From contig JACOSC010000025.1 in assembly GCA_016179055.1 (NCBI GenBank), positions 1-64,000 on the forward strand: a DNA stretch of 64,000 bases, in the 5' to 3' direction. A program made the translations under genes and the position numbers. Positions 1 through 64,000 of the stretch are shown here, piece after piece (the stretch's first letter is position 1; each line of letters starts with the position of its first letter). This stretch comes from Acidobacteriota bacterium (lineage in GTDB: Bacteria; Acidobacteriota; UBA6911; JACOSC01). The notes under the pieces are model-generated. The model did no database searches. It had not been told where the DNA came from and saw only the letters and a list, made by a program, of their open reading frames with translations.

Positions 1-181
1 CAGCGCAGCCCCTGGAAAGAAATCGTCACCAGCACGTTAGCCCTGAAAGGGCGCACTAATGAAGATCAATTCCAAGGCCGTCGTCGATTTCTTCCATACG
101 TATTCATCGATCAGAAGGGTATCGCGCCCTTTCAGGGCTTATAACTTATATAATCGTACATACCAGGGGCTGCGCAGCGCT
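1..181. repeat. REP-like palindromic element
   Basis: The outer arms at 2-15 and 163-176 are inverted copies (13 of 14 bases) and inner arms CCCTGAAAGGGCG (41-53) and CGCCCTTTCAGGG (125-137) are perfect inverted copies, so the whole stretch can fold into a nested hairpin. Related CCCTGAAAGGG palindromes recur near 10.53 kb. I see no gene from 1 to 529. Confidence 0.6.
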
Positions 182-439
182 TGCCCCTGGCTATTATAGC
201 CCGCTCCTTCAGAGCTACGCGAACAAGCTTCAGGCTATGGCGGGGCGCTCGCTCGAAGTGGTGGGGACGAAAGGATCGCGCGTGGCTGTGGCCCATGTCC
301 AAACTCCAGAACCCGTGGGACTGGGGTTTGGCATCCGCGCATTTCTTAATGATCGAACTTCACGATGTTGCTGCCTCCTCTGTTAGGAAAAGTTGAAAAG
401 TGCACTTTTCAACCTTAAATGACATGTTGCTGCCTCCTC

Positions 440-468
440 TTGACATTTTTCCCGTTTCACCATAGAGT
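440..468 (+). promoter_or_regulatory. sigma70-like promoter of the TetR gene
   Basis: A perfect -35 box TTGACA (440-445) is followed after exactly 17 bases by TAGAGT (463-468), four of six matches to the -10 consensus. Transcription would begin near 475, just before the operator-like palindrome and 55 bases before the TetR start codon. Confidence 0.55.
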
Positions 469-479
469 AACTATCGTTC

Positions 480-497
480 TTCGAACGAACGTTCGAA
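480..497. promoter_or_regulatory. TetR operator-like palindrome
   Basis: TTCGAA at 480-485 and again at 492-497 flank an overlapping perfect palindrome CGAACGTTCG (486-495). Its position just after the predicted transcription start, ahead of a TetR gene, suggests autorepression. TetR proteins generally bind such short palindromes next to their own gene; binding here is inferred. Confidence 0.5.
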
Positions 498-529
498 CTA
501 AATCGGGTTTGGCGAGCGCACGGCACAAC

Positions 530-1126
530 ATGACTTCAGCAAAAACCATTTACGCGGGTTGCGATCAGAAATTGGAAATCATTCTCCGTGAAGCGGCTCA
601 CATTTTTGCCCGCAAAGGCTTCCGCGGAGCCACGATTCGCGACATTGCCCGCCAGACCGGAATCAGTTTAGCCGGCCTTTATTACTATTTTCGCAGCAAG
701 GATGAGTTGCTCTTTCTGATCCAGAAGCACTGTTTCGAATGGCTGACCTTGTCGTTGGAACAGCAGTTGGAAGGCGTGGCCGATCCGGTCGCCCGGCTTC
801 GCCTATTGGTCAAGAACCATTTGGAATATTTTCTGACGAACATGCGAGAGATGAAAGTTCTCTCCCACGAAGCGGAGAGTCTCGACGGCGCTTTTCTGGC
901 GGAAATCGAGCAAATCAAGCGGCGCTATTACAAGATATGTTTGAGCGTGGTTCAAGAGCTGATCAATGCCGGCAAGATGAAAGAGCTCAATCCGCGTATA
1001 ACCGTAATGAGTTTGCTCGGCATGATGAATTGGATATATAACTGGTACGATGCCAAGCGCGACGGCAAAGTCCATGATCTGGCTAACCCTATGACGGAGA
1101 TTTTTCTGCGCGGCATTTTGCGTTAG
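530..1126 (+). CDS. TetR/AcrR family transcriptional regulator
   Basis: A 198-residue repressor-type protein. Residues about 14-60 form the TetR DNA-binding domain, with the typical IRDIARQTGISLAGLYYYF segment at 36-54; the rest is the all-helical ligand and dimer domain. I chose the ATG at 530 because upstream in-frame codons translate the promoter and operator. The gene precedes a cluster of acyl-CoA-type catabolic genes by 54 bases. TetR proteins of this kind (for example PaaR, FadR-like) often sense an acyl-CoA or aryl-CoA pathway intermediate, so it probably controls the downstream cluster as well as itself. The ligand cannot be read from the sequence. Confidence 0.9.
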   Translation: MTSAKTIYAGCDQKLEIILREAAHIFARKGFRGATIRDIARQTGISLAGLYYYFRSKDELLFLIQKHCFEWLTLSLEQQLEGVADPVARLRLLVKNHLEYFLTNMREMKVLSHEAESLDGAFLAEIEQIKRRYYKICLSVVQELINAGKMKELNPRITVMSLLGMMNWIYNWYDAKRDGKVHDLANPMTEIFLRGILR

Positions 1127-1180
1127 TGAGCGCGGCTTTGCCGGCGCAGCAACCAATTTATAACGGAGGAGGAATCTGAT

Positions 1181-2614
1181 ATGGCCAAGATGTTTATCGG
1201 CGGCGAGTCTGTCGACTCTCTGACCAAGCACGTTTACGAAGTAAGAAATCCGGCCAATGGCGAGTTGGTGGATACGGTCCCCAAAGGCAATGCTGAGGAT
1301 GTTCGCCGCGCCGTCGACGCAGCGGATACGGCATTCAAATCTTGGAGCGAAACCACCGCGGAAGCGCGGGCCAAATGGCTATTTAAGGCCGTCGACTTGA
1401 TCCATGAAAATATTCAAGAGCTTTCCGTGCTGCTGTGCCATGAGCAGGGAAAGCCGGTAAAGGAAGCCGTCACGGAGATAGATCACTTTCTGCACGGGCT
1501 GAGTTTTTATGCGGGCCTGGCCGCGAAGCTACGCGGGTCGTACGTACCGCTGCCGGATAATAAGATGTACGGCATGGTGATCAAGCAACCTTTGGGCGTA
1601 TGCGCGGCCATCGTGCCCTGGAATTTTCCCATTACCTTAATGGGAACGAAAGTAGGTCCGGCCCTGGCCACCGGGAACACGGTCGTGGTTAAGCCGGCCA
1701 GCTCCACGCCACTGACCACCATTCGCATCATCGAGCTGATGGCTAAGGCGGGAATGCCCAATGGAGTCATCAATGTGGTTACCGGTCCCGGCGGCGTTGT
1801 CGGCGAAGCCCTGATCGCGCATGCGAAAGTCCGCCGCGTGGCCTTCACCGGCGAGTCCAAGACCGGCAAGCACGTCATGGCCGTGGCCGGGCAAGATTTC
1901 AAGCGCATCACGTTGGAGTTGGGCGGCAGCGATCCGATGATCGTCTGCGATGACGCCGAGATCGACAAAGCGCTTACCGGCGCCGCCGTCGGACGCTACT
2001 TCAATTGCGGTCAGGCCTGCTTGGCCGTCAAGCGACTCTTCGTGTTCGAGAGTGTCTATGACATGTTCGTATCCAAATTGGTTGACAAAGTCAAAAAACT
2101 GAAAGTCGGGAATGGCATGAGCGCCGATACGCGTATAGGGCCGTTGCACAATGAGGCGCAGCGCGCCGAGATCGAGGAGCAGGTGCAAGACGCGGTTAGC
2201 CGCGGCGCCCGCGTTATCTTCGGCGGGAAACGGCCGGAAGGCCCCGGGTTTGAAAAGGGATTCTTTTACCTGCCCACGCTCCTGGTCGACGTCCCCGATA
2301 ACGCGCGCGTGGCGACCGAGGAAGTTTTCGGGCCGGCGCTGCCGATCTTCAAGGTCAAAGATTTGGATGAAGCGATTGCCAAAGCGAACAGCTCTATCTA
2401 CGGTCTCGGCTCCTCGATTTGGACGAAAGACTTAACGCGTGCCCGCCGTGGGGCCGAACGTCTGCAAGCCGGCAATGTTTGGATTAACTCGCTGCACATC
2501 GGGTACGACGAGATGCCTTTCGGCGGAGTCAAGCAAAGCGGTATCGGGCGTGAGCACGGCCCGGAAGCGCTCGAATATTATTTGGAGACCAAGGGTATCG
2601 TGGTGGCGACCTGA
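1181..2614 (+). CDS. NAD(P)-dependent aldehyde dehydrogenase, first copy
   Basis: A 477-residue aldehyde dehydrogenase that would oxidise an aldehyde (probably a semialdehyde or acyl-CoA semialdehyde) to the acid with NAD(P)+. The general base Glu246 lies in LELGGSDP and the nucleophile Cys280 in NCGQACLAVKRL; the Rossmann loop motif FTGESKTGK is intact. Length is normal for the ALDH superfamily, near the succinate-semialdehyde dehydrogenase branch. The start is set by a strong GGAGGAGG Shine-Dalgarno sequence ending about 9 bases upstream. A close paralogue of the same length follows at 2863. In the box and paa pathways an ALDH oxidises the ring-cleavage semialdehyde; that role here is inferred from the neighbours. 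Confidence 0.93.
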   Translation: MAKMFIGGESVDSLTKHVYEVRNPANGELVDTVPKGNAEDVRRAVDAADTAFKSWSETTAEARAKWLFKAVDLIHENIQELSVLLCHEQGKPVKEAVTEIDHFLHGLSFYAGLAAKLRGSYVPLPDNKMYGMVIKQPLGVCAAIVPWNFPITLMGTKVGPALATGNTVVVKPASSTPLTTIRIIELMAKAGMPNGVINVVTGPGGVVGEALIAHAKVRRVAFTGESKTGKHVMAVAGQDFKRITLELGGSDPMIVCDDAEIDKALTGAAVGRYFNCGQACLAVKRLFVFESVYDMFVSKLVDKVKKLKVGNGMSADTRIGPLHNEAQRAEIEEQVQDAVSRGARVIFGGKRPEGPGFEKGFFYLPTLLVDVPDNARVATEEVFGPALPIFKVKDLDEAIAKANSSIYGLGSSIWTKDLTRARRGAERLQAGNVWINSLHIGYDEMPFGGVKQSGIGREHGPEALEYYLETKGIVVAT

Positions 2615-2642
2615 TAAGTAGCCTCGCGATAGCCGCAATGTG

Positions 2643-2796
2643 GAAGCGGCTTCCAGCCGCTTCCTGAAGTTTCGACATTTTATGTGGTCCCGCAGGTCGG
2701 GAGAGTCGGCTTGTCTTGGAAGCAGTCAGAGCCCCGACATGTCGGGGCTTTACATACGGAAATGTCCAAACTCTATGGACAGGCAAGATGCCTGTC
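2643..2796. repeat. cluster of palindromes between the two ALDH genes
   Basis: Three separate perfect or near-perfect hairpins occur in about 150 bases: AGCGGCTTCCAGCCGCT near 2646, GCCCCGACATGTCGGGGC (2731-2748) and a 19-base arm-loop-arm GACAGGCAAGATGCCTGTC (2778-2796). The last type is widespread in environmental genomes. Unrelated hairpins side by side suggest a landing zone for small repeats rather than one terminator. Confidence 0.55.
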
Positions 2797-2862
2797 CCAC
2801 CTTACGGCTCGTCCGGGTTAGGTTTCAGGAAATTACTTGAAAACGTAAGGAGCAAATGGCAG

Positions 2863-4299
2863 ATGGCAAAAATGATTATTGGGGGAGAAGCGGTCGATTC
2901 GGTGAGCGGTGAGCGCTATGAAGTGCGCAGCCCAGCCACCGGCGAAATTGTCGATACGAGCCCCAATGGGACAGTCGAGGATGCCCGGCGAGCCATTGCT
3001 GCCGCCGATTTGGCGTTTAAAACATGGTCGAAAACCCCGCCCGCTAAGCGAGCCGAGATTTTGGCCCGTGCGGAACATGTGATTAGCGAGCATGAGGAAG
3101 ATCTGGCCTGTACTTTGACGTTGGAGCAAGGCAAGACGTTACGCGAAGCTAAAATGGAAATCCACCGCTTTTGTCACACGATCAAGCATTATGCCGGCCT
3201 CGGGAAAAGCCTGCGCGGCGGCTATGTGCCTATGCTGGATGAGAAGCGTTATGGCATGATCATCAAGAAGCCGCTGGGGGTTTGCGGCGCCATTGTGCCA
3301 TGGAACTTTCCAATATCTCTGATGGGCAACAAGATTGCTCCCGCACTATTGACGGGAAACACGGTGGTGGTTAAGCCCGCCGGCACCACGCCGCTGACGA
3401 CGATAAAAGTGATAGAGCTTTTCCACAAAGCCGGACTGCCTGCCGGTGCGTTGAACGTCGTTATTGGTTCCGGTCGCTCAGTCGGAGAGGAGATTTTGCG
3501 CCACCCCAAGGTACGTAAGATCGGGTTTACCGGCGCGACCAGCACAGGCAAACACGTGATGGCGGTAGCAGCAGCCGAGCTCAAGCATGTCACTTTGGAG
3601 CTCGGCGGCAGCGATCCCATGATTGTATGTGATGATGCCAATCTGGAAGCGGCCGTGAGCGCCGCCTCCGTAGGTCGGTTCTTCAATTGCGGACAAGCCT
3701 GCCTGGCGGTCAAACGCCTTTTCCTCTTCGAAAAAATTTATGATGAATTCCTCAGCCGCCTGTGCGAGAAGGTGAAAAAGCTGAGAGTCGGCAACGGGCT
3801 GGATCCCAAAAGCACTCTGGGCCCGCTGCATTCCAGCGGGCAACGCCAGGAAGTCGAAGAGCAGGTGCAAGACGCCGTCGCCCGCGGGGCCCGTGTGATC
3901 GCCGGTGGGAAACGCCCGGAAGGCAAGGAATATGAGAAAGGCTATTTTTATCTTCCCACGCTGGTAGTGGATGTGCCGGACGAGGCCCGCATGCTGACCG
4001 AAGAATGCTTCGGCCCCGCTTTGCCGATTGTGAAGGTCAAGGATCTGTCGGAAGCGTTGGCCAAAGCGAACAGCTCTATATATGGTCTTGGATCTTCCGT
4101 GTGGACGAGAGACATCAACAAGGCCACTATCGCCGCCGAGCAACTAGAGGCCGGTTATACGTGGGTCAATTCGGCTCAGATTATTTATGACGAGCTGCCG
4201 TTTGGCGGCGTCAAGCAAAGCGGACTTGGCAAAGAGCATGGATCCGAAGTGCTCGATTATTACATGGAAACGAAGTCGGTGGTCATTGCCATCGAGTGA
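2863..4299 (+). CDS. NAD(P)-dependent aldehyde dehydrogenase, second copy
   Basis: A 478-residue paralogue of the enzyme encoded just upstream; the two can be aligned end to end and have the catalytic residues at the same numbers (Glu246, Cys280). Start at 2863 (MAKMIIGGEAVDS) matches the first copy's N-terminus (MAKMFIGGESVDS) and has TAAGGAG about 10 bases upstream; upstream in-frame codons only translate the repeat cluster. The pair looks like a tandem duplication followed by divergence, perhaps to handle two aldehydes. The duplication post-dates recruitment of the -80 region, because the promoter-proximal DNA is not duplicated. Confidence 0.93.
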   Translation: MAKMIIGGEAVDSVSGERYEVRSPATGEIVDTSPNGTVEDARRAIAAADLAFKTWSKTPPAKRAEILARAEHVISEHEEDLACTLTLEQGKTLREAKMEIHRFCHTIKHYAGLGKSLRGGYVPMLDEKRYGMIIKKPLGVCGAIVPWNFPISLMGNKIAPALLTGNTVVVKPAGTTPLTTIKVIELFHKAGLPAGALNVVIGSGRSVGEEILRHPKVRKIGFTGATSTGKHVMAVAAAELKHVTLELGGSDPMIVCDDANLEAAVSAASVGRFFNCGQACLAVKRLFLFEKIYDEFLSRLCEKVKKLRVGNGLDPKSTLGPLHSSGQRQEVEEQVQDAVARGARVIAGGKRPEGKEYEKGYFYLPTLVVDVPDEARMLTEECFGPALPIVKVKDLSEALAKANSSIYGLGSSVWTRDINKATIAAEQLEAGYTWVNSAQIIYDELPFGGVKQSGLGKEHGSEVLDYYMETKSVVIAIE

Positions 4300-4390
4300 G
4301 GAACGCGTAGAAACAGAGACCTATATTCGGCCGGTGCGCGCGCGCCGAACATCGGCCGCGCCCTGGACCCAGAACAACGGAGCCATCATC

Positions 4391-5179
4391 ATGACGGAAA
4401 AAATGATCGAATATCAAGTGGACAACGGCGTCGGCATTATGGCGCTTAACCGGCCGAAGGCCAACGCCTACACTCTGGAAATGCTGAAGGAGCTGGATGA
4501 GGCGATCCTCGCCGCTCGGCTCGATGAAAACGTCCATGTCATCGTGTTACGCGGCAAAGGCGAGAAGTTCTTTTCGGCCGGCGCCGATATTGAAATGTTG
4601 ACGAGCCACTCCACTTCCTACCGTTATTACTTTTCCTTGTATGGCCATGAAACTCTGACCCGCCTGGAGAATACGCCGAAGCTGGTGATTGCAGCGCTCA
4701 ACGGGCACACGGTGGGCGGAGGATTGGAAATCGCGCTGGCGTGCGACATAAGGATCGCCAAACGCGATGGCGGTCGCTTGGGGCTGGCCGAAGTCAATCT
4801 GGGAGTGCTGCCAGGCATGGGCGGCACACAGCGGCTGCCGCGTTGGATCGGCCGCGCCCAGGCCTTGGAAATGGCCGCCACTGGACGGCAGCTTTCTTTT
4901 GAAGAAGCCCACGAGCTGGGTCTCGTCAATCACATTTATGAATCGGAAAATTTCTTTGAACAAGTTTTGGATTATGCCCGACAGTTTGTGCCGCCCAATA
5001 AAGCAAGTTTTGCCGTGGGGCGAATAAAGCGGGCCATTCATGCCGGATTGGATGGGTCCCTGAGCGAAGGGTTGGCCCTCGAGCGCGAGGTCCTGCTGGA
5101 AGCTTTTCTCAGCGAAGATGCCGCGGAAGGGCTCGCTGCCAACCGCACACGGCGGACGCCGCAGTTTAAGGGCCGCTAA
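4391..5179 (+). CDS. enoyl-CoA hydratase (PaaF-like)
   Basis: A 262-residue crotonase-family protein. The oxyanion-hole segment FFSAGADIEML and GGGLEIALACD are present, and both catalytic acids of true hydratases are kept: Glu in GGGLEIALACD and Glu in LAEVNLGVLPGMGGTQR. It should therefore add water to an enoyl-CoA rather than only isomerise. The ATG at 4391 follows CGGAG with 8-base spacing; longer in-frame starts overlap the previous gene out of register with the family. It sits between the ALDH pair and the oxygenase, as a beta-oxidation step after ring opening would. Confidence 0.92.
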   Translation: MTEKMIEYQVDNGVGIMALNRPKANAYTLEMLKELDEAILAARLDENVHVIVLRGKGEKFFSAGADIEMLTSHSTSYRYYFSLYGHETLTRLENTPKLVIAALNGHTVGGGLEIALACDIRIAKRDGGRLGLAEVNLGVLPGMGGTQRLPRWIGRAQALEMAATGRQLSFEEAHELGLVNHIYESENFFEQVLDYARQFVPPNKASFAVGRIKRAIHAGLDGSLSEGLALEREVLLEAFLSEDAAEGLAANRTRRTPQFKGR

Positions 5180-5237
5180 TCGGATATTTTCGGGCGAAGG
5201 TGCCCTTGGCTCGGCCATAGTATTGGAGGATTTGCTC

Positions 5238-6338
5238 ATGACAAGAGTGGCGACATTCGACGATTGGAAAGATATGTTTCGCCAATGGGAGAAGGAGATT
5301 GATCTCGACGTTTCCAAGTTTAAGGATTATGAATTCGAGATTAAATTTGAACCGACGGAGTGCGAGGAGATTGAGTTCGGCGATTTCAAGGGCCGTAAGA
5401 AATGGGAAACCGTCCTGCAGATTCCGGATCAGCGCATTCGTGACGGTCTGCAACACTTGATTGTCTATCAGGGCGATACCGAATTCGGCTCCGTTGAGCA
5501 ACAACGCCGGCTTTTGCGCCATCCTCCTAACGATTACGATTTAGGCAGCCTGGTGCGGGTCATGCGTGAAGAGATGCGTCACGGGTGGCAGATGTGCTAC
5601 TTGCTCGTCAATTATTTCGGGCACTCCGGCAAGATTGAGGCGCAAAAGCTGCTTGAGCGCCGGTCGTTCAAAAAGACGCGGTTGCTCGGCTCCTTTAACC
5701 AGTCCATCGATACCTGGCTGGATTTCTTCTGCTTCACGCAGTTCGTCGACCGTGATGGCAAGTATCAATTGGGCATGCTGCACCATTCCGGTTTCGGACC
5801 CTTGGCCCGCAGCATGGGTCCCATGCGCAAGGAAGAATTCTACCACGTGCTGACCGGCCACACGGGCCTTGCGCGTATTATCAAAGCCGGTCGAGTTCCG
5901 CGTGATCTCTTACAAAGATTTGTCAACAAGTGGTACCCTTCGGCGCTGGACTTGTTCGGGGTCGATAACTCTACCTCGGCCGCTTGGTTCTATGTGTGGG
6001 GCCTGAAGGGGCGCTATGATGAGCATCCGGATCTGCCGCCGGCCGATCGGGAAAATCTTAACGATGAGGCTCGACATCATTACATGCAGGAGATGCGCGC
6101 GCTTTTTGCCGATCTCAACCAACGATTGCCGGCCGACCAGTCGCCCTTGCGGTTGCCGGAGGAAAAGTTTAACCGCAAGATGGGCCGCTATGCTGATATG
6201 GCCTTTGATGTGAACGGCGAGCCGCTGGCCGCCGCCGACTATATGGCCTACCTGGCGAGTGTATTGCCGGGCCCCGAAGACTATCGCCGGCTGGAAGAGA
6301 TCTGTAAAGACAAAGACTGGATCGTGGCCGTTTCCTAG
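5238..6338 (+). CDS. BoxB/PaaA-type diiron oxygenase component
   Basis: A 366-residue ferritin-like protein related to benzoyl-CoA 2,3-epoxidase BoxB and phenylacetyl-CoA epoxidase PaaA. Two ExxH iron-ligand motifs are visible: E112-M-R-H115 (VMREEMRHGWQM) and E200-F-Y-H203 (MRKEEFYHVLTG), together with candidate first ligands such as Glu82 or Glu87 on the earlier helix. The start at 5238 follows TTGGAGGA. It is shorter than BoxB (about 470 residues), and no PaaB, PaaC or BoxA-like gene is nearby. The next two genes encode NADH-oxidising and iron-sulfur proteins that could supply electrons. The substrate is not known; an aryl-CoA or related CoA thioester is the natural guess. Confidence 0.8.
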   Translation: MTRVATFDDWKDMFRQWEKEIDLDVSKFKDYEFEIKFEPTECEEIEFGDFKGRKKWETVLQIPDQRIRDGLQHLIVYQGDTEFGSVEQQRRLLRHPPNDYDLGSLVRVMREEMRHGWQMCYLLVNYFGHSGKIEAQKLLERRSFKKTRLLGSFNQSIDTWLDFFCFTQFVDRDGKYQLGMLHHSGFGPLARSMGPMRKEEFYHVLTGHTGLARIIKAGRVPRDLLQRFVNKWYPSALDLFGVDNSTSAAWFYVWGLKGRYDEHPDLPPADRENLNDEARHHYMQEMRALFADLNQRLPADQSPLRLPEEKFNRKMGRYADMAFDVNGEPLAAADYMAYLASVLPGPEDYRRLEEICKDKDWIVAVS

Positions 6339-6461
6339 GTGAAGAGATTGCCGATCATATTTTTAGAAATAACGTTTTTGCAATGGCCCATGCGAAGTTT
6401 TTTTGGAGAGGCGCGGTTTTGAAGTTCAAACGCGTAATGGTCGTACGGGAGCGATAATTCT

Positions 6462-6794
6462 GTGGCGAAGGTTTCACACATACTAGTTTGCCAAAATGTG
6501 GATTGCCGGGTGCGAGGGTCCGACCAGGTTATGAAGGCACTTTCCCTCCAACTGGCCGAGAAAGGGCGCCGAGATATCACCGTCAAATCCTATATGTGCT
6601 TTGGCGCTTGCCAGGCCGGCCCCAATATGGTTTTTTATCCCGAGCGAACTTGGTATGCCGGCGTACGGCTCAGCGACGTTGACGCCATTGTCGATCACGT
6701 TATGGGTGGCCCGAAAGTAGAAGCCCTCGAGGGCAAAGTCGATCCAGCGCTGCGCGAGCTGATCTACCAGTTATTGGATGCCGGCTTGTTCTGA
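6462..6794 (+). CDS. thioredoxin-like [2Fe-2S] ferredoxin (NuoE C-terminal type)
   Basis: A 110-residue thioredoxin-fold ferredoxin with four cysteines in the family pattern: C10-x4-C15 and C46-x3-C50 (CQNVDC, CFGAC). This corresponds to the 2Fe-2S domain of NuoE/HndA. The GTG start at 6462 is supported by GGGAG about 11 bases upstream and by the immediate VSHILVCQN strand. Function is electron transfer between the NuoF-like flavoprotein encoded next and an acceptor. Because the gene directly follows the diiron oxygenase gene, the acceptor is probably that enzyme. This assignment of partners is inferred. Confidence 0.85.
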   Translation: MAKVSHILVCQNVDCRVRGSDQVMKALSLQLAEKGRRDITVKSYMCFGACQAGPNMVFYPERTWYAGVRLSDVDAIVDHVMGGPKVEALEGKVDPALRELIYQLLDAGLF

Positions 6795-6896
6795 AGCAGG
6801 CCATCCGCGTACGGCTTTGGTGGGTCTTCCAGTCTTACCGCCAAAGCAGCGCAACGACGAACTGGCTGTTGATGGCCGGTCGCGCAATGAATTATG

Positions 6897-7087
6897 GTAA
6901 CTGTTCACGGGGATCGGGGGTCAGGGATCAAGGGCCAAGGGCACAGTGGTACCGATGTCTGTTGGGAATTATCATGATTTAGCGATTGGGTGGTGGGGCG
7001 GATGCTTAACGGATTGCGGGAGTCTTTGGAAAAGAAATCCAAGTATTATCGACCGATCCCCGATCCCTGACCCCCGTGAACAGTAAC
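6897..7087. mobile_element. IS66-like miniature element (MITE) at the NuoF-like start codon
   Basis: A 191-bp non-coding element with terminal inverted repeats GTAACTGTTCACGGGG (left) and, read inward from the right, GTTACTGTTCACGGGG. It is flanked by a perfect 8-bp direct repeat GAATTATG (6889-6896 and 7088-7095). Terminal GTAA and 8-bp target duplication are hallmarks of the IS66 family. No transposase is encoded, so it is non-autonomous. The right-hand target copy contains the ATG of the NuoF-like gene, so insertion replaced that gene's native leader. Confidence 0.8.
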
Positions 7088-7092
7088 GAATT

Positions 7093-8355
7093 ATGCAGAC
7101 CATTTTGTTTCCAGAGGATTTGATCAAAGGCGAAGAGACGTTCGATGCCTATATCAATCGAGAAGGCTACTGCACGTTGCGCGCGTTGGCCGCGCAAGCT
7201 CAGCCGGAGACCTTGATTGAAGAGATTGCGCGGGCCGGTCTGCGCGGACGAGGTGGCGCCGGCTTTCCTACGGCCAAGAAATGGTCTGTGGCGCGCCAGA
7301 CGGAAGTATTCCCGCGCTACCTGGTCGGCAATGGGGGCGAAGATGAGCCCGGCAGCCTTAAGGATCGTCGGCTTATGGAAGCGCGCCCACACTTGATATT
7401 GGAAGGCGCTCTGCTAGCCGCCCTGGCCATTGGCGCGGAAAAAGTCATTTTGTATGTGAATCACATGTTCGACCATGCCGCGACGCGACTGCAGACAGCC
7501 GTAGATGAAGCGCGCGCCGCAGGCTACTTGGGAGCCTCTATCCTCGGAGGCCGCTATTGCATCGAAGTCGAAATCTGCAAGGCGCCGAGCAACTATGTCG
7601 CGGGTGAAGATACCGCGGCGCTGGAAGTCATCGAGGGACGCCCGCCGTTGCCGCGACAAAAACCTCCTTACCCGGCCGTGCAAGGATTGTATGGCAAACC
7701 CACGGTGGTAAACAATGTCGAAACCCTGGCCAATGTTCCGGTGATTGCGCGCATGGGTGCGGAAGCCTATCGTCGCATCGGCGCCGCCGACAGCCCCGGC
7801 ACCATGCTTTTCAGTTTGGGAGCAGAGGTCCGTAGGCCCGGGGTTTATGAGCTGCCTTTCGGCACACCGCTGCGTCATTTAATTTTCGCATGCGGGGGCG
7901 GTTTAAGCAACGGGAGCGCAATTAAAGCCATTCTTCCCGGCGGGCCATCGACCGCTTTCCTGACGCCGGATCATCTGGATACCGCCCTTGATCACGCGTC
8001 ATTAGCCGACGCCGGCTCGGCTATCGGCTGTGGCGTCGTGAGCTTGTTTGATGTTGGCGCCTGCATGGTGGAAGAAACTCTGGCGCTGGCGCAATTCTTT
8101 GCCCGCGAATCTTGCGGCCAATGCCCGGCGTGCCGTATGGAGACGGCGATGCTGGCGACGCTTATCGAGCGCGTGCAAAATGGGGCGCCGCCGGTTATCC
8201 TGGATCAGATTGACAAGGTGCTCGATTTTAATCGGGGCAAAGGGTATTGTGCGCTGGTCAACATGCCGGGTCCTCCGCTACGTAGCGCCGTGCGGTGGTT
8301 CGGCGCGGACTTTGATCACCATCTCAGACACGGGACTTGTCCGATAAGGCCGTGA
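7093..8355 (+). CDS. NuoF-like NADH-oxidising flavoprotein
   Basis: A 420-residue protein of the complex I 51-kDa/HoxF/HndC family, which oxidises NADH through FMN and passes electrons to iron-sulfur centres. Visible features are the glycine-rich GRGGAGFPTAKKW segment for nucleotide or FMN binding, GEDEPGSLKDR (NuoF has DEGEPGTFKDR), the SLBB-like middle region, and the 4Fe-4S ligands C341, C344, C347 and C386. There are no other nuo genes here, so this is not complex I. With the preceding [2Fe-2S] protein it forms a soluble diaphorase pair. Its start codon lies in the target duplication of a MITE, leaving no clear Shine-Dalgarno sequence. Confidence 0.88.
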   Translation: MQTILFPEDLIKGEETFDAYINREGYCTLRALAAQAQPETLIEEIARAGLRGRGGAGFPTAKKWSVARQTEVFPRYLVGNGGEDEPGSLKDRRLMEARPHLILEGALLAALAIGAEKVILYVNHMFDHAATRLQTAVDEARAAGYLGASILGGRYCIEVEICKAPSNYVAGEDTAALEVIEGRPPLPRQKPPYPAVQGLYGKPTVVNNVETLANVPVIARMGAEAYRRIGAADSPGTMLFSLGAEVRRPGVYELPFGTPLRHLIFACGGGLSNGSAIKAILPGGPSTAFLTPDHLDTALDHASLADAGSAIGCGVVSLFDVGACMVEETLALAQFFARESCGQCPACRMETAMLATLIERVQNGAPPVILDQIDKVLDFNRGKGYCALVNMPGPPLRSAVRWFGADFDHHLRHGTCPIRP

Positions 8356-8405
8356 AAGCCCGGAACAAGCTCGTGCGGGTTAGTATCTGACAAGATGAAA
8401 TTGTG

Positions 8406-8470
8406 CTGAAACGGGTCAAATATTTTTTGAAGGTAGCCTTCCACGCTTTATTCATGCGGGTATTTGACAG
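8406..8470 (+). repeat. dispersed repeat, copy 1 (also near 14.98 and 60.55 kb)
   Basis: The segment around TTTATTCATGCGGG recurs inverted at 14978-15006 and, more divergently, at 60545-60645, where the flanking pieces (GAAACGGTCAAA, then a variable part, then TTTATTCATGC) occur in the same order. All copies are intergenic. The stretch 8356-8538 otherwise holds nothing I recognise. Confidence 0.5.
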
Positions 8471-8538
8471 TTTTCCAGCGTCACTAACCTTTTGAATTTT
8501 ACCGGGTTTGTTTACGCTCGTCCAGGTTAGGGCTGGTC

Positions 8539-9325
8539 ATTACCCAAGCTATTGCGCTAAACCGAAGGCTGGATAAACCGGCCGCGTAGCGGCCGCATGA
8601 CTTTAGCCGTGCCTTTCAAGGCACGGTAGGTCTGGCGGCGGAAAGCTCTTTCGTCCCGACGCTGTCGGGACGGTTGAACCGCATCCACCGGGTAGAAATT
8701 ATGGCTAATACGTATACTTCACTCCACTACCACATCGTCTTCAGCACCAAAAATCGTATTGGTTACCTAAAACCGGAGAGCCAACACCGAGTCTGGGCTT
8801 ACCTCGGCGGGGTCGCGCGCGAACACCAGATGACGGCTTTACAGGTAGGTGGTAGCGATGATCATATTCACGCTTTGGTTATGGCGCCAGCCACGCGGGC
8901 TCCTAGTCAGATCGCGCAATACCTCAAAGGCGATTCTTCCAAATGGATTCACCAAGAGTTTCCCGAGTGGCGCGGTTTCGGCTGGCAAGACGGATATAGC
9001 GCCTTTACCGTGAGTCAATCAAACGTTCCCGAGGTTATACGCTACATTCAGAATCAGCGAGAGCATCATCACCAGAAGACCTTTCAGGAAGAGTATGTGG
9101 AATTCCTGAAAAAACACGGGATCTCCTACGACGAGCGTTATGTATGGGGCTGAATTTTCCAAGGCGTCCTAGAACGCCATTATCGCCTGAATCAATCGTC
9201 GCTGACGCGACGGGGGCCAGCGGCGGGCCCATCGGATCCGTGCCCTAAAGGACACGGCTAAAGTCAACGGGCCGCTACGCGGCCGGTTCATACAGCCTTC
9301 GAGTCATTGCCATAGTCTGGGTAAG
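8539..9325. mobile_element. RAYT/REP unit: IS200-like transposase flanked by inverted REP arms
   Basis: About 78-bp imperfect inverted repeats at 8539-8616 and 9246-9325 enclose the transposase gene. Shared blocks include CGAAGGCTG, ACCGGCCGCGTAGCGGCC and GACTTTAGCCGTG, which contain their own short hairpins. Additional hairpins (GTCCCGACGCTGTCGGGAC at about 8653; CGTCGCTGACGCGACG near 9198) lie just inside. This is the standard layout of REP-associated tyrosine transposases. The unit separates the oxygenase cluster from the PaaG-like gene. Confidence 0.75.
8701..9153 (+). CDS. REP-associated tyrosine transposase (Y1_Tnp, IS200-like)
   Basis: A 150-residue single-strand DNA transposase of the IS200/RAYT group. 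The HUH metal-binding motif is seen as DDHIHALV (near residues 56-63), and the catalytic Tyr is probably in the QDGYSAFTVS segment at about residue 101. Start at 8701 (MANTYTSLHYHIVF) matches the family N-terminus. The full length suggests an intact gene. RAYTs process REP hairpins such as the arms flanking this gene rather than carrying out ordinary IS transposition. Confidence 0.88.
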   Translation: MANTYTSLHYHIVFSTKNRIGYLKPESQHRVWAYLGGVAREHQMTALQVGGSDDHIHALVMAPATRAPSQIAQYLKGDSSKWIHQEFPEWRGFGWQDGYSAFTVSQSNVPEVIRYIQNQREHHHQKTFQEEYVEFLKKHGISYDERYVWG

Positions 9326-9452
9326 GACAAGGCGGACGAGTGGGGCAATTACGTGGCCGATCAGCGAACCTGTCTCCGATGGGTTACCGCGATTTATTGA
9401 GAGCCTACTACTTTTACATGTTTGGTTCCGGCTCGTGCCGGTTAGGATGTTT

Positions 9453-10241
9453 ATGACGATTTATAAAACGATACTTTACGAGGTTAGTGATAATGTCGCG
9501 GTCATTACGATGAATCGTCCGGAAAGTCTAAACGCCATCAGTCTGGAGATGCTGGATGACTTGCTGCACGCTTTATTTGAGTGTACTCAGGATGAACGGG
9601 TGCGCGTCATAGTACTTACCGGCCGCGGGCGCGCCTTTAGCTCCGGCGGCGACATTAATATCATGAAGGATTTCCTAGACAAAGATGTCGGGGCCTTCAT
9701 GACGGAATGGATAACCCGTGTCCACCTGCTGGAAATGCAGATTCGTACGGTGCCCAAGCCGGTGGTTGCGGCTATTAATGGCATTGCCAGCGGTCAGGGC
9801 TTCAACCTGGCGTTGGCTTGTGACATTCGCATTGCCGCCGAGAGCGCGCAATTTAACCAATCGTTTGTCAATCTCGGGCTCACTTCCGAGGGAACTTACT
9901 TTCTGCCGCGCATGGTGGGTGTGAGCAAGGCCACCGAATTGTGTTTTACCGGTGACGCCATCGACGCCCGCGAGGCCGAGCGGCTGGGGATCATCAATCG
10001 CGTCGTTCCCGAGGCCGATCTGTACAATGAAGTTCACGCCTTTGCGCAGCGATTGGGGCGAGGACCCACGGCCGCGCTCGCTCGCATCAAATGGCTGATC
10101 AACGCCAGCTATCGCAATCCGCTTGACACACATTTACAGCAGGAGTGCAAATTGATTGCGGAAACCGCCGGCACGCAAGATTTCCGCGAGGGCGTTCTCG
10201 CCTTTTTCGAAAAACGCAACCCCAATTTCACCGGCAGGTAG
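9453..10241 (+). CDS. enoyl-CoA hydratase/isomerase family protein (PaaG-like)
   Basis: A 262-residue crotonase-fold protein. Unlike the hydratase at 4391, both catalytic Glu positions are replaced: GQGFNLALACD has Asn, and the second segment reads NQSFVNLGLTSEGTYFLPR. This pattern is typical of PaaG-type isomerases (1,2-epoxyphenylacetyl-CoA isomerase or delta3-delta2-enoyl-CoA isomerase). Start at 9453 gives the usual MTIYKTILYEV N-terminus; it follows GTTAGGA. Rearrangement of an aryl-CoA epoxide made by the BoxB/PaaA-like enzyme would fit. It is now separated from the cluster by the RAYT unit, so co-transcription is uncertain. Confidence 0.88.
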   Translation: MTIYKTILYEVSDNVAVITMNRPESLNAISLEMLDDLLHALFECTQDERVRVIVLTGRGRAFSSGGDINIMKDFLDKDVGAFMTEWITRVHLLEMQIRTVPKPVVAAINGIASGQGFNLALACDIRIAAESAQFNQSFVNLGLTSEGTYFLPRMVGVSKATELCFTGDAIDAREAERLGIINRVVPEADLYNEVHAFAQRLGRGPTAALARIKWLINASYRNPLDTHLQQECKLIAETAGTQDFREGVLAFFEKRNPNFTGR

Positions 10242-10382
10242 TCGCACTGTTCAGGGGGTCTACGTGTCATACGTCTCTTGCCCGGTCGCTACCGCTTCCC
10301 GTTCCGTATCGGACGATTACTTCACAAATTTGTCAAAGAGTCTTTTCAACAACATCCGTGGTAAAATCTAACCACACGATAG

Positions 10383-10681
10383 GTAACTGTTCAAGGGGGG
10401 TCCGCTGATGAGCCTATCGACAAAAGGTAGCCCTACGGTGCCCGGTCCCCGAAGGGGACGCTGTTAATAGCCGGGGGTGGCGTTTCGCCACCCCCGGACA
10501 GTAACCCCCGCGCAGGCCGACCCTGAAAGGGTCGCAGTCGTCCACCCACACCGGACCCTACGTGCACCCTTTCAGGGTCCGGCCGGGGGTGATAGCATTC
10601 CGTGGGTGGCGCGGGGCGCCACCCACGGCTATTAACAAGGTCCCCTTCGGGGACCGGCCAGCGACCGCCCTGAACAGTTAC
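10383..10681. mobile_element. IS66-like MITE, second copy with nested palindromes
   Basis: A 299-bp element with perfect 11-bp terminal inverted repeats GTAACTGTTCA / TGAACAGTTAC and a perfect 8-bp target duplication CACGATAG (10375-10382 and 10682-10689). The termini match the element at 6897-7087, but the interior is different: a set of nested hairpins, including one with arms of about 11 bases near 10473-10498, and ACCCTGAAAGGGT-type palindromes. A lone ACTGTTCAGGGGG at 10248-10260 may be a further decayed end. It is non-coding. Confidence 0.8.
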
Positions 10682-10896
10682 CACGATAGGTAGTAAGATG
10701 TGGCCGGGAAGCACAGGTCATTATCGTAACGCGAAGGAGCGGTCTCGCTCCCTGGCGTTTCCCGGAGCGGAGTATTGCTTTATGTTTGGCATGGCTAAGC
10801 CAATAAACCATGACAATACCACGATACAAGTCAGCGAGGTCGAGTTGAAATTGGGTAACCAGGGCTCAGCCGCTGATTCTTGGGAGGGACTTCCTC

Positions 10897-12033
10897 ATGG
10901 CAGAAGAATGGGAGAAGGCAATGGAGCGTTGGTTGAAAGCCAACCTCATTGACGCCGCCACCGCTGCACGCATACGCGCTTTTGAGAGTGGCGAAAAGCA
11001 ATCGCAGGGGCTACGGTGGCCGGTAATTCTGGCCCTGGCCTTAGGCGGCTTGATGCTGGGAGCCGGGGTGTTGCTCTTTGTGGCCGCGCATTGGGATAAG
11101 CTTTCACCCACTCAGCGGTTTACTTTAGTGCTGTTTATGGTGTCGGCATTCCACGTAGCAGGTGCGCTGACGGTGGAACGCTTCGAAAATTTGGCTGTCA
11201 CGTTGCACGCCCTGGGCACGGTAGCGCTCGGGGCCGGAATATTTTTATCCGGACAAATTTTCAATTTGCAGGAACACTGGCCCGGCGGGTTGATGCTATG
11301 GGCTTTGGGCGCATGGATTGGATGGGGTATGCGCCGAGATTGGGTGCAAGCTACACTGGTGGCCTTGCTGACGCCCGCCTGGTTGATTGGAGAATGGATC
11401 GTCGTCACGGAGCGTCTGCGAGGCGGGTATCGCATCCTTCTTGTAGGAACGCTGCTCCTTTCGTTCTCCTATCTCACGGCGCGCACCGCGGCAAGAGATA
11501 GCCTGGTGCGACGAGCGCTGATGTGGATCGGTGGTCTGGCTCTGATTCCCAGCACGGTGATGCTGGCGGAGCTGGCGTGGGAGCGTCCTTGGCAAGTATC
11601 AAATCTTCCCTTGCCAATGACGATTCTGGGATGGACGGCCGCCTTAGGCCTCCCCTTGCTGGTTGCCCTATTGGCACGCGGAAGCGCCGCCGGGCTAAAT
11701 CTTCTGGCTGCGTTGTGGGTACTGGTCTTGGGGCTCCTGGGTCAGTGGGCCGCCGAGCGTGAGGGGATCAGGTTGCTGGTTTATCTGTGGTGCGCCCTCG
11801 GCTCGTGCGGATTGGTGGCATGGGGCGTGACGGAGTCTCGCCGCGAGCGTATTAATTTAGGTGTCGCAGGTTTTGCACTCACAGTACTCTTCTTCTATTT
11901 TTCGAGCGTGATGGACAAACTTGGCCGCGCGGTCAGCTTGATCGGTCTGGGCGCGCTGTTCCTGCTGGGAGGCTGGGTTTTGGAAAAATTGCGCCGGCAA
12001 CTGGTAGCTATGGTAAGGGGGAGACAAGTATGA
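10897..12033 (+). CDS. DUF2157 membrane protein
   Basis: A 378-residue protein with a short cytosolic N-terminus (about 45 residues, AEEWEKAMERWLKANLID) followed by about ten hydrophobic segments running to the C-terminus. This is the DUF2157 architecture. Function is unknown in the family. The start is supported by GGAGG nine bases upstream. It overlaps the next gene by ATGA at 12030-12033, and the pairing with a GDYXXLXY-type protein is the usual genomic arrangement, so the two are probably one membrane complex. Confidence 0.85.
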   Translation: MAEEWEKAMERWLKANLIDAATAARIRAFESGEKQSQGLRWPVILALALGGLMLGAGVLLFVAAHWDKLSPTQRFTLVLFMVSAFHVAGALTVERFENLAVTLHALGTVALGAGIFLSGQIFNLQEHWPGGLMLWALGAWIGWGMRRDWVQATLVALLTPAWLIGEWIVVTERLRGGYRILLVGTLLLSFSYLTARTAARDSLVRRALMWIGGLALIPSTVMLAELAWERPWQVSNLPLPMTILGWTAALGLPLLVALLARGSAAGLNLLAALWVLVLGLLGQWAAEREGIRLLVYLWCALGSCGLVAWGVTESRRERINLGVAGFALTVLFFYFSSVMDKLGRAVSLIGLGALFLLGGWVLEKLRRQLVAMVRGRQV

Positions 12034-12536
12034 GACCACTATACAAAGGACTAATATTAGCGCTGATCCACATTCTCCTGGTTTCAAGTCTTGGAGGCAA
12101 ATTGCTCATCGACCGTAGCAGACTGCCGAGAATCTGGATTCCTACGGCGCCGGTGGATCCGGAATTGCCCATACGAGGCCGCTATATTCGCTTGCTAGTC
12201 GAGGCCGATGCTTCTCGCCTGGCGGTAAAAGTGGCTACCTCCGCGAAGACCTGGGTCCATGTGAATTTCCAGGCGGAAAATGGGAAGCTCCTTGCGCTGC
12301 CTGCTACAGCGAGTGACGGTGTAGCGGCTTACTTAACGGGCTCGGGCGCCGCGGCAAGAATTCAAACCGTCGATCCCATGGCATGTTTTATTCCGGAGCA
12401 TGTGCCCGATCCGTCTCGGCGGGCGCCCGATGAGGAGTTATGGGTTGAGGTTACTGTGCCGCACAAAGGCCCACCGCGGCCCATACGTATCGGTGTAAAG
12501 AAGGCCGGCGTTCTAACTCCACTGGAATTAAACTGA
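12030..12536 (+). CDS. GDYXXLXY-type membrane-anchored protein
   Basis: A 168-residue protein with one N-terminal membrane segment (residues about 7-27) and an extracytoplasmic domain. The name-giving motif is degenerate here: DPELPIRGRYIRLLVE, with Arg in place of the acidic residue and Val-Glu at the end. Its position overlapping a DUF2157 gene supports the assignment more than the motif alone. Function is unknown. Confidence 0.7.
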   Translation: MRPLYKGLILALIHILLVSSLGGKLLIDRSRLPRIWIPTAPVDPELPIRGRYIRLLVEADASRLAVKVATSAKTWVHVNFQAENGKLLALPATASDGVAAYLTGSGAAARIQTVDPMACFIPEHVPDPSRRAPDEELWVEVTVPHKGPPRPIRIGVKKAGVLTPLELN

Positions 12537-12794
12537 GCGTACAATTTCTAGGATTTCACAATTTTTTCATTTGACCCGGACGTCGGCTAAAGAAACCCCT
12601 CGTTTACCGCCTGGCCCAGCATTATGGCTGCATGCCTTCACTCGCCCGTGCAGTCTAACGTCGTGCTCTGCCGCGCGCGCTATTCGATCTCCTTCTCGGC
12701 GCGCGTCGCCAGAAGCGAGTAGTTGGGTGGTTTTATACCGGTCGCGTTCACCTGCGCGCGGAGCGCGTCAAGTGCAACGCGTTGTCAGCCGCCA

Positions 12795-13139
12795 TTATTC
12801 TGTTGTATCTTCTATCGTTTCAAGCTGCGAGGCTACTTGAGGTAATTCAACAGTGGCAATTTGCCAGATGATATCAAGGTTAATGCCAAAGTAATGGTGG
12901 ATTAGTCGATCGCGGGCTCCGGCCATGCTCCTCCAGGGGACAGATGGATACTTGGCACGGAGTTCATCCGATAGGTTCTTGGCGGCCTCCCCAAGAATTT
13001 CCAGATTGCGAACGACAGCATCCTGAGTTTTGGGGTCGGTTACAAACGACTCATACGTCATTCCGGCCACATAGGCCTTGATGCGCTGAAGGGCCTCGCC
13101 GATGTCGATAAGAAATTCTTGGTCGGTCCGCTTAGACAT
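12795..13139 (-). CDS. hepT: HepT-type ribonuclease toxin (DUF86)
   Basis: A 114-residue HEPN-superfamily toxin. The catalytic RX4HXY motif is intact as R-DRLI-H-H-Y in GARDRLIHHYFGIN, so RNase activity is plausible. The start at 13139 (MSKRTDQEFLIDIGEAL) follows the family; the longer reading is the tail of the upstream gene. It overlaps the nucleotidyltransferase gene by 8 bases. In characterised MntA/HepT pairs the partner silences the toxin by attaching AMP residues to the Tyr of this motif. The region 12537-12794 downstream of the previous gene holds nothing I recognise. Confidence 0.9.
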   Translation of the reverse strand: MSKRTDQEFLIDIGEALQRIKAYVAGMTYESFVTDPKTQDAVVRNLEILGEAAKNLSDELRAKYPSVPWRSMAGARDRLIHHYFGINLDIIWQIATVELPQVASQLETIEDTTE

Positions 13140-13434
13140 ACACAATGCTTTGAGAAATACTGCGAGCGACCCGTTCGACGCGGATGTTTTGAATCCCGGC
13201 TGGCGTGAGCACATCTACCTTGCGGCCCAGCAAGTTTTCCAGATAGTCAACGAGTTCAATAAAGCGAAATCCAATTGGGCGCTCAAACTCGACGATAAGA
13301 TCAATATCACTGGCATCGGTTGAATGTCCTTTGGCATATGAGCCAAACAAGCCAATCTTACTAACGCCGAACTCTGCGGCAAGATAAGGATGCTTTTCTT
13401 GAAGTAACCTGACAGCTTTCTCTCTGGTCAGCAT
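13132..13434 (-). CDS. mntA: MntA-type minimal nucleotidyltransferase antitoxin
   Basis: A 100-residue minimal nucleotidyltransferase with the signature GSX10DXD: GSYAKGHSTDASDIDLIVEF. This is the AMPylating antitoxin of HepT. It is the first gene of the pair and overlaps HepT by 8 bases, consistent with translational coupling so that antitoxin is made first. Both genes appear intact. Confidence 0.9.
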   Translation of the reverse strand: MLTREKAVRLLQEKHPYLAAEFGVSKIGLFGSYAKGHSTDASDIDLIVEFERPIGFRFIELVDYLENLLGRKVDVLTPAGIQNIRVERVARSISQSIVYV

Positions 13435-13543
13435 GACTACCTCTGCTAAAGTATACCTGATAATGATTGTGATGGCTAATGCCCGCTATATGGCTGCACT
13501 TCCAATGGAGCCACCAATTTGACCAGGGTTTTGGAAGTATCGC

Positions 13544-13744
13544 CTAGCCTCGATTTCCACGTAAGTAATTTACGTAAGCGCCAGGCCCGTTTGGTGGTTT
13601 CGGCGCCAGGCTTACCACCTCTCGTTCGCTTTGCTTCTCCTTTTCTTTTAGATCACGATAAACCGCCTCCAAGTCATAATCAAACTGCGCGGCATATTCC
13701 TCACGGACTTTCCTTGTTTCCTCGACGATAGTGTCTTTCCACAT
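13544..13744 (-). CDS. small antitoxin-like protein downstream of a VapC remnant
   Basis: A 66-residue charged protein (MWKDTIVEETRKVREEYAAQ at its start, then FDYDLEAVYRDLKEKEK). Short proteins beginning MWKDxIVEExRxxREEYAxxF are usually found immediately after PIN-domain genes of the type at 13748, so this is probably the antitoxin-like partner. The start lies 3 bases after the PIN stop codon. The last 20 residues, after VVSLAPK, look unlike the usual short C-terminus and may be a readthrough after loss of the original stop codon. Confidence 0.6.
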   Translation of the reverse strand: MWKDTIVEETRKVREEYAAQFDYDLEAVYRDLKEKEKQSEREVVSLAPKPPNGPGAYVNYLRGNRG

Positions 13745-13747
13745 AGG

Positions 13748-14222
13748 TTAAGCTCCCATTAGTTCTTCGGGTGTACAAATGGCTGGCGGCGCATACCCGC
13801 TGACCAGACCTAGGGCGGCTATGGCCGGCTGCCTCTCTGCATTAGCAATATGTTTGCAATTCCCAGTAAGCAAGTAATCCGTACCGTGGACGGTCGCTAT
13901 AGCAATGTGTAAGGCGTCTACCCCGGCCTTCTCCGGCAACGGTCCCTTGGTTACCATCGCACGCGCCAATTCCAGAGCCGCCGCGTTCAATTCAAGCAGA
14001 GGCATCGGAGCCAGAACCTGCAATCGGGTTTTGTGCCGCCTGTTGATCTCCCACACTGGATTCTTGGATGACGAGTTGTGAGATGAATAAATCGAAATCT
14101 GTACGACGGTTTTGCCGCTAGTCCTGCGTGAGCTGTTGATGAGCCGCGATAATTAGATCTCTGCTAGGTCGCGCCGTTTGGTAGCTTACAATGGTTGTTT
14201 CTATATAAACTTTCGGCTTCAT
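13748..14222 (-). pseudogene. VapC-type PIN-domain toxin, broken by a stop codon and a frameshift
   Basis: Reading from an ATG at 14222 gives MKPKVYIETTIVSYQTARPS and continues as DLIIAAHQQLTQD, then TAG where relatives have Trp (TGG), then RQNRRTDFDLFISQLVIQES to GDQQAAQN. There, in the AAAACCC run near 14030, a one-base shift moves the frame to RLQVLAPMPLLELN and on through the conserved DALHIAIATVHGTDYLLTGN and ICTPEELMGA tail to a stop at 13748. The PIN acids (Asp/Glu near the N-terminus, Asp in GVDALH) are still visible. Two independent lesions make a functional toxin unlikely. Confidence 0.85.
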
Positions 14223-15316
14223 AAAACTAACGTGCAATAGAGGCTCAAACAGAAAGTTTAGCATAAAGGCTGATGCAATACTGTCACTAATTGCTCAGCA
14301 TCTTTCTGTTCAGTAGCTATTCCGTCCTTTGAGTGAGCCCGAGAGCAGTACCGGTGTGCACGTGAGCTTTTTCCTCCCCGGCCGGCTAGGCCGGGCTCCT
14401 TCAGTCCGGCGGCCACAGTGTGAAAATTGTTTCACAGGAATAGGAAACAAATTGCATATAATTCCTCAACCGATGTGGTTACTGTGGCGGTTACCTTGGC
14501 CGTCGGCAATGGAAAAAGCACTGATTTTTTATTTAAAGCCGTAGGAAATTGCGGTTTAGGTCATTTACCGGCTGAGCTCTCTGGAGCTTGGGCACGACGC
14601 TTGCAATATACCAGGCATGAATGCCCGAAAGAAAAATAAAGCAGAGGAAAAAGAGACGTGGCCGGCGCCAATCACCGGCGCCAGCCGCCGAAATTCGAAG
14701 CGAAGATAAAGGAGGCAGGGCATGTTTTGTTATAGAGTCACTCTCCATGGAATTCACTACGCGGCCTCCCCCTCTGCCTGGCTTACCAACGCATGATTTC
14801 CAGTGCGGGCGGCTACCCCCCTCAGGCCGCTCGCACACCCGAAAAATTGCAACGGCGGCCTATAATGCACCACAGAGACACCGAGGCCACCGAGAAGCCA
14901 ACAATATGAAGGCCTTTTCCCTCTGAGAACTCTGTGCCTCTGTGGTGAGAAGAGAGAGGCCGTGTTGAAGGGATTTGTAAACGTCAAATACCCGCATGAA
15001 TAAAGGGCGAACTCCGACCTCAAATCAATATCACAATCATTAGCCCCAGCATCGTCCTCGGAAACCCCGCCTACGCAGCGAGAGAGAGGAAGCGACCTAC
15101 AGGCTTTCAGATCATGTCCCGGGCTACGGATAAAAAAAGTACCTACGGGCTTTCTGCTTGTCGTGGTTTTATATCATCGAATTTGAGTTTAATTTCTTGA
15201 CGCTTGATGAAGTCGTGTAGGCCGGGTATTATGTTAGCGGTGCGGCCGTTGTTCATTGATTCACGGCGACGATAAGCGTGACTGTTGATTAGCGATTTCA
15301 AACATAGGTGATTGTC
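14223..15316. other. 1.1-kb intergenic region without a gene
   Basis: I find no supported coding sequence. It contains a GC-rich hairpin CCCGGCCGGCTAGGCCGGG at about 14377, another at about 14662 (GGCGCC arms), the CACAGAGG-type inverted repeat at 14868-14947, and an inverted copy of the dispersed repeat at 14978-15006. It separates the toxin-antitoxin genes from the dehydrogenase-like gene. Confidence 0.6.
14868..14947. repeat. CACAGAGG-type inverted repeat
   Basis: CACCACAGAGACACCGAGG near 14868 faces TCTGTGCCTCTGTGGTG ending near 14947. This palindromic repeat is widespread across unrelated environmental bacteria. It is non-coding. Confidence 0.65.
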
Positions 15317-16162
15317 ATGAAAATTGCGATTCTAGGCGCCGGGGACTTAGGGGCGACTATAGCCCGCAAATTAGCAGAGACGGATCTGTTGCATGAGATT
15401 GTTTTATTTGACGATGTCGTGGGCGTGGCTCAAGGAAAAGCGCTCGACATTATGGAGTCGGGTCCCATCGTGCGGTTTGACACACATGTTTCTGGCAGCG
15501 CCGACATGGAGACGCTGAGAGAGGCGACTATACTGGTTAGCGCTAATTATTTTCAACAAGCCGGGGCCGGGCTGGATGAAAATCGGGCGACCGCCTTCTT
15601 CAAAGCGCTTAGCGGGATCGCTAAAAAATCATGCCTTGTGGTTGCTGAAGATTCCGGGGCACATCTCGCGGAGTTGGCCGTGCTTAGAGGCCGCTACTCT
15701 CCCCGCGCCGTAATTGGGAGTGCGCCTATGGCCTTTGCGGCCGCCGTGCGGGCCGGTTTGGCTCAGGCACTCAAGGCGTCCGCCGGCGAGATTAGCGTAC
15801 CGCTGTTGGGCCGCCTGCCCTCGCCGCTTATTGTTCCATGGGCCATGGTTACCGCGTGTGCTGTACCGGTCGATCGATTGCTGCATGTGTCGGCGACGAG
15901 AAAATTATCAAACCGGTTGCTGCAGGGGTGGCGCCTCGGTCCCTGTACCTTAGGCTATGCCGCGGCGGCCTTGGTATGCGATATGGTGCTCGATCGCGTT
16001 AGTCTACGGCCCGTTCTGGCTTATCTTATGGGTGAATACCAGCAGCGAAATCAATTCCTGGTCGTCCCGGCCCGCGTCGGCGGCCAAGGCGTCATCGAAA
16101 TTCCTGAATTAAGTCTGGACCCTGTGGACCGCGCGGCCTTCGAGCGCGCTCGCCACGGCTAA
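15317..16162 (+). CDS. lactate/malate dehydrogenase-like protein, probably catalytically altered
   Basis: A 281-residue protein with the N-terminal dinucleotide fold of the MDH/LDH family: MKIAILGAGDLGATIARKLA (GxGxxG), the DD acidic end of beta-2 and QGKALDI. The substrate loop, normally with two Arg around PRxPGMSR, reads YFQQAGAGLDENRAT, and the catalytic His of the GEHGDS-type segment is absent (LGRLPSPLIVPW). The protein is also about 30 residues shorter than usual MDH. ATG at 15317 follows AGGTGA. It may be a regulatory or pseudo-enzyme, or act on another substrate; it is uninterrupted, so the open frame is being kept. Confidence 0.75.
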   Translation: MKIAILGAGDLGATIARKLAETDLLHEIVLFDDVVGVAQGKALDIMESGPIVRFDTHVSGSADMETLREATILVSANYFQQAGAGLDENRATAFFKALSGIAKKSCLVVAEDSGAHLAELAVLRGRYSPRAVIGSAPMAFAAAVRAGLAQALKASAGEISVPLLGRLPSPLIVPWAMVTACAVPVDRLLHVSATRKLSNRLLQGWRLGPCTLGYAAAALVCDMVLDRVSLRPVLAYLMGEYQQRNQFLVVPARVGGQGVIEIPELSLDPVDRAAFERARHG

Positions 16163-16534
16163 CAGGCTGCCGTACAGCCGACTGCTGGAAAGAGAGGCCA
16201 AGTACCTACAGGGCGCTACTCTCGAGTCCAATGTCGCGCATCTCGGTTTTTTGGCTTCAGAACAGAAGCCTATAGAGAGCGACCTGGGCCAGTCTTGAGG
16301 GGATCGTGTACCTCATCGCAGACACCTAAGCCAGCCAGGGTTTTAATGTTTCGGCCGCAGACCACAACGGTTACGAGAAGCGGAGCAAAATGTCCAAGAA
16401 TGCAAGGGCTCTCTGCTCGGATCAGCCCGCACTTCCGTACTGCCCCGCATTATTATTGGGGTTTTAAATGATTACCTACCGGTTTTTTCCGTTTTCGGTG
16501 GAAGATACGCAGGGTAAGCGTCTGAGCCCCTGCG
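16163..16534. other. intergenic gap between convergent genes
   Basis: This 372-base gap lies between the 3' ends of the dehydrogenase-like gene (plus) and the GT39-like gene (minus). A short hairpin with a T-rich tail (CCCCGC, then GGGGTTTT, near 16443-16465) could end transcription. Nothing else is recognised. Confidence 0.4.
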
Positions 16535-18427
16535 CTACTCCGGCGCGGGGCGATTCTCTAAGCCCTGGCGGGTTGTGGCATCACGGTCAGCCGCTGCCCA
16601 TATGAGCTGTTCCAAGCTAAATCCCAGTTTGCCATTTTCTTCATTTTCATACGGAGTGCCGGCCGGATCGAACGTTTGATCGGTATTGATTTCCAGCGAC
16701 GACCACGCGTCCACTTCGAGGTCCTGGCCGGGAATCAAGAACGTTTTTATAAACGTATGAGTCTCTTGGCGGAACTCCGCCAGCAGGCGGCCGTCCAAAT
16801 AAAGTGAAATGAGGGGAGGCTGCTTAAGCTGCTCAATCGGCACAAAAGCCTTAATGGTTAACATCTTATCCGAAGAATTCTTGTTCTTCAAAAAACAATA
16901 ACTCTTATTGCCGGTCCATAGAAACGTACGAAAGTACCCGCGATCAAAATCCAAGAAGGCAATGTCAGCCGTACTAATCCACACCGTTTGGTAATGGGAA
17001 GCTGTACTGCGTGCGATTCCGAGCAGACGAAAAGCCTCGGATTCCCTGCTAAAGCCAAGCGCCCAGGTGTAATTTAGCTCGGGATAATGATGGGACAAGA
17101 TGACGGCATTCATGCCTGGCTGGGGCAGAGTGTGCTCGCCGGCGGAAGGAATTAGGGACTGGGATGTGTAGTTTTTCAGATACTGTCGAACAAAAGGGAA
17201 ATACTGCTTATCGTAAAAAATGGTAACATTTTGTGGAGAGATGTTTTTTTGAATGTACTCTATCGCCTGCACGACCGGCGCTTTCTGTTCTCGAAAAATG
17301 CTGACTAGGGGGAGCGCTTGGACGCTTTCGGTTATTAATAGCAGGGTCATTCCTGTGAGGAACGCCGGGTTTCTCAGATGTCCCAGACGCGAGGACAACT
17401 CATTAACGCCGACGGCAGTAAAAAAAGCGAATAGGGGAATATATGGTATCGTGTACTTCATGTAATCCAAAGAATTGAAAAGGAAGGCAAAAATAAGAAA
17501 AGGGAAAAAACAACCGAGGACAATCAGCAGTTCGCGCCACTTTTTCTTGGTAATATAGGATAGCAAGCCCACGGCCGATAGCAAATAACAAATGGCAGCT
17601 AAGAATGGAGTACCCCATATAGTGAGAAACAGCTCTCGCAAAACCCACCCTCCAAGCCGAAATTCCATGAAAGTCTGCATGGTTAGGCCCCACCTATCCG
17701 CTTCTTTGATTTCGTCCGTATACGTGGTAATTAAATCAGCATACTCCTTTAATCCGCCGGCGCCATAGATCGCCATGGGTATGAGCCAGGCCAAGCAAGT
17801 AACGCCTAGGATCGTGATACCCGTCAAGGCCGCCCAAAAATCCCTTGCTCTTAACTTCCCCCATAAAGGGACCAAAAAAAATACTCCCAAAGCAAGATTG
17901 GGGGGTCGCACACCCAAGCCCAAGCCCAGAAGAAAACTGCCAAGGTAAAAATAGCGGTTGTCCTTGCTGCGCAGCAGGAAAGCCAGTGCCATAGCAAAAA
18001 CAAAAAATGCCGTAGGGTCATTGTAACCGGTCTCTCCCGTTGTCCACACCACCGGATTGAAAAGGTAGACCAAGAGCCCGCCGATAGCTATTTTGGCAGA
18101 GGCGGCTTGACGAAAAATATCGTATAGCGGAAAGACGGCGAGGCTTCCAAAAAGCACGCTCATTAGAACTTGCGCGTCTACTTCATTGCCAAAGAGTTTA
18201 TAGGATATACGTATCAAACAAACCCAAAGGGGGTACCCAATAGGATGAGGGCTATTATTGAAGAGATCGTAATTGTGTATCGCCGATGCATAGAGCAGTT
18301 CGTCCCAATCCCAGAATGAAATCTGACGAAAATATAATCGAATGAAGAAAACCGCGGTGAAAATCAGCAATACAAGCCACGCGGTACGGTTCTGTCGGTT
18401 CGGATCCATGAGGTTGTTCTTGCTCAT
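16535..18427 (-). CDS. GT39/ArnT-like polytopic glycosyltransferase
   Basis: A 630-residue membrane protein with about eleven to thirteen hydrophobic segments in its first 400 residues and a soluble periplasmic C-terminus. Near the N-terminus, WDWDELLYASAIHNYDLF carries the acidic D-E motif in the first external loop that is typical of lipid-phosphate-dependent GT-C transferases. These enzymes transfer sugars from polyprenyl phosphate in the periplasm. Start at 18427 (MSKNNLMDPNRQ) is preferred; the longer upstream reading is not hydrophobic or conserved. As the last gene of the minus-strand glycan cluster it would act on the GT2-made polyprenyl-linked sugar. Confidence 0.75.
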   Translation of the reverse strand: MSKNNLMDPNRQNRTAWLVLLIFTAVFFIRLYFRQISFWDWDELLYASAIHNYDLFNNSPHPIGYPLWVCLIRISYKLFGNEVDAQVLMSVLFGSLAVFPLYDIFRQAASAKIAIGGLLVYLFNPVVWTTGETGYNDPTAFFVFAMALAFLLRSKDNRYFYLGSFLLGLGLGVRPPNLALGVFFLVPLWGKLRARDFWAALTGITILGVTCLAWLIPMAIYGAGGLKEYADLITTYTDEIKEADRWGLTMQTFMEFRLGGWVLRELFLTIWGTPFLAAICYLLSAVGLLSYITKKKWRELLIVLGCFFPFLIFAFLFNSLDYMKYTIPYIPLFAFFTAVGVNELSSRLGHLRNPAFLTGMTLLLITESVQALPLVSIFREQKAPVVQAIEYIQKNISPQNVTIFYDKQYFPFVRQYLKNYTSQSLIPSAGEHTLPQPGMNAVILSHHYPELNYTWALGFSRESEAFRLLGIARSTASHYQTVWISTADIAFLDFDRGYFRTFLWTGNKSYCFLKNKNSSDKMLTIKAFVPIEQLKQPPLISLYLDGRLLAEFRQETHTFIKTFLIPGQDLEVDAWSSLEINTDQTFDPAGTPYENEENGKLGFSLEQLIWAAADRDATTRQGLENRPAPE

Positions 18428-18567
18428 GTTAGAAGAAAGCCGTATCCAAACCGGGGCGTTCTTAGCCACCCACAGCTTGACCATCGACCGAAAGACAATT
18501 CGGTAATGCCACCCCTATCGAATTAGCCGACACGCGGCTCGCTCATCCCGCCACTGTGACAAAATAT

Positions 18568-19197
18568 TTAAAACAACTTTCTGGTAAGGACAAAGACCTG
18601 ATAGTCGCAGAAGCCGCTGAGTACGGGGAATTGCAAGTCGATTTTAAAATAGCGCTCAATCCACGTGCTGTAAACAGCGGGTGGGCGAATGTGTGCGCCT
18701 AAATCGGCCGCATGAATGAGCCGACCCGGAAGATTCCACCAAGCGCGGGTAGGTATATCTTCCAATACTAGAACGCGTCCGCCCGGCTTGATCACCCGTT
18801 GAATTTCCGTCATCGTGGCATCGACCGTGGATTCATCCATGTGGTGAAGCACACCCACGACGAGGATAGCGTCAAAGCGCGCCGATGGAAAGGCCATGGC
18901 GCGGCCATCCACTTGCGTAAACCCACGATCAGGATAGCGGCGGGCGGCATGGCGGAGATGCTGCCAGAAAAAATCCATCCCAATATAACTCTTTGCAGGG
19001 ATCAGATGACTCAATTCGCCGGTGCCACAGCCCATATCGAGTATCTTCGCATCGCCGGCGCACAAACCCGGAGCCGTCAGCAAGTGTTCGCGTATCAGAC
19101 GTTTTTGCGCGCTGAAATTATTTTCGACCAGCCGACGCAGGATATTCGAAAAAACCGCGCTCGAACCCAACCAGTTTAATAAATTTCCCAAGGGCAT
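18568..19197 (-). CDS. class I SAM-dependent methyltransferase
   Basis: A 209-residue methyltransferase. Motif I is ILDMGCGTGELSHLIP, the acidic end of beta-2 is IGMDFF, and motif post-I/II is FDAILVVGVLHHMDE; the type is Methyltransf_11/25. AGGAG lies 11 bases before the ATG at 19197. It is 15 bases downstream of a DegT aminotransferase gene and in the same operon, so it probably modifies the sugar or lipid carrier of this cluster. The acceptor is unknown. Confidence 0.88.
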   Translation of the reverse strand: MPLGNLLNWLGSSAVFSNILRRLVENNFSAQKRLIREHLLTAPGLCAGDAKILDMGCGTGELSHLIPAKSYIGMDFFWQHLRHAARRYPDRGFTQVDGRAMAFPSARFDAILVVGVLHHMDESTVDATMTEIQRVIKPGGRVLVLEDIPTRAWWNLPGRLIHAADLGAHIRPPAVYSTWIERYFKIDLQFPVLSGFCDYQVFVLTRKLF

Positions 19198-19212
19198 GAT
19201 ATCGCTCTTCTC

Positions 19213-20337
19213 CTAACCGGCTCGAAAGCGCAGAATCGTCCGCGCCGCTCGCTCAGCATCACCCAAAGATAGTTCCGGCCAGAGCGGCAGGGAAAGCACT
19301 TCATCGGCCGCGCGCTCGGCGTGCGGCAGGTCGCCGCGCCGATACCCTAAATGTGCATAGGCTTCTTGCAGATGGGCCGGGATGCGGTAGTGGATCTGCG
19401 TGTCGATCCCTTCAGCGGCGAGAAAGTCCCGCAGCGCGTCGCGCGCGGCCGTCCGTACAACGTAAAGGTGATTGACGCTCCGGCCATAGGGCATTTCTGT
19501 CGGCGACGACACGATACGGCTATCCTTTAACAGTGCGGTATAGAGGGCAGCGCGCTGGCGCCGAGCGGCATTGTCGGAATCGAGATGCCGCAATTTTACA
19601 CGAAGCACCGCCGCCTGAATCTCATCCAGTCGGCTGTTGAGCCCAACAATAGGGTGATGATAGTAGTCACTGCGGCCGCCATTGCGCAGCAAACGCGCCC
19701 GCTCGGCGACGGCAGCGTCGTTGACGGTAACCATACCGCCGTCGCCAAACGCTCCCAGGTTCTTGGTCGGGTAAAAACTGAACGCGGCCGCGTCGCCAAT
19801 GCTGCCGACGCGCCGATCTCCGTATGTAGCGCCATGCGCCTGCGCGCAGTCCTCAACCAGCTTAAGCCGACGAGCGCGGGTTAGCTCCAGCAACGGGGTA
19901 AGGTCGGCCGCCTGACCATACAGATGCACGGGTAATACGGCTCTAGTGCGCGGAGTGATCTTTGCGGCCACGGCTTCAGGGTCTATATTAAAGGAGGTTG
20001 GGTTGATGTCGGCGAAAACCGGCGTGGCGCCCGTGGCGCTGATGCCCAGCACCGTGAACAGGGCCGTGTGCGGGCTCGTGATAACTTCATCACCATGACC
20101 CACTCCCACGGACTGCAAGGCGATCTGGATGGCCTCGGTGCCATTGCCGCAGCCGATGGCATGCGCCACCCCAATATAGGCCGCAAATTCCTGTTCAAAC
20201 TGTTCGCCCTCCTGGCCTAATATGAACCAAGAACGCTCCAATACCCCGGCTATGGCCGAATCGAATTCTGCCTTATGACGCACATATTGCTCTTGAGTGC
20301 TGCTCTGCGGGATACGCGCCGAGTTATTTGTCTGCAA
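19213..20337 (-). CDS. DegT/DnrJ/EryC1/StrS family PLP aminotransferase (sugar)
   Basis: A 374-residue nucleotide-sugar aminotransferase. The PLP-binding Lys is in SFYPTKNLGAFGDGGMV, and VEDCAQAHGATY carries the Asp that contacts the pyridine nitrogen. The family transfers an amino group from Glu or Gln to a keto-sugar. I place the start at a TTG (20337) because a strong GAGGAG lies 7 bases upstream; an ATG at 20352 sits on top of that Shine-Dalgarno sequence. The start overlaps the end of the epimerase gene (stop 20324), suggesting coupled translation of dehydratase or epimerase and aminotransferase. Confidence 0.9.
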   Translation of the reverse strand: MQTNNSARIPQSSTQEQYVRHKAEFDSAIAGVLERSWFILGQEGEQFEQEFAAYIGVAHAIGCGNGTEAIQIALQSVGVGHGDEVITSPHTALFTVLGISATGATPVFADINPTSFNIDPEAVAAKITPRTRAVLPVHLYGQAADLTPLLELTRARRLKLVEDCAQAHGATYGDRRVGSIGDAAAFSFYPTKNLGAFGDGGMVTVNDAAVAERARLLRNGGRSDYYHHPIVGLNSRLDEIQAAVLRVKLRHLDSDNAARRQRAALYTALLKDSRIVSSPTEMPYGRSVNHLYVVRTAARDALRDFLAAEGIDTQIHYRIPAHLQEAYAHLGYRRGDLPHAERAADEVLSLPLWPELSLGDAERAARTILRFRAG

Positions 20338-21367
20338 GATTCTTCTCCTCATTCCAATAGTGAGCATGGTGCTCGCGGTAGTAAGCGACCATACGTGTGA
20401 GGCCTTCGCGGAGAGGCACGCGCGGCTGCCAACTGAGTTCCTTACTGATCTTGCCATAGTTGCCGTAATAAGCGCCAATGTCAATCCGCTTGCGGTCGTC
20501 GGGCCATGGATGCAAAATATAACCACCGGGACTTTGTGTAATCTCGACCAGCAACTCGACAAATTGCCGCAGGGTCACCGGGTCATTTCCCAGGTTATAG
20601 ATTTGGCCATTGGCGACATCGCCGGCGCCAACCATCAGGAAAGCCTCGACCACATCATCGACGTAATTCAAGTCGCGAATCTGCTCCCCGTCCCCCCACA
20701 GCGGAATGGGACGCCCCTCGATAGCCAGGCGGACAAACCAACTGATGAAACCCATGCGCTCATCTTTCATCCACTGTCGCGGGCCATAAGTGTTGGTCAG
20801 GCGCAGTGACGTCGCGCGCAAGCCATACACATTGTTGTAAAGAATGTGATACCATTCGCCTGCCATCTTGTTGATGCCGTTCACATCTGTGGGATGCATC
20901 AGATGTCGCTCATCGACCGGCAAATAATCGGCTTTGCCATATTGTTGTCGAGTTCCGGCAAATATGATCTTAACGCCGGGATTATAGTGACGGCAGGCTT
21001 CCAAAATTACTACCTGGCTGCGGCAATTGATTTCCAGGTCCGTATAGGGATCAATCATGCTGTCGCGATGGCTAACTTGTCCCGCCAAATTAAAAATGAT
21101 GTCCTGCCCCTGCACAAGATAGTTCATCGTAGGGGCCGTACGAATATCGGCGACATTAACGCGGACGCGCGCGGAGTAGCCATCGAGGTTCAGATTAAAA
21201 AGATTGCCGCCATAAACCGGAATTAATGAGTCTACTACCAGCACATCGGCGCCCAGATCGGCCAACCGCCGGGCGAGGTTACTGCCGATAAAACCTAGAC
21301 CACCGGTGACCATCACGCGGCGCCCCCGGTAAGCTTCCCTATAGTCTACTTCCATGAGCTGTCCCAA
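20324..21367 (-). CDS. NAD-dependent epimerase/dehydratase (extended SDR, NGINK subtype)
   Basis: A 347-residue nucleotide-sugar enzyme. It has the Rossmann motif VTGGLGFIGSNLARRL, the adenine/nicotinamide contacts NLAGQVSH and the sugar-nucleotide segment RLTNTYGPRQ. In the position of the catalytic YxxxK it has NGINK, so Tyr is replaced by Asn while Lys is kept. I place the start at TTG 21367 because GAGGAG (21373-21378) is 5 bases upstream; the next ATG (21355) is too far from it. It makes or reshapes the NDP-sugar aminated by the next gene. Confidence 0.88.
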   Translation of the reverse strand: MGQLMEVDYREAYRGRRVMVTGGLGFIGSNLARRLADLGADVLVVDSLIPVYGGNLFNLNLDGYSARVRVNVADIRTAPTMNYLVQGQDIIFNLAGQVSHRDSMIDPYTDLEINCRSQVVILEACRHYNPGVKIIFAGTRQQYGKADYLPVDERHLMHPTDVNGINKMAGEWYHILYNNVYGLRATSLRLTNTYGPRQWMKDERMGFISWFVRLAIEGRPIPLWGDGEQIRDLNYVDDVVEAFLMVGAGDVANGQIYNLGNDPVTLRQFVELLVEITQSPGGYILHPWPDDRKRIDIGAYYGNYGKISKELSWQPRVPLREGLTRMVAYYREHHAHYWNEEKNLADK

Positions 21368-21387
21368 ATAATCTCCTCTAAAAAAAC

Positions 21388-21473
21388 CTGGGAGCGCCCC
21401 GACTACCGTCGGGGCGAATCCCTTAGCGAATTGCGTCCACCCTTGCCCCGATGGTAGTCGGGGCGCTCCCAGG
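21388..21473. repeat. REP palindrome (GGAGCGCCCCGAC type)
   Basis: CCTGGGAGCGCCCCGAC at the left and GTCGGGGCGCTCCCAGG at the right form a long inverted repeat with an internal CGACTACCGTCGGGG hairpin. A sister copy lies near 31933-32015. It sits immediately upstream of the epimerase Shine-Dalgarno sequence. Two copies of GGGGYATGAACAACTCC occur nearby, at about 21514 and 21643. Confidence 0.6.
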
Positions 21474-21725
21474 CGCGTCGTTGCTATATTCATTCGTCGG
21501 GGTACCCCTCACAGGGGCATGAACAACTCCTCTGAATACAGCACCGGTTGCGGTAGCGACCGAGTGCGCCCCAGCCTATCCGCCTCGGCCATCCGCCCGC
21601 TACCGCAGGCGGTTCTGTTTTTCAATCGTCGTGGCGCCCCAAAGGGGTATGAACAACTCCTTAGTTAACGCTGATCCGAAAAACTGACACTACAGAAGCC
21701 GCTCACGGCGGTTAGGAGCCTCTTC

Positions 21726-21863
21726 ATACCTGAATTTTGCACGAGAATCACCAGGATCGTCTGGAAACAAGGCTTCAGCGTTGTTTTACGCTGATTAGCT
21801 GAGAACGCACAGTCATCGCTAAGTTACCCTCCGTGGTGATGATCGTCCGTGCAAAAATTTTTT
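21726..21863. repeat. dispersed element, copy 1 (partner at 48.5 kb)
   Basis: It begins ACCTGAATTTTGCACGA and ends in a block (21806-21863) including CATCGCTAAGTTACCCTCCG and CGTCCGTGCAAAAA. Both parts recur at 48468-48613, but there the second block is inverted relative to the first. The remainder of the gap to 22161 (including the A+T-rich stretch near 22080) holds no gene that I can support. Confidence 0.55.
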
Positions 21864-22161
21864 CTAAACCGATAAGATGACTGGAAGCCCACGCCTTTAG
21901 GATTTCAATGTGTAGACCGCTCACTAAGGAGAAGCGTTACGAGCATACCCCCAAAGACAACCCACCCTCACATAATCCGAAAGAGAATTGCGCCGGGCGA
22001 GTGACTCTGATGGCGCATGGTAAGAAATGGTGCCCTGAGCAAATCGGCTAAACATAAAGACTTTCTATTCCCAAAAGCTCAATTATATTAATTAATCCAC
22101 TTTACGTCAATGAAAAATTAAGCCGTGACCAATTAAGCCGGAAAATCCAAGGTGGGCGCGC

Positions 22162-22920
22162 TCAGGGACTATTAATACCAAATGGTTTTTTAAAAGTGCC
22201 CACGACGGATAATCCAAACGGGAAGTGAATACGCTTCAACAATAAGTTTTCCACTCGCATGATGCTTAATAGGAGTTTGTTAACCAGGGGATGCGCAGGT
22301 TGTATCCCCGAGGTAGGCGCCTGTTGAAAGTGTTCCATTACTCTTTGCAGCACGGCCAAGGGAAAAAGCATGGCGAGCCGGTATCCTATTCTTAAGCGGA
22401 CGAATCCAGCCTGCTCAGCCAGCTCTTCGAGTTCCGGGCAAGTAAAGCGGTGCTTGGTGTGGACAATAGCGTCGTGACCTGAACGCAACCATTCGTACGC
22501 CGCCAATTGGATAACGAGTAGGCCGCCGGGCTTGAGGACTCGAAAAAGTTCAGCCATGGCCTGGGCATGAAGGGCCTTCTCAATCAAGTAGACCACATCT
22601 ATCGAGATCACTACATCAAAACAGCTATTCCCATAGGGAATGTTGAGTATGGATCCTTGCTTAGTAAAAGTGAGGCCGCGCAACCAACAAAACTTAATAG
22701 CTTCGGTGGAGTAATCAAAACCGCTCAGCGACAACCCTTCGAGGTCTTGTAGTTGTAAGAGCAATCCACCGGTTCCACAGCCCGCATCACAAACCCGCAA
22801 TTCTTTAGAGCTGCGCTTTTGATAGTCAAGAATAATTTGTTTGACATACTCATGAAGAGAAACGTACCACCAGTGTGCTCGTTCATTTTCATAAATATTC
22901 TTATATTCGCTTATTTCCAT
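22162..22920 (-). CDS. class I SAM-dependent methyltransferase
   Basis: A 252-residue methyltransferase with motif I VCDAGCGTGGLLLQL, beta-2 acid in SGFDYS and motif II FDVVISIDVVYLIE. The N-terminal YENERAHWWYVSLHEYV segment is typical of methyltransferases found in surface-glycan and glycolipid clusters. Its start overlaps the GT2 gene's 3' end by 20 bases, so the two are probably translated together. The acceptor is unknown. Confidence 0.88.
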   Translation of the reverse strand: MEISEYKNIYENERAHWWYVSLHEYVKQIILDYQKRSSKELRVCDAGCGTGGLLLQLQDLEGLSLSGFDYSTEAIKFCWLRGLTFTKQGSILNIPYGNSCFDVVISIDVVYLIEKALHAQAMAELFRVLKPGGLLVIQLAAYEWLRSGHDAIVHTKHRFTCPELEELAEQAGFVRLRIGYRLAMLFPLAVLQRVMEHFQQAPTSGIQPAHPLVNKLLLSIMRVENLLLKRIHFPFGLSVVGTFKKPFGINSP

Positions 22921-23887
22921 CAGACCTATAAACTTCCTTCACAATATACAACGGTGTGCCATTTTGGGTAAAAAAAATGCGGCCAAGATACTCGCCAATC
23001 ATTCCCAGCGAGGTCAGTTGCACCCCGGAAAATATGATAAACAAAATCATCAATGATGCGTAACCGGCGGGCACGTTCGGGTATCGGAGCCTTTCGATGA
23101 CGGTAACCATACCAAAAACTAAACCGATCCCCGTAACCATCAAACCCAGCACAATCGAGAGACGCAAAGGCAGAATCGAAAAATTAGTGAACATATTGAG
23201 CCAGAGCCGGATCAAACGGTGAATGTTGTAGTTGGACTTCCCTTCCATCCGCCAGTTATGTCGAACCTTGACTTTGCCATAGCTCCGGCTAATGCGAAAG
23301 ATTATTCCATCCAGATAAGGGAAAGGTCCCTGGTATTTGCAAACCTCATTAATAAGAAACCGGCTGAGCACTTTAAAACTGGAAAGATACAGATCGCGAG
23401 GTTTTTTAAGCATGATGGTAGCGACGCGATCATTAAAGCGACTGCCCAAATTTCTAAACAGGCTATGCTTCTTCTTGTCAAAAAAGCTATACACGACATC
23501 GCAGTGGCACTTGAGAGCATGTTCGACCAGTGCAATGATTTCCTCAGGTGGGTTTTGAAAATCATCATCGATGATCCCCGCGTAGTCTCCCGAGGTGTGG
23601 GCTAATCCCGCAAGAACGGCATTATGTTCCCCAAAATTTCTCGACAAATTAACAAAGACCGTTGACTCCGGAAAACGCTTATGCACTCTGATACAGGCCT
23701 CGGCACTGTTATCCTCGCTGCCGTCATTGACCATGACGACCTCAGTTCGATAGTATGGTGAAAGCGCGGCGAAAACGCTTTCCACTAGTGGCTCGATAGA
23801 TTTCTCGCCATTATATACCGGAATCACCACTGATATAAAAAGATTAGAATTTGTTGGAGGGATAATTTCGTGCGTGCCTTGTTTCAT
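22901..23887 (-). CDS. GT2 family polyprenyl-phosphate glycosyltransferase (ArnC/GtrB-like)
   Basis: A 328-residue GT2 enzyme. The catalytic domain shows SVVIPVYNGE at the N-terminus, VMVNDGSEDNS and the metal-binding DDDFQNPPEE (acidic motif), then two C-terminal membrane helices (about residues 240-265 and 275-300). This architecture is that of enzymes transferring a sugar from an NDP-sugar to undecaprenyl phosphate on the cytosolic face. The product would be a donor for the GT39-like enzyme of the same cluster. Confidence 0.9.
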   Translation of the reverse strand: MKQGTHEIIPPTNSNLFISVVIPVYNGEKSIEPLVESVFAALSPYYRTEVVMVNDGSEDNSAEACIRVHKRFPESTVFVNLSRNFGEHNAVLAGLAHTSGDYAGIIDDDFQNPPEEIIALVEHALKCHCDVVYSFFDKKKHSLFRNLGSRFNDRVATIMLKKPRDLYLSSFKVLSRFLINEVCKYQGPFPYLDGIIFRISRSYGKVKVRHNWRMEGKSNYNIHRLIRLWLNMFTNFSILPLRLSIVLGLMVTGIGLVFGMVTVIERLRYPNVPAGYASLMILFIIFSGVQLTSLGMIGEYLGRIFFTQNGTPLYIVKEVYRSDGNKRI

Positions 23888-24201
23888 AGAGCTATGTCAA
23901 CATTGAACGACCCGTATCGGATCGACCGCGGCCCGCCATCTGGCCGATGCCATCGGCTTGTCTAAGTATCCATGGCCATCTGACGCGCATCGTAAAGTCT
24001 CATCAACAATTGAGAACGTTTGTAGTACTCTGCCGGGAATAATAACCCGTTTACGACCCGTATTTTATCAAACTTTCCGCGAAAACACCAATCTGATTTG
24101 TCAAGTTCAGGAATTCCCGGTCGGCGGGCAAGCGGTATAATCGTTGAGTTTCCTTTCACGTCACCAGAACATGGGTTGTCCTCGCTATTGTCTCGAAAAA
24201 A
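23888..24201. other. intergenic gap inside the glycan cluster
   Basis: A 314-base gap between two minus-strand genes. I see no coding sequence, repeat or clear terminator. Confidence 0.35.
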
Positions 24202-25437
24202 TTAGACGCACGTTCGGTAATGCCGTATAACCTTATGGACGGCCTTAACCACGTCCCTCGCATCTTCTATGGTCAAGCGGGGCGACATCGGAAGTGAAAG
24301 AATCTGCTCTCCGGTTCGATACGCCACCGGGTAGTCTTCCGGTTTATATCCGTACTTGTCCCGATAAAAAGGGTTCGTATGCAAGGAGCGATAGTGCAGG
24401 GAGACTCCAATATTTTCTGCCATCAGGGCCTCAAGAATTTGGTTGCGGCTTACGGAAAACTGGTCCATATCAAATATCAGCACGTAAAGGTGCATGGCAT
24501 GCCGATCGATTTCATCGTTCGGGTGCGGTTGCGTCCGCAGATAATCCACCGTGGAAAAAGCCTCGTCATAGACTTTCGCGGCCTCATAGCGACGAACCAA
24601 GAGTGACTCTTGTTTGCGCAGTTGGTGCAAGCCCAGAGAGGCTTGTATGTCCGTCATGTTGTATTTATAGCCGGCATAGACAACTTCCGCCGGCACGTAA
24701 CGCCGTGATGTGAAGCGCTGCCACGCGTCGCGTCCCAAACCGTGCAAACGGTACACCAGCAACTTGTCCGCCAGGCCGGCGTCATCCGTCGTAATCATCC
24801 CACCCTCGCCGGTCGTCAGATTCTTATTGGCATAAAAACTGAAGCTCGTCAGCGGGCTGATCGACCCTACCATACGTCCCTTGTATTTGGTCGAAATCGC
24901 GTGGGCCGCATCCTCGATGACCGTCAGGCCATGCTTATTGCAGATCTGATGAATCTCGTCCATATCGCAGGCTAACCCACCATAATGTACCGCGATGATG
25001 CCGCGCGTTCTCGGGGTAATTGCGGCTTCTATGGCGGCGGGGCTCATGTTGAGCGTGCTGGGATCAATATCGACAAAAACCGGACGAGCATTAACATGTT
25101 CGATAACATTGGCAGAGGCGCAAAAAGTCAGCGGAGTCACGATGACTTCATCGCCGGCGCCAATTCCGCTCACGACAAGGCTCAAGTGTAGCCCGGCGGT
25201 ACACGAGTTTACTGAGATGGCGTACTTGGCCCCGACGTACTTGGCGAACTCTTCTTCAAATCTCATGGTCTTCGGACCAGTGCTGAGCCAACCGGACTTA
25301 AGCGTGTCGACCACTTCATCAATCTCATCGCCGTCAATGCTCGGTGGCGCCAATGACAGGAACGACTCGCGCACCGGATTTCCGCCTTCGATCGCTAACA
25401 AATCAGTGTTTTCAAAAGGCATCTTTAGCCTATCCAT
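24202..25437 (-). CDS. DegT/DnrJ/EryC1/StrS family PLP aminotransferase (ArnB/PseC-like)
   Basis: A 411-residue aminotransferase with PLP Lys in SFYANKNLTTGEGGMITTDD and VIEDAAHAIST carrying the conserved Asp. LSTGPKTMRFEEEFAKYVG is the usual N-terminal segment of the ArnB/PseC/WbpE branch. The ATG at 25437 follows GGAG with 8-base spacing. It differs from the aminotransferase at 19213, so two aminations (or two sugars) are likely in this cluster. Confidence 0.9.
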   Translation of the reverse strand: MDRLKMPFENTDLLAIEGGNPVRESFLSLAPPSIDGDEIDEVVDTLKSGWLSTGPKTMRFEEEFAKYVGAKYAISVNSCTAGLHLSLVVSGIGAGDEVIVTPLTFCASANVIEHVNARPVFVDIDPSTLNMSPAAIEAAITPRTRGIIAVHYGGLACDMDEIHQICNKHGLTVIEDAAHAISTKYKGRMVGSISPLTSFSFYANKNLTTGEGGMITTDDAGLADKLLVYRLHGLGRDAWQRFTSRRYVPAEVVYAGYKYNMTDIQASLGLHQLRKQESLLVRRYEAAKVYDEAFSTVDYLRTQPHPNDEIDRHAMHLYVLIFDMDQFSVSRNQILEALMAENIGVSLHYRSLHTNPFYRDKYGYKPEDYPVAYRTGEQILSLPMSPRLTIEDARDVVKAVHKVIRHYRTCV

Positions 25438-25720
25438 AGCTTTTTCTCCAAATTCTCGGATCTCGTAGCGGCATGGATAGCTCGTAGACCGCCTGTGTGC
25501 CTCTTGCCCAACGTAATAATCCAATAACGCGTTGGTTGATCGGCTTTAGGGCGAGCTAAGGCTGGACCTATGAACGTCCTACGCGGTAAACCAGTACACC
25601 AAACTCATGTTCCTAGGGCCTCATGTAGAAGGCTCTCTCCACGCTTACCTTACTTAGCCGCGACTCTGACAACGCATTCCGAAATCTTATTTCGCGGCCT
25701 ATCGGCGCGACCAACCTCCA

Positions 25721-26323
25721 TTATAGTCGGTCCAGGTCCCCTTTCAAGACCGCCACTATCTCTACGTCCCCTTCGATCAGCGTAATCAGGCGATCTTTGT
25801 AATTCTCCAGAAATGCCTTGAACGACGCCGGAGTAAATCGGTGCGGCTTCATGCCATCGCCAGGATCATTAAGCAAGTAGGCCAGTTTACGTATGAACCA
25901 GCATGATGACTCCGTGTTGTTGCGAACGGGTTCCACGAGAATAAATCGCTTGGAATACGCCAGAATTTTGTCGATCAAGGCCTTGTGAGCTGGAATAAAT
26001 TGGTAAAGGCTGGCCATCATTAAGCTGAAGTCGGCCGGCACAGGCTCGTCTACACAAATATTCATAACTTGGCACGGAACGCCGCGTTGGTCGCGCAGCC
26101 GCGCAATGAACTGTTCATTAAAATCCAAGCCCAGGTACGCAACATCCCGGTGTTTTAAATGCGACGTGTATATCTCGGCGTCTCCACAACAATAGTCGAC
26201 GACTCGAACGTGGTCGGGCACGAGTGCTGCCACCGTCGTATAGCGTTTCCGATATTTACTCCGGTACGAAAGCAGCAGACCGAGCTTATATAAGAGGAGG
26301 GAGCGATAAATAATGGATGGCAT
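25721..26323 (-). CDS. class I SAM-dependent methyltransferase-like protein
   Basis: A 200-residue protein with a methyltransferase fold: motif I VRVVDYCCGDAEIY, beta-2 acid in GLDFNEQF. The glycine-rich loop is less typical than in its neighbours (CCGDAE). The ATG at 26323 starts one base after the stop codon of the GT2 gene, so the two are coupled. Its substrate is unknown. Confidence 0.8.
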   Translation of the reverse strand: MPSIIYRSLLLYKLGLLLSYRSKYRKRYTTVAALVPDHVRVVDYCCGDAEIYTSHLKHRDVAYLGLDFNEQFIARLRDQRGVPCQVMNICVDEPVPADFSLMMASLYQFIPAHKALIDKILAYSKRFILVEPVRNNTESSCWFIRKLAYLLNDPGDGMKPHRFTPASFKAFLENYKDRLITLIEGDVEIVAVLKGDLDRL

Positions 26324-26324
26324 T

Positions 26325-27065
26325 TTAGACCACACCTCCTGCGGTGCGACGGCCGACTTTCTCCTTTCTCTTGTAAGCATAAAGGGCCCTGGAAAAGTTT
26401 ACGACGTCTCTGACAACGCGCATACTGCTGCGTTTGTCATTACGACGGGTTACTACTACAGGCGCCTGGACCACGCGTTGTGAATGCCTAATCGCTTCGG
26501 CGACTACTTCCGTATCCCAAAACCATCGTTTATCGCGCACTTCACCAAGAAATTCCAACACCGCTGACCGCCGAAAGAGCTTGGCGCCGGTCTCCGTGTC
26601 CAGGGATCCCAGATCAAGCGCCCACGATGTTATTCGACGGACAACTAAACTGCCAAAGTTGCGTATGAGGTTCCTGAGGTTGAGATTCCAGCGATAGCAG
26701 CGATCCGCGATAACCATGTCGGCGCCGGGTTCGAATACCGTCGCAGTATAATACAGCACGAGCAGAGTATACGCCGGAATTTCCAAGTCTGAGTCAATGA
26801 AGCAGACGTAATCCTTGGACGCGGTCCGTATACCTTTCGTCACTGCCGCTCCGCGGCCCTCGTTTTGTGAGGATAAAATCAGCCGGACGCGCCCTTCCGG
26901 AAAGAACGCCTGCAATGCGCGCTGAACAGCCTCTGAGCTTCCATCATCGACCACAATAAACTCATAGTCTATGCGGGCGGCCTGCATCATCGTCGTCAGC
27001 GCCGTATACGATCCGAAGATGATGGGTACTTCGTTAAAACAAGTCAGAATAATGGATAGGCTCAT
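26325..27065 (-). CDS. GT2 family glycosyltransferase (DPM1-like, soluble)
   Basis: A 246-residue GT-A fold transferase. It shows MSLSIILTCFNE, FIVVDDGSSE and the catalytic metal motif FIDSDLEIP (DxD), with the QGRGAA-like NEGRGAAVTKGI segment typical of dolichyl/polyprenyl phosphate mannosyltransferase relatives. It has no C-terminal membrane helices. Start at 27065 (MSLSIIL) is standard for the family. It is translated directly ahead of the methyltransferase at 25721. Confidence 0.88.
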   Translation of the reverse strand: MSLSIILTCFNEVPIIFGSYTALTTMMQAARIDYEFIVVDDGSSEAVQRALQAFFPEGRVRLILSSQNEGRGAAVTKGIRTASKDYVCFIDSDLEIPAYTLLVLYYTATVFEPGADMVIADRCYRWNLNLRNLIRNFGSLVVRRITSWALDLGSLDTETGAKLFRRSAVLEFLGEVRDKRWFWDTEVVAEAIRHSQRVVQAPVVVTRRNDKRSSMRVVRDVVNFSRALYAYKRKEKVGRRTAGGVV

Positions 27066-27191
27066 AGGCTCTCCGAAAGAATCCAACCATCGGCTGATCG
27101 GCCCAGATCGAGGCTTGAATCAGCCATTACGGCTCCGTCAAAAAACTCTAGGGCGAGTCAGTAGGGCACGTTCGCCGTGCGAGAGTTTTTC

Positions 27192-28052
27192 TTAGCGTTC
27201 GGAGACTTTCTCGAAACACGCTAAGAGAAGGTCATACGTATTTAAAAAAATACATTTCCTCTCGAGAAATGCGCCGAGGCCGGAACGGTTTTTTCCAAAT
27301 ACAAAGTAGAGGATGTATTTAAGTATATAGCTAAGCTGAAAATATTTACCTCGATAGGAAAACGAGCACAAGGTGTAGCCATGCTCACGCAACAATCGTA
27401 TTAAGCCGGCTTTTGAAAAATAGGAGAGGTGATATTTATTGTAAAAATGCCAATATTTACCAAGAATGATGGATGGCAGTGTTCCGCACACGGGGATTTC
27501 GATAATGACGTGCCCGCCAATCGGCTGTATATCTGAGATGATCTCTAAGACCGAGCGTGGCTGCGGCACATGTTCCAAGACGTCGCACAACGTAACCACG
27601 TCAAACTGCGATTGGACCTTCGTGGCGAGGCTTTGCAGCGGGAAGTTATAAAAGTGTGAATTTCCTTTCAAGTACCTATCAAAGAGCGGTTTGGAAGGCT
27701 CTAAGCCCACCGCGTCAATTCTGTTTTCTCTTAGGAAGTTGACGAATTTGCCGCTTCCGCACCCGATGTCGAGCAGTTTTTTACCGGAAAGATTAACCTG
27801 TCGGGAGATCCAAGCGAGTAACGAATTGAAATTATGTCTATCGGAAGGATTGGCTTCCAGATAATTGATATAAGCTTCCTCGTAGCTTTCAATATCCGTT
27901 TGGTCATTAAGATTTACCTCGGGCCTTGAAAACCGGAATGTGCAGTGGCGACACTTGTAATATCTAATGGTATCCTTAACGAAAAGGGAGGAAGTGTCCA
28001 CAGAGAGACACAAAGGGCAGCCTGTTTCTGTTGCCAACCTATCCAAAGCCAT
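27192..28052 (-). CDS. zinc-ribbon-type SAM methyltransferase (Methyltransf_23)
   Basis: A 286-residue protein. An N-terminal CxxC pair (CPLC at about residue 13 and CRHC about 20 residues later) forms a zinc ribbon, as in sugar C- or O-methyltransferases. Then come motif I LLDIGCGSGKFVNFL and motif II FDVVTLCDVLEHVPQP. The gene is the most upstream of the minus-strand cluster. No clear Shine-Dalgarno sequence precedes the ATG at 28052. Product and acceptor are unknown. Confidence 0.85.
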   Translation of the reverse strand: MALDRLATETGCPLCLSVDTSSLFVKDTIRYYKCRHCTFRFSRPEVNLNDQTDIESYEEAYINYLEANPSDRHNFNSLLAWISRQVNLSGKKLLDIGCGSGKFVNFLRENRIDAVGLEPSKPLFDRYLKGNSHFYNFPLQSLATKVQSQFDVVTLCDVLEHVPQPRSVLEIISDIQPIGGHVIIEIPVCGTLPSIILGKYWHFYNKYHLSYFSKAGLIRLLREHGYTLCSFSYRGKYFQLSYILKYILYFVFGKNRSGLGAFLERKCIFLNTYDLLLACFEKVSER

Positions 28053-28328
28053 GAACACTAACTCGATAAGGTTCTCCAGAGCAAAACACGATGGTGGAAT
28101 GTTGCCCCGTAAGCGAACTAACTATATCATACACCGAGGCGCCGGACCAGATCTGCTTTGTCACTTTTACCCTAACCAATCCATCGCTGCTTGAAAAAAA
28201 TAGGAATTCGTTGACCGTGGCCGTCGCGTTTGGTATGATCTAGTTCAGGATTTTTGAGAAGGCAGCCGTCGCTTGGTCTTCCTATAAAATTCTTCGCAGA
28301 TTATCAGGCTTGCATGTAGGGAATGCCC

Positions 28329-29018
28329 ATGAGAGATGAAAAATGCACCGACCCACAGATTGGTAAGCTTATCGGAAATTATGAAAACGGCTCGCTCAAA
28401 GGGGACCCGCGCGAGCGCTTTGAAATTCATTTGGTTCATTGCACATTTTGCCTCAATCAGACCCTGCAAAACCAACCCATTATCCGAAATATGCGCTTGA
28501 AGGCGCCTACCCTTATAACTCGAATCCCGCGCGAGCGGCCTAACCCGAAGCCGCTGCTCCCGGAGCGGATGTTCTCACTGAGCGATAGCCGGTCGTGGGC
28601 CGGGCTGGCTCTGATATTTCTTGCGGCCATAGTAGCGATATTTATTTATACGGAGAGAGGACGACGTCTCAGCACCGAGCATGGCGTTGAGAGGGCCAGC
28701 CCGGAGTTCCGCGTGCTCGATCTCAGCCCCAGCGGCCTCATCGACAGCGCGCCAACAGAGTTTCAATGGCGGGACATTCCAAACGCCGGGTACTACCAGG
28801 TTGAGTTATTTGATGAATTCGGAAAATCTCTGTGGCGACAAGAGACCGCGAGGCGCCGGCTATCGCTTCCCGACTCACTCCGTTTGTTGCTGCGCCCAGG
28901 CTATCGTTACACGTGGGAGATTCGCGCCGTAGAGAGCCAAAAATTGCGGCCATTTCACGGGAGCGCTGATTTTATGATTCGCCTCGACTCGCCATCCCAC
29001 CCCACGTCGAGACCGTAG
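28329..29018 (+). CDS. membrane protein with an anti-sigma-type zinc finger and a C-terminal beta domain
   Basis: A 229-residue protein. The N-terminus carries HLVHCTFC, an H-x3-C-x2-C pattern like the zinc-binding anti-sigma (ZAS) domain. A single membrane helix follows (WAGLALIFLAAIVAIFIY, about residues 91-108), and the C-terminal 110 residues look like a fibronectin-III-type extracytoplasmic domain (SAPTEFQWRDIPNAGYYQVE and GYRYTWEIRAV). I chose ATG 28329 because TAGGGA is 6 bases upstream. No sigma factor gene is nearby. It heads a four-gene operon. Confidence 0.65.
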   Translation: MRDEKCTDPQIGKLIGNYENGSLKGDPRERFEIHLVHCTFCLNQTLQNQPIIRNMRLKAPTLITRIPRERPNPKPLLPERMFSLSDSRSWAGLALIFLAAIVAIFIYTERGRRLSTEHGVERASPEFRVLDLSPSGLIDSAPTEFQWRDIPNAGYYQVELFDEFGKSLWRQETARRRLSLPDSLRLLLRPGYRYTWEIRAVESQKLRPFHGSADFMIRLDSPSHPTSRP

Positions 29019-29077
29019 CTCGGTGCAGCGGCGCACAGACGGAAGGGCATCCCCTATCATTGTCTATCGAGGAAATG

Positions 29078-30022
29078 ATGGCCGTATACGCGCTGGAGAC
29101 CAGAGAGTTAACCAAAGTATTTAAGAGCCCCATTCGTAAACATTCCCTAACCGCCTTGGATCGCATTGGTCTTACGGTCAATCAAGGTGAAATCTTTGGA
29201 TTGCTCGGACCGAACGGCGCCGGCAAGACCACATTCGTCAAGATACTGCTCGGCATCACGCACCCCTCCGAAGGCTGTGTATCTATCTTGGGAGAAGATC
29301 TGTCGAGCGTTCGGGTTAAAGAGCGACTCGGATACTTGCCGGAGAATCATAAATTCCCGGGATATTTGACCGGCGAGACGGCCCTGAATATTCTGGGACG
29401 CCTTGGCAATATACATGGCGCCGAGTCGCGTGCGGCTATCGAGAGTTGGCTTAAGCGAGTAAACATGTATGAATGGCGCGCCATGCGGCTCAAGCGCTAT
29501 TCCAAGGGCATGCTGCAACGAATCGGCTTGGCGCAATCACTGCTGAACAATCCCGAGCTTGTATTTCTCGATGAGCCAACCGATGGTGTGGATCCGGTCG
29601 GACGCTTCGAGATCCGCAATATTCTTCTGGAACAAAAAGCACTCGGAAAAACTATTTTTATTAATTCGCATTTACTGTCCGAGGTCGAGCGCCTTTGCGA
29701 CCGCGTGGCCATTCTGAATCGTGGGAAACTGATACGGATTGGCTCGATGGCAGACCTCACGCGTGCGACGCAAGAGTACCGAATTGAGCTGCACGAACCC
29801 TTCGACGCGAGTTGTCTAAGCACCGTCACCGCGGAGTGGACCGGCGCCCGACTGGAAAACAATTGGTTGAATATCTCTGTGGGCAACGTTGCGGACTTGA
29901 ACCGTGTCATTGACCGCCTGCGCGCCGCCGCCGTACAAGTGGTCGCCGTGGTACCCGTGCGCCGGTCGCTCGAAGAGACCTTCATGGATCTTATACAGGT
30001 TGAGAATCCCTCCCATGGCTGA
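29078..30022 (+). CDS. ABC transporter ATP-binding protein without a visible permease
   Basis: A 314-residue ATPase of the ABC-2/CcmA type. Walker A is GPNGAGKT (44-51), the signature is YSKGMLQRIGLAQ, Walker B is LVFLDEPTDGVDP, and the H-loop is SHLLSEVE. A C-terminal regulatory domain of about 80 residues follows. I chose ATG 29078 because GAGG lies 5 bases upstream. No ABC permease is present up to 32 kb, so its membrane partner is elsewhere or the neighbouring zinc-finger membrane protein is involved. It overlaps the next gene by 8 bases. Confidence 0.9.
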   Translation: MAVYALETRELTKVFKSPIRKHSLTALDRIGLTVNQGEIFGLLGPNGAGKTTFVKILLGITHPSEGCVSILGEDLSSVRVKERLGYLPENHKFPGYLTGETALNILGRLGNIHGAESRAAIESWLKRVNMYEWRAMRLKRYSKGMLQRIGLAQSLLNNPELVFLDEPTDGVDPVGRFEIRNILLEQKALGKTIFINSHLLSEVERLCDRVAILNRGKLIRIGSMADLTRATQEYRIELHEPFDASCLSTVTAEWTGARLENNWLNISVGNVADLNRVIDRLRAAAVQVVAVVPVRRSLEETFMDLIQVENPSHG

Positions 30023-31445
30023 GTGGAGCGAACAAATCCGACAAATATTGGCCGGCCGCGCGCCTTCGCCGTCCCCGGCGCCGGCGGACGACGTCTCGCT
30101 GGTCCGCGCCGCCGTGCTGATCCCGCTGTACGAATGCGAGGGTCAAATCTACGTTCTATTGACCCGGCGCACCGACAAGGTGGATCATCATAAGGGACAA
30201 GTGTCTTTCCCCGGCGGGCGCTACGACGACTCTGATCAGAATTCCCTCAATACGGCTCTGCGAGAGGCGTACGAAGAGGTGGGCTTACAGCCGGCCGACA
30301 TCAAAATTTTAGGCGTCTTGGACAGCATGCTCACCAGCACCGGATTCGTTGTCACGCCTTACGTGGGAATGATTCCTTATCCCTACAAATTTCATCTCAA
30401 TGAGGACGAAGTGGCCGCCGCCTTACACGTCCCTTTAGCGGTTTTTCAAGATCCATCGCATTTTCGTGAGGAAATCTGGGAATGGAATGGTGAGTTCATT
30501 CCTATGCAGTTTTACAGGCATCAAGAAGAGGTGATATGGGGGGCGACGGCCCGTATCATGAAGAGCTTCCTCGAAGTCGTGGGTGACGAGGCGATCGCTT
30601 GGCCGCTGGCGACGCCGGTTCCGGCGCGTGCAGGGAAACTGCAACTCGGTTCCCAGCGCGGTTTTCACTACGTCGAGTGGGGATCCGCGGGTCGCCCTTG
30701 TCTCGTGCTATTGCACGGCGCCTTGCAGACGGCACACTCATGGGATGATCTTGCCGCGGTTTTGCAAGACCGCTACCGGCTTTTGGCGCTTGACCAACGG
30801 GGCCATGGCGAAAGCGACTGGGCCGATAGTTATCGCCTGGATGACTACGTGATGGATCTGGAAGCCTTCTTGGATCATTGGCAGATTGGCCCAGTCGCAC
30901 TGATCGGCATGTCGATGGGCGGTCTTAACGCCATGGTATATGCGGTTCGTCGCCCCTCACAGGTCAAGGGGCTGGTGCTCATGGACGCCGGACCTGGGCT
31001 TTGTGAAGAGGGGGTACGGACGCTACGTGATTTCGCCAAGTCGGTCCCGGATGAATTTTCTTCACTGGAAGAGGCTGTCGAGCTTGCCCGCCTATTTAAC
31101 CCGCGTCGTTCGATTCAAAATCTGCGACATCGGCTATTCCATAATCTTCGGCGACGGGTCGACGGAAAATGGGTGTGGCGCTACGATCCGCAATTTAAGC
31201 AATTCGGTAGCGCCTATTCCGAGCCGCTGCCCGATTTGTGGCCGGTATGGGCGCAAGTGACATCCCCGACGCTGATCGTCCGCGGGCAAGAGAGCAACGT
31301 CCTTACCCAGGCCGTGGCCCACCGTATGACGGAAGGTTGCTCACGCGTAGTTCTGGCGGAAGTGGCGGGCGCCGGGCATGCCGTCGTGGGCGATAACTTG
31401 GAAGGCTGCTTAGCGGCACTGGAACCATTTTTGGCTAATTTATAG
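30015..31445 (+). CDS. NUDIX hydrolase fused to an alpha/beta hydrolase
   Basis: A 476-residue two-domain protein. Residues about 25-190 are a CoA-diphosphatase-type NUDIX domain: LLTRRTDKVDHHKGQVSFPGG then REAYEEVGL (the REUXEEXGU box at 83-91). Residues about 215-476 are an alpha/beta hydrolase with HGALQTAHSWD at the oxyanion hole, nucleophile Ser in GMSMGG and a His in GAGHAVV. The reading frame is continuous, with no stop codon between domains, and ATG 30015 overlaps the ABC gene by 8 bases. CoA diphosphatases cut CoA or acyl-CoA at the pyrophosphate; the hydrolase might remove an ester or thioester from the same molecule. The fusion is rare in my experience. Confidence 0.85.
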   Translation: MAEWSEQIRQILAGRAPSPSPAPADDVSLVRAAVLIPLYECEGQIYVLLTRRTDKVDHHKGQVSFPGGRYDDSDQNSLNTALREAYEEVGLQPADIKILGVLDSMLTSTGFVVTPYVGMIPYPYKFHLNEDEVAAALHVPLAVFQDPSHFREEIWEWNGEFIPMQFYRHQEEVIWGATARIMKSFLEVVGDEAIAWPLATPVPARAGKLQLGSQRGFHYVEWGSAGRPCLVLLHGALQTAHSWDDLAAVLQDRYRLLALDQRGHGESDWADSYRLDDYVMDLEAFLDHWQIGPVALIGMSMGGLNAMVYAVRRPSQVKGLVLMDAGPGLCEEGVRTLRDFAKSVPDEFSSLEEAVELARLFNPRRSIQNLRHRLFHNLRRRVDGKWVWRYDPQFKQFGSAYSEPLPDLWPVWAQVTSPTLIVRGQESNVLTQAVAHRMTEGCSRVVLAEVAGAGHAVVGDNLEGCLAALEPFLANL

Positions 31446-31448
31446 TGT

Positions 31449-31847
31449 ATGTCGCGGACCCGTGTCGATAAAGCCAAAGCCAAGAAATTCCTGAAAAATG
31501 CCTTGCAATTAATTCCGAGCTTGTTGCGACTGCTTTATCGCTTGCTGCGGGATGATCGAGTAAGCCCCGGCGACAAACTGATTGTGGCAGCGGCGATAGC
31601 TTATGTCCTGCTGCCGTTTGATGTGATTCCAGACTTCATTCCTTTTTTCGGGCAAGTCGATGACATTTACGTCGTTGCCCTTGCGCTGCTTCGCCTCTTA
31701 CATCACTCGGACGAATCCGTGTTAAGGGAAAACTGGGATGGGCCCGGGGATATCGTGAAACTCCTCGAGCAAGTCCGTCGAATGGCCCTATTTTTCCTGC
31801 CCCGTCGCGTCCAAGAGATTCTGCTCGGCGTCCTTCGACATCACTAA
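31449..31847 (+). CDS. DUF1232 (YkvA-like) membrane protein
   Basis: A 132-residue protein with the DUF1232 core DKLIVAAAIAYVLLPFDVIP and DFIPFFGQVDDIYV. The family's LPFDVIPDFIPxxGxxDD motif is intact. It starts 3 bases after the stop codon of the NUDIX fusion and so ends the operon. Function of the family is unknown. Confidence 0.88.
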   Translation: MSRTRVDKAKAKKFLKNALQLIPSLLRLLYRLLRDDRVSPGDKLIVAAAIAYVLLPFDVIPDFIPFFGQVDDIYVVALALLRLLHHSDESVLRENWDGPGDIVKLLEQVRRMALFFLPRRVQEILLGVLRHH

Positions 31848-32509
31848 TTTCCATTCGGAACGAAGCTGACGAGGAGATGTTCCTGCTCCGTGGTGAGGCG
31901 CCCCGACGAATGAAAAACAGAACCGCCGCGCCTAGGAGCGCCCCGACTACCGTCGGGGCAAGGGTGGACGCGGTCCGCGAGGGGACTCGCCAGCAGGGAT
32001 ACCGGCGCTCCCAGGTATTTTCAGGGAAGCTAACCATCTTCGTCTAACGACAAGCAGACGTTTCCATCCGCGTGCCAGCGGCGGACCCGGCCGCAAATAA
32101 TCAGCCTACTCTAGCGCGAGAACTAAAGTTTGTTCGGCTCTACTCCACGCGCTTAGGCTTATTTTGGGATGCCCCACAAACGCCCTGGGTGAACGCCGTC
32201 GGTGTCGCCGCGTAGTCGAGGTCTGTCGCTCACCAGTCCAAAAAGAGAGACGGACGGAAAGGAGCGTTAGTCGGATAAGAGGGGCGACGTGCGCCGCTCC
32301 CGTCCGCCAGACCCTCGGCGATGATCCGCCCCTGCCCCTGCCGCCCAATGATGTCCAAATTTTTTTGGTTGTCCATCCCCGACTGTGCTATAGTGCTCCC
32401 GTAGGAAAAATGTCATTTCCTAACTGTTTATTATAACCGCTAAGGTTTAGCTGTATTCGTTTGCCGCTTTCTTACACAGCATTTGAGTGTTTAGAATGAG
32501 GAGTCATTT
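31848..32509. other. intergenic region with a REP palindrome
   Basis: The region separates the ABC/NUDIX operon from the defence island. It holds a second copy of the GGAGCGCCCCGAC palindrome (about 31933-32015), whose centre differs from the one at 21.4 kb. From 32040 to 32490 I recognise nothing. GAGGAG with 6-base spacing precedes the GTG at 32510. Confidence 0.5.
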
Positions 32510-33367
32510 GTGGGATGGAGAACCGAATGGAATGCGATATCAAATCAGATTCAGGGTCTCTTAGAGGCAGGTCGTTTCTATGTAAGTTGTCTATCTACTG
32601 ATAATAAAGATCCTCACGAGATTGCAAGAAGGGAAGTGCTGCCGCAGACCGATCGAATGTTTGAATCACTCAGAAAGTTTTATGAAATTTACCAGGCTAA
32701 CCTGCCTACCCCTGCGGCTGCATGTTTGAATAGATTTCTCGAAAATAAGGAAAAGTGGGATAAAATATCTGTGCATCTCGTTATGCAGGGGCTTCCCGCT
32801 GTTCAAGCACGCTTAACAGCTCTTAGTTCGTTTGGGTCTGAATTCACGTACCAAATTTCGGATTGGTCCGCAGTGGCAAGACGCCTATCTGAGCGCGCAT
32901 TTTTACATTTACAACGAAGCATTGTGGCTGATTCGAGTATACGGGAACGTTGGAAGAGCGCATTTGAAGAGGGAGAGCTGGCCTGCGAAAAGCTTGGTGG
33001 CGCTCATCTGCTGCTTCATGGTATTTGGGCTTTCAAAGTTAATGCCGAGCGCGAACGGACGGACCTCGTTTTATCTAATCAGTTGACTGATCTCTCCGAA
33101 GTCGAGAGAACCGCTGAAGCCTTGGTCCTAACGGAATGGAAGATTGTTCGTGAGGAAAATGAAGTAGGCGCCAAGATCAAAGAGGCTCACAGACAAGCCG
33201 CTCGCTATGCTTTCGGTGCTCTGGCGGGTATTGAGCTAGCAAGCTACCATTACTTGGTCATGGTAACTGAGCGGGTGCTCCAAATGCGGGGTTCTTGGAT
33301 CGAAGACGGTGTAACCTACCAGTGTATCAATGTTGCCGTCGATCCAAAAACGCCTTCGGGTAGATGA
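32510..33367 (+). CDS. solo PD-(D/E)XK nuclease-like protein
   Basis: A 285-residue protein I do not recognise as a named family. Its C-terminal half has the order of motifs of RecB-type nucleases: Glu160 in CEKLGGAHLLLHG, Asp185 in ERERTDLVL, Glu209-x-Lys211 in VLTEWKIVR, and Gln229-x3-Tyr233 in HRQAARYAFG. The N-terminal 150 residues are helical, without known motifs. GTG 32510 is the start (GAGGAG, 6-base spacing). Base composition is clearly more A+T-rich than the restriction operon that starts 100 bases later, so it was probably acquired separately. A DNA-damaging defence role is inferred from position. Confidence 0.6.
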   Translation: MGWRTEWNAISNQIQGLLEAGRFYVSCLSTDNKDPHEIARREVLPQTDRMFESLRKFYEIYQANLPTPAAACLNRFLENKEKWDKISVHLVMQGLPAVQARLTALSSFGSEFTYQISDWSAVARRLSERAFLHLQRSIVADSSIRERWKSAFEEGELACEKLGGAHLLLHGIWAFKVNAERERTDLVLSNQLTDLSEVERTAEALVLTEWKIVREENEVGAKIKEAHRQAARYAFGALAGIELASYHYLVMVTERVLQMRGSWIEDGVTYQCINVAVDPKTPSGR

Positions 33368-33467
33368 AGGAAGTAGGTAATTGATCTAACCGATGCTTAA
33401 ATCCTTGTTAGGCGCTCCGGAGCGCGACCCATTGCAGCCTTGGCTGCTCAGGAAGATGACTTGACCC

Positions 33468-35456
33468 ATGCCCGACCATAACTACTTCGCAAACCTGATA
33501 TGGCAGATCGCCGATCTGCTGCGCGGCCCGTACCGGCCGCCGCAATACGAGCGCGTCATGCTGCCGATGACCGTACTGCGCCGGTTCGACTGCGTGCTGG
33601 CGCCGACGAAGGCCGAGGTCCTGGCGGAGCATGAGAAGCGGAAAGGCGGGAGGCTGGAAGGCGACGCCCTCGACAAGAAGCTCAGCGAGAAGGCCGGCCA
33701 GCGTTTCCACAACCACTCGCCGCTCGACTTTGAGAAGCTCAAGGGCGATCCCGACAACATCGAGAAGCATCTAGTCAGCTACATCAAGGGCTTCTCGGCG
33801 AACGTGCGCGGCATCTTCGAATTCTTCGAGTTCGAGAACGAGATCGAGCGGATGCGCGAGGCGAACATCCTCTACCTCGTCGTTTCCAAGTTGTGCGACG
33901 TGGACCTGCACCCGAGCACGGTCCCCAACGAGCAGATGGGGCTGATCTTCGAGAACCTCATTCGCCGCTTCAACGAGCTGGCCAACGAGACCGCGGGCGA
34001 CCACTTCACGCCGCGCGAAGTCATACGGCTCATGGTGAATGTCCTGTTCATCAATGACGACAAGCTGCTCGCCACGGCGGGCACCGTGCGCAAGCTCCTC
34101 GACCCGGCCTGCGGCACCGGCGGCATGCTGGCGGAGGCGCAGAACTACCTGCGCGAGCACCACGGGGAGGCGAGGCTCTTCGTCTACGGGCAGGACTACA
34201 ACAAGCGCGCCTTCGCCACGGCCGCCTCCGACATGCTCATGAAGCAGGTGGACCATAACGGTGGTGGCGACAATGTGCGATTTGGCGACAGTTTCACCGA
34301 CGACCAGTTCGCAGCCGAGACCTTCGACTACCTGCTCACCAACCCGCCGTTCGGCGTGGATTGGAAGAAGCAACTAAACGAGATCAAGAAAGAACACGAC
34401 CAGCGCGGCTTCGATGGCCGTTTCGGCGCTGGGCTCCCGCGGGTCAACGACGGCTCGCTGCTCTTCCTGCAGCACATGATCAGCAAGTTCGAGCCCGTGC
34501 GCCCGGCGGAGCACAAGCACGGCTCGCGCCTTGCTATTGTTTTCAGCGGATCGCCGCTCTTCACCGGCGGCGCGGGCTCGGGCGAGAGCGACATCCGCAA
34601 GTGGATCATCGAGAACGACTGGCTCGAGGCGATCATCGCCCTGCCGGAGCAAATGTTCTACAACACCGGCATCGGCACCTACGTCTGGATTCTCACCAAC
34701 CGCAAGGAGAAGCGCCGCAAGGGCGAGATCCAGCTCCTCGATGCCCGCGAGTTCTACGTCCCCATGCACCGGAGTCTCGGGGACAAGCGCCGGAAAATCG
34801 GCGAGAAGGAAGACGGGCGCGACCAGATCGCCGAGATCGTGCAGATCTATGGCCGCTTCTCCGACGGCGATACTTCGAAGATTTTCGACAACGCCGATTT
34901 CGGTTACACCCGCGTCACCGTCGAGCGGCCGCTGCGCCTGCGCTACCAGATGACCACTGAGGACAAGACCCGCTTCCTCGATGGCTGCCCACATCTGCTC
35001 GATGATGTGCAGGCCATCGACAAAGCCCTGGGGCGCGAGCCGCAACGCGACTGGAACGCCGTGTGGACGCGCATCGAGGATCTGCTGCATGAGCGGAAGT
35101 CCCGCTGGAAGGCGCCCGAGCAGAAGCTCTTCCGCGGCATCTTCACACAAAGGGATCCCGATGCCAAGCCGGTCACGAAAGGCAGTCGCGACGAGGACTA
35201 TGAGCCCGACACCGACCTGCGTGACTTCGAGAACGTGCCGCTCAAGGACGACATTGATGCCTACTTCGAGCGCGAGGTGCGGCCCCACATGCCTGATGCC
35301 TGGATGGACCGATCCAAGGACAAGGTGGGCTACGAGATCAACTTCAACCGCCACTTTTACAGGCACACGCCCCCGCGCCCGCTGGAAGAGATCGATGCGG
35401 ACCTGAAGCAGGCCGAGGAGGAGATTATGCGGTTACTGCGGGAGGTGACAACGTGA
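33468..35456 (+). CDS. hsdM: type I restriction-modification DNA methyltransferase subunit
   Basis: A 662-residue HsdM. The helical N-terminal HsdM_N domain is followed by the N6-adenine methyltransferase domain with motif I D212-PACGTGG and motif IV N292-PPF. It methylates adenine in the sequence chosen by HsdS and forms the M2S core of the complex. The gene is GC-rich like the next four genes. It overlaps hsdS by 4 bases (GTGA at 35453). A perfect palindrome GCGCTCCGGAGCGC lies at about 33412-33425, upstream of the ATG, and could be an operator. Confidence 0.95.
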   Translation: MPDHNYFANLIWQIADLLRGPYRPPQYERVMLPMTVLRRFDCVLAPTKAEVLAEHEKRKGGRLEGDALDKKLSEKAGQRFHNHSPLDFEKLKGDPDNIEKHLVSYIKGFSANVRGIFEFFEFENEIERMREANILYLVVSKLCDVDLHPSTVPNEQMGLIFENLIRRFNELANETAGDHFTPREVIRLMVNVLFINDDKLLATAGTVRKLLDPACGTGGMLAEAQNYLREHHGEARLFVYGQDYNKRAFATAASDMLMKQVDHNGGGDNVRFGDSFTDDQFAAETFDYLLTNPPFGVDWKKQLNEIKKEHDQRGFDGRFGAGLPRVNDGSLLFLQHMISKFEPVRPAEHKHGSRLAIVFSGSPLFTGGAGSGESDIRKWIIENDWLEAIIALPEQMFYNTGIGTYVWILTNRKEKRRKGEIQLLDAREFYVPMHRSLGDKRRKIGEKEDGRDQIAEIVQIYGRFSDGDTSKIFDNADFGYTRVTVERPLRLRYQMTTEDKTRFLDGCPHLLDDVQAIDKALGREPQRDWNAVWTRIEDLLHERKSRWKAPEQKLFRGIFTQRDPDAKPVTKGSRDEDYEPDTDLRDFENVPLKDDIDAYFEREVRPHMPDAWMDRSKDKVGYEINFNRHFYRHTPPRPLEEIDADLKQAEEEIMRLLREVTT

Positions 35457-36733
35457 GCGCATCAGCAGGCCGCGAGCAGCAGCGACTGAAGTATGTCGCC
35501 TCGATCAATACTGAGACCCTCACTGAGGAGACTAGCCCCGACTACGAGATGCGGTACGTGGATATCGGCAACGTTGATTCCTCAGGCGTTATCCATGAGA
35601 TCGCCACATACCGCTTTGACGACGCGCCGAGCAGAGCCCGACGCGTGGTCCGCGATGGGGACGTCATTATTTCCACGGTTCGCACGTATTTGCAGGCGAT
35701 TGCTCCTATCCAAGAGTCTCCCGAAAACCTAATCGTCTCTACGGGCTTCGCGGTGGTCCGCCCGCAGGCAAGCGTGTTCGATCCAGGTTTCTGCAAGTAC
35801 GCACTGCGCGAGCCGGCCTTCCTCGCGGAAGTGGAAATGCGCTCAGCGGGTGTGAGCTACCCCGCTATCAACGCTTCCGATCTTGGTGACATCCCCATCC
35901 ACCTGCCGACGCTGCAACAGCAGCGGGCTGTAGCGGGCTACCTCGACCGGGAGACGGCGCGGCTGGATGCGCTGGTGGCGGCGAAGGAGCGGCTGTTCGG
36001 GCTGCTGGCTGAGAAGCGCCGGGCGCTCATCACCCGCGCCGTCACCCGCGGCCTCGACGCCCGCGCCCCTCTCCGCGACTCCGGCATCCCCTGGCTCGGC
36101 GAGATTCCGGTGCATTGGGAGACGAAGAGGCTCAAGCACTTTGCTACGATTTACTACGGACTAAGCCAACCACCGGAATACGTGCCGTGTGGCGTCCCGT
36201 TCTTACGCGCGACGAACGTAAAGCGCGGAGAGCTGTTCAAGGATGGGCTCGTATACGTTGACGAAGCTGATTTGCCTGAATCAAGAGTCGTGCGACTTCG
36301 CTCTGGCGACATTATCGTGGTGCGAAGCGGAGCGTATACAGGAGACTCCGCTATCGTCACCGAAGAATGGGGCGGAGCTGTAGCTGGTTACGACATGGTG
36401 GTTCGGATGGCCCGGGCTGCTGAGCCCGAGTACATATCGTTGGCTCTCCTGTGTCAGTATGTGCTCGAGGCGCAAATCGATCCATTGCGTCTCCGAGCTG
36501 CGCAACCCCATCTGAATGCGGAAGAGCTCGGCAACATTCAGTTCGCCATACCTCTCCTGTCGGAGCAGAGAGACATCGTGGCATACGTCGGTGCCGAAAC
36601 TACCAAGCTCGACGCGCTCCGATCTGCCACCGAGCGCACCATCGCTCTACTCAAGGAGCGTCGGGCCGCCCTCATCGCCGCGGCAGTAACGGGGCAAATT
36701 GATGTGAAGGAGGTGATGGCAAATGCCCGCTAG
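35453..36733 (+). CDS. hsdS: type I restriction-modification specificity subunit
   Basis: A 426-residue HsdS with two target-recognition domains separated by a conserved helical region: first TRD about 1-150, then LQQQRAVAGYLDRETARLDALV; second TRD about 215-360, then LSEQRDIVAYVGAETTKLDALR. The two repeats are the spacer helices that set the gap between the half-sites. The GTG start at 35453 overlaps hsdM. It chooses the bipartite target; the target itself cannot be read. Confidence 0.93.
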   Translation: MSASAGREQQRLKYVASINTETLTEETSPDYEMRYVDIGNVDSSGVIHEIATYRFDDAPSRARRVVRDGDVIISTVRTYLQAIAPIQESPENLIVSTGFAVVRPQASVFDPGFCKYALREPAFLAEVEMRSAGVSYPAINASDLGDIPIHLPTLQQQRAVAGYLDRETARLDALVAAKERLFGLLAEKRRALITRAVTRGLDARAPLRDSGIPWLGEIPVHWETKRLKHFATIYYGLSQPPEYVPCGVPFLRATNVKRGELFKDGLVYVDEADLPESRVVRLRSGDIIVVRSGAYTGDSAIVTEEWGGAVAGYDMVVRMARAAEPEYISLALLCQYVLEAQIDPLRLRAAQPHLNAEELGNIQFAIPLLSEQRDIVAYVGAETTKLDALRSATERTIALLKERRAALIAAAVTGQIDVKEVMANAR

Positions 36734-37904
36734 GGATAAGAAGAAGCCCGTCACGGCAGCCGTGCAGCCACAACTCCTCCGCTGGGCGAGGGAGCGCGTG
36801 CCCCTAACGACTGCCGCTCTCGCTAAGAAGGTCGGGCTCAAGGAGGAGCGGGTCATCGAGTGGGAAGCGACGGGCAAACTGACACTGGCGCAACTGGAGA
36901 AGGTCGCCGGCAAGACGTACACGCCCGTGGGGTATCTCTTCCTCCCCATACCGCCCCGGGAAGATCTGCCCATCGCCGATTTTCGCCGCGTGGCTGGCCA
37001 GCCAGTCGGCCGGCCAAGCCCCGACCTACTCGACACGATCTACGTGTGCCAGCAACGGCAGAACTGGTACCGAGAGCACCTGGTCGCGGAAGGAGAGAGG
37101 CCTCTGCCATTCGTCGGCAGCGCCAGGCTCACGGAGCAGCCGGCGATCGTGGCGGGGCGCATCCGGGCGGTGATCGGCCTCGATGACGCGTGGAGCGGGT
37201 CGGTCCGGAATACGAATGAAGCATTTCGCTCCCTGGTTGAGAAGGTGGAAGCAGCCTGCATTCTGGTGATACGGAACGGTGTGGTCGGCAATAACAACTA
37301 TCGCAAACTCAGCGTTTCGGAGTTCCGCGGCTTCGCGCTGTCTGACGAGTACGCGCCCCTCGTCTTCATTAATGCTGGCGACTGGCCCGCCGCGAAGATT
37401 TTCACCCTGGCACACGAACTCGGTCATATTTGGCTTGGGCACTCCGGCGTCTCCGACGCGGATATGGAATCGGACCACCAGGAAGAACACTTCTGCAACG
37501 AGGTGGCGGCGGAGGTGCTCGCGCCCATGGCCGAGTTTCGGGACGCCTGGCGCAAAACCGCCGATCCCTTGGATGAGGCGCGGCGGCTGGCCGATCTGTT
37601 CAAGGTGAGCATGCTGGTGGCGCTCATTCGCGCTCGGGCCGCTGGCCTTATCTCGCAGAAGAAGTTTGACGCCCTGTACGAGGCCGAGCGTGAAGGCTTT
37701 CCGCCCACGGAGAGTAAGACGGGTGAGAAAGGCGGGGGCGATTTTTACAGGACGCAGGGCAGCCGCCTGAGCAAGCGGTTCGCTCGCGCGGTGATCGTGA
37801 GCGCTCTCGAAGGGCGCACCACGTTCACAGAGGCGTTCCACCTGCTGGGGCTAAGGGAAGGAACGTTCGATGAATACGCTCGGAAACTGGGGGTCGTTCA
37901 CTGA
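36723..37904 (+). CDS. XRE-HTH/ImmA-IrrE metallopeptidase inside the RM operon
   Basis: A 393-residue protein. The N-terminus is a helix-turn-helix-like region (TTAALAKKVGLKEERVIEWE), and residues about 180-300 are an ImmA/IrrE peptidase domain with the zinc motif H231-E-L-G-H235 (AHELGHIWLG). Such proteins cleave a repressor or antitoxin in other systems. It overlaps hsdS by 11 bases and the DUF4411 gene by TGATG at 37904, so it is part of one transcript. In this operon it could control either the DUF4411 protein or the S24-fused HsdR. Confidence 0.88.
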   Translation: MPARDKKKPVTAAVQPQLLRWARERVPLTTAALAKKVGLKEERVIEWEATGKLTLAQLEKVAGKTYTPVGYLFLPIPPREDLPIADFRRVAGQPVGRPSPDLLDTIYVCQQRQNWYREHLVAEGERPLPFVGSARLTEQPAIVAGRIRAVIGLDDAWSGSVRNTNEAFRSLVEKVEAACILVIRNGVVGNNNYRKLSVSEFRGFALSDEYAPLVFINAGDWPAAKIFTLAHELGHIWLGHSGVSDADMESDHQEEHFCNEVAAEVLAPMAEFRDAWRKTADPLDEARRLADLFKVSMLVALIRARAAGLISQKKFDALYEAEREGFPPTESKTGEKGGGDFYRTQGSRLSKRFARAVIVSALEGRTTFTEAFHLLGLREGTFDEYARKLGVVH

Positions 37905-38401
37905 TGGCCTACCTGCTTGATGCTGACGTGTTCATATCGGCGAAGCGGCATCATTATCGCTTCATCGTCTGCCCGGGATTCTGGGAGTGGTTGCTCCATG
38001 CGAACGGACGCGGGAGGGTCTTCAGCATCGACAAGGTTCAGCGTGAGTTAAAAAATGGAACGGACGAACTTGCGGCTTGGGCTGAGGAGCAGTCAACGTC
38101 ATTCTTCCTTGAGGGGGACGCCCAGGTTATCGAGGCGGCGGAGAGGGTGAGCGCGTGGGCGCACCAGCAGCATTACGAGCCGCAGGCCATCTCGGAGTTC
38201 TTCAGGTCCGCGGATTACTGGCTTGTCGCGCACGCGATATCGAGGGGATGGAAAGTGATCACGCACGAAGTCTCGGCCCCCGAATCGAAGAAGAAGATCA
38301 AGCTGCCCGACGCCTGCGCCGCGGTCGGGGTAGCGACCACGAGTCCGTTTCAGATGTTGGAAGACGAGGGGGCGCGGTTTGTCCTGGGGGTGCGATTATG
38401 A
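37904..38401 (+). CDS. DUF4411 PIN-like protein
   Basis: A 165-residue protein with a PIN-like core: LLDADVFISAKRHH at the N-terminus, SADYWLVAHAIS and KKIKLPDACAAV near the C-terminus, each with conserved acids. DUF4411 proteins are usually paired with ImmA/IrrE proteins like the preceding gene and are considered toxin-like. It overlaps hsdR by ATGA at 38398. Confidence 0.85.
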   Translation: MAYLLDADVFISAKRHHYRFIVCPGFWEWLLHANGRGRVFSIDKVQRELKNGTDELAAWAEEQSTSFFLEGDAQVIEAAERVSAWAHQQHYEPQAISEFFRSADYWLVAHAISRGWKVITHEVSAPESKKKIKLPDACAAVGVATTSPFQMLEDEGARFVLGVRL

Positions 38402-41400
38402 CACAAACGAACGAAGCGGCCTTCGAGACCGTCATTGAAGCCCATTTCCTCGCCAACGGCTACGTGTGGGTGAGTCGGGACGGATTCGACCGCGAACGGG
38501 CGATCTTCCCCGAAGTCGTCCTCGATTTCATCCGTCAGACCCAGCCGAAGGAGTGGGCCAAGTTGGAGGCGCTGCATGGGGACAAGACCGGCGAACAGAT
38601 TCTCGGCGACCTGTGTAAGTGGATGGATGCCAATGGCTCGATCGCGACGCTGCGCCACGGCTTCAAGTGCTACGGACGGACGCTGCACGCAGCCTACTTC
38701 AAGGCGGCGCACGAGCTGAACCCGGAGCTTGAGGCGCGTTACGCCGCGAACCGTCTAGGGATCACCCGGCAGCTTCACTTCTCGTCGCGCTCGGAGAAAT
38801 CTCTCGATGTCACGCTGAGCCTGAATGGCATCCCCGTCGCCACGCTGGAGCTGAAGAACCCGCTCACGGGGCAGACCGCCGAGGACGCGCGCCGGCAGTA
38901 CAAGCAGGACCGCGACCCGCGCGAGCCGATCTTCGAGTTCAAGCGCCGCACGCTGGTGCACTTCTCCGTGGACACCGAAGCGGTGCTGATGACTACGCGC
39001 CTCGCAGGCACGGCCACTCACTTCCTGCCGTTCGACAAGGGCTGCGGGGGCGGCGCGGGCAACCCGCCGGACCCGGCGGGACGCACCTACCGCACGGCCT
39101 ATCTCTGGGAGGAAGCGCTGCAGCGGGACAGCCTGCTCGATCTCCTGGCCAGATTCATTCATATTCAGATGGAAGAGAAGCGCGCGGAAGACGGACGAAA
39201 GGTTAAGACCGAAACAATGATTTTCCCCCGTTATCACCAGCTCCAGGCCGTGCGTATGCTGGTGGAGGCGGCCCGCCGCGAGGGCGTGGGAAACAACTAT
39301 CTCGTCGAGCACTCGGCCGGCAGCGGCAAGAGCAACACGATCGGCTGGCTGGCGCACAGGTTGGCGTCGCTGCACGACGCCGCGAATCAGCGCGTATTCG
39401 ACAGCGTCATCGTGGTAACCGATCGGGTTGTGCTCGATCAGCAGTTGCAGGACACGATCTACCAGTTCGAACATAAACGCGGCGTGGTGCAGAAGATTGA
39501 CGAGAGTTCTCGGCAACTGGCGGAAGCGCTCGAGAACGCGGTGCCGGTGGTCATCACCACGTTGCAGAAGTTCCCATTCGTCTCGCGCCAGTTGCTCAAG
39601 ATGGCAGAGGAGCGCGGCGAGAGTGGTACCGGCACGCTGCCGACCCGCCGCTGCGCCGTGATCATCGACGAGGCGCACAGCTCGCAGGGCGGCGAGACCG
39701 CCACCGACCTCAAGGAGGTTCTGGGCGGCGAGGCGTTGCGGGAAGAGGCGAAGCTAAAGGCCTCCGATGAGGGTCAGGAGGACATGGAGGAACTCTTCCG
39801 CAGCATGGCCAAGCGCGGTCGGCAGGCGAACTTGAGCTTCTTCGCCTTCACGGCGACTCCCAAGCACAAGACCCTCGCCGTCTTCGGTCGCGACGGGCGG
39901 CCGGCCCACCGCTACACGATGCGCCAGGCAATCGAGGAGGAATTCATCCTTGATGTGCTGAAGCACTACACGACATACGCCGTTTACATCAAACTTCTCA
40001 AGGCATGCTCTGACGACCCAAACGTCGAGCGCAAGAAGGCGGCGAAGGCACTGGCGCGGTTCCTAAGGCTGCACCCGCACAACATCGCGCAGAAGACCGA
40101 GGTGATGGTCGAGCACTTCAACGCCGTCACTCGCCACAGGATTGGTGGCCGAGCCAAGGCGATGGTTGTAACGGGATCTCGACTCGAAGCGGTGCGCTAC
40201 AAGCAGAGCTTCGACCGGTACATTAAGGAGAAGGGCTATCCCATCAAGACTCTGGTCTCGTTCTCCGGTACAGTGCAGGACGACAAACTCTCCAATGTGA
40301 CCTACACGGAAGAGGGAATGAACCTCGGGATTCGCGAGAAGGAGTTGCCGGAGAAGTTCGCGACGCAGGAATACCATGTTCTTCTGGTGGCGGAGAAGTA
40401 CCAGACGGGCTTCGACCAACCGCTGTTGCACACGATGTATGTGGACAAGCGACTGGCGGGTATCCAAGCTGTACAGACCCTGTCGAGGCTGAACCGCACC
40501 CACCCGCTCAAGGAAGACACCTTCGTCCTCGACTTCGTGAACGACCGCGAGGAGATCCGCGAGGCGTTCAAGACGTACTACGAGGGCGCAGAAATGGGCG
40601 ACGAAGTCGACCCGGCGCGCATGTATCAGCTAAAGGGCGAGCTGGACACCTCGGGCATCTACCTGGCCGAAGAGCTCGAGCGGTTCTGCACGGTCTACTT
40701 CAAGCCCAAGCAGCGGCAGAGCGCCGCGGATCATCAGGCGATGAATGCGGCGCTGGATCCGGCGGTCTCGCGATTTACGGTGCGCCAGCGCGACGACGAG
40801 GACGAAGCGGAGTTGTGGCGGGGGAAGGTGCAGGCGTTCCGCAACCTGTACGGATTCCTCAGCCAGGTGATCCCATATCAGGACTCGGACCTCGAGCGGC
40901 TGTACGTGTTCCTCCGTCATCTGGCCGCGAAGTTGCCCCGGCGACGAAGCGGCCCGGCCTACCAGTTCGACGACGAGGTGCGGCTCGAGTACTACCGCCT
41001 GCAGAAGATCAGCGAGGGCTCGATCTCGCTGCAAGATGGCGATGCCCGACGCCTGGACGGTCCCACGGACGTCGGCAGCGGCCTCGTACGGTTGCAGCCT
41101 ATGCCGCTGTCGCAGTTGATCGACATCGTGAACGAACGGTTCGGGACGGACTTCAACCAGGCCGATCAACTCTTCTTCGATCAGATGGTCGAGGCCGCCA
41201 TGGACGACGATGGACTGCGGCAGGCGGCGGCGGTGAATCCGGGAGACAAGTTCGAGTTGCTGTTCAAGAATCTGCTCGAAAGTCTCTTTGTGGAGCGCAT
41301 GGATCAGAATGAGGAGATCTTCGTGCGCTTTATGAACGACCTGCCGTTCCAGAAGGTTGTAACGGCTTGGATGGCGTCAGAGGCCTACCGGCGGCTGCGG

Positions 41401-41943
41401 GCTTGCTCCGCCGATGCCGGCGCCGGCAGCGATCAACGGTCGGGAACGTCAAGGCTTCGCATCGTTCGGCCGCGTCCCGAGGAGTGCTACGTCACTTGCG
41501 TTCCGCTCATTCCGCTTGAGGCGGCGGCGGGCGCGTTCAGCGACCCGCAACTCGTCGAGAACAGTGACTGGGAGTGGGTTGCCATCAACCCGACCCGCAA
41601 GCTCCGTCCGGGGATGTTCGTCGCCCGGGTGGTCGGTAAGTCAATGGAACCGACTATTCCGGACGGTTCCTATTGCCTGTTCGCCACGCCCGTTACCGGC
41701 ACGCGGCAAGGGAAGATCGTGCTTGTCCAGCTCCACGATGCCGCCGACCCCGAAACGGGTGAACGCTACACCGTAAAGCGCTACGAGAGCGGGAAGGTCC
41801 CCATTGAGGGATCGTGGCGTCACGCCAAGATCATCCTGAAGCCGATCAACCCCGACTTCGCGCCGATCGAACTCAGTGGCGCAGAGGAGGGCCAGCTCCA
41901 GGTTATCGCCGAATGGCTCGTGGTCCTCGGTCGCGGCCAATGA
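38398..41943 (+). CDS. hsdR: type I restriction HsdR with a C-terminal LexA/S24 peptidase domain
   Basis: A 1181-residue motor and nuclease subunit. The N-terminal PD-(D/E)XK nuclease has Asp137 and Glu151-x-Lys153 (TLELKNPL), then SF2 helicase Walker A with Lys311 (AGSGKSN) and DEAH at 424-427. The HsdR part ends near residue 1000. After a Gly/Ser-rich linker comes an S24 (LexA/UmuD) peptidase: putative cleavage site Ala1044-Gly1045 in LEAAAGAFSDP, nucleophile Ser1082 in VGKSMEPTIPDG, general base Lys1127 in RYTVKRYES. The cleavage-site-to-Ser spacing (about 37) matches LexA (35) and UmuD (36). One continuous frame supports a true fusion. The start at 38398 overlaps the DUF4411 stop codon. 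Confidence 0.93.
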   Translation: MTQTNEAAFETVIEAHFLANGYVWVSRDGFDRERAIFPEVVLDFIRQTQPKEWAKLEALHGDKTGEQILGDLCKWMDANGSIATLRHGFKCYGRTLHAAYFKAAHELNPELEARYAANRLGITRQLHFSSRSEKSLDVTLSLNGIPVATLELKNPLTGQTAEDARRQYKQDRDPREPIFEFKRRTLVHFSVDTEAVLMTTRLAGTATHFLPFDKGCGGGAGNPPDPAGRTYRTAYLWEEALQRDSLLDLLARFIHIQMEEKRAEDGRKVKTETMIFPRYHQLQAVRMLVEAARREGVGNNYLVEHSAGSGKSNTIGWLAHRLASLHDAANQRVFDSVIVVTDRVVLDQQLQDTIYQFEHKRGVVQKIDESSRQLAEALENAVPVVITTLQKFPFVSRQLLKMAEERGESGTGTLPTRRCAVIIDEAHSSQGGETATDLKEVLGGEALREEAKLKASDEGQEDMEELFRSMAKRGRQANLSFFAFTATPKHKTLAVFGRDGRPAHRYTMRQAIEEEFILDVLKHYTTYAVYIKLLKACSDDPNVERKKAAKALARFLRLHPHNIAQKTEVMVEHFNAVTRHRIGGRAKAMVVTGSRLEAVRYKQSFDRYIKEKGYPIKTLVSFSGTVQDDKLSNVTYTEEGMNLGIREKELPEKFATQEYHVLLVAEKYQTGFDQPLLHTMYVDKRLAGIQAVQTLSRLNRTHPLKEDTFVLDFVNDREEIREAFKTYYEGAEMGDEVDPARMYQLKGELDTSGIYLAEELERFCTVYFKPKQRQSAADHQAMNAALDPAVSRFTVRQRDDEDEAELWRGKVQAFRNLYGFLSQVIPYQDSDLERLYVFLRHLAAKLPRRRSGPAYQFDDEVRLEYYRLQKISEGSISLQDGDARRLDGPTDVGSGLVRLQPMPLSQLIDIVNERFGTDFNQADQLFFDQMVEAAMDDDGLRQAAAVNPGDKFELLFKNLLESLFVERMDQNEEIFVRFMNDLPFQKVVTAWMASEAYRRLRACSADAGAGSDQRSGTSRLRIVRPRPEECYVTCVPLIPLEAAAGAFSDPQLVENSDWEWVAINPTRKLRPGMFVARVVGKSMEPTIPDGSYCLFATPVTGTRQGKIVLVQLHDAADPETGERYTVKRYESGKVPIEGSWRHAKIILKPINPDFAPIELSGAEEGQLQVIAEWLVVLGRGQ

Positions 41944-42420
41944 CGACGCAAGGCGCGCCTAGCAACCGGTTGCCGCCGACGGCGCGGCACGCCGCCGCTG
42001 AACCGGCGCGTTGGCGAAGTTTTTAATACGTCAACGGCAGAGATTTTAGAGGGGCTAATAATTGTCTTAAAGTCGTGCGCCTGTCTCACAAAAGTCGGGG
42101 AGATGCGCCAGAGTTAGTCTAACTATTTTTGGCACATAACCTCTTATCTAGCGCCTACTCACTCATCTCGAGGGTCTTAGCCAACCGCAACCATACCGGC
42201 ATATGTAGGTCAGCACTTAAACCGTTCGGAGGTCGAGAAGGCGCCGATCAGAAAGTTATCGTTTGAAATCGGATCAGGAAAACCTCCCGTCACAGATTTT
42301 AGAGAGCTTGGTGGCAACGGGCGGATAGGCGACTCGCTGGAGGCATGGACCCGAAAGGGCAGAAGTCCGTCGGCATCGCCAGTCCAGGACAGCACCGCGC
42401 CCTCATTTTACTCAGTTCTA
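41944..42420. other. intergenic gap and right edge of the GC-rich block
   Basis: The gap lies between convergent hsdR (plus) and the AbiEii-type gene (minus). A GC-rich inverted stretch around 41970-42020 marks the end of the high-GC segment; from about 42030 the composition returns to the local average. No gene or known element is visible. Confidence 0.45.
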
Positions 42421-43116
42421 TTATTGTTGCCCTGGACGCAGACGTTGTATAAGCTCTTCCGCCATAGGAACTAGAAATGTCCTTAGCTCTTCCAGGCCGA
42501 GCGGCTTAATCATGCGCGGCAATTTGCGCAATTTTTGTACTCTGTGTAAGTTGGTCGCAAAGACAAGAGTACCGTCTTCGCCGTCGAACACCGCGTCCTT
42601 TTCACGCGCCCGACCGATCAGGTAGTCCAGTGTATAGCGCGACTCTTTAAGAATGAAAAAGAGGTCACAGTAGTCCTTCAGGTCTGGTGGTTCTCTGCCA
42701 TAGATCGCGCAGATTTTGTTTACGGCTATATCCTCGAAAGAGTCCATGACAATTCGTTCGTGTGTTTGGGGCTCATCCATCTGTGCGGCCACGTCTTTAA
42801 TAAACTCAAGCTTGAGCTGATTTTCTATCTGACCCTCCGGGTAGACAAAAAATCTTCCAAAGTCGGCGTCCGTCTCGGGCTGTTCATCGATAGTCAGTCC
42901 TACAGAGGCCAAAATCTCCTGGACTTTTCTGAAGTCTTTATCCAGCGGGTCCGGCTTCCGGGTAAAAAAGTCCAAGTCATCCGAATAGCGATGTTGCAGG
43001 TAGAACTCAGACAACGCGGTGCCGCCCGAAAGGAAATATCCTTCATCGCCGAATCCACGATCAAACAGGGCCATCAGCACTTTGCTTTGCAGATCGGTAA
43101 GAACTTTAAACGGCAT
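42421..43116 (-). CDS. AbiEii/AbiGii-type nucleotidyltransferase toxin
   Basis: A 231-residue nucleotidyltransferase with FLSGGTALSEFYLQHRYSDD (DNA polymerase-beta-like fold), catalytic DLDFF, and the C-terminal motif DIAVNKICAIYGREPPDLKDYCDL of AbiEii/AbiGii toxins. These toxins typically cause reversible growth arrest by modifying tRNA. The ATG at 43116 (MPFKVLTDLQSKV) follows GAGG and overlaps the end of the STAND gene by 11 bases. There is no separate AbiEi antitoxin gene. Confidence 0.88.
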   Translation of the reverse strand: MPFKVLTDLQSKVLMALFDRGFGDEGYFLSGGTALSEFYLQHRYSDDLDFFTRKPDPLDKDFRKVQEILASVGLTIDEQPETDADFGRFFVYPEGQIENQLKLEFIKDVAAQMDEPQTHERIVMDSFEDIAVNKICAIYGREPPDLKDYCDLFFILKESRYTLDYLIGRAREKDAVFDGEDGTLVFATNLHRVQKLRKLPRMIKPLGLEELRTFLVPMAEELIQRLRPGQQ

Positions 43117-46100
43117 GTCGCCAGACCTCAAGCGCCGCTTCCAGCATCTTGCGCTTTTTTTCCGGAAGATCCACTTGCGGCAACGCTTCTTCAATATCTT
43201 CGACGGTCAGCCATCGCTTTGCATCTTTCCATGCGGCATATTTCAAAATCCGACCAATAGCCCAAATCCGCTGGTCGGAATTCTTGTCCTGAATGTACCG
43301 GCGCAGATCGTTTACGTCTTCATCATAGTCCCATACGATCTGACGGGAGACTTCTCCTTCTAGGCGATTCATCACTTCACGCAGCCAGTCACGCGCGCGC
43401 GGTGGCGTGGCGGGGTCCTGCAATACACGCTCAATCTCACGCTTGCGCCCTTCGTAAAACCGCGACATAGGCCCTTCAATGATCGTTTCCTCTTGCTCTA
43501 TGCCTGCAGTCAGCCGGCGGCGCAATATTTCGTCATTGGGGTACATCTCAACCAGCTTGAACGCCAGGGGCCAGAATCCGGGTTTGGCGCCGGTCAAGCC
43601 GTTAGCGACGGCGCGTGCAGACTCTTCGCCCTTCCTGGCAAAATCGAGCAGCAGGTTTCCGTCACTTTCTTGGTCAAGCAGACCTTTCAGATCAAAGAAA
43701 AGGGAGGTATCCGTTTGAGCAACGTTCAGAACCAACTCAATAAGACGTCCTCTGTTATTACGGTAAAGGATTTCCCAGAATTTATGGGTGTCATAGGGGT
43801 CTAGAGGGTTCCACTGCTTCTCCGAAATCTCGGACTGTTGGATAAGCTTTTCGAGAAACTTAAATCCGCGCTCCGTATCATCTTGCGCCAGACCGGCGGC
43901 CAATTGATCAAAGTGCCGACCGCTGGTTGATGACGCAACCGGTAGTTCGTGTTCCAGGCAACACCAGGCAAACTCGGCCAAGCTGCCTTTCAACGCATGA
44001 CCACCTTGTACCCAAAAAGCTAACTGGCGAACGGCAACCGCGGCATATTCAAAATACTCGCCGGCAATTACCTTTAGAAGCTGCTCGAGCTGATCTGCCA
44101 TATCGGCGCGAAATTCAAGGGTGTCTGCAACGTATTTCGGAGTAACCTGTTTATTCTGAATCAGAGTCTTAACACGTGTTACAGTCGTCGGACCTACGCC
44201 AAGCCAAGCGGTGGCTTGCACAATAGCCGCTCCAAAGGGAGCACCCGAATCGGTTAATTCGTCCAGACGCGCCTCTGCCGCTTCTCGGTCCCGCTGCGCC
44301 CAACCTTGCCAGTAGGCGGCAAAGGCGCGCACGCTCTCGGGCTCGGGTTGTGCGCCAAATTCCTCTATGCGGTTTTGATAGCTCAACTCTTTATCCGCGC
44401 TTCCAAGAAAGAAGAAAAAAGTGCTGGATTTCTGCGCGGATGGAGATACTAGCCATGCCACTAAATCAGCCGTTAGAAGGCTGGGTTCCTTAACCACATC
44501 ACAGGCTAGCGCTTTGAGCTCGTGCGCGAAACGCGGATGGTCATCAGCCAAGATACCGCCACTCATATCATTTCCTGCCCAGCGTTTCAATCGTATGGCG
44601 AAGCCTGCTTGCCCCAGACTGTCTTCTAACTGTTGCAAGCCGGTAATACATTGGCGAAACCTATTCTGCAGATCGGATGGTAGCGTTACTGCTCCTTGTT
44701 CAAGTTGTTTAGAAAGATGCTCTCGCATTAAGCGAAGCGCCCTAAGAAGTGACGCTATATCAAGGCCGGCCTTGTCGGAACGAGCCCATTCCACGAGTTT
44801 TTTAAACAGTTCCAATGCCTCCTGATCCTGGCCAGCGCGAATACCTAATTGTGCAGTTAACCACGGCAATTTATCAAGTGCCGCTTTCGCAACCTCATCA
44901 CTCTGGTTCGCGAGGCACATCAGAATATCCACCAGATTACAAGCATAGTCGTAAAAGTCATTGTACGTAAAGTCCGGCTTCCAGTCTAAGGGCTCTGAAC
45001 CGGTACTCTGGCGAGCGCGGAACCACTTGTCAACCCAAGCGGCGGCCACCGCTTTAACAACAACTAGCTTTCCTTCCTTTGAAGCCTTGTCCGAGATGAA
45101 TTCGTTAAGCAACTCGATCCGCTCACCAAGAGGAAGCGGCATCTGGGGATGGGACGGATGAAAACATTCGATCAGCACTCCGGTTGCATTATTAGCATAG
45201 GTTTCATTCTCAGCCTCTGCCAACAGCCATAACAGGCGGACAGATCTCCGACTCGTACTTGCGCGAAAGATCAACTGCTCAAGCGTCCTTACGAGTTCAC
45301 GGCGTTCGTTATCTGCGATCCCAAGTCGAGTTTCCCTGTTGCTGTTTAGTAAACCGGATTCGAGCAAGCGTACTGTGTAATCCGGTACAGTACCTGCAAC
45401 CAGCGTCAATAGTTTTGCATTTTTAAGGGCCGCCTGAAAATTCTCTAGTGGGCCGCTGTGTGTAGAAAATTCCTTCCAAAACCGTGCTACCTCATCTCCA
45501 GTTACGCCGCTAAGCCTTTTTAACAAACGAATACGTCCTGGCTCGTCCAGCCTTCCAAATAAGGCAAGCATCACTTGTTGCCGTCCTTGCAGAAGTTTTG
45601 AAACCAGAGAATTGGCGAGCATGGGAATGGTTATCGCGACAAAGGATCCTCCGCGTTTCGCCAATCCCGCCTTTTCGAGTTCTGGCAATTTTAAAAGCAC
45701 ATTATGCCGATCCCATCCTTCCCCAAACAATTCGCAAATGACGTTAAGTTCATTTTCAAAGGCTCCGGAAATCCCCACATGCGTCAGAAGCGAGAACAAC
45801 TGAGCACCGTGGAGCGCATCGGGACCGAGTTCTTTTTTGATCCGATCCTCGAATTCCTGCCCTACTTGCTCGGCGAAGTCCTCTGACGTGTCTCGCAATT
45901 TGTTTCCAACACTAGCAGCCACCAGGAGCACTCCCGGAACTCCACCGGCATTACGGATAATCCAATCCTCAATGGAAAAATCCAAAGGCCGGCCGGCAGC
46001 TCTCAGAAGCTTTCGGGCATTTTCTTCCGAGAGGGGCTGAAGATGTACAGACTGTACCCGTTCATCGCGCCCGTAAGACGGCGCGGGGGCGTTGGCTGAG

Positions 46101-47038
46101 GTGGGCAACGTTATGATTAGTTTTAAGGTCGGTAACGTCAGCGCCTCACTCACCAATAAATCAATCGATTCCGAATCCGGGTCCTCAACGATGCATAGGA
46201 TCTCGCCCTTATCCGAAACGAGCTGTCGGTAATCGTTCAGAGCCATGGAGCGCGGGTCAAGCGCCTGGACGACATAGTGGGGTCGGTGTCGAGTGGCTTC
46301 TAGAGCAAGACGGCTCTTTCCAACATCGTGCGGCCCAGTCAGAACTACCACGCGTACTCGCGGATCGTCAACCAACAATTTAAGACGATTAAGCTCGCCC
46401 TCCCGACCTGTGAGTTCGACATCTGCCCCATTATGCTTTTGACTTTGGTGTGCTTGGTAAGCCTCTTGCCAGGTCTTGAAAGATTCGCGAGTAAAGTAGG
46501 CGGCGCGTAGATGTGGATTGTCATTTAGAAGCACGGCTAATTCCGCTGCGCCCACGATTTCCACATGAACCATGGATGAATTCGCGTATCCATCCAAAAT
46601 GGCCTTTTTTATCGGAGGTTTGCCATCATGATTTAGATCTGCATTGACGAAGAGAACGTATCGGTCCGGGTGCCGTCCGTTTCTTTCAGTCAGATCCTTC
46701 ACAGCCCCTTTGAGCGACGATTTTAAATTAGAAATGACTGCTCGACGTCCATCGGCGATCAGGTCACGCTTCTTGTATTGAAACACATTCCAACCGGGAC
46801 CAAGAATCGGCGTTGGCAGCGCATGACCATCATCGGGAAGCACGATGTCCCACTCGGCGTCAATGCCTTTATCCTTCGCATTGACACGCGCAGTAAACGA
46901 AGGTAGCTTTGGGCAAGCCCGTCCCGATGCGGCCCAGGCCAGGGCATCGCACAGCGACGCAAATCGATCCGGGGGCCACTCGCTGGTCCACTGTTCCAGG
47001 TGGCGTCCAGTAATCGCTTGTCCAATCAATAAAGCCAT
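43106..47038 (-). CDS. Avs-like STAND NTPase with Mrr-like nuclease N-terminus and AbiEii-antitoxin-like C-terminus
   Basis: A 1310-residue single-frame protein. The N-terminus (about 1-170) has the Mrr/Cap4 pattern GIDAEW (Asp60) and FQYKKRD (Gln87-x-Lys89). A STAND NTPase follows with P-loop G235-PHDVGKS (Lys241) and a Walker B-like ILCIVEDPD (280-288). About 800 helical residues follow, as in Avs sensor domains. The last 80 residues (from IVWDYDEDVNDLRRY) resemble the small antitoxin-like proteins usually encoded before AbiEii-type toxins. The toxin gene overlaps this gene by 11 bases. Avs proteins sense phage proteins and then activate the N-terminal effector; that role here is inferred. 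Confidence 0.82.
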   Translation of the reverse strand: MALLIGQAITGRHLEQWTSEWPPDRFASLCDALAWAASGRACPKLPSFTARVNAKDKGIDAEWDIVLPDDGHALPTPILGPGWNVFQYKKRDLIADGRRAVISNLKSSLKGAVKDLTERNGRHPDRYVLFVNADLNHDGKPPIKKAILDGYANSSMVHVEIVGAAELAVLLNDNPHLRAAYFTRESFKTWQEAYQAHQSQKHNGADVELTGREGELNRLKLLVDDPRVRVVVLTGPHDVGKSRLALEATRHRPHYVVQALDPRSMALNDYRQLVSDKGEILCIVEDPDSESIDLLVSEALTLPTLKLIITLPTSANAPAPSYGRDERVQSVHLQPLSEENARKLLRAAGRPLDFSIEDWIIRNAGGVPGVLLVAASVGNKLRDTSEDFAEQVGQEFEDRIKKELGPDALHGAQLFSLLTHVGISGAFENELNVICELFGEGWDRHNVLLKLPELEKAGLAKRGGSFVAITIPMLANSLVSKLLQGRQQVMLALFGRLDEPGRIRLLKRLSGVTGDEVARFWKEFSTHSGPLENFQAALKNAKLLTLVAGTVPDYTVRLLESGLLNSNRETRLGIADNERRELVRTLEQLIFRASTSRRSVRLLWLLAEAENETYANNATGVLIECFHPSHPQMPLPLGERIELLNEFISDKASKEGKLVVVKAVAAAWVDKWFRARQSTGSEPLDWKPDFTYNDFYDYACNLVDILMCLANQSDEVAKAALDKLPWLTAQLGIRAGQDQEALELFKKLVEWARSDKAGLDIASLLRALRLMREHLSKQLEQGAVTLPSDLQNRFRQCITGLQQLEDSLGQAGFAIRLKRWAGNDMSGGILADDHPRFAHELKALACDVVKEPSLLTADLVAWLVSPSAQKSSTFFFFLGSADKELSYQNRIEEFGAQPEPESVRAFAAYWQGWAQRDREAAEARLDELTDSGAPFGAAIVQATAWLGVGPTTVTRVKTLIQNKQVTPKYVADTLEFRADMADQLEQLLKVIAGEYFEYAAVAVRQLAFWVQGGHALKGSLAEFAWCCLEHELPVASSTSGRHFDQLAAGLAQDDTERGFKFLEKLIQQSEISEKQWNPLDPYDTHKFWEILYRNNRGRLIELVLNVAQTDTSLFFDLKGLLDQESDGNLLLDFARKGEESARAVANGLTGAKPGFWPLAFKLVEMYPNDEILRRRLTAGIEQEETIIEGPMSRFYEGRKREIERVLQDPATPPRARDWLREVMNRLEGEVSRQIVWDYDEDVNDLRRYIQDKNSDQRIWAIGRILKYAAWKDAKRWLTVEDIEEALPQVDLPEKKRKMLEAALEVWRHAV

Positions 47039-47568
47039 AGCAGAAATACTCTTAACGATTCGATCTCTTCGGAAAAACTATATCAAATGGCCGACGGGAA
47101 ATCCAATTTCGGAAAGGAGCGCCTTAAATTTGTATAGGCCAAGCTTCCCTGCCTGCCACTCCACCCGGCGCCGCGCCGACTTTCTCTCTTGCGCTTTGTG
47201 CGCTTTTTTGCGGTCCATTATTTCTTGTCGTAAAGAGGCACAAGAAGCGCAAGACTATGCTTTCCGCATTTTGGATTTAACTAAAACCCATGAAATTTGT
47301 CTAACTCCAATCAGGCCTTTGTTGCGGTATCCTCGGGCTTGTGCGTTCACGTGGTATTATAGGAATCCGTGACGGCGCGGGTGTGGGGCACGGATTGCCG
47401 CCGTCGTCATCGACATCTTCTGCTGCTGCCCTTCGGGGTTTGTCCTCGGCGCTCAAACAGGTCTCCTTATTGCCAAGCTCTGTTCGAGACACAGGGAAGA
47501 TTTTGTGCGAGGGGAGAAGCAGAGCCGGGACATTACAAAAGGTAATGACCCAGAGTACGGGAGTTCAC
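47039..47568. other. intergenic region with a GCGCTT-type inverted repeat
   Basis: The region separates the divergent STAND gene and the porin gene and must hold both promoters. An inverted repeat at about 47184-47254 pairs CTTGCGCTTTGTGCGC with GCACAAGAAGCGCAAG, another widespread repeat. In-frame codons upstream of the porin start cover this region, but they have no family resemblance and start with a weak site. Confidence 0.5.
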
Positions 47569-48438
47569 ATGCTGATACTATCTCGATCGCTTCTACGCAG
47601 GGTCGCTTGGGCCGCCCTTAGTTTTATTATTCTGGGCTATGCGGCGCCGGCCGCAGAAGAATCTGCCGAAAAGTCGCTCGAGTGGAGCGGTTCCGTGGGT
47701 GTGTTCTCCAATTATATCGCGCGCGGCTTATCGCAATCCTGGGGAAAACCGGTGTTACAGGCCGAGGTAGACGCGGCCCACAAAAGCGGATTTATCTTTG
47801 GCGCCTTTGCCTCATCCCTTAGCCGGAACCTCTATCCGGGCGGCCATACTGAAATCGACGCCTGGGTGGGGTATGAGTACCCGTTGTCGGAGGAAATGGC
47901 CGTCAGTGTCGAGGCCTTCTATTATGCTTTCCCGAAAGCCAATATCAGCAAGGCCACTTGCGGGGTAGCCATCCCCTGTCCGAGCCGGCCGCATAGCTTT
48001 AACACGGCTCAGGTACGGGTCGGGACCACGTGGCACGGTGTCACTCTCCGCCTGGATTATTCTCTTACCGATTATTTCGCTGATTCTCGGCCAACCGGCT
48101 TTGCCGGGAGCACGCGTGGGACTATGTACTGGGAGCTTAATTTCAAACAAGCGCTTCCACGGACGCAAAGTTGGACGCTTATGTCGCATCTTGGTGCTAC
48201 GCGATTTCCAGTAAAATACGCGATAGCCGGTACGGGGATTAGTCAGAATCCTAATTACTGGGATTGGCATGCGGGAGTGGCGAAGGAATTTAAGGGTAAG
48301 CTGATGGGATGGCGCGCAAGTCTTCTCGGCGCCGGGGCCCTCGGTCGTTCGTTCGATAGTACTCCCTCGCTGATTAGCGTACGTTCAAAGGATCTTGGAA
48401 AACCCGTATTGGTCCTGGGTATCGAAAGGGCGTTTTGA
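47569..48438 (+). CDS. TorF family putative porin
   Basis: A 289-residue outer-membrane protein of the TIGR02001 (TorF) type. Residues 1-29 are a signal peptide (RSLLRRVAWAALSFIILGYA, then APAAEE). The mature part begins WSGSVGVFSNYIARGLSQS, the family hallmark, and alternates aromatic beta-strands to a terminal ERAF (C-terminal Phe). ATG 47569 follows GGGAG with 5-base spacing. It suggests a Gram-negative envelope. The substrate is unknown. Confidence 0.85.
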   Translation: MLILSRSLLRRVAWAALSFIILGYAAPAAEESAEKSLEWSGSVGVFSNYIARGLSQSWGKPVLQAEVDAAHKSGFIFGAFASSLSRNLYPGGHTEIDAWVGYEYPLSEEMAVSVEAFYYAFPKANISKATCGVAIPCPSRPHSFNTAQVRVGTTWHGVTLRLDYSLTDYFADSRPTGFAGSTRGTMYWELNFKQALPRTQSWTLMSHLGATRFPVKYAIAGTGISQNPNYWDWHAGVAKEFKGKLMGWRASLLGAGALGRSFDSTPSLISVRSKDLGKPVLVLGIERAF

Positions 48439-48467
48439 AAAAGTCTGGCGGTTCCAAAGTAAGGTTG

Positions 48468-48613
48468 ATATCACCTGAATTTTGCACGACAAGGAGGTTT
48501 CTCTAACAAATGATCCATTTTTGTCCGGCTCTGCTTGTTCGCGCGGATCCGTGCAAAAAAATTTTTGCACGGACGATCATCACCACGGAGGGTAACTTAG
48601 CGATGACTGTGCG
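48468..48613. repeat. dispersed element, copy 2, with an inverted right block
   Basis: It begins ACCTGAATTTTGCACGA like the copy at 21726, and the block from about 48554 to 48613 is the reverse complement of 21806-21863. Between the blocks is a perfect palindrome GTGCAAAAAAATTTTTGCAC-like junction at about 48551-48570, as if two outer ends had been joined. Confidence 0.55.
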
Positions 48614-48658
48614 CAGGAGCGGCCTGTTTATCGCAAGAATGCATGTGTGAGTTCGAAC

Positions 48659-48785
48659 AAGCCCCGTAGGGGCGGCCTGTGTAAGGTTGATTTCGTCGAC
48701 GAACGCGTCCGGACAGGTCGCTCCTACGGAGCTTTAGGACCTACCATAGGAATCGCTACTATAAGCAGGCCGCCCCTACGGGGCT
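48659..48785. repeat. REP-type inverted repeat
   Basis: AGCCCCGTAGGGGCGGCCTG (48659-48678) pairs with CAGGCCGCCCCTACGGGGCT (48766-48785). A second pair (GGACAGGTCG, CTCCTACGGAG) lies inside, at 48711-48731. It is non-coding. Confidence 0.65.
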
Positions 48786-49638
48786 GAGACGCATTGCCTG
48801 AGTAGTTACGATATTAATCTATATTGCCTCCCCCACGCACCTCAGAACCAACACGTTTATATTCTCTACGGCGGATGCGGCTAGATAAATTTCTAAATTA
48901 CATGTCCGGATGAAAAATTTATATTGACTTTTGCGCTCTCATAATTTATAAATATAAACATAACTGACCAATGGTTGGGCGTAGTTAGTCCTTTCTGTTT
49001 TTTTCAAATCAAACACTCAGCAGGCAACGATAATGTGTTTGTTACGGTATACCCTTTAGATCAACACCACATGTCAGTTGTACCGGTTTAACAAATGCCG
49101 ATGTAGTGACCAGATCTGTGTAAACTTAATTTTTTATACTGGCAATCTGACCACCGCCCAGGAGGCGTCGGGAAGGAACGCACCCGTAGTCTTCATTTTT
49201 CTTGACGCTCCTCTGGTGCTACGCCAGTCTCAAGGCTGTCTGGACCGTAGTCACCAGTTAAGGTTTCCCGCTTGCCACCGCTGCGGCGGTGTCACTGAGT
49301 TTTACTTTTAACAACAGGCTCCGGTAATGGTGCAACGCGACGCACCCGTTTGGGCCTCGGTCCGAACTGCGGTCATGTTGTCCCTTATATGGAGTGGCGA
49401 CTGTTGTAATTTCACCACGAGCCTGGCTCTACTGAACAGGGTTTAGCGCGACAACTGGCAGAAAAAACAAACGCTTCGAGTCCGCTACGTCGAATCCGTG
49501 CCATGGAGCGGCTCGGATTTTCTTCGTATCAGCGATGAGATCACGGCTGTTGTCTATGCGCCGTTCGATCTCGAGCACATTCCACGCAATCCCATGGGAT
49601 TAGCCGCGCCGCGGCGCCGCGTGCAGTAGGAGGAACGA
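48786..49638. other. 0.85-kb region upstream of the aminomutase operon
   Basis: No complete gene is visible. The first 250 bases are A+T-rich and could hold the operon promoter. From 49448 to 49627 an uninterrupted frame (TLRVRYVESVPWSGSDFLRI and on, ending MGLAAPRRRVQ) has no start codon and may be the tail of a lost gene. AGGAGG lies 8 bases before ATG 49639. Confidence 0.4.
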
Positions 49639-51078
49639 ATGATGATACAAGGCAGGACAGAAGGTTATGACTTAGAGACCGTGCCTAACTTGAAGCCCCC
49701 GGCGGGCCCCGAGGCGCTCGAGCACATGAACCTGCTGCAGGGCGAGTTCTGGCGGAAGGTTCCCGCCTACCGAGAGATCGACGAGGCTACGTTTCTCGAC
49801 CACCTGTGGCAATACCGGCACTCGGTGAAAACGCCAAAGGAACTGACCGATACCGTACAGGATCTCGTATCGGCGTCGTTCCTAGAGGACCTGCAGGCCG
49901 GCTTCTATCGCGCGCCGATGAATGTACGCGTCTCGCCATACGTGATGGCGCTCATTGACTGGACCAACCCTTACGACGATCCGATTCGCACTCAGTTTAT
50001 TCCGCTGGCCTCGCGGCTGCTGCCCGATCACCCCAAGTTGACACTCGATTCGCTCCATGAGCAGGAGGACTCCCCGGTACCCGGCATGACCCACCGCTAC
50101 GCCGACAAGGCCCTGTTTCTTCCCACCAGCGTATGCCCGGTGTACTGCCGGTTTTGCACGCGCTCGTACGCCATCGGCGGTGACACCGACGTCGTTGAAA
50201 AGGCGGAATTGGCCACCGATCCCAAGCGCTGGCAGCAAGCCTTTGCCTACATCGCCTCCCATCCCGAATTGCAAGACATCGTCATCTCCGGCGGCGACAC
50301 TTATCAGTTGCCGGCCAAAAGCCTGAAGAAAATCGGCGACGCCCTGCTCGACATTCCCAACGTACGGCGCATGCGCTTTGCCTCCAAAGGTGTGGCGATT
50401 CTGCCGAGCAAGATCCTCACCGACCACGCCTGGGTAGACGCACTCTGCTCGGTCGTTCAGCGTGGCCGTTCGATGGGAAAGGACGTCGTCCTTCACACGC
50501 ACTTCAACAGCCCGAACGAGATCACGTGGATAACGGAGAAAGCGATGCGTCGGCTGTTCGAGCGCGGGGTGACCGTGCGCAACCAGTCAGTACTGATACG
50601 CGGCGTCAATGACGATAAGGAAACGATGCGGCTGCTCGTGCGGCGTCTCGGCTATCTCAACGCGCATCCCTACTATGTCTACTTGCATGACATGGTCAAG
50701 GGCGTGGAAGACTTGCGCACTACTGTGCAGACCGCCATCGACATTGAAAAGTTCGTCCGCGGCTGCACGGCCGGTTATAACACGCCGACGTTCGTCTGCG
50801 ACGCGCCCGGCGGCGGCGGTAAGCGCGACGTACATTCCTACGACTATTACGATCGCGAGAACGGCATCGCCGTTTACAGCGCACCCGGGGTAAAGCCCAA
50901 CCAGTGGTTCCTGTACTTCGATCCGTTAACGCAACTGGAACCGCAGGCGCGGCGCCGCTGGACGGACCCGGCGAACCATCGAGCGATGATCGAGGCCGCA
51001 CTGGCCCAGGCCAAGCGTTGTGACGCCTTTGACCTGAGGCCGGTCTCCTTTGCAAGCGCGAACACAGAAATCAGGTAG
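49639..51078 (+). CDS. kamA: lysine 2,3-aminomutase (radical SAM, PLP)
   Basis: A 479-residue KamA-family enzyme converting L-lysine to L-beta-lysine with SAM, PLP and a 4Fe-4S cluster. The cluster ligands are Cys166, Cys170 and Cys173 (CPVYCRFC). PLP Lys395 lies in DAPGGGGK, and the two carboxylates that bind the substrate side-chain amine in clostridial KAM (Asp293, Asp330) correspond to Asp351 (LHDMVKG) and Asp388; the spacing 37 and then 7 to the Lys is identical. This supports lysine rather than glutamate as substrate. It ends 5 bases before a Pls-type NRPS gene. No AblB-type acetyltransferase is near, so a simple N-acetyl-beta-lysine osmolyte route is unlikely. Confidence 0.9.
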   Translation: MMIQGRTEGYDLETVPNLKPPAGPEALEHMNLLQGEFWRKVPAYREIDEATFLDHLWQYRHSVKTPKELTDTVQDLVSASFLEDLQAGFYRAPMNVRVSPYVMALIDWTNPYDDPIRTQFIPLASRLLPDHPKLTLDSLHEQEDSPVPGMTHRYADKALFLPTSVCPVYCRFCTRSYAIGGDTDVVEKAELATDPKRWQQAFAYIASHPELQDIVISGGDTYQLPAKSLKKIGDALLDIPNVRRMRFASKGVAILPSKILTDHAWVDALCSVVQRGRSMGKDVVLHTHFNSPNEITWITEKAMRRLFERGVTVRNQSVLIRGVNDDKETMRLLVRRLGYLNAHPYYVYLHDMVKGVEDLRTTVQTAIDIEKFVRGCTAGYNTPTFVCDAPGGGGKRDVHSYDYYDRENGIAVYSAPGVKPNQWFLYFDPLTQLEPQARRRWTDPANHRAMIEAALAQAKRCDAFDLRPVSFASANTEIR

Positions 51079-51083
51079 GAGCT

Positions 51084-54000
51084 ATGAAAGAAACACAGCC
51101 AAGTAATGAACAGATAAACCCTAAAATGACTGCAGAAGTTGAAAGGACCGCCTGTGACGAATCGGCAGGGTGTCTCCACGAGCTTTTCGAAGCTTGGGTC
51201 GACCTACGGCCGGACGCCCCTGCGATCCTCAGCGATGGTCTGTGCTTATCTTACAAAGAGCTTGAAGACCGGGCCAACCGCTTGGCACGGTGTATACGCA
51301 CCTACGGGGTCGGGCCCGGCGATCTGGTGGCGATTTATTTCGAGCGCTCGGCGGCGCCGATCGTCGCCATACTGGCTTGCCTCAAGGCGGAAGTCGCTTA
51401 CGTGCCCATAGATCCGATTTACCCGGCGGACCGCATCCGCCATATTTTGCTTGAAGCGGAAGTGAGCCTCGTCCTCACCGAGCAGGCGCTTGCGGCCCGC
51501 GCGCAAAGCTTTTCCTCCAGCCGGTTGCTCGTCACTGACGCGCCCGGCGACGAGATCAGCGGCCAATCGGCGGCGCGCCTTTCTCGCCAGGACAGCGGAC
51601 TCACGCCGCAAGATCTTTGTTACGTCATTTATACGTCCGGCACCACGGGTCGCCCAAAGGGCGTGATGACCGAGCACCGCAACGCCTGGAAATTCGTCTT
51701 AGCGTTCAACGAAGTGTGCAGCACGACGCAGGAAGATCGTATTTACCAAGGTTTTTCGTTGAGCTTCGACGGATCGGTAGAAGAGATCTGGATGGCGTTT
51801 TCCAACGGCGCGCCCCTGGTGGTCGGCACTCCTCAGACCCCGCGATTCGGCAACGATATGGCGCGGTTCCTCAGCCGGCACGGCGTAACGTATTTTTCAA
51901 CCGTTCCAACCATGCTCTCCACTATGACGGAGGACATCCCCTCGCTAAGGCAACTCGTGGTCAGCGGTGAAGTCTGTCCGCCTGAGCTGGTGGCCCGCTG
52001 GGCCCGACCCGGCCGGCGGGTTTTGAACGCCTATGGACCCACCGAAGCCACGGTCAATACCACGGTCGCCGAGTGCATGCCGGGCCGGCCCATCACGATA
52101 GGCCGGCCACTGCCCGGTTATGACGTATACATTCTGGATGACGATATGCAGCCCCTGCCCCCGGGTGAGAAGGGCGAACTCTTCGTCGGCGGAGACACTC
52201 TGGCGCGGGGCTACCTCAAACAGCCCGACCTGACCGCCGAGCGCTTCGTCACCTCTTCCTATGTCGGCAACGGTGAACCGACGCGGCTCTACCGGACCGG
52301 TGATTCGGCCTTGATCAACGTCCAGGGCGATATCGAGTTTTTTGGCCGCCTCGATGGTCAGGTCAAGATACGCGGCTACCGCGTCGAGTTGGCGGAAATC
52401 GAAACTGTGCTGATCGAATGCCCCGGCATTCGTGCCGCCACGGTCAGCCTGTTGGAGCACGACGGATTACGGGAGCTGGCCGCCTTCGTCCTGGTTGACA
52501 ACGCCGGCGCGCCGATGGATCGCAATACCGTGCTGGAATTGCTGAGGGCGCGGCTTCCGGATTACATGGTCCCCGCCTACCTCGATATCCTTCACGAGTT
52601 TCCCACCCTTGCCAGCGGCAAAGTAGACCGCAAGCGACTGCCCGCGCCGGTTTCGCCGCTGGTGCGCACTGCACGCCATATCATTCCGCCGAAGACGGAT
52701 CTCGAGCTCAAGATCGTGGCGGTATGGCAACGGTTATTCGGCGTCACCGAAATTTCCATTGAAGACGACTTTTTCCTGGACCTCGGCGGCTACTCGCTGC
52801 TTGCCGCACAGATGGTCACGATGCTGCGCAGCGAGGCGGGGTTAACCGTCGCCGTGCGCGACGCGTATCGTTTTCCCACGGTAAAAAAACTGGCGGAGCA
52901 AATCGCCACGACGGAGACTCGATCGCCCGCAGAGCCTACCACGGCCGATAAGGCCAAGCTGTCGAGCCGAGCTGCGTTTGAAAGCCTTTCGCCCTGGGCC
53001 CGCCGGGCGTGCGTGGCACTGCAAGCGCATTCGCTTTACCTTTTATACGGACTGGGGACGGCTCCCTTGTGCGCCTTCCTGTTGTTGGCCCTCAATGTCA
53101 AGGAAGGCGCCCTGGCGCTTAAGCCGGCAGTCGCCGTCGGCATCGCCCTTGGGTTTGCCACTTGGCCGACGCTGCTGTGCGTGAGCCTCGCAGCCAAATG
53201 GCTGATCATCGGGCGTTACAAGCCGGGACGGTATCCGGTTTGGGGGCTTTATTACTGGCGTTGGTGGCTGGTGATGCATATGCAAGGCATGAGCGGCGCC
53301 GGCGCGCTTACCGGGACTCCCGTGCTGCGCGTGTACTACCGTTTGATGGGCGCAAAGGTCGGTCGAGATGTCGCGCTCGATACTGCGCAATGCTTTATTT
53401 GGGATCTCGTAACCATTGGGGATGAAACGAGCATCGGCGCGGATACCCAACTTTTAGGCTGTCGGGTTGTGGACGGCATGCTGGTCATGGGCCGTATCGA
53501 CATCGGGAGCCGGTGTTTCATCGGCATACATTCGGCGCTGGGTCTGAACGTACGCATGGAAGACGATACACGGCTCGACGATCAATCCTTGCTTCCCGAC
53601 GGGGCCGTCATGGAGGCCGGTGAATCGCGTCGCGGCTCGCCGGCGTTGCCCGCGCCGGTGGCCGTGCCCGAGCCGAATCCTCACTGCGCGCTCCAAAGTC
53701 GTCGCTCGGCCCTGCTGTATGGGATGGCGCATTTTATCCTGATCGAACTGCTGGGCTGGCTGCTTCTGCTCCCCGCGGCGCCGCTTGCCGTCGGAATCAA
53801 CTTTGCCTATGTGACCGGCGGCTGGCCGTGGGGCCTGCTCGCGCTGCTCGCTTCGGTACCGGCGGCGGAGGTGCTCTATTGCTTCTTCATCGCCGGCCTC
53901 AAAGCTTTGGCCTTGCGCCGCCCGGCGCCAGGCGTGTATCCACTGGCCAGCGTTTTCTATCTGCGCAAGTGGTTTGTGGACGAGTTGATTAAATTGAGCC

Positions 54001-55112
54001 GTGTGGTTCTGCTGCCCCTGTACACGACGCTCTACCTGCCGCCCTGGCTGCGCCTGCTCGGCGCCCGCATCGGCGCGCGCGCCGAGCTGTCCACAGTATG
54101 GTATTTTTCTCCCGAAACTATGGACGTCGGAGAAGAGAGCTTTTTTGCGGACGGCTCGATAATCGGAGGAAAGAGAATCTTCCGCGGCCAGTGCGAGATC
54201 GGTGTAAACCACGTCGGCCGCCGCAGCTTCGTGGGCAACAGCGCCATACTGCCCGTCGGACGCGGACTGGGGGACAAGTGTTTGCTCGGCGTACTTTCGG
54301 CGCCGCCCTGCACGGCAGAGGCTGCGGTCCCCGACGGGACCGAATGGTTAGGCTCGCCGGCCTTCGCTCTGCCCCATCGGCGAAAAGTAGAAGGTTTCTC
54401 AGATGCCGTGACCTATCGGCCCACGCCGAAACTCTATTTCCAGCGGGCCGTTATCGACGGTATGCGAATTCTAATCCCCGGCTATATCGCCACGGTCGTC
54501 GGCGGCGCCTTTTTCGCGGCGCTTTACTTCTGCCGGCTGTGGTTCGGAACCGTCGGGCTGTTTGCGCTGGCGCCAGTGTTGGGAATCATCACGTCGATCG
54601 TGCTTTGTTGTATCGTGGCGGGGTTAAAAAAACTGGTGATGGGAACTTTTCAGCCGGTCATAAAACCCTTGTGGTCGCCCTATGTCTGGTTTAACGAAAT
54701 GATAAACGGCATCTACGAATCAGTCATGGCCCCGGCGATGGCGACCTATTTGGGAACGCCTTTTGTGGTGCCCCTACTGCGTTTAATCGGATGCAAAATC
54801 GGCCGTCGCACCTTCATTGACTCGACACTGTTCTCGGAATTCGATCTCGTTGAAGTCGGCGATTATGCCGCGCTCAATCACGGATCGGTGGTGCAGACGC
54901 ACCTTTTTGAAGATCGCATTATGAAGTCTTCGTATGCGAAAATCGGCGACGAGTGCTCGCTGGGCAACATGGCCATTATTCTTTATGATGCGGAGATGCA
55001 GCAAGGAGCCTCGCTGGGCCCGCTCTCGCTCTTGATGAAAGGGGAGACGCTCGGCCCCTATACCCGCTGGCACGGAATTCCTACGGTGTCGGCTCGGTCT
55101 TCGGAGACCTAA
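51084..55112 (+). CDS. Pls/PosA-family single-module NRPS with membrane C-terminus
   Basis: A 1342-residue protein: adenylation domain (about 30-520; IYTSGTTGRPKG at 182-193, GRLDGQVKIRG, Lys513), carrier domain with phosphopantetheine Ser571 (LGGYSLL), then about six membrane segments enclosing three repeated soluble domains with hexapeptide/left-handed beta-helix-like stretches. This is the architecture of epsilon-poly-lysine synthetase and relatives (TIGR02353). Reading the Stachelhaus pocket by hand against PheA gives D-G-E-S-V-S-A-V-N-K; Asp229 and Glu233 suit a basic amino acid. GTAGGAG precedes the ATG. With KamA upstream, beta-lysine is the obvious monomer. Confidence 0.88.
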   Translation: MKETQPSNEQINPKMTAEVERTACDESAGCLHELFEAWVDLRPDAPAILSDGLCLSYKELEDRANRLARCIRTYGVGPGDLVAIYFERSAAPIVAILACLKAEVAYVPIDPIYPADRIRHILLEAEVSLVLTEQALAARAQSFSSSRLLVTDAPGDEISGQSAARLSRQDSGLTPQDLCYVIYTSGTTGRPKGVMTEHRNAWKFVLAFNEVCSTTQEDRIYQGFSLSFDGSVEEIWMAFSNGAPLVVGTPQTPRFGNDMARFLSRHGVTYFSTVPTMLSTMTEDIPSLRQLVVSGEVCPPELVARWARPGRRVLNAYGPTEATVNTTVAECMPGRPITIGRPLPGYDVYILDDDMQPLPPGEKGELFVGGDTLARGYLKQPDLTAERFVTSSYVGNGEPTRLYRTGDSALINVQGDIEFFGRLDGQVKIRGYRVELAEIETVLIECPGIRAATVSLLEHDGLRELAAFVLVDNAGAPMDRNTVLELLRARLPDYMVPAYLDILHEFPTLASGKVDRKRLPAPVSPLVRTARHIIPPKTDLELKIVAVWQRLFGVTEISIEDDFFLDLGGYSLLAAQMVTMLRSEAGLTVAVRDAYRFPTVKKLAEQIATTETRSPAEPTTADKAKLSSRAAFESLSPWARRACVALQAHSLYLLYGLGTAPLCAFLLLALNVKEGALALKPAVAVGIALGFATWPTLLCVSLAAKWLIIGRYKPGRYPVWGLYYWRWWLVMHMQGMSGAGALTGTPVLRVYYRLMGAKVGRDVALDTAQCFIWDLVTIGDETSIGADTQLLGCRVVDGMLVMGRIDIGSRCFIGIHSALGLNVRMEDDTRLDDQSLLPDGAVMEAGESRRGSPALPAPVAVPEPNPHCALQSRRSALLYGMAHFILIELLGWLLLLPAAPLAVGINFAYVTGGWPWGLLALLASVPAAEVLYCFFIAGLKALALRRPAPGVYPLASVFYLRKWFVDELIKLSRVVLLPLYTTLYLPPWLRLLGARIGARAELSTVWYFSPETMDVGEESFFADGSIIGGKRIFRGQCEIGVNHVGRRSFVGNSAILPVGRGLGDKCLLGVLSAPPCTAEAAVPDGTEWLGSPAFALPHRRKVEGFSDAVTYRPTPKLYFQRAVIDGMRILIPGYIATVVGGAFFAALYFCRLWFGTVGLFALAPVLGIITSIVLCCIVAGLKKLVMGTFQPVIKPLWSPYVWFNEMINGIYESVMAPAMATYLGTPFVVPLLRLIGCKIGRRTFIDSTLFSEFDLVEVGDYAALNHGSVVQTHLFEDRIMKSSYAKIGDECSLGNMAIILYDAEMQQGASLGPLSLLMKGETLGPYTRWHGIPTVSARSSET

Positions 55113-55181
55113 CGGCCACGAAGAACCCTAGTCATAGATTGATCGGCACTTTCGATGTCCCTTTCGCGTCAACCTTGATAG

Positions 55182-58100
55182 TTACGCGGATGGGCGAGCC
55201 TCGGCGTACACCGTTGTCGCTACTTTAACCGTCGGCGAGGCCGTCGCGGATTTGGGCTGCACCTTCCAAAACATCGGCGCAAAGTTATCCCATTGCGACA
55301 ACACTTCGGCGGCCCGGGCGCTCTGGGTTTGCTTGTGATGACGCTCGATCATACCGCGCATCCGGTCAATCTCTTCGAAATCAGTGAGGCGCAATACTTC
55401 CACGGTCTGTTTATTGCAATGAGACTGAAATCGCTCCGTCTCATCCAAAACGTAGACGGTACCCCCCGTCATCCCGGCCGCAAAGTTCTTGCCGGTTTCG
55501 CCTAGCACCAGAACCGTTCCGCCGGTCATATATTCGCAGCCATGGTCCCCGACACCCTCGACTATGGCCATGGCGCCGCTGTTGCGGACGGCGAAGCGCT
55601 CTCCCGCGCGACCGGCAGCATAGAGTTCGCCGCCGGTGGCGCCGTAGAGTACCGTATTGCCAAGCAAGACATTTTCATGGGAGACGAAAGTCGCCTCGGC
55701 CGGAGGTCGTATGGCGATGACGCCGCCGGTCATGCTCTTACCCACATAGTCATTGGCCTCGCCGATCAGAACCAGCGTCATGCCGGGAACGCAGAAGGCG
55801 CCGAAGCTCTGGCCGGCGCTGCCGCGGAAATAACACTCGATGGTGTTTTCCGGCAAACCGCGGTTGCCCCAGAGCTGTGCAATCTCGCCGGCGAGCCGAG
55901 CCCCAATCGCGCGATCCGTATTGCGAATTAAGTACTCAAGAAAGATCGGCCGCTTTTCGATAACTGTCGAGCGCGAGTCCATGACGAGCCGCTCATTTAG
56001 AGGATTTTCGGCGACGCGCGGGGCGGCGTCCGCCAAGCGCCGCGGCGCGTCGTGATCAACCGTGGCCAAGACTTGGCTAAGATTGATAGGCGCATAATCA
56101 CCGGACTTTGGTTCCAGCAGATCCGCACGGCCGACGATCTCCTCCATTGTACGAAATCCCAACGTCGCTAGAATCTCGCGTGTTTCCCGGGCCACGTATC
56201 GCAGGAAATTGATGAGGTGCTCCGGCTTGCCATCAAAGCGGCCGCGCAACTCCTCACGTTGCGTGGCTATGCCTTTCGGGCACGTATTCATATGGCACTG
56301 ACGGGCCATGACGCAGCCCAGCGCTACTACCGCCGCCGCGCCGAAGCCGAACTCCTCGGCGCCCAGCAGCGCGGCGACCACGACATCACGGCCGGTCTTG
56401 AGTCCGCCATCCACTTGCAGGCGCACGCGGCTGCGCAAGCCGTTCCATCGAAGAATTTGCTGCGCCTCCGCCAATCCCAATTCCCAGGGGACGCCGACGT
56501 TTTTGATCGATCCCAACGGCGACGCTCCCGTCCCGCCATCATAGCCGCTGATCAAAATGGTATCGGCGTGCGCTTTGGCGACACCGGCGGCAACCGTACC
56601 CACTCCGGCTTCCGCAACCAGCTTAACGCTGATGCGCGCCCGTGGATTGACCTGGCGCAAATCGTAAATGAGTTGCGCTAAATCTTCGATGCTATAAATA
56701 TCGTGATGCGGCGGCGGAGAAATTAAACTGACGCCGGGCACTGAGTGTCGTATGGCGGCAATCTCGGCGGATACTTTATGACCCGGCAGTTGCCCGCCCT
56801 CGCCCGGCTTGGACCCTTGCGCGATCTTGATCTGCAATTCTTGGGCGGCCATGAGATACTCGGTCGTGACGCCAAACCGCCCCGACGCCACTTGCTTGAC
56901 CGCGCTATTGAGCCGGTCTTCTCCCGATGCGGAGCGAAAACGGCGGGGGTCCTCACCGCCTTCGCCGCTGTTGCTTCGCGCTCCGACGCGATTGGCGCCG
57001 GCGGCCAGCGTTTCATGGGCTTCTCGACTTAAGGCTCCGTGCGACATCGCCGATGTGACAAAGCGACGGACAATTTCTTCAACGGGTTCCACTTCGGCTA
57101 GCGGTATCGGCGTTCCGGTGCGAAACTGCAAGAGATCGCGCAACGCCGTCGGTGGTCGTTTTTCCACAAGCTCCCGATAAAGCCGGTATTGTCCCTCATA
57201 ATCGGATTGGCGAACGGCTTGGTGTAGAGCCTTGAATACCTGCGGATTGAAAGCGTGATACTCGCCATCGGCGCGGAAGCGATAGACGCCGGCATCTTCC
57301 AGCCGCGTAGAACCGGACTCAAAGGCCGACGCATGGCGGAGGAGAAGTTCCTGTGCCAAATCTTTAAATCCAATTCCGCCGATGCGAGAAGGAGTGCCGG
57401 GAAAACACCGATCGATGATTTCTGCGGAGAGTCCGAGGGCTTCAAAAAGCTGGGCGCCACGATAGCTACTCAACGTAGAAATGCCCATCTTCGACATGAT
57501 TTTCAAGAGGCCATTCTCGAGCGCCAGTTTATAATTATGAAGGATGGTGCGAGCCGTAAGGCATTCAACGTCACCGTTAGAAACCATGGCTGCCATCGTA
57601 GCAAAGGCCAGGTAGGGATAAAGGGCGTTAGCGCCGTAGCCCAGCAAAGCCGCGCAGTGATGTTCCTCAAAAGCGCATCCGGTCTCGACGACCAGGCTGG
57701 CTTGGCCGCGCAAGCCCGAACGAATCATGTGATGGTGGACGGCCCCCACGGCCATAAGCATAGGGATGGGCGCCTGGTCGGGACTGACGGGACGATCCGT
57801 AAGGATCAATATTGAATTCCCTTCTCGTACGGCGGCAGCCGCCGTTTCGCAGAGCGCGCTGATCGCCACGGCAAGGGCTTCGCTCCCTTCCGAGGCATCA
57901 AAAAGACACGGCAACGTCTTGGAGCGGAAAGTGGGACCCGTCAGCGACTGCAGCCATGCTACCTCCGTCCGAGTGAGAATCGGCGTCTTCAATTTGATAC
58001 CAGTGGCGTTTTCTTCGCAGTCCACCAGCCATTGTCCCCGGTTGCCCAGGAATGTCGTGAGCGACATGACCAGCTTTTCACGTAAGGGATCGATGGGAGG

Positions 58101-59678
58101 GTTGGTCACTTGAGCGAAGAGCTGCTTGAAATAGGTAAATAGCGATCGCGTTTTCTGAGCGAGCACAGAAAGCGGCGTGTCATCGCCCATGGAGCCGATG
58201 GCCTCTTTGGCCTCGAGGCCCATGGGCTTCATCATACGTTCCAGGTCTTCTGCGGTGTATCCGAAAGTTTTTTGCTGCCTGAGCAACTGCTCCGGCAGAA
58301 ACGACTCGGCTTCGATGTCGTATAGACTCACTTCCACCGGCACCATCCTGCGACGTACCCAATCGCCGTAAGGATTTTCCCCAGCTAGTTGCGCTTTAAT
58401 AGCGGAATTATCCAGAATGATACCCTTCTCCATATTCACGGCAATCATTTGACCGGGACCTAGCCGCCCCTTGCTTACCACGCGTGCTGGATCGATGGGG
58501 AAGACGCCGACCTCCGAAGCCAGACTCAGCAGGCCATCGTCGGTAACTTGATACCGAGCCGGCCGCAGGCCATTGCGATCAAGCGCCGCGCCCACTACGG
58601 CGCCGTCACTGAAAATCACCGCCGCCGGTCCATCCCATGGCTCCATAAGGGGAGCATGATAATCGTAAAAGGCTTTGAGATCGGCGCTCAGGCCGGGAAC
58701 CGTTTCATAGGCCTCCGGAAACATCATGGCCGCACTGCGCAGTATTGTGCGGTTGGAATGGGTCAGGAATTCTAAAACGTTGTCGACGCCGGCCGAGTCG
58801 CTGCGCCCCGGCTGCACAATAGGACGTAGTTGATCAGACGCCGCCGCATCCCAAAGGGTCGCCGGTAGATGAGCTTCGCGCCCCGCCATCCAATGGCGGT
58901 TGCCTTTGATCGTATTGATTTCGCCATTATGCGCCACCATGCGAAACGGATGAGCAAGCGACCAATTGGGAAACGTATTGGTGCTATAGCGTTGGTGGAA
59001 GAGAACCATGGCCGTCTCGAACAGCGGGTCCTGGAGGTCACGATAGAACTCCGGTAGATGCGCCGGCGTCATGAGGCCTTTATAAACGATAGTCTTATGT
59101 GAGAGTGATGGAATGTAAAACCGCTCTATCGACGACGTTCTCGCTTCAATCGCTTTACGGGTCAGGTATAAGGCTCTTGCGAAGCCGGCGCCGGACATTC
59201 CTTCCGGGCGCGCCAGCAATACTTGCTCGATATACGGTCGCGTGGCGGCCCCTTTGGGGCCGAGGGCAGATAGCTCTACCGGCACCTCGCGATAACCAAG
59301 CAGTGATAGGTGGTGAATCCGCATAGCGTTCTCGATAGCCGTCCGACAAAACTGCTGCGCTTCCATATCGTCCGGTGGAAGAAAGAGCATGCCGACGGCT
59401 AGGCGGGAAGGATCGATGGCTGCAATCCCTCGCGCAGCCAACGCGGCCGCGAGAATTTTATAAGGCAACTGTGTCAGCACGCCGGCGCCGTCTCCGGTCT
59501 GATCGTCGGCATCCACCGCGCCGCGATGAGCCAAACGATCTAAAGCATGTATCCCCATATCCAGAATCGTACGGCTGGAGTGGCCGTTAATACTGGCGAC
59601 GAAACCGACGCCGCAGGCATCATGCTCAAAATCCGGCGAATATAATGGCGGATGAGCACGCTGAAGAGCATCAAACAT
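55182..59678 (-). CDS. gltB: glutamate synthase large subunit
   Basis: A 1498-residue alpha subunit of glutamate synthase. After a short propeptide (21 residues) comes the Ntn-amidase nucleophile Cys22 in HDACGVGFVAS. The central FMN/synthase domain has the 3Fe-4S ligands in CVMARQCHMNTC (C-x5-C-x4-C), and the C-terminal beta-helix (GXXGXXG repeats) follows. It makes glutamate from 2-oxoglutarate and glutamine. ATG 59678 has AAAGGA nine bases upstream. No gltD small subunit follows, so it is either elsewhere or the enzyme uses reduced ferredoxin. Start to stop, it is convergent with the NRPS gene. Confidence 0.96.
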   Translation of the reverse strand: MFDALQRAHPPLYSPDFEHDACGVGFVASINGHSSRTILDMGIHALDRLAHRGAVDADDQTGDGAGVLTQLPYKILAAALAARGIAAIDPSRLAVGMLFLPPDDMEAQQFCRTAIENAMRIHHLSLLGYREVPVELSALGPKGAATRPYIEQVLLARPEGMSGAGFARALYLTRKAIEARTSSIERFYIPSLSHKTIVYKGLMTPAHLPEFYRDLQDPLFETAMVLFHQRYSTNTFPNWSLAHPFRMVAHNGEINTIKGNRHWMAGREAHLPATLWDAAASDQLRPIVQPGRSDSAGVDNVLEFLTHSNRTILRSAAMMFPEAYETVPGLSADLKAFYDYHAPLMEPWDGPAAVIFSDGAVVGAALDRNGLRPARYQVTDDGLLSLASEVGVFPIDPARVVSKGRLGPGQMIAVNMEKGIILDNSAIKAQLAGENPYGDWVRRRMVPVEVSLYDIEAESFLPEQLLRQQKTFGYTAEDLERMMKPMGLEAKEAIGSMGDDTPLSVLAQKTRSLFTYFKQLFAQVTNPPIDPLREKLVMSLTTFLGNRGQWLVDCEENATGIKLKTPILTRTEVAWLQSLTGPTFRSKTLPCLFDASEGSEALAVAISALCETAAAAVREGNSILILTDRPVSPDQAPIPMLMAVGAVHHHMIRSGLRGQASLVVETGCAFEEHHCAALLGYGANALYPYLAFATMAAMVSNGDVECLTARTILHNYKLALENGLLKIMSKMGISTLSSYRGAQLFEALGLSAEIIDRCFPGTPSRIGGIGFKDLAQELLLRHASAFESGSTRLEDAGVYRFRADGEYHAFNPQVFKALHQAVRQSDYEGQYRLYRELVEKRPPTALRDLLQFRTGTPIPLAEVEPVEEIVRRFVTSAMSHGALSREAHETLAAGANRVGARSNSGEGGEDPRRFRSASGEDRLNSAVKQVASGRFGVTTEYLMAAQELQIKIAQGSKPGEGGQLPGHKVSAEIAAIRHSVPGVSLISPPPHHDIYSIEDLAQLIYDLRQVNPRARISVKLVAEAGVGTVAAGVAKAHADTILISGYDGGTGASPLGSIKNVGVPWELGLAEAQQILRWNGLRSRVRLQVDGGLKTGRDVVVAALLGAEEFGFGAAAVVALGCVMARQCHMNTCPKGIATQREELRGRFDGKPEHLINFLRYVARETREILATLGFRTMEEIVGRADLLEPKSGDYAPINLSQVLATVDHDAPRRLADAAPRVAENPLNERLVMDSRSTVIEKRPIFLEYLIRNTDRAIGARLAGEIAQLWGNRGLPENTIECYFRGSAGQSFGAFCVPGMTLVLIGEANDYVGKSMTGGVIAIRPPAEATFVSHENVLLGNTVLYGATGGELYAAGRAGERFAVRNSGAMAIVEGVGDHGCEYMTGGTVLVLGETGKNFAAGMTGGTVYVLDETERFQSHCNKQTVEVLRLTDFEEIDRMRGMIERHHKQTQSARAAEVLSQWDNFAPMFWKVQPKSATASPTVKVATTVYAEARPSA

Positions 59679-60173
59679 AATACGCAATCCTTTCTGAAGT
59701 CCTCAGCCCAAATGCTAAGGCGCGGCAAGAGCCCGCGTCGATCACAATTTCGCGCGGAGACACTAAGCCCGCGCCACTAACCAAGAACCTTCTGTTTATA
59801 TATGAATTGGCCGCGCCACCCGATGGCCGGCCACGGCGTGCGGCCTTGCTTACGCCATCGCCCTATTTTGGACCGCCGCCCCGCCTATCCCGATCCGGGG
59901 CCTTATACGGCGTAACTATCTTTTACTATAATTGCATAAGATAAGTAAAATAGAATTATTTCATAGATTCGATAAGCAAAACTCATAGGAGTGCTATGCA
60001 GAATAATCATTATTTGCATCGAGTTTAATTATGGCGCGGGATTATTTCCAGGTATCGGTTGGCAAAGATCTTTACCACTCTGCTACCGCATATTAGCCCG
60101 TTTGTGCTGAGAATCTTGCCAAAATGGAAAAAGAAATTCTTATGTTATCAGAGTTCACCGAGGGATACGGGTT
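59679..60173. other. upstream region of the glutamate synthase gene
   Basis: This 0.5-kb gap is A+T-rich from 59925 to 60010 and probably carries the gltB promoter on the minus strand. I could not fix -10 and -35 boxes and recognise no riboswitch here. Confidence 0.4.
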
Positions 60174-60308
60174 TCATACACTCTTGCTACGGATACCGTC
60201 TTTAGCCGCGGCACTCCTCATAGTAGATTCCAGCAGACCTGGCCCCAGCGTCCGATGCACGTCGATGGCGGCTACGATAATTTGTTCTGTGATCTTGTTC
60301 AAATCCGT
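60174..60308 (-). pseudogene. GxxExxY family remnant
   Basis: Reads (T)DLNKITEQIIVAAIDVHRTL then GPGLLES, the conserved start of GxxExxY proteins. The start codon position is ACG instead of ATG. A one-base deletion immediately after GLLES shifts the frame inside the name-giving motif, so YEEC appears in the next frame and both frames stop soon after. Only about 45 codons of an expected 120 or more remain. A palindrome cluster lies right at its 5' end. Confidence 0.7.
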
Positions 60309-60337
60309 TGCAGCGATTCGCGGCGGGGCGCGAAAAC

Positions 60338-60556
60338 AATCCCAAAGGGATTGCGGAACAAAGCCCAGGGTTAGCCGCGTCCCCGCGGCCAACCCTGGGA
60401 ATGCGATACGCATTGGATCCAACCCCCAAGGGGTTGCGGCACGACCGAGGAACCGACGCAACCCCGTTGGGGTTGCTAATGTCCGCCGATCTTTTCCCAG
60501 GGTAGCTCGTGCCTCGCAACCCTGGGCTTGGAGACGGAATCCCGTTGGGATTCTGA
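60338..60556. repeat. cluster of short palindromes
   Basis: At least five hairpins in tandem: AATCCCAAAGGGATT, CCCAGGGTT...AACCCTGGG, AACCCCCAAGGGGTT-type, GCAACCCCGTTGGGGTTGC and AATCCCGTTGGGATT, all with purine-rich/pyrimidine-rich arms and differing sequence. They abut the third copy of the TTTATTCATGC repeat (60545-60645). This looks like repeated insertion of small elements at one spot. Confidence 0.6.
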
Positions 60557-60919
60557 AACGGTCAAAATATTTTCAGGAAGTGCCATTCAGGCATTTATTC
60601 ATGCAGTCTGTTGGGTTCTGGCTCGTCCGGGTTAGGGAGCAAGTTGAAGATCACAGGTGGGGAGACCATACTTTAACCGCTCAAAACCTTGCACCGTTAT
60701 TCAGGTTGTACCCCCCAAATTCATCTTGATTATCCAGAGATAAGCGCTGGTCTGCAATTTGCTAAAGTACCATGTATTGACGTATACCTTGGTATAAATC
60801 GTCAATAGGTAATGCTTGAAATTTAAAGGAAGGTTTATTGTAGGAGAAAGGCAATGATAGCGCTCTTAATTATAGGCTATATGGGAGCATTGTACATGAG
60901 GCTTCTTGAGCGGATACGA

Positions 60920-60948
60920 TTGACTTTTACACATCCCTTTCATAAACT
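60920..60948 (+). promoter_or_regulatory. promoter of the fluoride-riboswitch transcript
   Basis: TTGACT (60920-60925), a 17-base spacer and TAAACT (60943-60948) match the sigma70 consensus at 5 of 6 and 4 of 6 positions. Transcription would begin at about 60955, exactly where the riboswitch aptamer starts, which supports both calls. Confidence 0.6.
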
Positions 60949-60954
60949 TCTATT

Positions 60955-61022
60955 GGTGGCGATGGGGTCCGCCAGGGAGTGCCCGCTCCCAAACCGTCCC
61001 AGCTAGGACTGATGGCTCCTAA
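60955..61022 (+). ncRNA. fluoride riboswitch (crcB motif)
   Basis: The segment contains the core conserved blocks of the crcB aptamer in the right order: GGCGATGG with GTCCGCC closing the first stem (60958-60973), a GC-rich hairpin GGGAGTGCCCGCTCCC, then AAACCGTCC, a short loop, GGACTGATGGCTCCTA. The P. syringae aptamer shows the same sequence of blocks (GGAGATGG, CTCC, AAACCG, CTGATG, GCCTAC). About 35 bases separate it from the ATG of the antiporter and contain AAAGGAG, so control may be translational. Assignment rests on pattern reading, without a covariance search. Confidence 0.85.
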
Positions 61023-61057
61023 ATAATTAGTCACCTTCAAAGAGAAAGGAGCTATGA

Positions 61058-62230
61058 ATGGACCTCTACGTGGGACTGCTGCTGGCAGTCTTAACCTTTA
61101 TAGCGAGTTTGCTCTCTATTAAGTTGGGACTTTCGGCAGCCATCATAGAAATCACGCTCGGCGTCATCGCGGGGAATTTTCTTGGTGTAACACAACTTGA
61201 CTGGGTAAAATACATTGCCGGCTTCGGCGGAATCCTGCTGACTTTTCTAGCCGGTGCGGAAGTAGACGTGCAAGTTATGCGCGGAAAGGCCAAGGAAAGT
61301 ATTCTTATCGGGACACTCTCATTTGCTATACCGTTTCTTGCTACAATGCTACTCTGTCGTTATCTGCTGCATTGGGACTGGCCACCGGCGCAAATTGCGG
61401 GCCTGGCTCTGAGCACAACATCGTTGGCTGTGGTCTATGCCGTCCTTGTCGAGTCTGGCCTTACGCATACTGAAATCGGCAAGATTATCATGGCTAGTAC
61501 TTTCGTGACGGATTTTGGCACCGCCGCGGGGCTTTCCCTGCTTTTTATTACACCCAACACAAACACCCTCGGGTTCGGAGTTGTCTCTGTTGGAATCATT
61601 GCGCTGGCGCCTCTCGTCATGCCGCATTTTGTTCGCCGCTATGGCGCGCGTGTCATCGAGCCGGAGATTAAGCTCCTCTTTTTACTCCTGCTGGCGCTGA
61701 TGTACTTTGCTCATAAAGGCGCAAGCCATGCCATCTTACCGGCATTTGTGCTAGGTTTGGCGCTCTCGCGGTTATTCCATAGCAATCCGGAGCTCCAGCG
61801 CAAACTGCGTATCGTTGCCTTTGCTTTCATCACGCCAATTTTCTTTTTAAATGGGGGATTAAATATTTCGTTACCACTGCTCTGGGCAAATATCAGTCTC
61901 TTCCTAATTCTTTTATTTGTGAAACTCATTGCTAAGTTTGTCGGCGTCTACCCGATCTCAAAGTTCTTCCTTCCGCGTGAAGCTACCTATACAACGCTGT
62001 TGATGAGTACCGGCCTTACGATGGGTACCATCAGTTCGATGTTCGGCTATCAAGCCGGGATTATTAGTCAGGCGCAGTTTTCTGTATTAGTAGCGGTCGT
62101 GATTGCCAGCGCCATTGTTCCGACGTTTTTGGCCCAACGTTTCTTTCATCCACATCATGCGCTCGAAGCTATAGGTGGCGAGGTTGACCCGGAACTCCTG
62201 GAGAGCAAGAGGTCAAATCCACGCCCATGA
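61058..62230 (+). CDS. CPA2-type cation:proton antiporter under fluoride riboswitch control
   Basis: A 390-residue membrane protein with about 12 to 13 hydrophobic helices, of the Kef/CPA2 antiporter family. Conserved polar residues in the mid-membrane region are seen in LTFLAGAEVDVQVM and ASTFVTDFGTAAGLSLL (TDFGT). No C-terminal TrkA-N/RCK domain is present, so it is the short membrane-only form. GGAG lies 8 bases before the ATG. Fluoride riboswitches are known to control fluoride channels and some sodium/proton antiporters, so this is probably a fluoride-stress gene. Whether it moves F-, or cations to offset acidification, is not known. Confidence 0.9.
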   Translation: MDLYVGLLLAVLTFIASLLSIKLGLSAAIIEITLGVIAGNFLGVTQLDWVKYIAGFGGILLTFLAGAEVDVQVMRGKAKESILIGTLSFAIPFLATMLLCRYLLHWDWPPAQIAGLALSTTSLAVVYAVLVESGLTHTEIGKIIMASTFVTDFGTAAGLSLLFITPNTNTLGFGVVSVGIIALAPLVMPHFVRRYGARVIEPEIKLLFLLLLALMYFAHKGASHAILPAFVLGLALSRLFHSNPELQRKLRIVAFAFITPIFFLNGGLNISLPLLWANISLFLILLFVKLIAKFVGVYPISKFFLPREATYTTLLMSTGLTMGTISSMFGYQAGIISQAQFSVLVAVVIASAIVPTFLAQRFFHPHHALEAIGGEVDPELLESKRSNPRP

Positions 62231-62428
62231 TCGCAATGAACATATCACTTGCTCCGGAATTAGGCTGACCCCAACCGAGTGCCACTCCGTCTTGACTTCG
62301 ACGTTTCCTCGTATCGAGAAAAAACCATATCAGGTTATGGGTTATCTACGTCCGTTTCAATTATTATGTCGACTTATCTAGGCAACGTTATATAGTAACG
62401 ACGGCTCTCTTAAGGCTGACCGGTATGG

Positions 62429-63946
62429 CTATGGCCGGGTGGACGGCTTTCCCCGATTCGCCATGAGCGCTTCAATTTCCGTAATGGTGCGGGGACTGCC
62501 GTTGCTCAACAGTTCGTAGGAGGTGTCTGTCACAACGACGTCGTCCTCAATGCGTATACCAATGTCTTTATATTTCTTGAGCGCCGGTTCGATGGCCGTT
62601 AGAAATTTATGTTGCTCGGGATCCTTGCGCAGATTATCCAACGCCGCCTCCCGTATGTAGATTCCCGGCTCAACGGTCAATACCATCCCTGGACGAAACG
62701 GTTCGTCGCGATCGCCTACGTCATGCACGTTCATTCCCAACCAATGCGAGACGCCGTGGGGAAACCATAGGCGGTACTGTTCACTGTCCTTGTCCGTGAT
62801 CAAGCCCACGCGCAGCAGCCCTTCCTTAAGGAGATCGACCGCTCGCTCATGGACATCGGAAATACGCGATCCGACGCGAACCTTGGTGAGCGCGGCGTCG
62901 GCCGCTTGCAGAACAATAGAGTAAATCTCCGCTTGGGCAGAGGTGAATTTTCCATTGACCGGGACCGTGCGCGTGACGTCGGCGCTGTACTGCTTATACT
63001 CGGCCCCAACGTCCATCAAAGCCAGATCGCCATTCTTCATGGCGACGTCGCGTGGAGAATAGTGGAGTACGGTGGCATTGGCGCCCGATCCCACAATCGG
63101 CGGATAGCCATAGCCGCTCGTATTGCTTTTACGGAAGACGTATTCGATGAGCGCGCCGATTTCGAATTCCTTAACGCCGCTGTTTATGGCTTTAATCGCC
63201 TCGTTGAGCGCGTGATTGGTAACGGTTGTGGCCCGGCGAAGCAAGCTGATTTCATAGGGAGACTTTACCAGCCGTAGCCCGGCCAGCCATTTCGAAACAT
63301 CGCGCACCTGAATGCCGAGAAAATTTTCTCGGATACGGTTGGCCAATTTCCACTCTCGATTGGCTTGCCCCCGCAGCCCGGGTCCATTCTCCAGAATCAA
63401 ATACGTCTGCGCTTCTCCCCGATCCAGCGCGGAGAAAAAGGTTTCAAATTCTGTTGAGCGAGCATAGCGGCGAGGTCCAAAATGGCGACGGCTTAGCGTG
63501 GCTTCAAGAAAGCTGTCAAATTGCGCGGTGCTGTGGATGACGCTGATTCCGCTGATTTGGTCCGCTTCCTCACGCGTCAGATTTTTTCCGAACCAGGTTT
63601 CTTTGGAGAGGTCGCGGTCGGGGATAAACAGGATCTCTCGCGCCGAAGAATTGCCCGGGAGGAGGACGAGAGTGACGTCGGGCTGAGTGATTCCCGTCAG
63701 ATAATAGAGATTGCTATCCTGGCGATAAAGGTAATCCACGTCGCGCTCATAGTTTTTTACTTCTCCACTGAAGATGACGCACAGGGCGTTTGGGCCCAGC
63801 TTATCCATCAGCGCGGCTCGGCGACGCACGACTTCCTGCCGAAGGGTTTCTCTGTCGCCTTTGTCTTGCGCCATTACGGCCGCCGCCGGCAGCCCGGCCA
63901 CGGTCAACAGTAAAATCATGAGTGCTCGACCAACCCAATTCATCAC
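62429..63946 (-). CDS. secreted Xaa-Pro aminopeptidase (M24B)
   Basis: A 505-residue metallopeptidase. Residues about 1-26 are a signal peptide (RALMILLLTVAGLPAAAVMA). The N-terminal creatinase-like domain precedes the pita-bread catalytic domain with metal ligands in MDVGAEYKQYSADVTRT (two Asp), PHGVSHWLGMNVHD (His), TVEPGIYI (Glu) and RIEDDVVVT (Glu). All five ligands are intact. It removes the N-terminal residue of X-Pro peptides in the periplasm. A second ATG at 63943 is an equally likely start. Confidence 0.93.
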   Translation of the reverse strand: MMNWVGRALMILLLTVAGLPAAAVMAQDKGDRETLRQEVVRRRAALMDKLGPNALCVIFSGEVKNYERDVDYLYRQDSNLYYLTGITQPDVTLVLLPGNSSAREILFIPDRDLSKETWFGKNLTREEADQISGISVIHSTAQFDSFLEATLSRRHFGPRRYARSTEFETFFSALDRGEAQTYLILENGPGLRGQANREWKLANRIRENFLGIQVRDVSKWLAGLRLVKSPYEISLLRRATTVTNHALNEAIKAINSGVKEFEIGALIEYVFRKSNTSGYGYPPIVGSGANATVLHYSPRDVAMKNGDLALMDVGAEYKQYSADVTRTVPVNGKFTSAQAEIYSIVLQAADAALTKVRVGSRISDVHERAVDLLKEGLLRVGLITDKDSEQYRLWFPHGVSHWLGMNVHDVGDRDEPFRPGMVLTVEPGIYIREAALDNLRKDPEQHKFLTAIEPALKKYKDIGIRIEDDVVVTDTSYELLSNGSPRTITEIEALMANRGKPSTRP

Positions 63947-64000
63947 GTAGTATCCTCCATAGCCCGTTCGCGGTAGTCGCGTTATGCGATCCTATGATTC

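Follow-up and report, generated by a model that had tools for sequence, protein, structure and literature searches.

A short BoxB-type diiron protein associated with a dedicated NuoF/[2Fe-2S] pair in a probable CoA-thioester ring-cleavage locus of an Acidobacteriota bacterium

Diiron oxygenases are for the most part classified together with their reductases. The reductase of BoxB is BoxA, which combines FNR and ferredoxin parts, and that of PaaABCE is PaaE. To our knowledge, the reductases of BoxB- and Paa-type oxygenases are all flavin/ferredoxin (FNR-type) proteins. Here, we describe a locus found in a 64,000-nucleotide stretch of Acidobacteriota DNA (contig JACOSC010000025.1, positions 1 to 64,000; called the window below). 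In this locus, a short BoxB-like protein of 366 residues, named BoxB366, is encoded next to a NuoE/NuoF-like pair (Table 1). We estimate at about 0.66 the probability that the locus specifies a compact aerobic CoA-thioester ring-cleavage pathway in which BoxB366 uses a dedicated NuoF/2Fe-2S diaphorase.

Table 1. Genes and elements of the BoxB366 locus (positions in the window).
Feature	Position	Strand	Remarks
TetR-family regulator	419..1126	+	PF00440 + PF17932
ALDH1, aldehyde dehydrogenase, candidate BoxD-like semialdehyde dehydrogenase	1181..2614	+	PF00171
ALDH2, ALDH1 paralogue	2863..4299	+	PF00171
ECH1, short BoxC-like crotonase	4391..5179	+	PF00378; 262 aa
BoxB366, short BoxB-like diiron protein	5238..6338	+	366 aa
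Thioredoxin-like [2Fe-2S] protein, NuoE C-terminal-half type	6462..6794	+	110 aa; GTG start
Inserted small element, 33-nt terminal inverted repeats	6897..7087		between the 2Fe-2S and NuoF genes
NuoF-like NAD(P)H:FMN:[4Fe-4S] oxidoreductase	7093..8355	+	420 aa; PF01512/PF10531/PF10589
ECH2, PaaG-like crotonase (isomerase/hydratase)	9453..10241	+	best NCBIfam match TIGR02280

A preliminary description of the window reported a BoxB/PaaA-like protein with two ExxH motifs, followed by a 2Fe-2S protein and a NuoF-like protein. The open reading frames were found where it placed them and the motifs were confirmed. The start codon of BoxB366 is the ATG at position 5238, conserved among relatives; the mechanically derived open reading frame opens at 5118. 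At the relatives' loci, genes were called using a codon-usage score, since picking the longest open reading frames favours antisense ones where GC content is high. Of the 298 bp separating the 2Fe-2S and NuoF genes, 191 bp are taken up by an element bounded by 33-bp terminal inverted repeats; the corresponding gap is only 7-84 bp in most relatives. An IS200-type transposase is a second mobile element inside the cluster. ALDH1 and ALDH2 share DNA blocks that are 72-74% identical.

BoxB366 belongs to family PF05138. It is much nearer to BoxB (TIGR03225, 221 bits) than to PaaA (42.8 bits, cut-off 280), and stays below the BoxB equivalog cut-off of 499.1 bits. The BoxB structure 3PER matches its sequence with E=1.8e-51. 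An AlphaFold2 model, calculated with a 39-row alignment as input, has a pLDDT of 91, and its best Foldseek matches in the PDB are all BoxB (TM 0.88-0.90 of query, best 0.90). The BoxB ligands E120, E150, H153, D211, E240 and H243 correspond to E82, E112, H115, D171, E200 and H203 of BoxB366, so that the two ExxH motifs are E112-H115 and E200-H203 while E82 and D171 are the remaining iron ligands. All six are invariant in the 109 sequences compared (90/90 short BoxB and 19/19 canonical BoxB). Roles of the BoxB residues contacting the benzoyl group were taken from PMC5489048. Equivalents of Q116, T119, S123 and F193 are kept in BoxB366. In the window's protein, the whole pocket (these four plus F203, F206 and T210) is retained except for T210, replaced by V. 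Across short BoxB, T210 is changed to V or I, and F206 to Y in most relatives, not in the window. Because of these changes, a substrate other than benzoyl-CoA is possible. BoxB366 is predicted to be a diiron 2,3-epoxidase of benzoyl-CoA or a close aryl-CoA.

Compared with BoxB of the BoxA/BoxB system (3PER, 3PM5), BoxB366 has the same fold, an identical set of six iron ligands and an almost unchanged benzoyl pocket, and crotonase and aldehyde dehydrogenase partners are encoded at its locus too. In contrast, BoxB has about 470 residues, the TIGR03225 score of BoxB366 is less than half the cut-off, and short BoxB proteins form a clade of their own with at least 271 relatives. Many of these relatives come from groundwater or sediment. 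With PaaABCE, the locus shares a PF05138 diiron CoA-thioester epoxidase and a PaaG-like crotonase. It differs by its single diiron subunit; PaaB, PaaC and PaaE were not seen with BoxB366.

The 2Fe-2S protein matches PF01257 (8.9e-9) and corresponds to the thioredoxin-like half of NuoE, the N-terminal part being absent. Among proteins of solved structure, the closest in sequence are N-terminal domains of the NiFe/Fe-hydrogenase subunit HydB. The NuoF-like protein carries both the Gly-rich FMN/NADH site and the C-x2-C-x2-C...C cluster site. It scores 392.8 bits against complex I NuoF (TIGR01959), under the cut-off of 558.65. The cysteines already listed in the preliminary description are all present and conserved within their clades: C10, C15, C46 and C50 throughout that of the 2Fe-2S protein, and C341, C344, C347 and C386 in 19/19 members of that of the NuoF-like protein. 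The latter clade is monophyletic (SH-aLRT 100), apart from other NuoF-type proteins and distinguished by 27 diagnostic columns; two further NuoF-type proteins of the same genome fall outside it. In the nucleotide/flavin region, NADE is replaced by NGGE and GEE by GED, and NADH specificity should for this reason not be assumed. The pair resembles NuoE/NuoF and the HydB/HoxF diaphorases in its FMN fold, its four-cysteine [4Fe-4S] site and its separate thioredoxin-like [2Fe-2S] protein. Unlike them, it has a NuoF-like protein of a distinct clade and a small protein without the NuoE N-terminal part, and it adjoins a diiron oxygenase instead of a NuoG, hydrogenase or formate dehydrogenase partner.

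The box pathway comprises BoxA and a full-length BoxC; the BoxB366 locus has neither, and the NuoE/F-like pair stands in place of BoxA. Absence of BoxA and PaaE, first noticed in the window, extends to the whole genome, where the best scores are 27 bits for BoxA (cut-off 459; a control BoxA, at locus L170, scores 683) and 35 bits for PaaE (cut-off 421). Among genomes with homologous clusters, BoxA is over the cut-off in 0/55. The pattern that the preliminary description named as counter-evidence, clusters always bearing BoxA or PaaE and lacking NuoE/F, is the opposite of what is seen, since a subset of them keeps NuoE/F. Genomes encoding a canonical Acidobacteriota BoxB are also devoid of BoxA. 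The missing BoxA alone therefore means little, and we dropped it as evidence for a NuoE/F donor. The canonical Acidobacteriota loci that were tested encode full-length BoxC; none of the BoxB366 loci does.

The case for the pair comes from its distribution. Among 396 genomes sampled from the phylum, dedicated NuoF was found in 6, and each of these is one of the 19 that have short BoxB (hypergeometric p ~5e-9). It also occurs in 5/199 relatives' genomes, each with BoxB366, and was never seen without BoxB366 in either set. Across a further 49 BoxB366 genomes, identity values fall into two well-separated groups, 54-61% for dedicated NuoF and <=44% for all other NuoF. The order BoxB366, 2Fe-2S, NuoF is conserved in Acidobacteriota, Binatia-type and Tectomicrobia genomes whose flanks otherwise differ. 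Genome G424 belongs to the same phylum as the window but lies outside the set of same-class genomes; its genes run ALDH-ECH1-BoxB366-2Fe2S-NuoF, separated by 18-bp gaps, and ECH2 is nearby. The two mobile elements inside the window's cluster indicate a rearranged region, as would suit a chance juxtaposition of BoxB366 with a complex-I-type fragment; adjacency of the same three genes in three phylum-level groups and their exclusive co-occurrence (p 5e-9) already refute that idea, leaving it a negligible probability. What the analysis shows directly is the layout of the locus, the conservation of its metal- and flavin-binding sites, the predicted fold and the exclusive genomic association.

At 63/80 BoxB366 loci, a few of them truncated at the end of a contig, no dedicated NuoE/F was seen; BoxB366 can therefore function with a different donor. 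Motif scans of the loci without NuoE/F revealed few linked alternatives, chiefly the [2Fe-2S] subunit of 4-hydroxybenzoyl-CoA reductase and, at L071, NAD-type formate dehydrogenase genes directly after BoxB366. Formate is a product of BoxC in the box pathway. L071 was ruled out as a NuoF-linked locus and left uncounted, its genes being FdhD and a formate-dehydrogenase pair. These 63 loci, together with the canonical Acidobacteriota BoxB for which unlinked donors evidently suffice, would agree with a general ferredoxin reducing BoxB366 while the pair serves another reaction of the pathway, for instance passing electrons from aldehyde dehydrogenase NADH to a ferredoxin used elsewhere. We consider this rather unlikely: every member of the NuoF clade that was seen occurs alongside BoxB366, and the Binatia-type pair adjoins BoxB366 at loci next to ptsP that are free of aldehyde dehydrogenase and other catabolic genes. 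The pathway role of the triple may be less clear at these Binatia-type loci, which lack catabolic neighbours. The reading that the diiron oxygenase receives its electrons from the NuoE/F-like pair is well supported: dedicated NuoF occurs exclusively with BoxB366, the genes adjoin in three phylum-level groups, and the NuoF-like proteins form a clade of their own. This part of the preliminary description gains from comparative genomics; its NADH specificity is open to doubt, and the pair is missing at most short-BoxB loci.

The ring-cleavage reading is strengthened by the neighbouring genes. ECH1 is the local crotonase nearest to BoxC (84 bits, versus 35 for ECH2). It shares with BoxC the stretches FSAGA.I..L, NET, GGG.E.A.A.D and LGVLPG.GG but, with 262 residues, matches just the N-terminal half of this two-part crotonase of about 556 residues. 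It is found near BoxB366 in several phyla and is a candidate hydrolase for epoxide or ring opening. ALDH1 is also conserved near BoxB366 at relatives' loci. ECH2 (222 bits with the PaaG model TIGR02280, under the cut-off of 345) is kept beside NuoF at L151, L156 and L157, and a TetR-family regulator occurs at many BoxB366 loci. The BoxC-like crotonase and the aldehyde dehydrogenases would complete a compact BoxB-BoxC-BoxD-like set. No benzoate-CoA ligase was over the cut-off in the window's genome (best 205 versus 375 bits).

Relatives also adjoin aryl-CoA reductase genes, which favours the ring-cleavage reading as well. The alpha subunit of 4-hydroxybenzoyl-CoA reductase is over the cut-off at L075, with 65-75% identical homologues at about 12 other loci. 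At L043, BoxB366 is immediately preceded by genes for BcrD (over the cut-off), BcrA and a hemerythrin-domain protein. This arrangement, the groundwater or sediment origin of many relatives and the epoxide deoxygenation suggested for BoxB (PMC5489048) speak for BoxB366 and NuoE/F mainly removing O2 or reversing epoxides, shielding oxygen-sensitive aryl-CoA reductases rather than acting in catabolism. Such a role seems improbable: BcrD is over the cut-off in just 5/23 genomes tested, and in only one (G016) of the five NuoF-bearing genomes of the window's class, while the best-conserved neighbours of BoxB366, a BoxC-like crotonase and an aldehyde dehydrogenase, argue that the product is used.

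For the catabolic reading, we infer the substrate, each catalytic step and the way electrons move, both in direction and in order, as follows. The NuoF-like protein would take a hydride from NADH or NADPH onto FMN. From there, single electrons would reach the diferric site via the [4Fe-4S] cluster of the NuoF-like protein, the [2Fe-2S] cluster of the small protein or both, allowing BoxB366 to activate O2 and to epoxidize benzoyl-CoA or a close aryl-CoA. ECH1 would open the epoxide, the aldehyde dehydrogenases would oxidize the resulting semialdehyde and ECH2 may help the product to enter beta-oxidation. A path from NAD(P)H to FMN, Fe-S and diiron is the best reading that the sequences suggest.

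It is rather likely that a diiron aryl-CoA epoxidase has recruited the complex I NADH-input module as its own dedicated reductase, giving a three-protein system, found across several phyla, with a third type of reductase beside BoxA and PaaE. We found no description in the open-access literature of BoxB or another diiron oxygenase with NuoE/NuoF, of BoxB/BoxA in Acidobacteria or of BoxB with aryl-CoA reductases, and a prior one is possible. If true, powering oxygen activation with a complex-I-type diaphorase would be new, and it would account for the ability of a BoxB relative to function without BoxA in, for example, Acidobacteriota and Binatia. It would also expose a widespread short-BoxB (hydroxy)benzoyl-CoA pathway in poorly cultured soil and groundwater bacteria.

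The window is contig C160 of a 5.3 Mb draft genome. The row of BoxB-like, [2Fe-2S] and NuoF-like genes noticed in the preliminary description was borne out by open reading frames, domains and cluster cysteines. The 110-residue thioredoxin-like protein has all four [2Fe-2S] cysteines. In the NuoF-like protein (420 residues), a Gly-rich FMN/NADH site and the four cysteines of a [4Fe-4S] cluster are present. All reading frames of the cluster are intact, but two mobile elements break it up, which makes joint expression at this locus uncertain. The shorter resembles a non-autonomous transposable element; its arm does not recur in the window at up to 3 mismatches.

Features of the window. The cluster, all on one strand, is listed in gene order.
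Feature	Position	Strand	Remarks
TetR		+
Two aldehyde dehydrogenases		+
ECH1	4391-5179	+	crotonase
BoxB366	5238-6338	+	BoxB-like diiron protein, 366 aa
2Fe-2S protein	6462-6794	+	thioredoxin-like
191-bp element	6897-7087		terminal inverted repeats 33 nt, 85% complementary
NuoF-like protein	7093-8355	+
IS200/Y1-type transposase region	8533-9331 (gene 8674-9153)	+	inverted arms 94 nt, 80% complementary
ECH2	9453-10241	+	crotonase
HepT/MntA-like (HEPN-nucleotidyltransferase) pair	12795-13434	-	two small ORFs, judged by eye only

BoxB366 reaches 221 bits with the BoxB model, whose cut-off is 499, and 43 bits with that of PaaA. Its AlphaFold model, built with 39 relatives, has a pLDDT of 91, and the closest structures are BoxB crystals (TM 0.90 of query). 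The iron ligands and pocket residues of Azoarcus evansii BoxB have been described (PMC5489048). In an alignment to this protein of 90 BoxB366 and 19 canonical (~470-residue) BoxB sequences, the six iron ligands are invariant. So are Q116, T119, S123 and F193 (A. evansii numbering), and F203 is almost so. In 89 of the 90 BoxB366 sequences V or I replaces T210, and in 87 Y replaces F206, the window keeping F. The tree separates BoxB366 from canonical BoxB with full support. Relatives occur in at least 271 stretches among GTDB species genomes, in a search that also lets in distant ones. The 80 loci retained for comparison are chiefly from Acidobacteriota, Gemmatimonadota and 'Deltaproteobacteria'/Binatia, with a few each from Tectomicrobia, Planctomycetota, Chloroflexota, Armatimonadota and Zixibacteria.

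Comparing gene neighbourhoods of BoxB homologues favoured the preliminary description. A 2Fe-2S gene and/or NuoF adjoins BoxB366 in 17 of the 80 loci, some of the other 63 being truncated at contig ends. None of 55 genomes has a BoxA above the cut-off of a model that gives an annotated BoxA 683 bits. The absence of BoxA stands, but not as a special sign, because two of the 55 hold canonical BoxB and likewise lack BoxA. The acidobacteriotal loci L164-L169 carry canonical BoxB-BoxC pairs with no BoxA nearby, and none was found in two whole genomes with such pairs (G045, G092).

Most BoxB366 loci have neither NuoE/F nor a visible substitute. In Binatia-type loci, about 40-200 bp separate BoxB366 from the 2Fe-2S gene, and 7-12 bp the latter from NuoF. 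In four of these (L036, L042, L045, L059) the unit is preceded by ptsP, which encodes PEP-protein phosphotransferase, and by a radical SAM gene of the AmmeMemoRadiSam type; acidobacteriotal flanks are catabolic. Since flanks vary between groups, the constant part is the BoxB366-2Fe2S-NuoF triple. In three acidobacteriotal loci (L101, L157, L158) the order is rearranged, ECH1, 2Fe-2S and NuoF being divergent from BoxB366. In genome G006, NuoF lies on a separate short contig, most likely through an assembly break. A Tectomicrobia genome has one BoxB366 locus without the pair and a second grouped with ECH1, 2Fe-2S and NuoF. The BoxB366 tree requires at least 4 changes of NuoE/F state, and the unit was therefore gained or lost more than once.

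NuoF-type proteins in 49 BoxB366-holding genomes fall into two sets, with 54-61% or at most 45% identity to the window protein; two further ones in the window's own genome have 42% and 35%. The 54-61% set is a single clade (SH-aLRT 100), here termed dedicated NuoF. It occurs in 5 of 199 relative genomes, all five with BoxB366, and in 6 of 396 genomes of the phylum, all within the 19 holding BoxB366 (hypergeometric p 5e-9, uncorrected for genome relatedness). It has 27 diagnostic columns; those near nucleotide and flavin include the changes NADE to NGGE and GEE to GED, so NADH preference is not to be assumed.

ECH1 is the most BoxC-like crotonase (family median 86 bits, against 35-47 for others at the same loci). 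BoxB366, ECH1 and aldehyde dehydrogenase, found together in Acidobacteriota, Gemmatimonadota, Planctomycetota and Armatimonadota, mirror the epoxidase (BoxB), the ring-opening hydrolase (BoxC) and the semialdehyde dehydrogenase (BoxD) of the box pathway. In a Chloroflexota genome ECH1 alone accompanies BoxB366. Unlike ECH1-bearing loci, the canonical BoxB loci tested in Acidobacteriota have full-length BoxC next door. BoxC-type chemistry releases formate, which fits the FdhD and NAD-type formate dehydrogenase pair immediately following ECH1-ALDH-BoxB366 in a planctomycetotal locus (L071, 5831-10906). At further acidobacteriotal loci BoxB366 is accompanied by 4-hydroxybenzoyl-CoA reductase, whose alpha subunit scores 1001.7 bits (cut-off 994.6). 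One such locus, L043, has benzoyl-CoA reductase subunits D (338.6 bits, cut-off 312.9) and A (562, slightly below 578). There (6606-9953) both subunit genes, together with one for a hemerythrin-domain protein, lie immediately upstream of BoxB366, an oxygenase gene inside an anaerobic aryl-CoA reductase cluster. In L039 (3312-14544), BoxB366 stands in a row of genes between a crotonase and a second PaaA-like diiron protein (238 aa), with 2-oxoacid:ferredoxin oxidoreductase-like genes beyond the crotonase and apparent cytochrome oxidase genes at the other end. No benzoate-CoA ligase exceeds the cut-off in the window's genome.

BoxC-like ECH1, aldehyde dehydrogenase and aryl-CoA reductase neighbours support the earlier suggestion that a CoA thioester would be epoxidized and opened. 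The neighbours suggest benzoyl-CoA or a close analogue as the probable substrate; the altered pocket residues would also allow a different aryl-CoA. The electron path, the substrate and the products of BoxB366 are all inferred here. Exclusive co-occurrence, adjacency across groups and the NuoF clade support and extend the core of the proposal that the NuoE/F pair feeds the diiron oxygenase. The system would be a BoxB-type epoxidase with a complex-I-type reductase.
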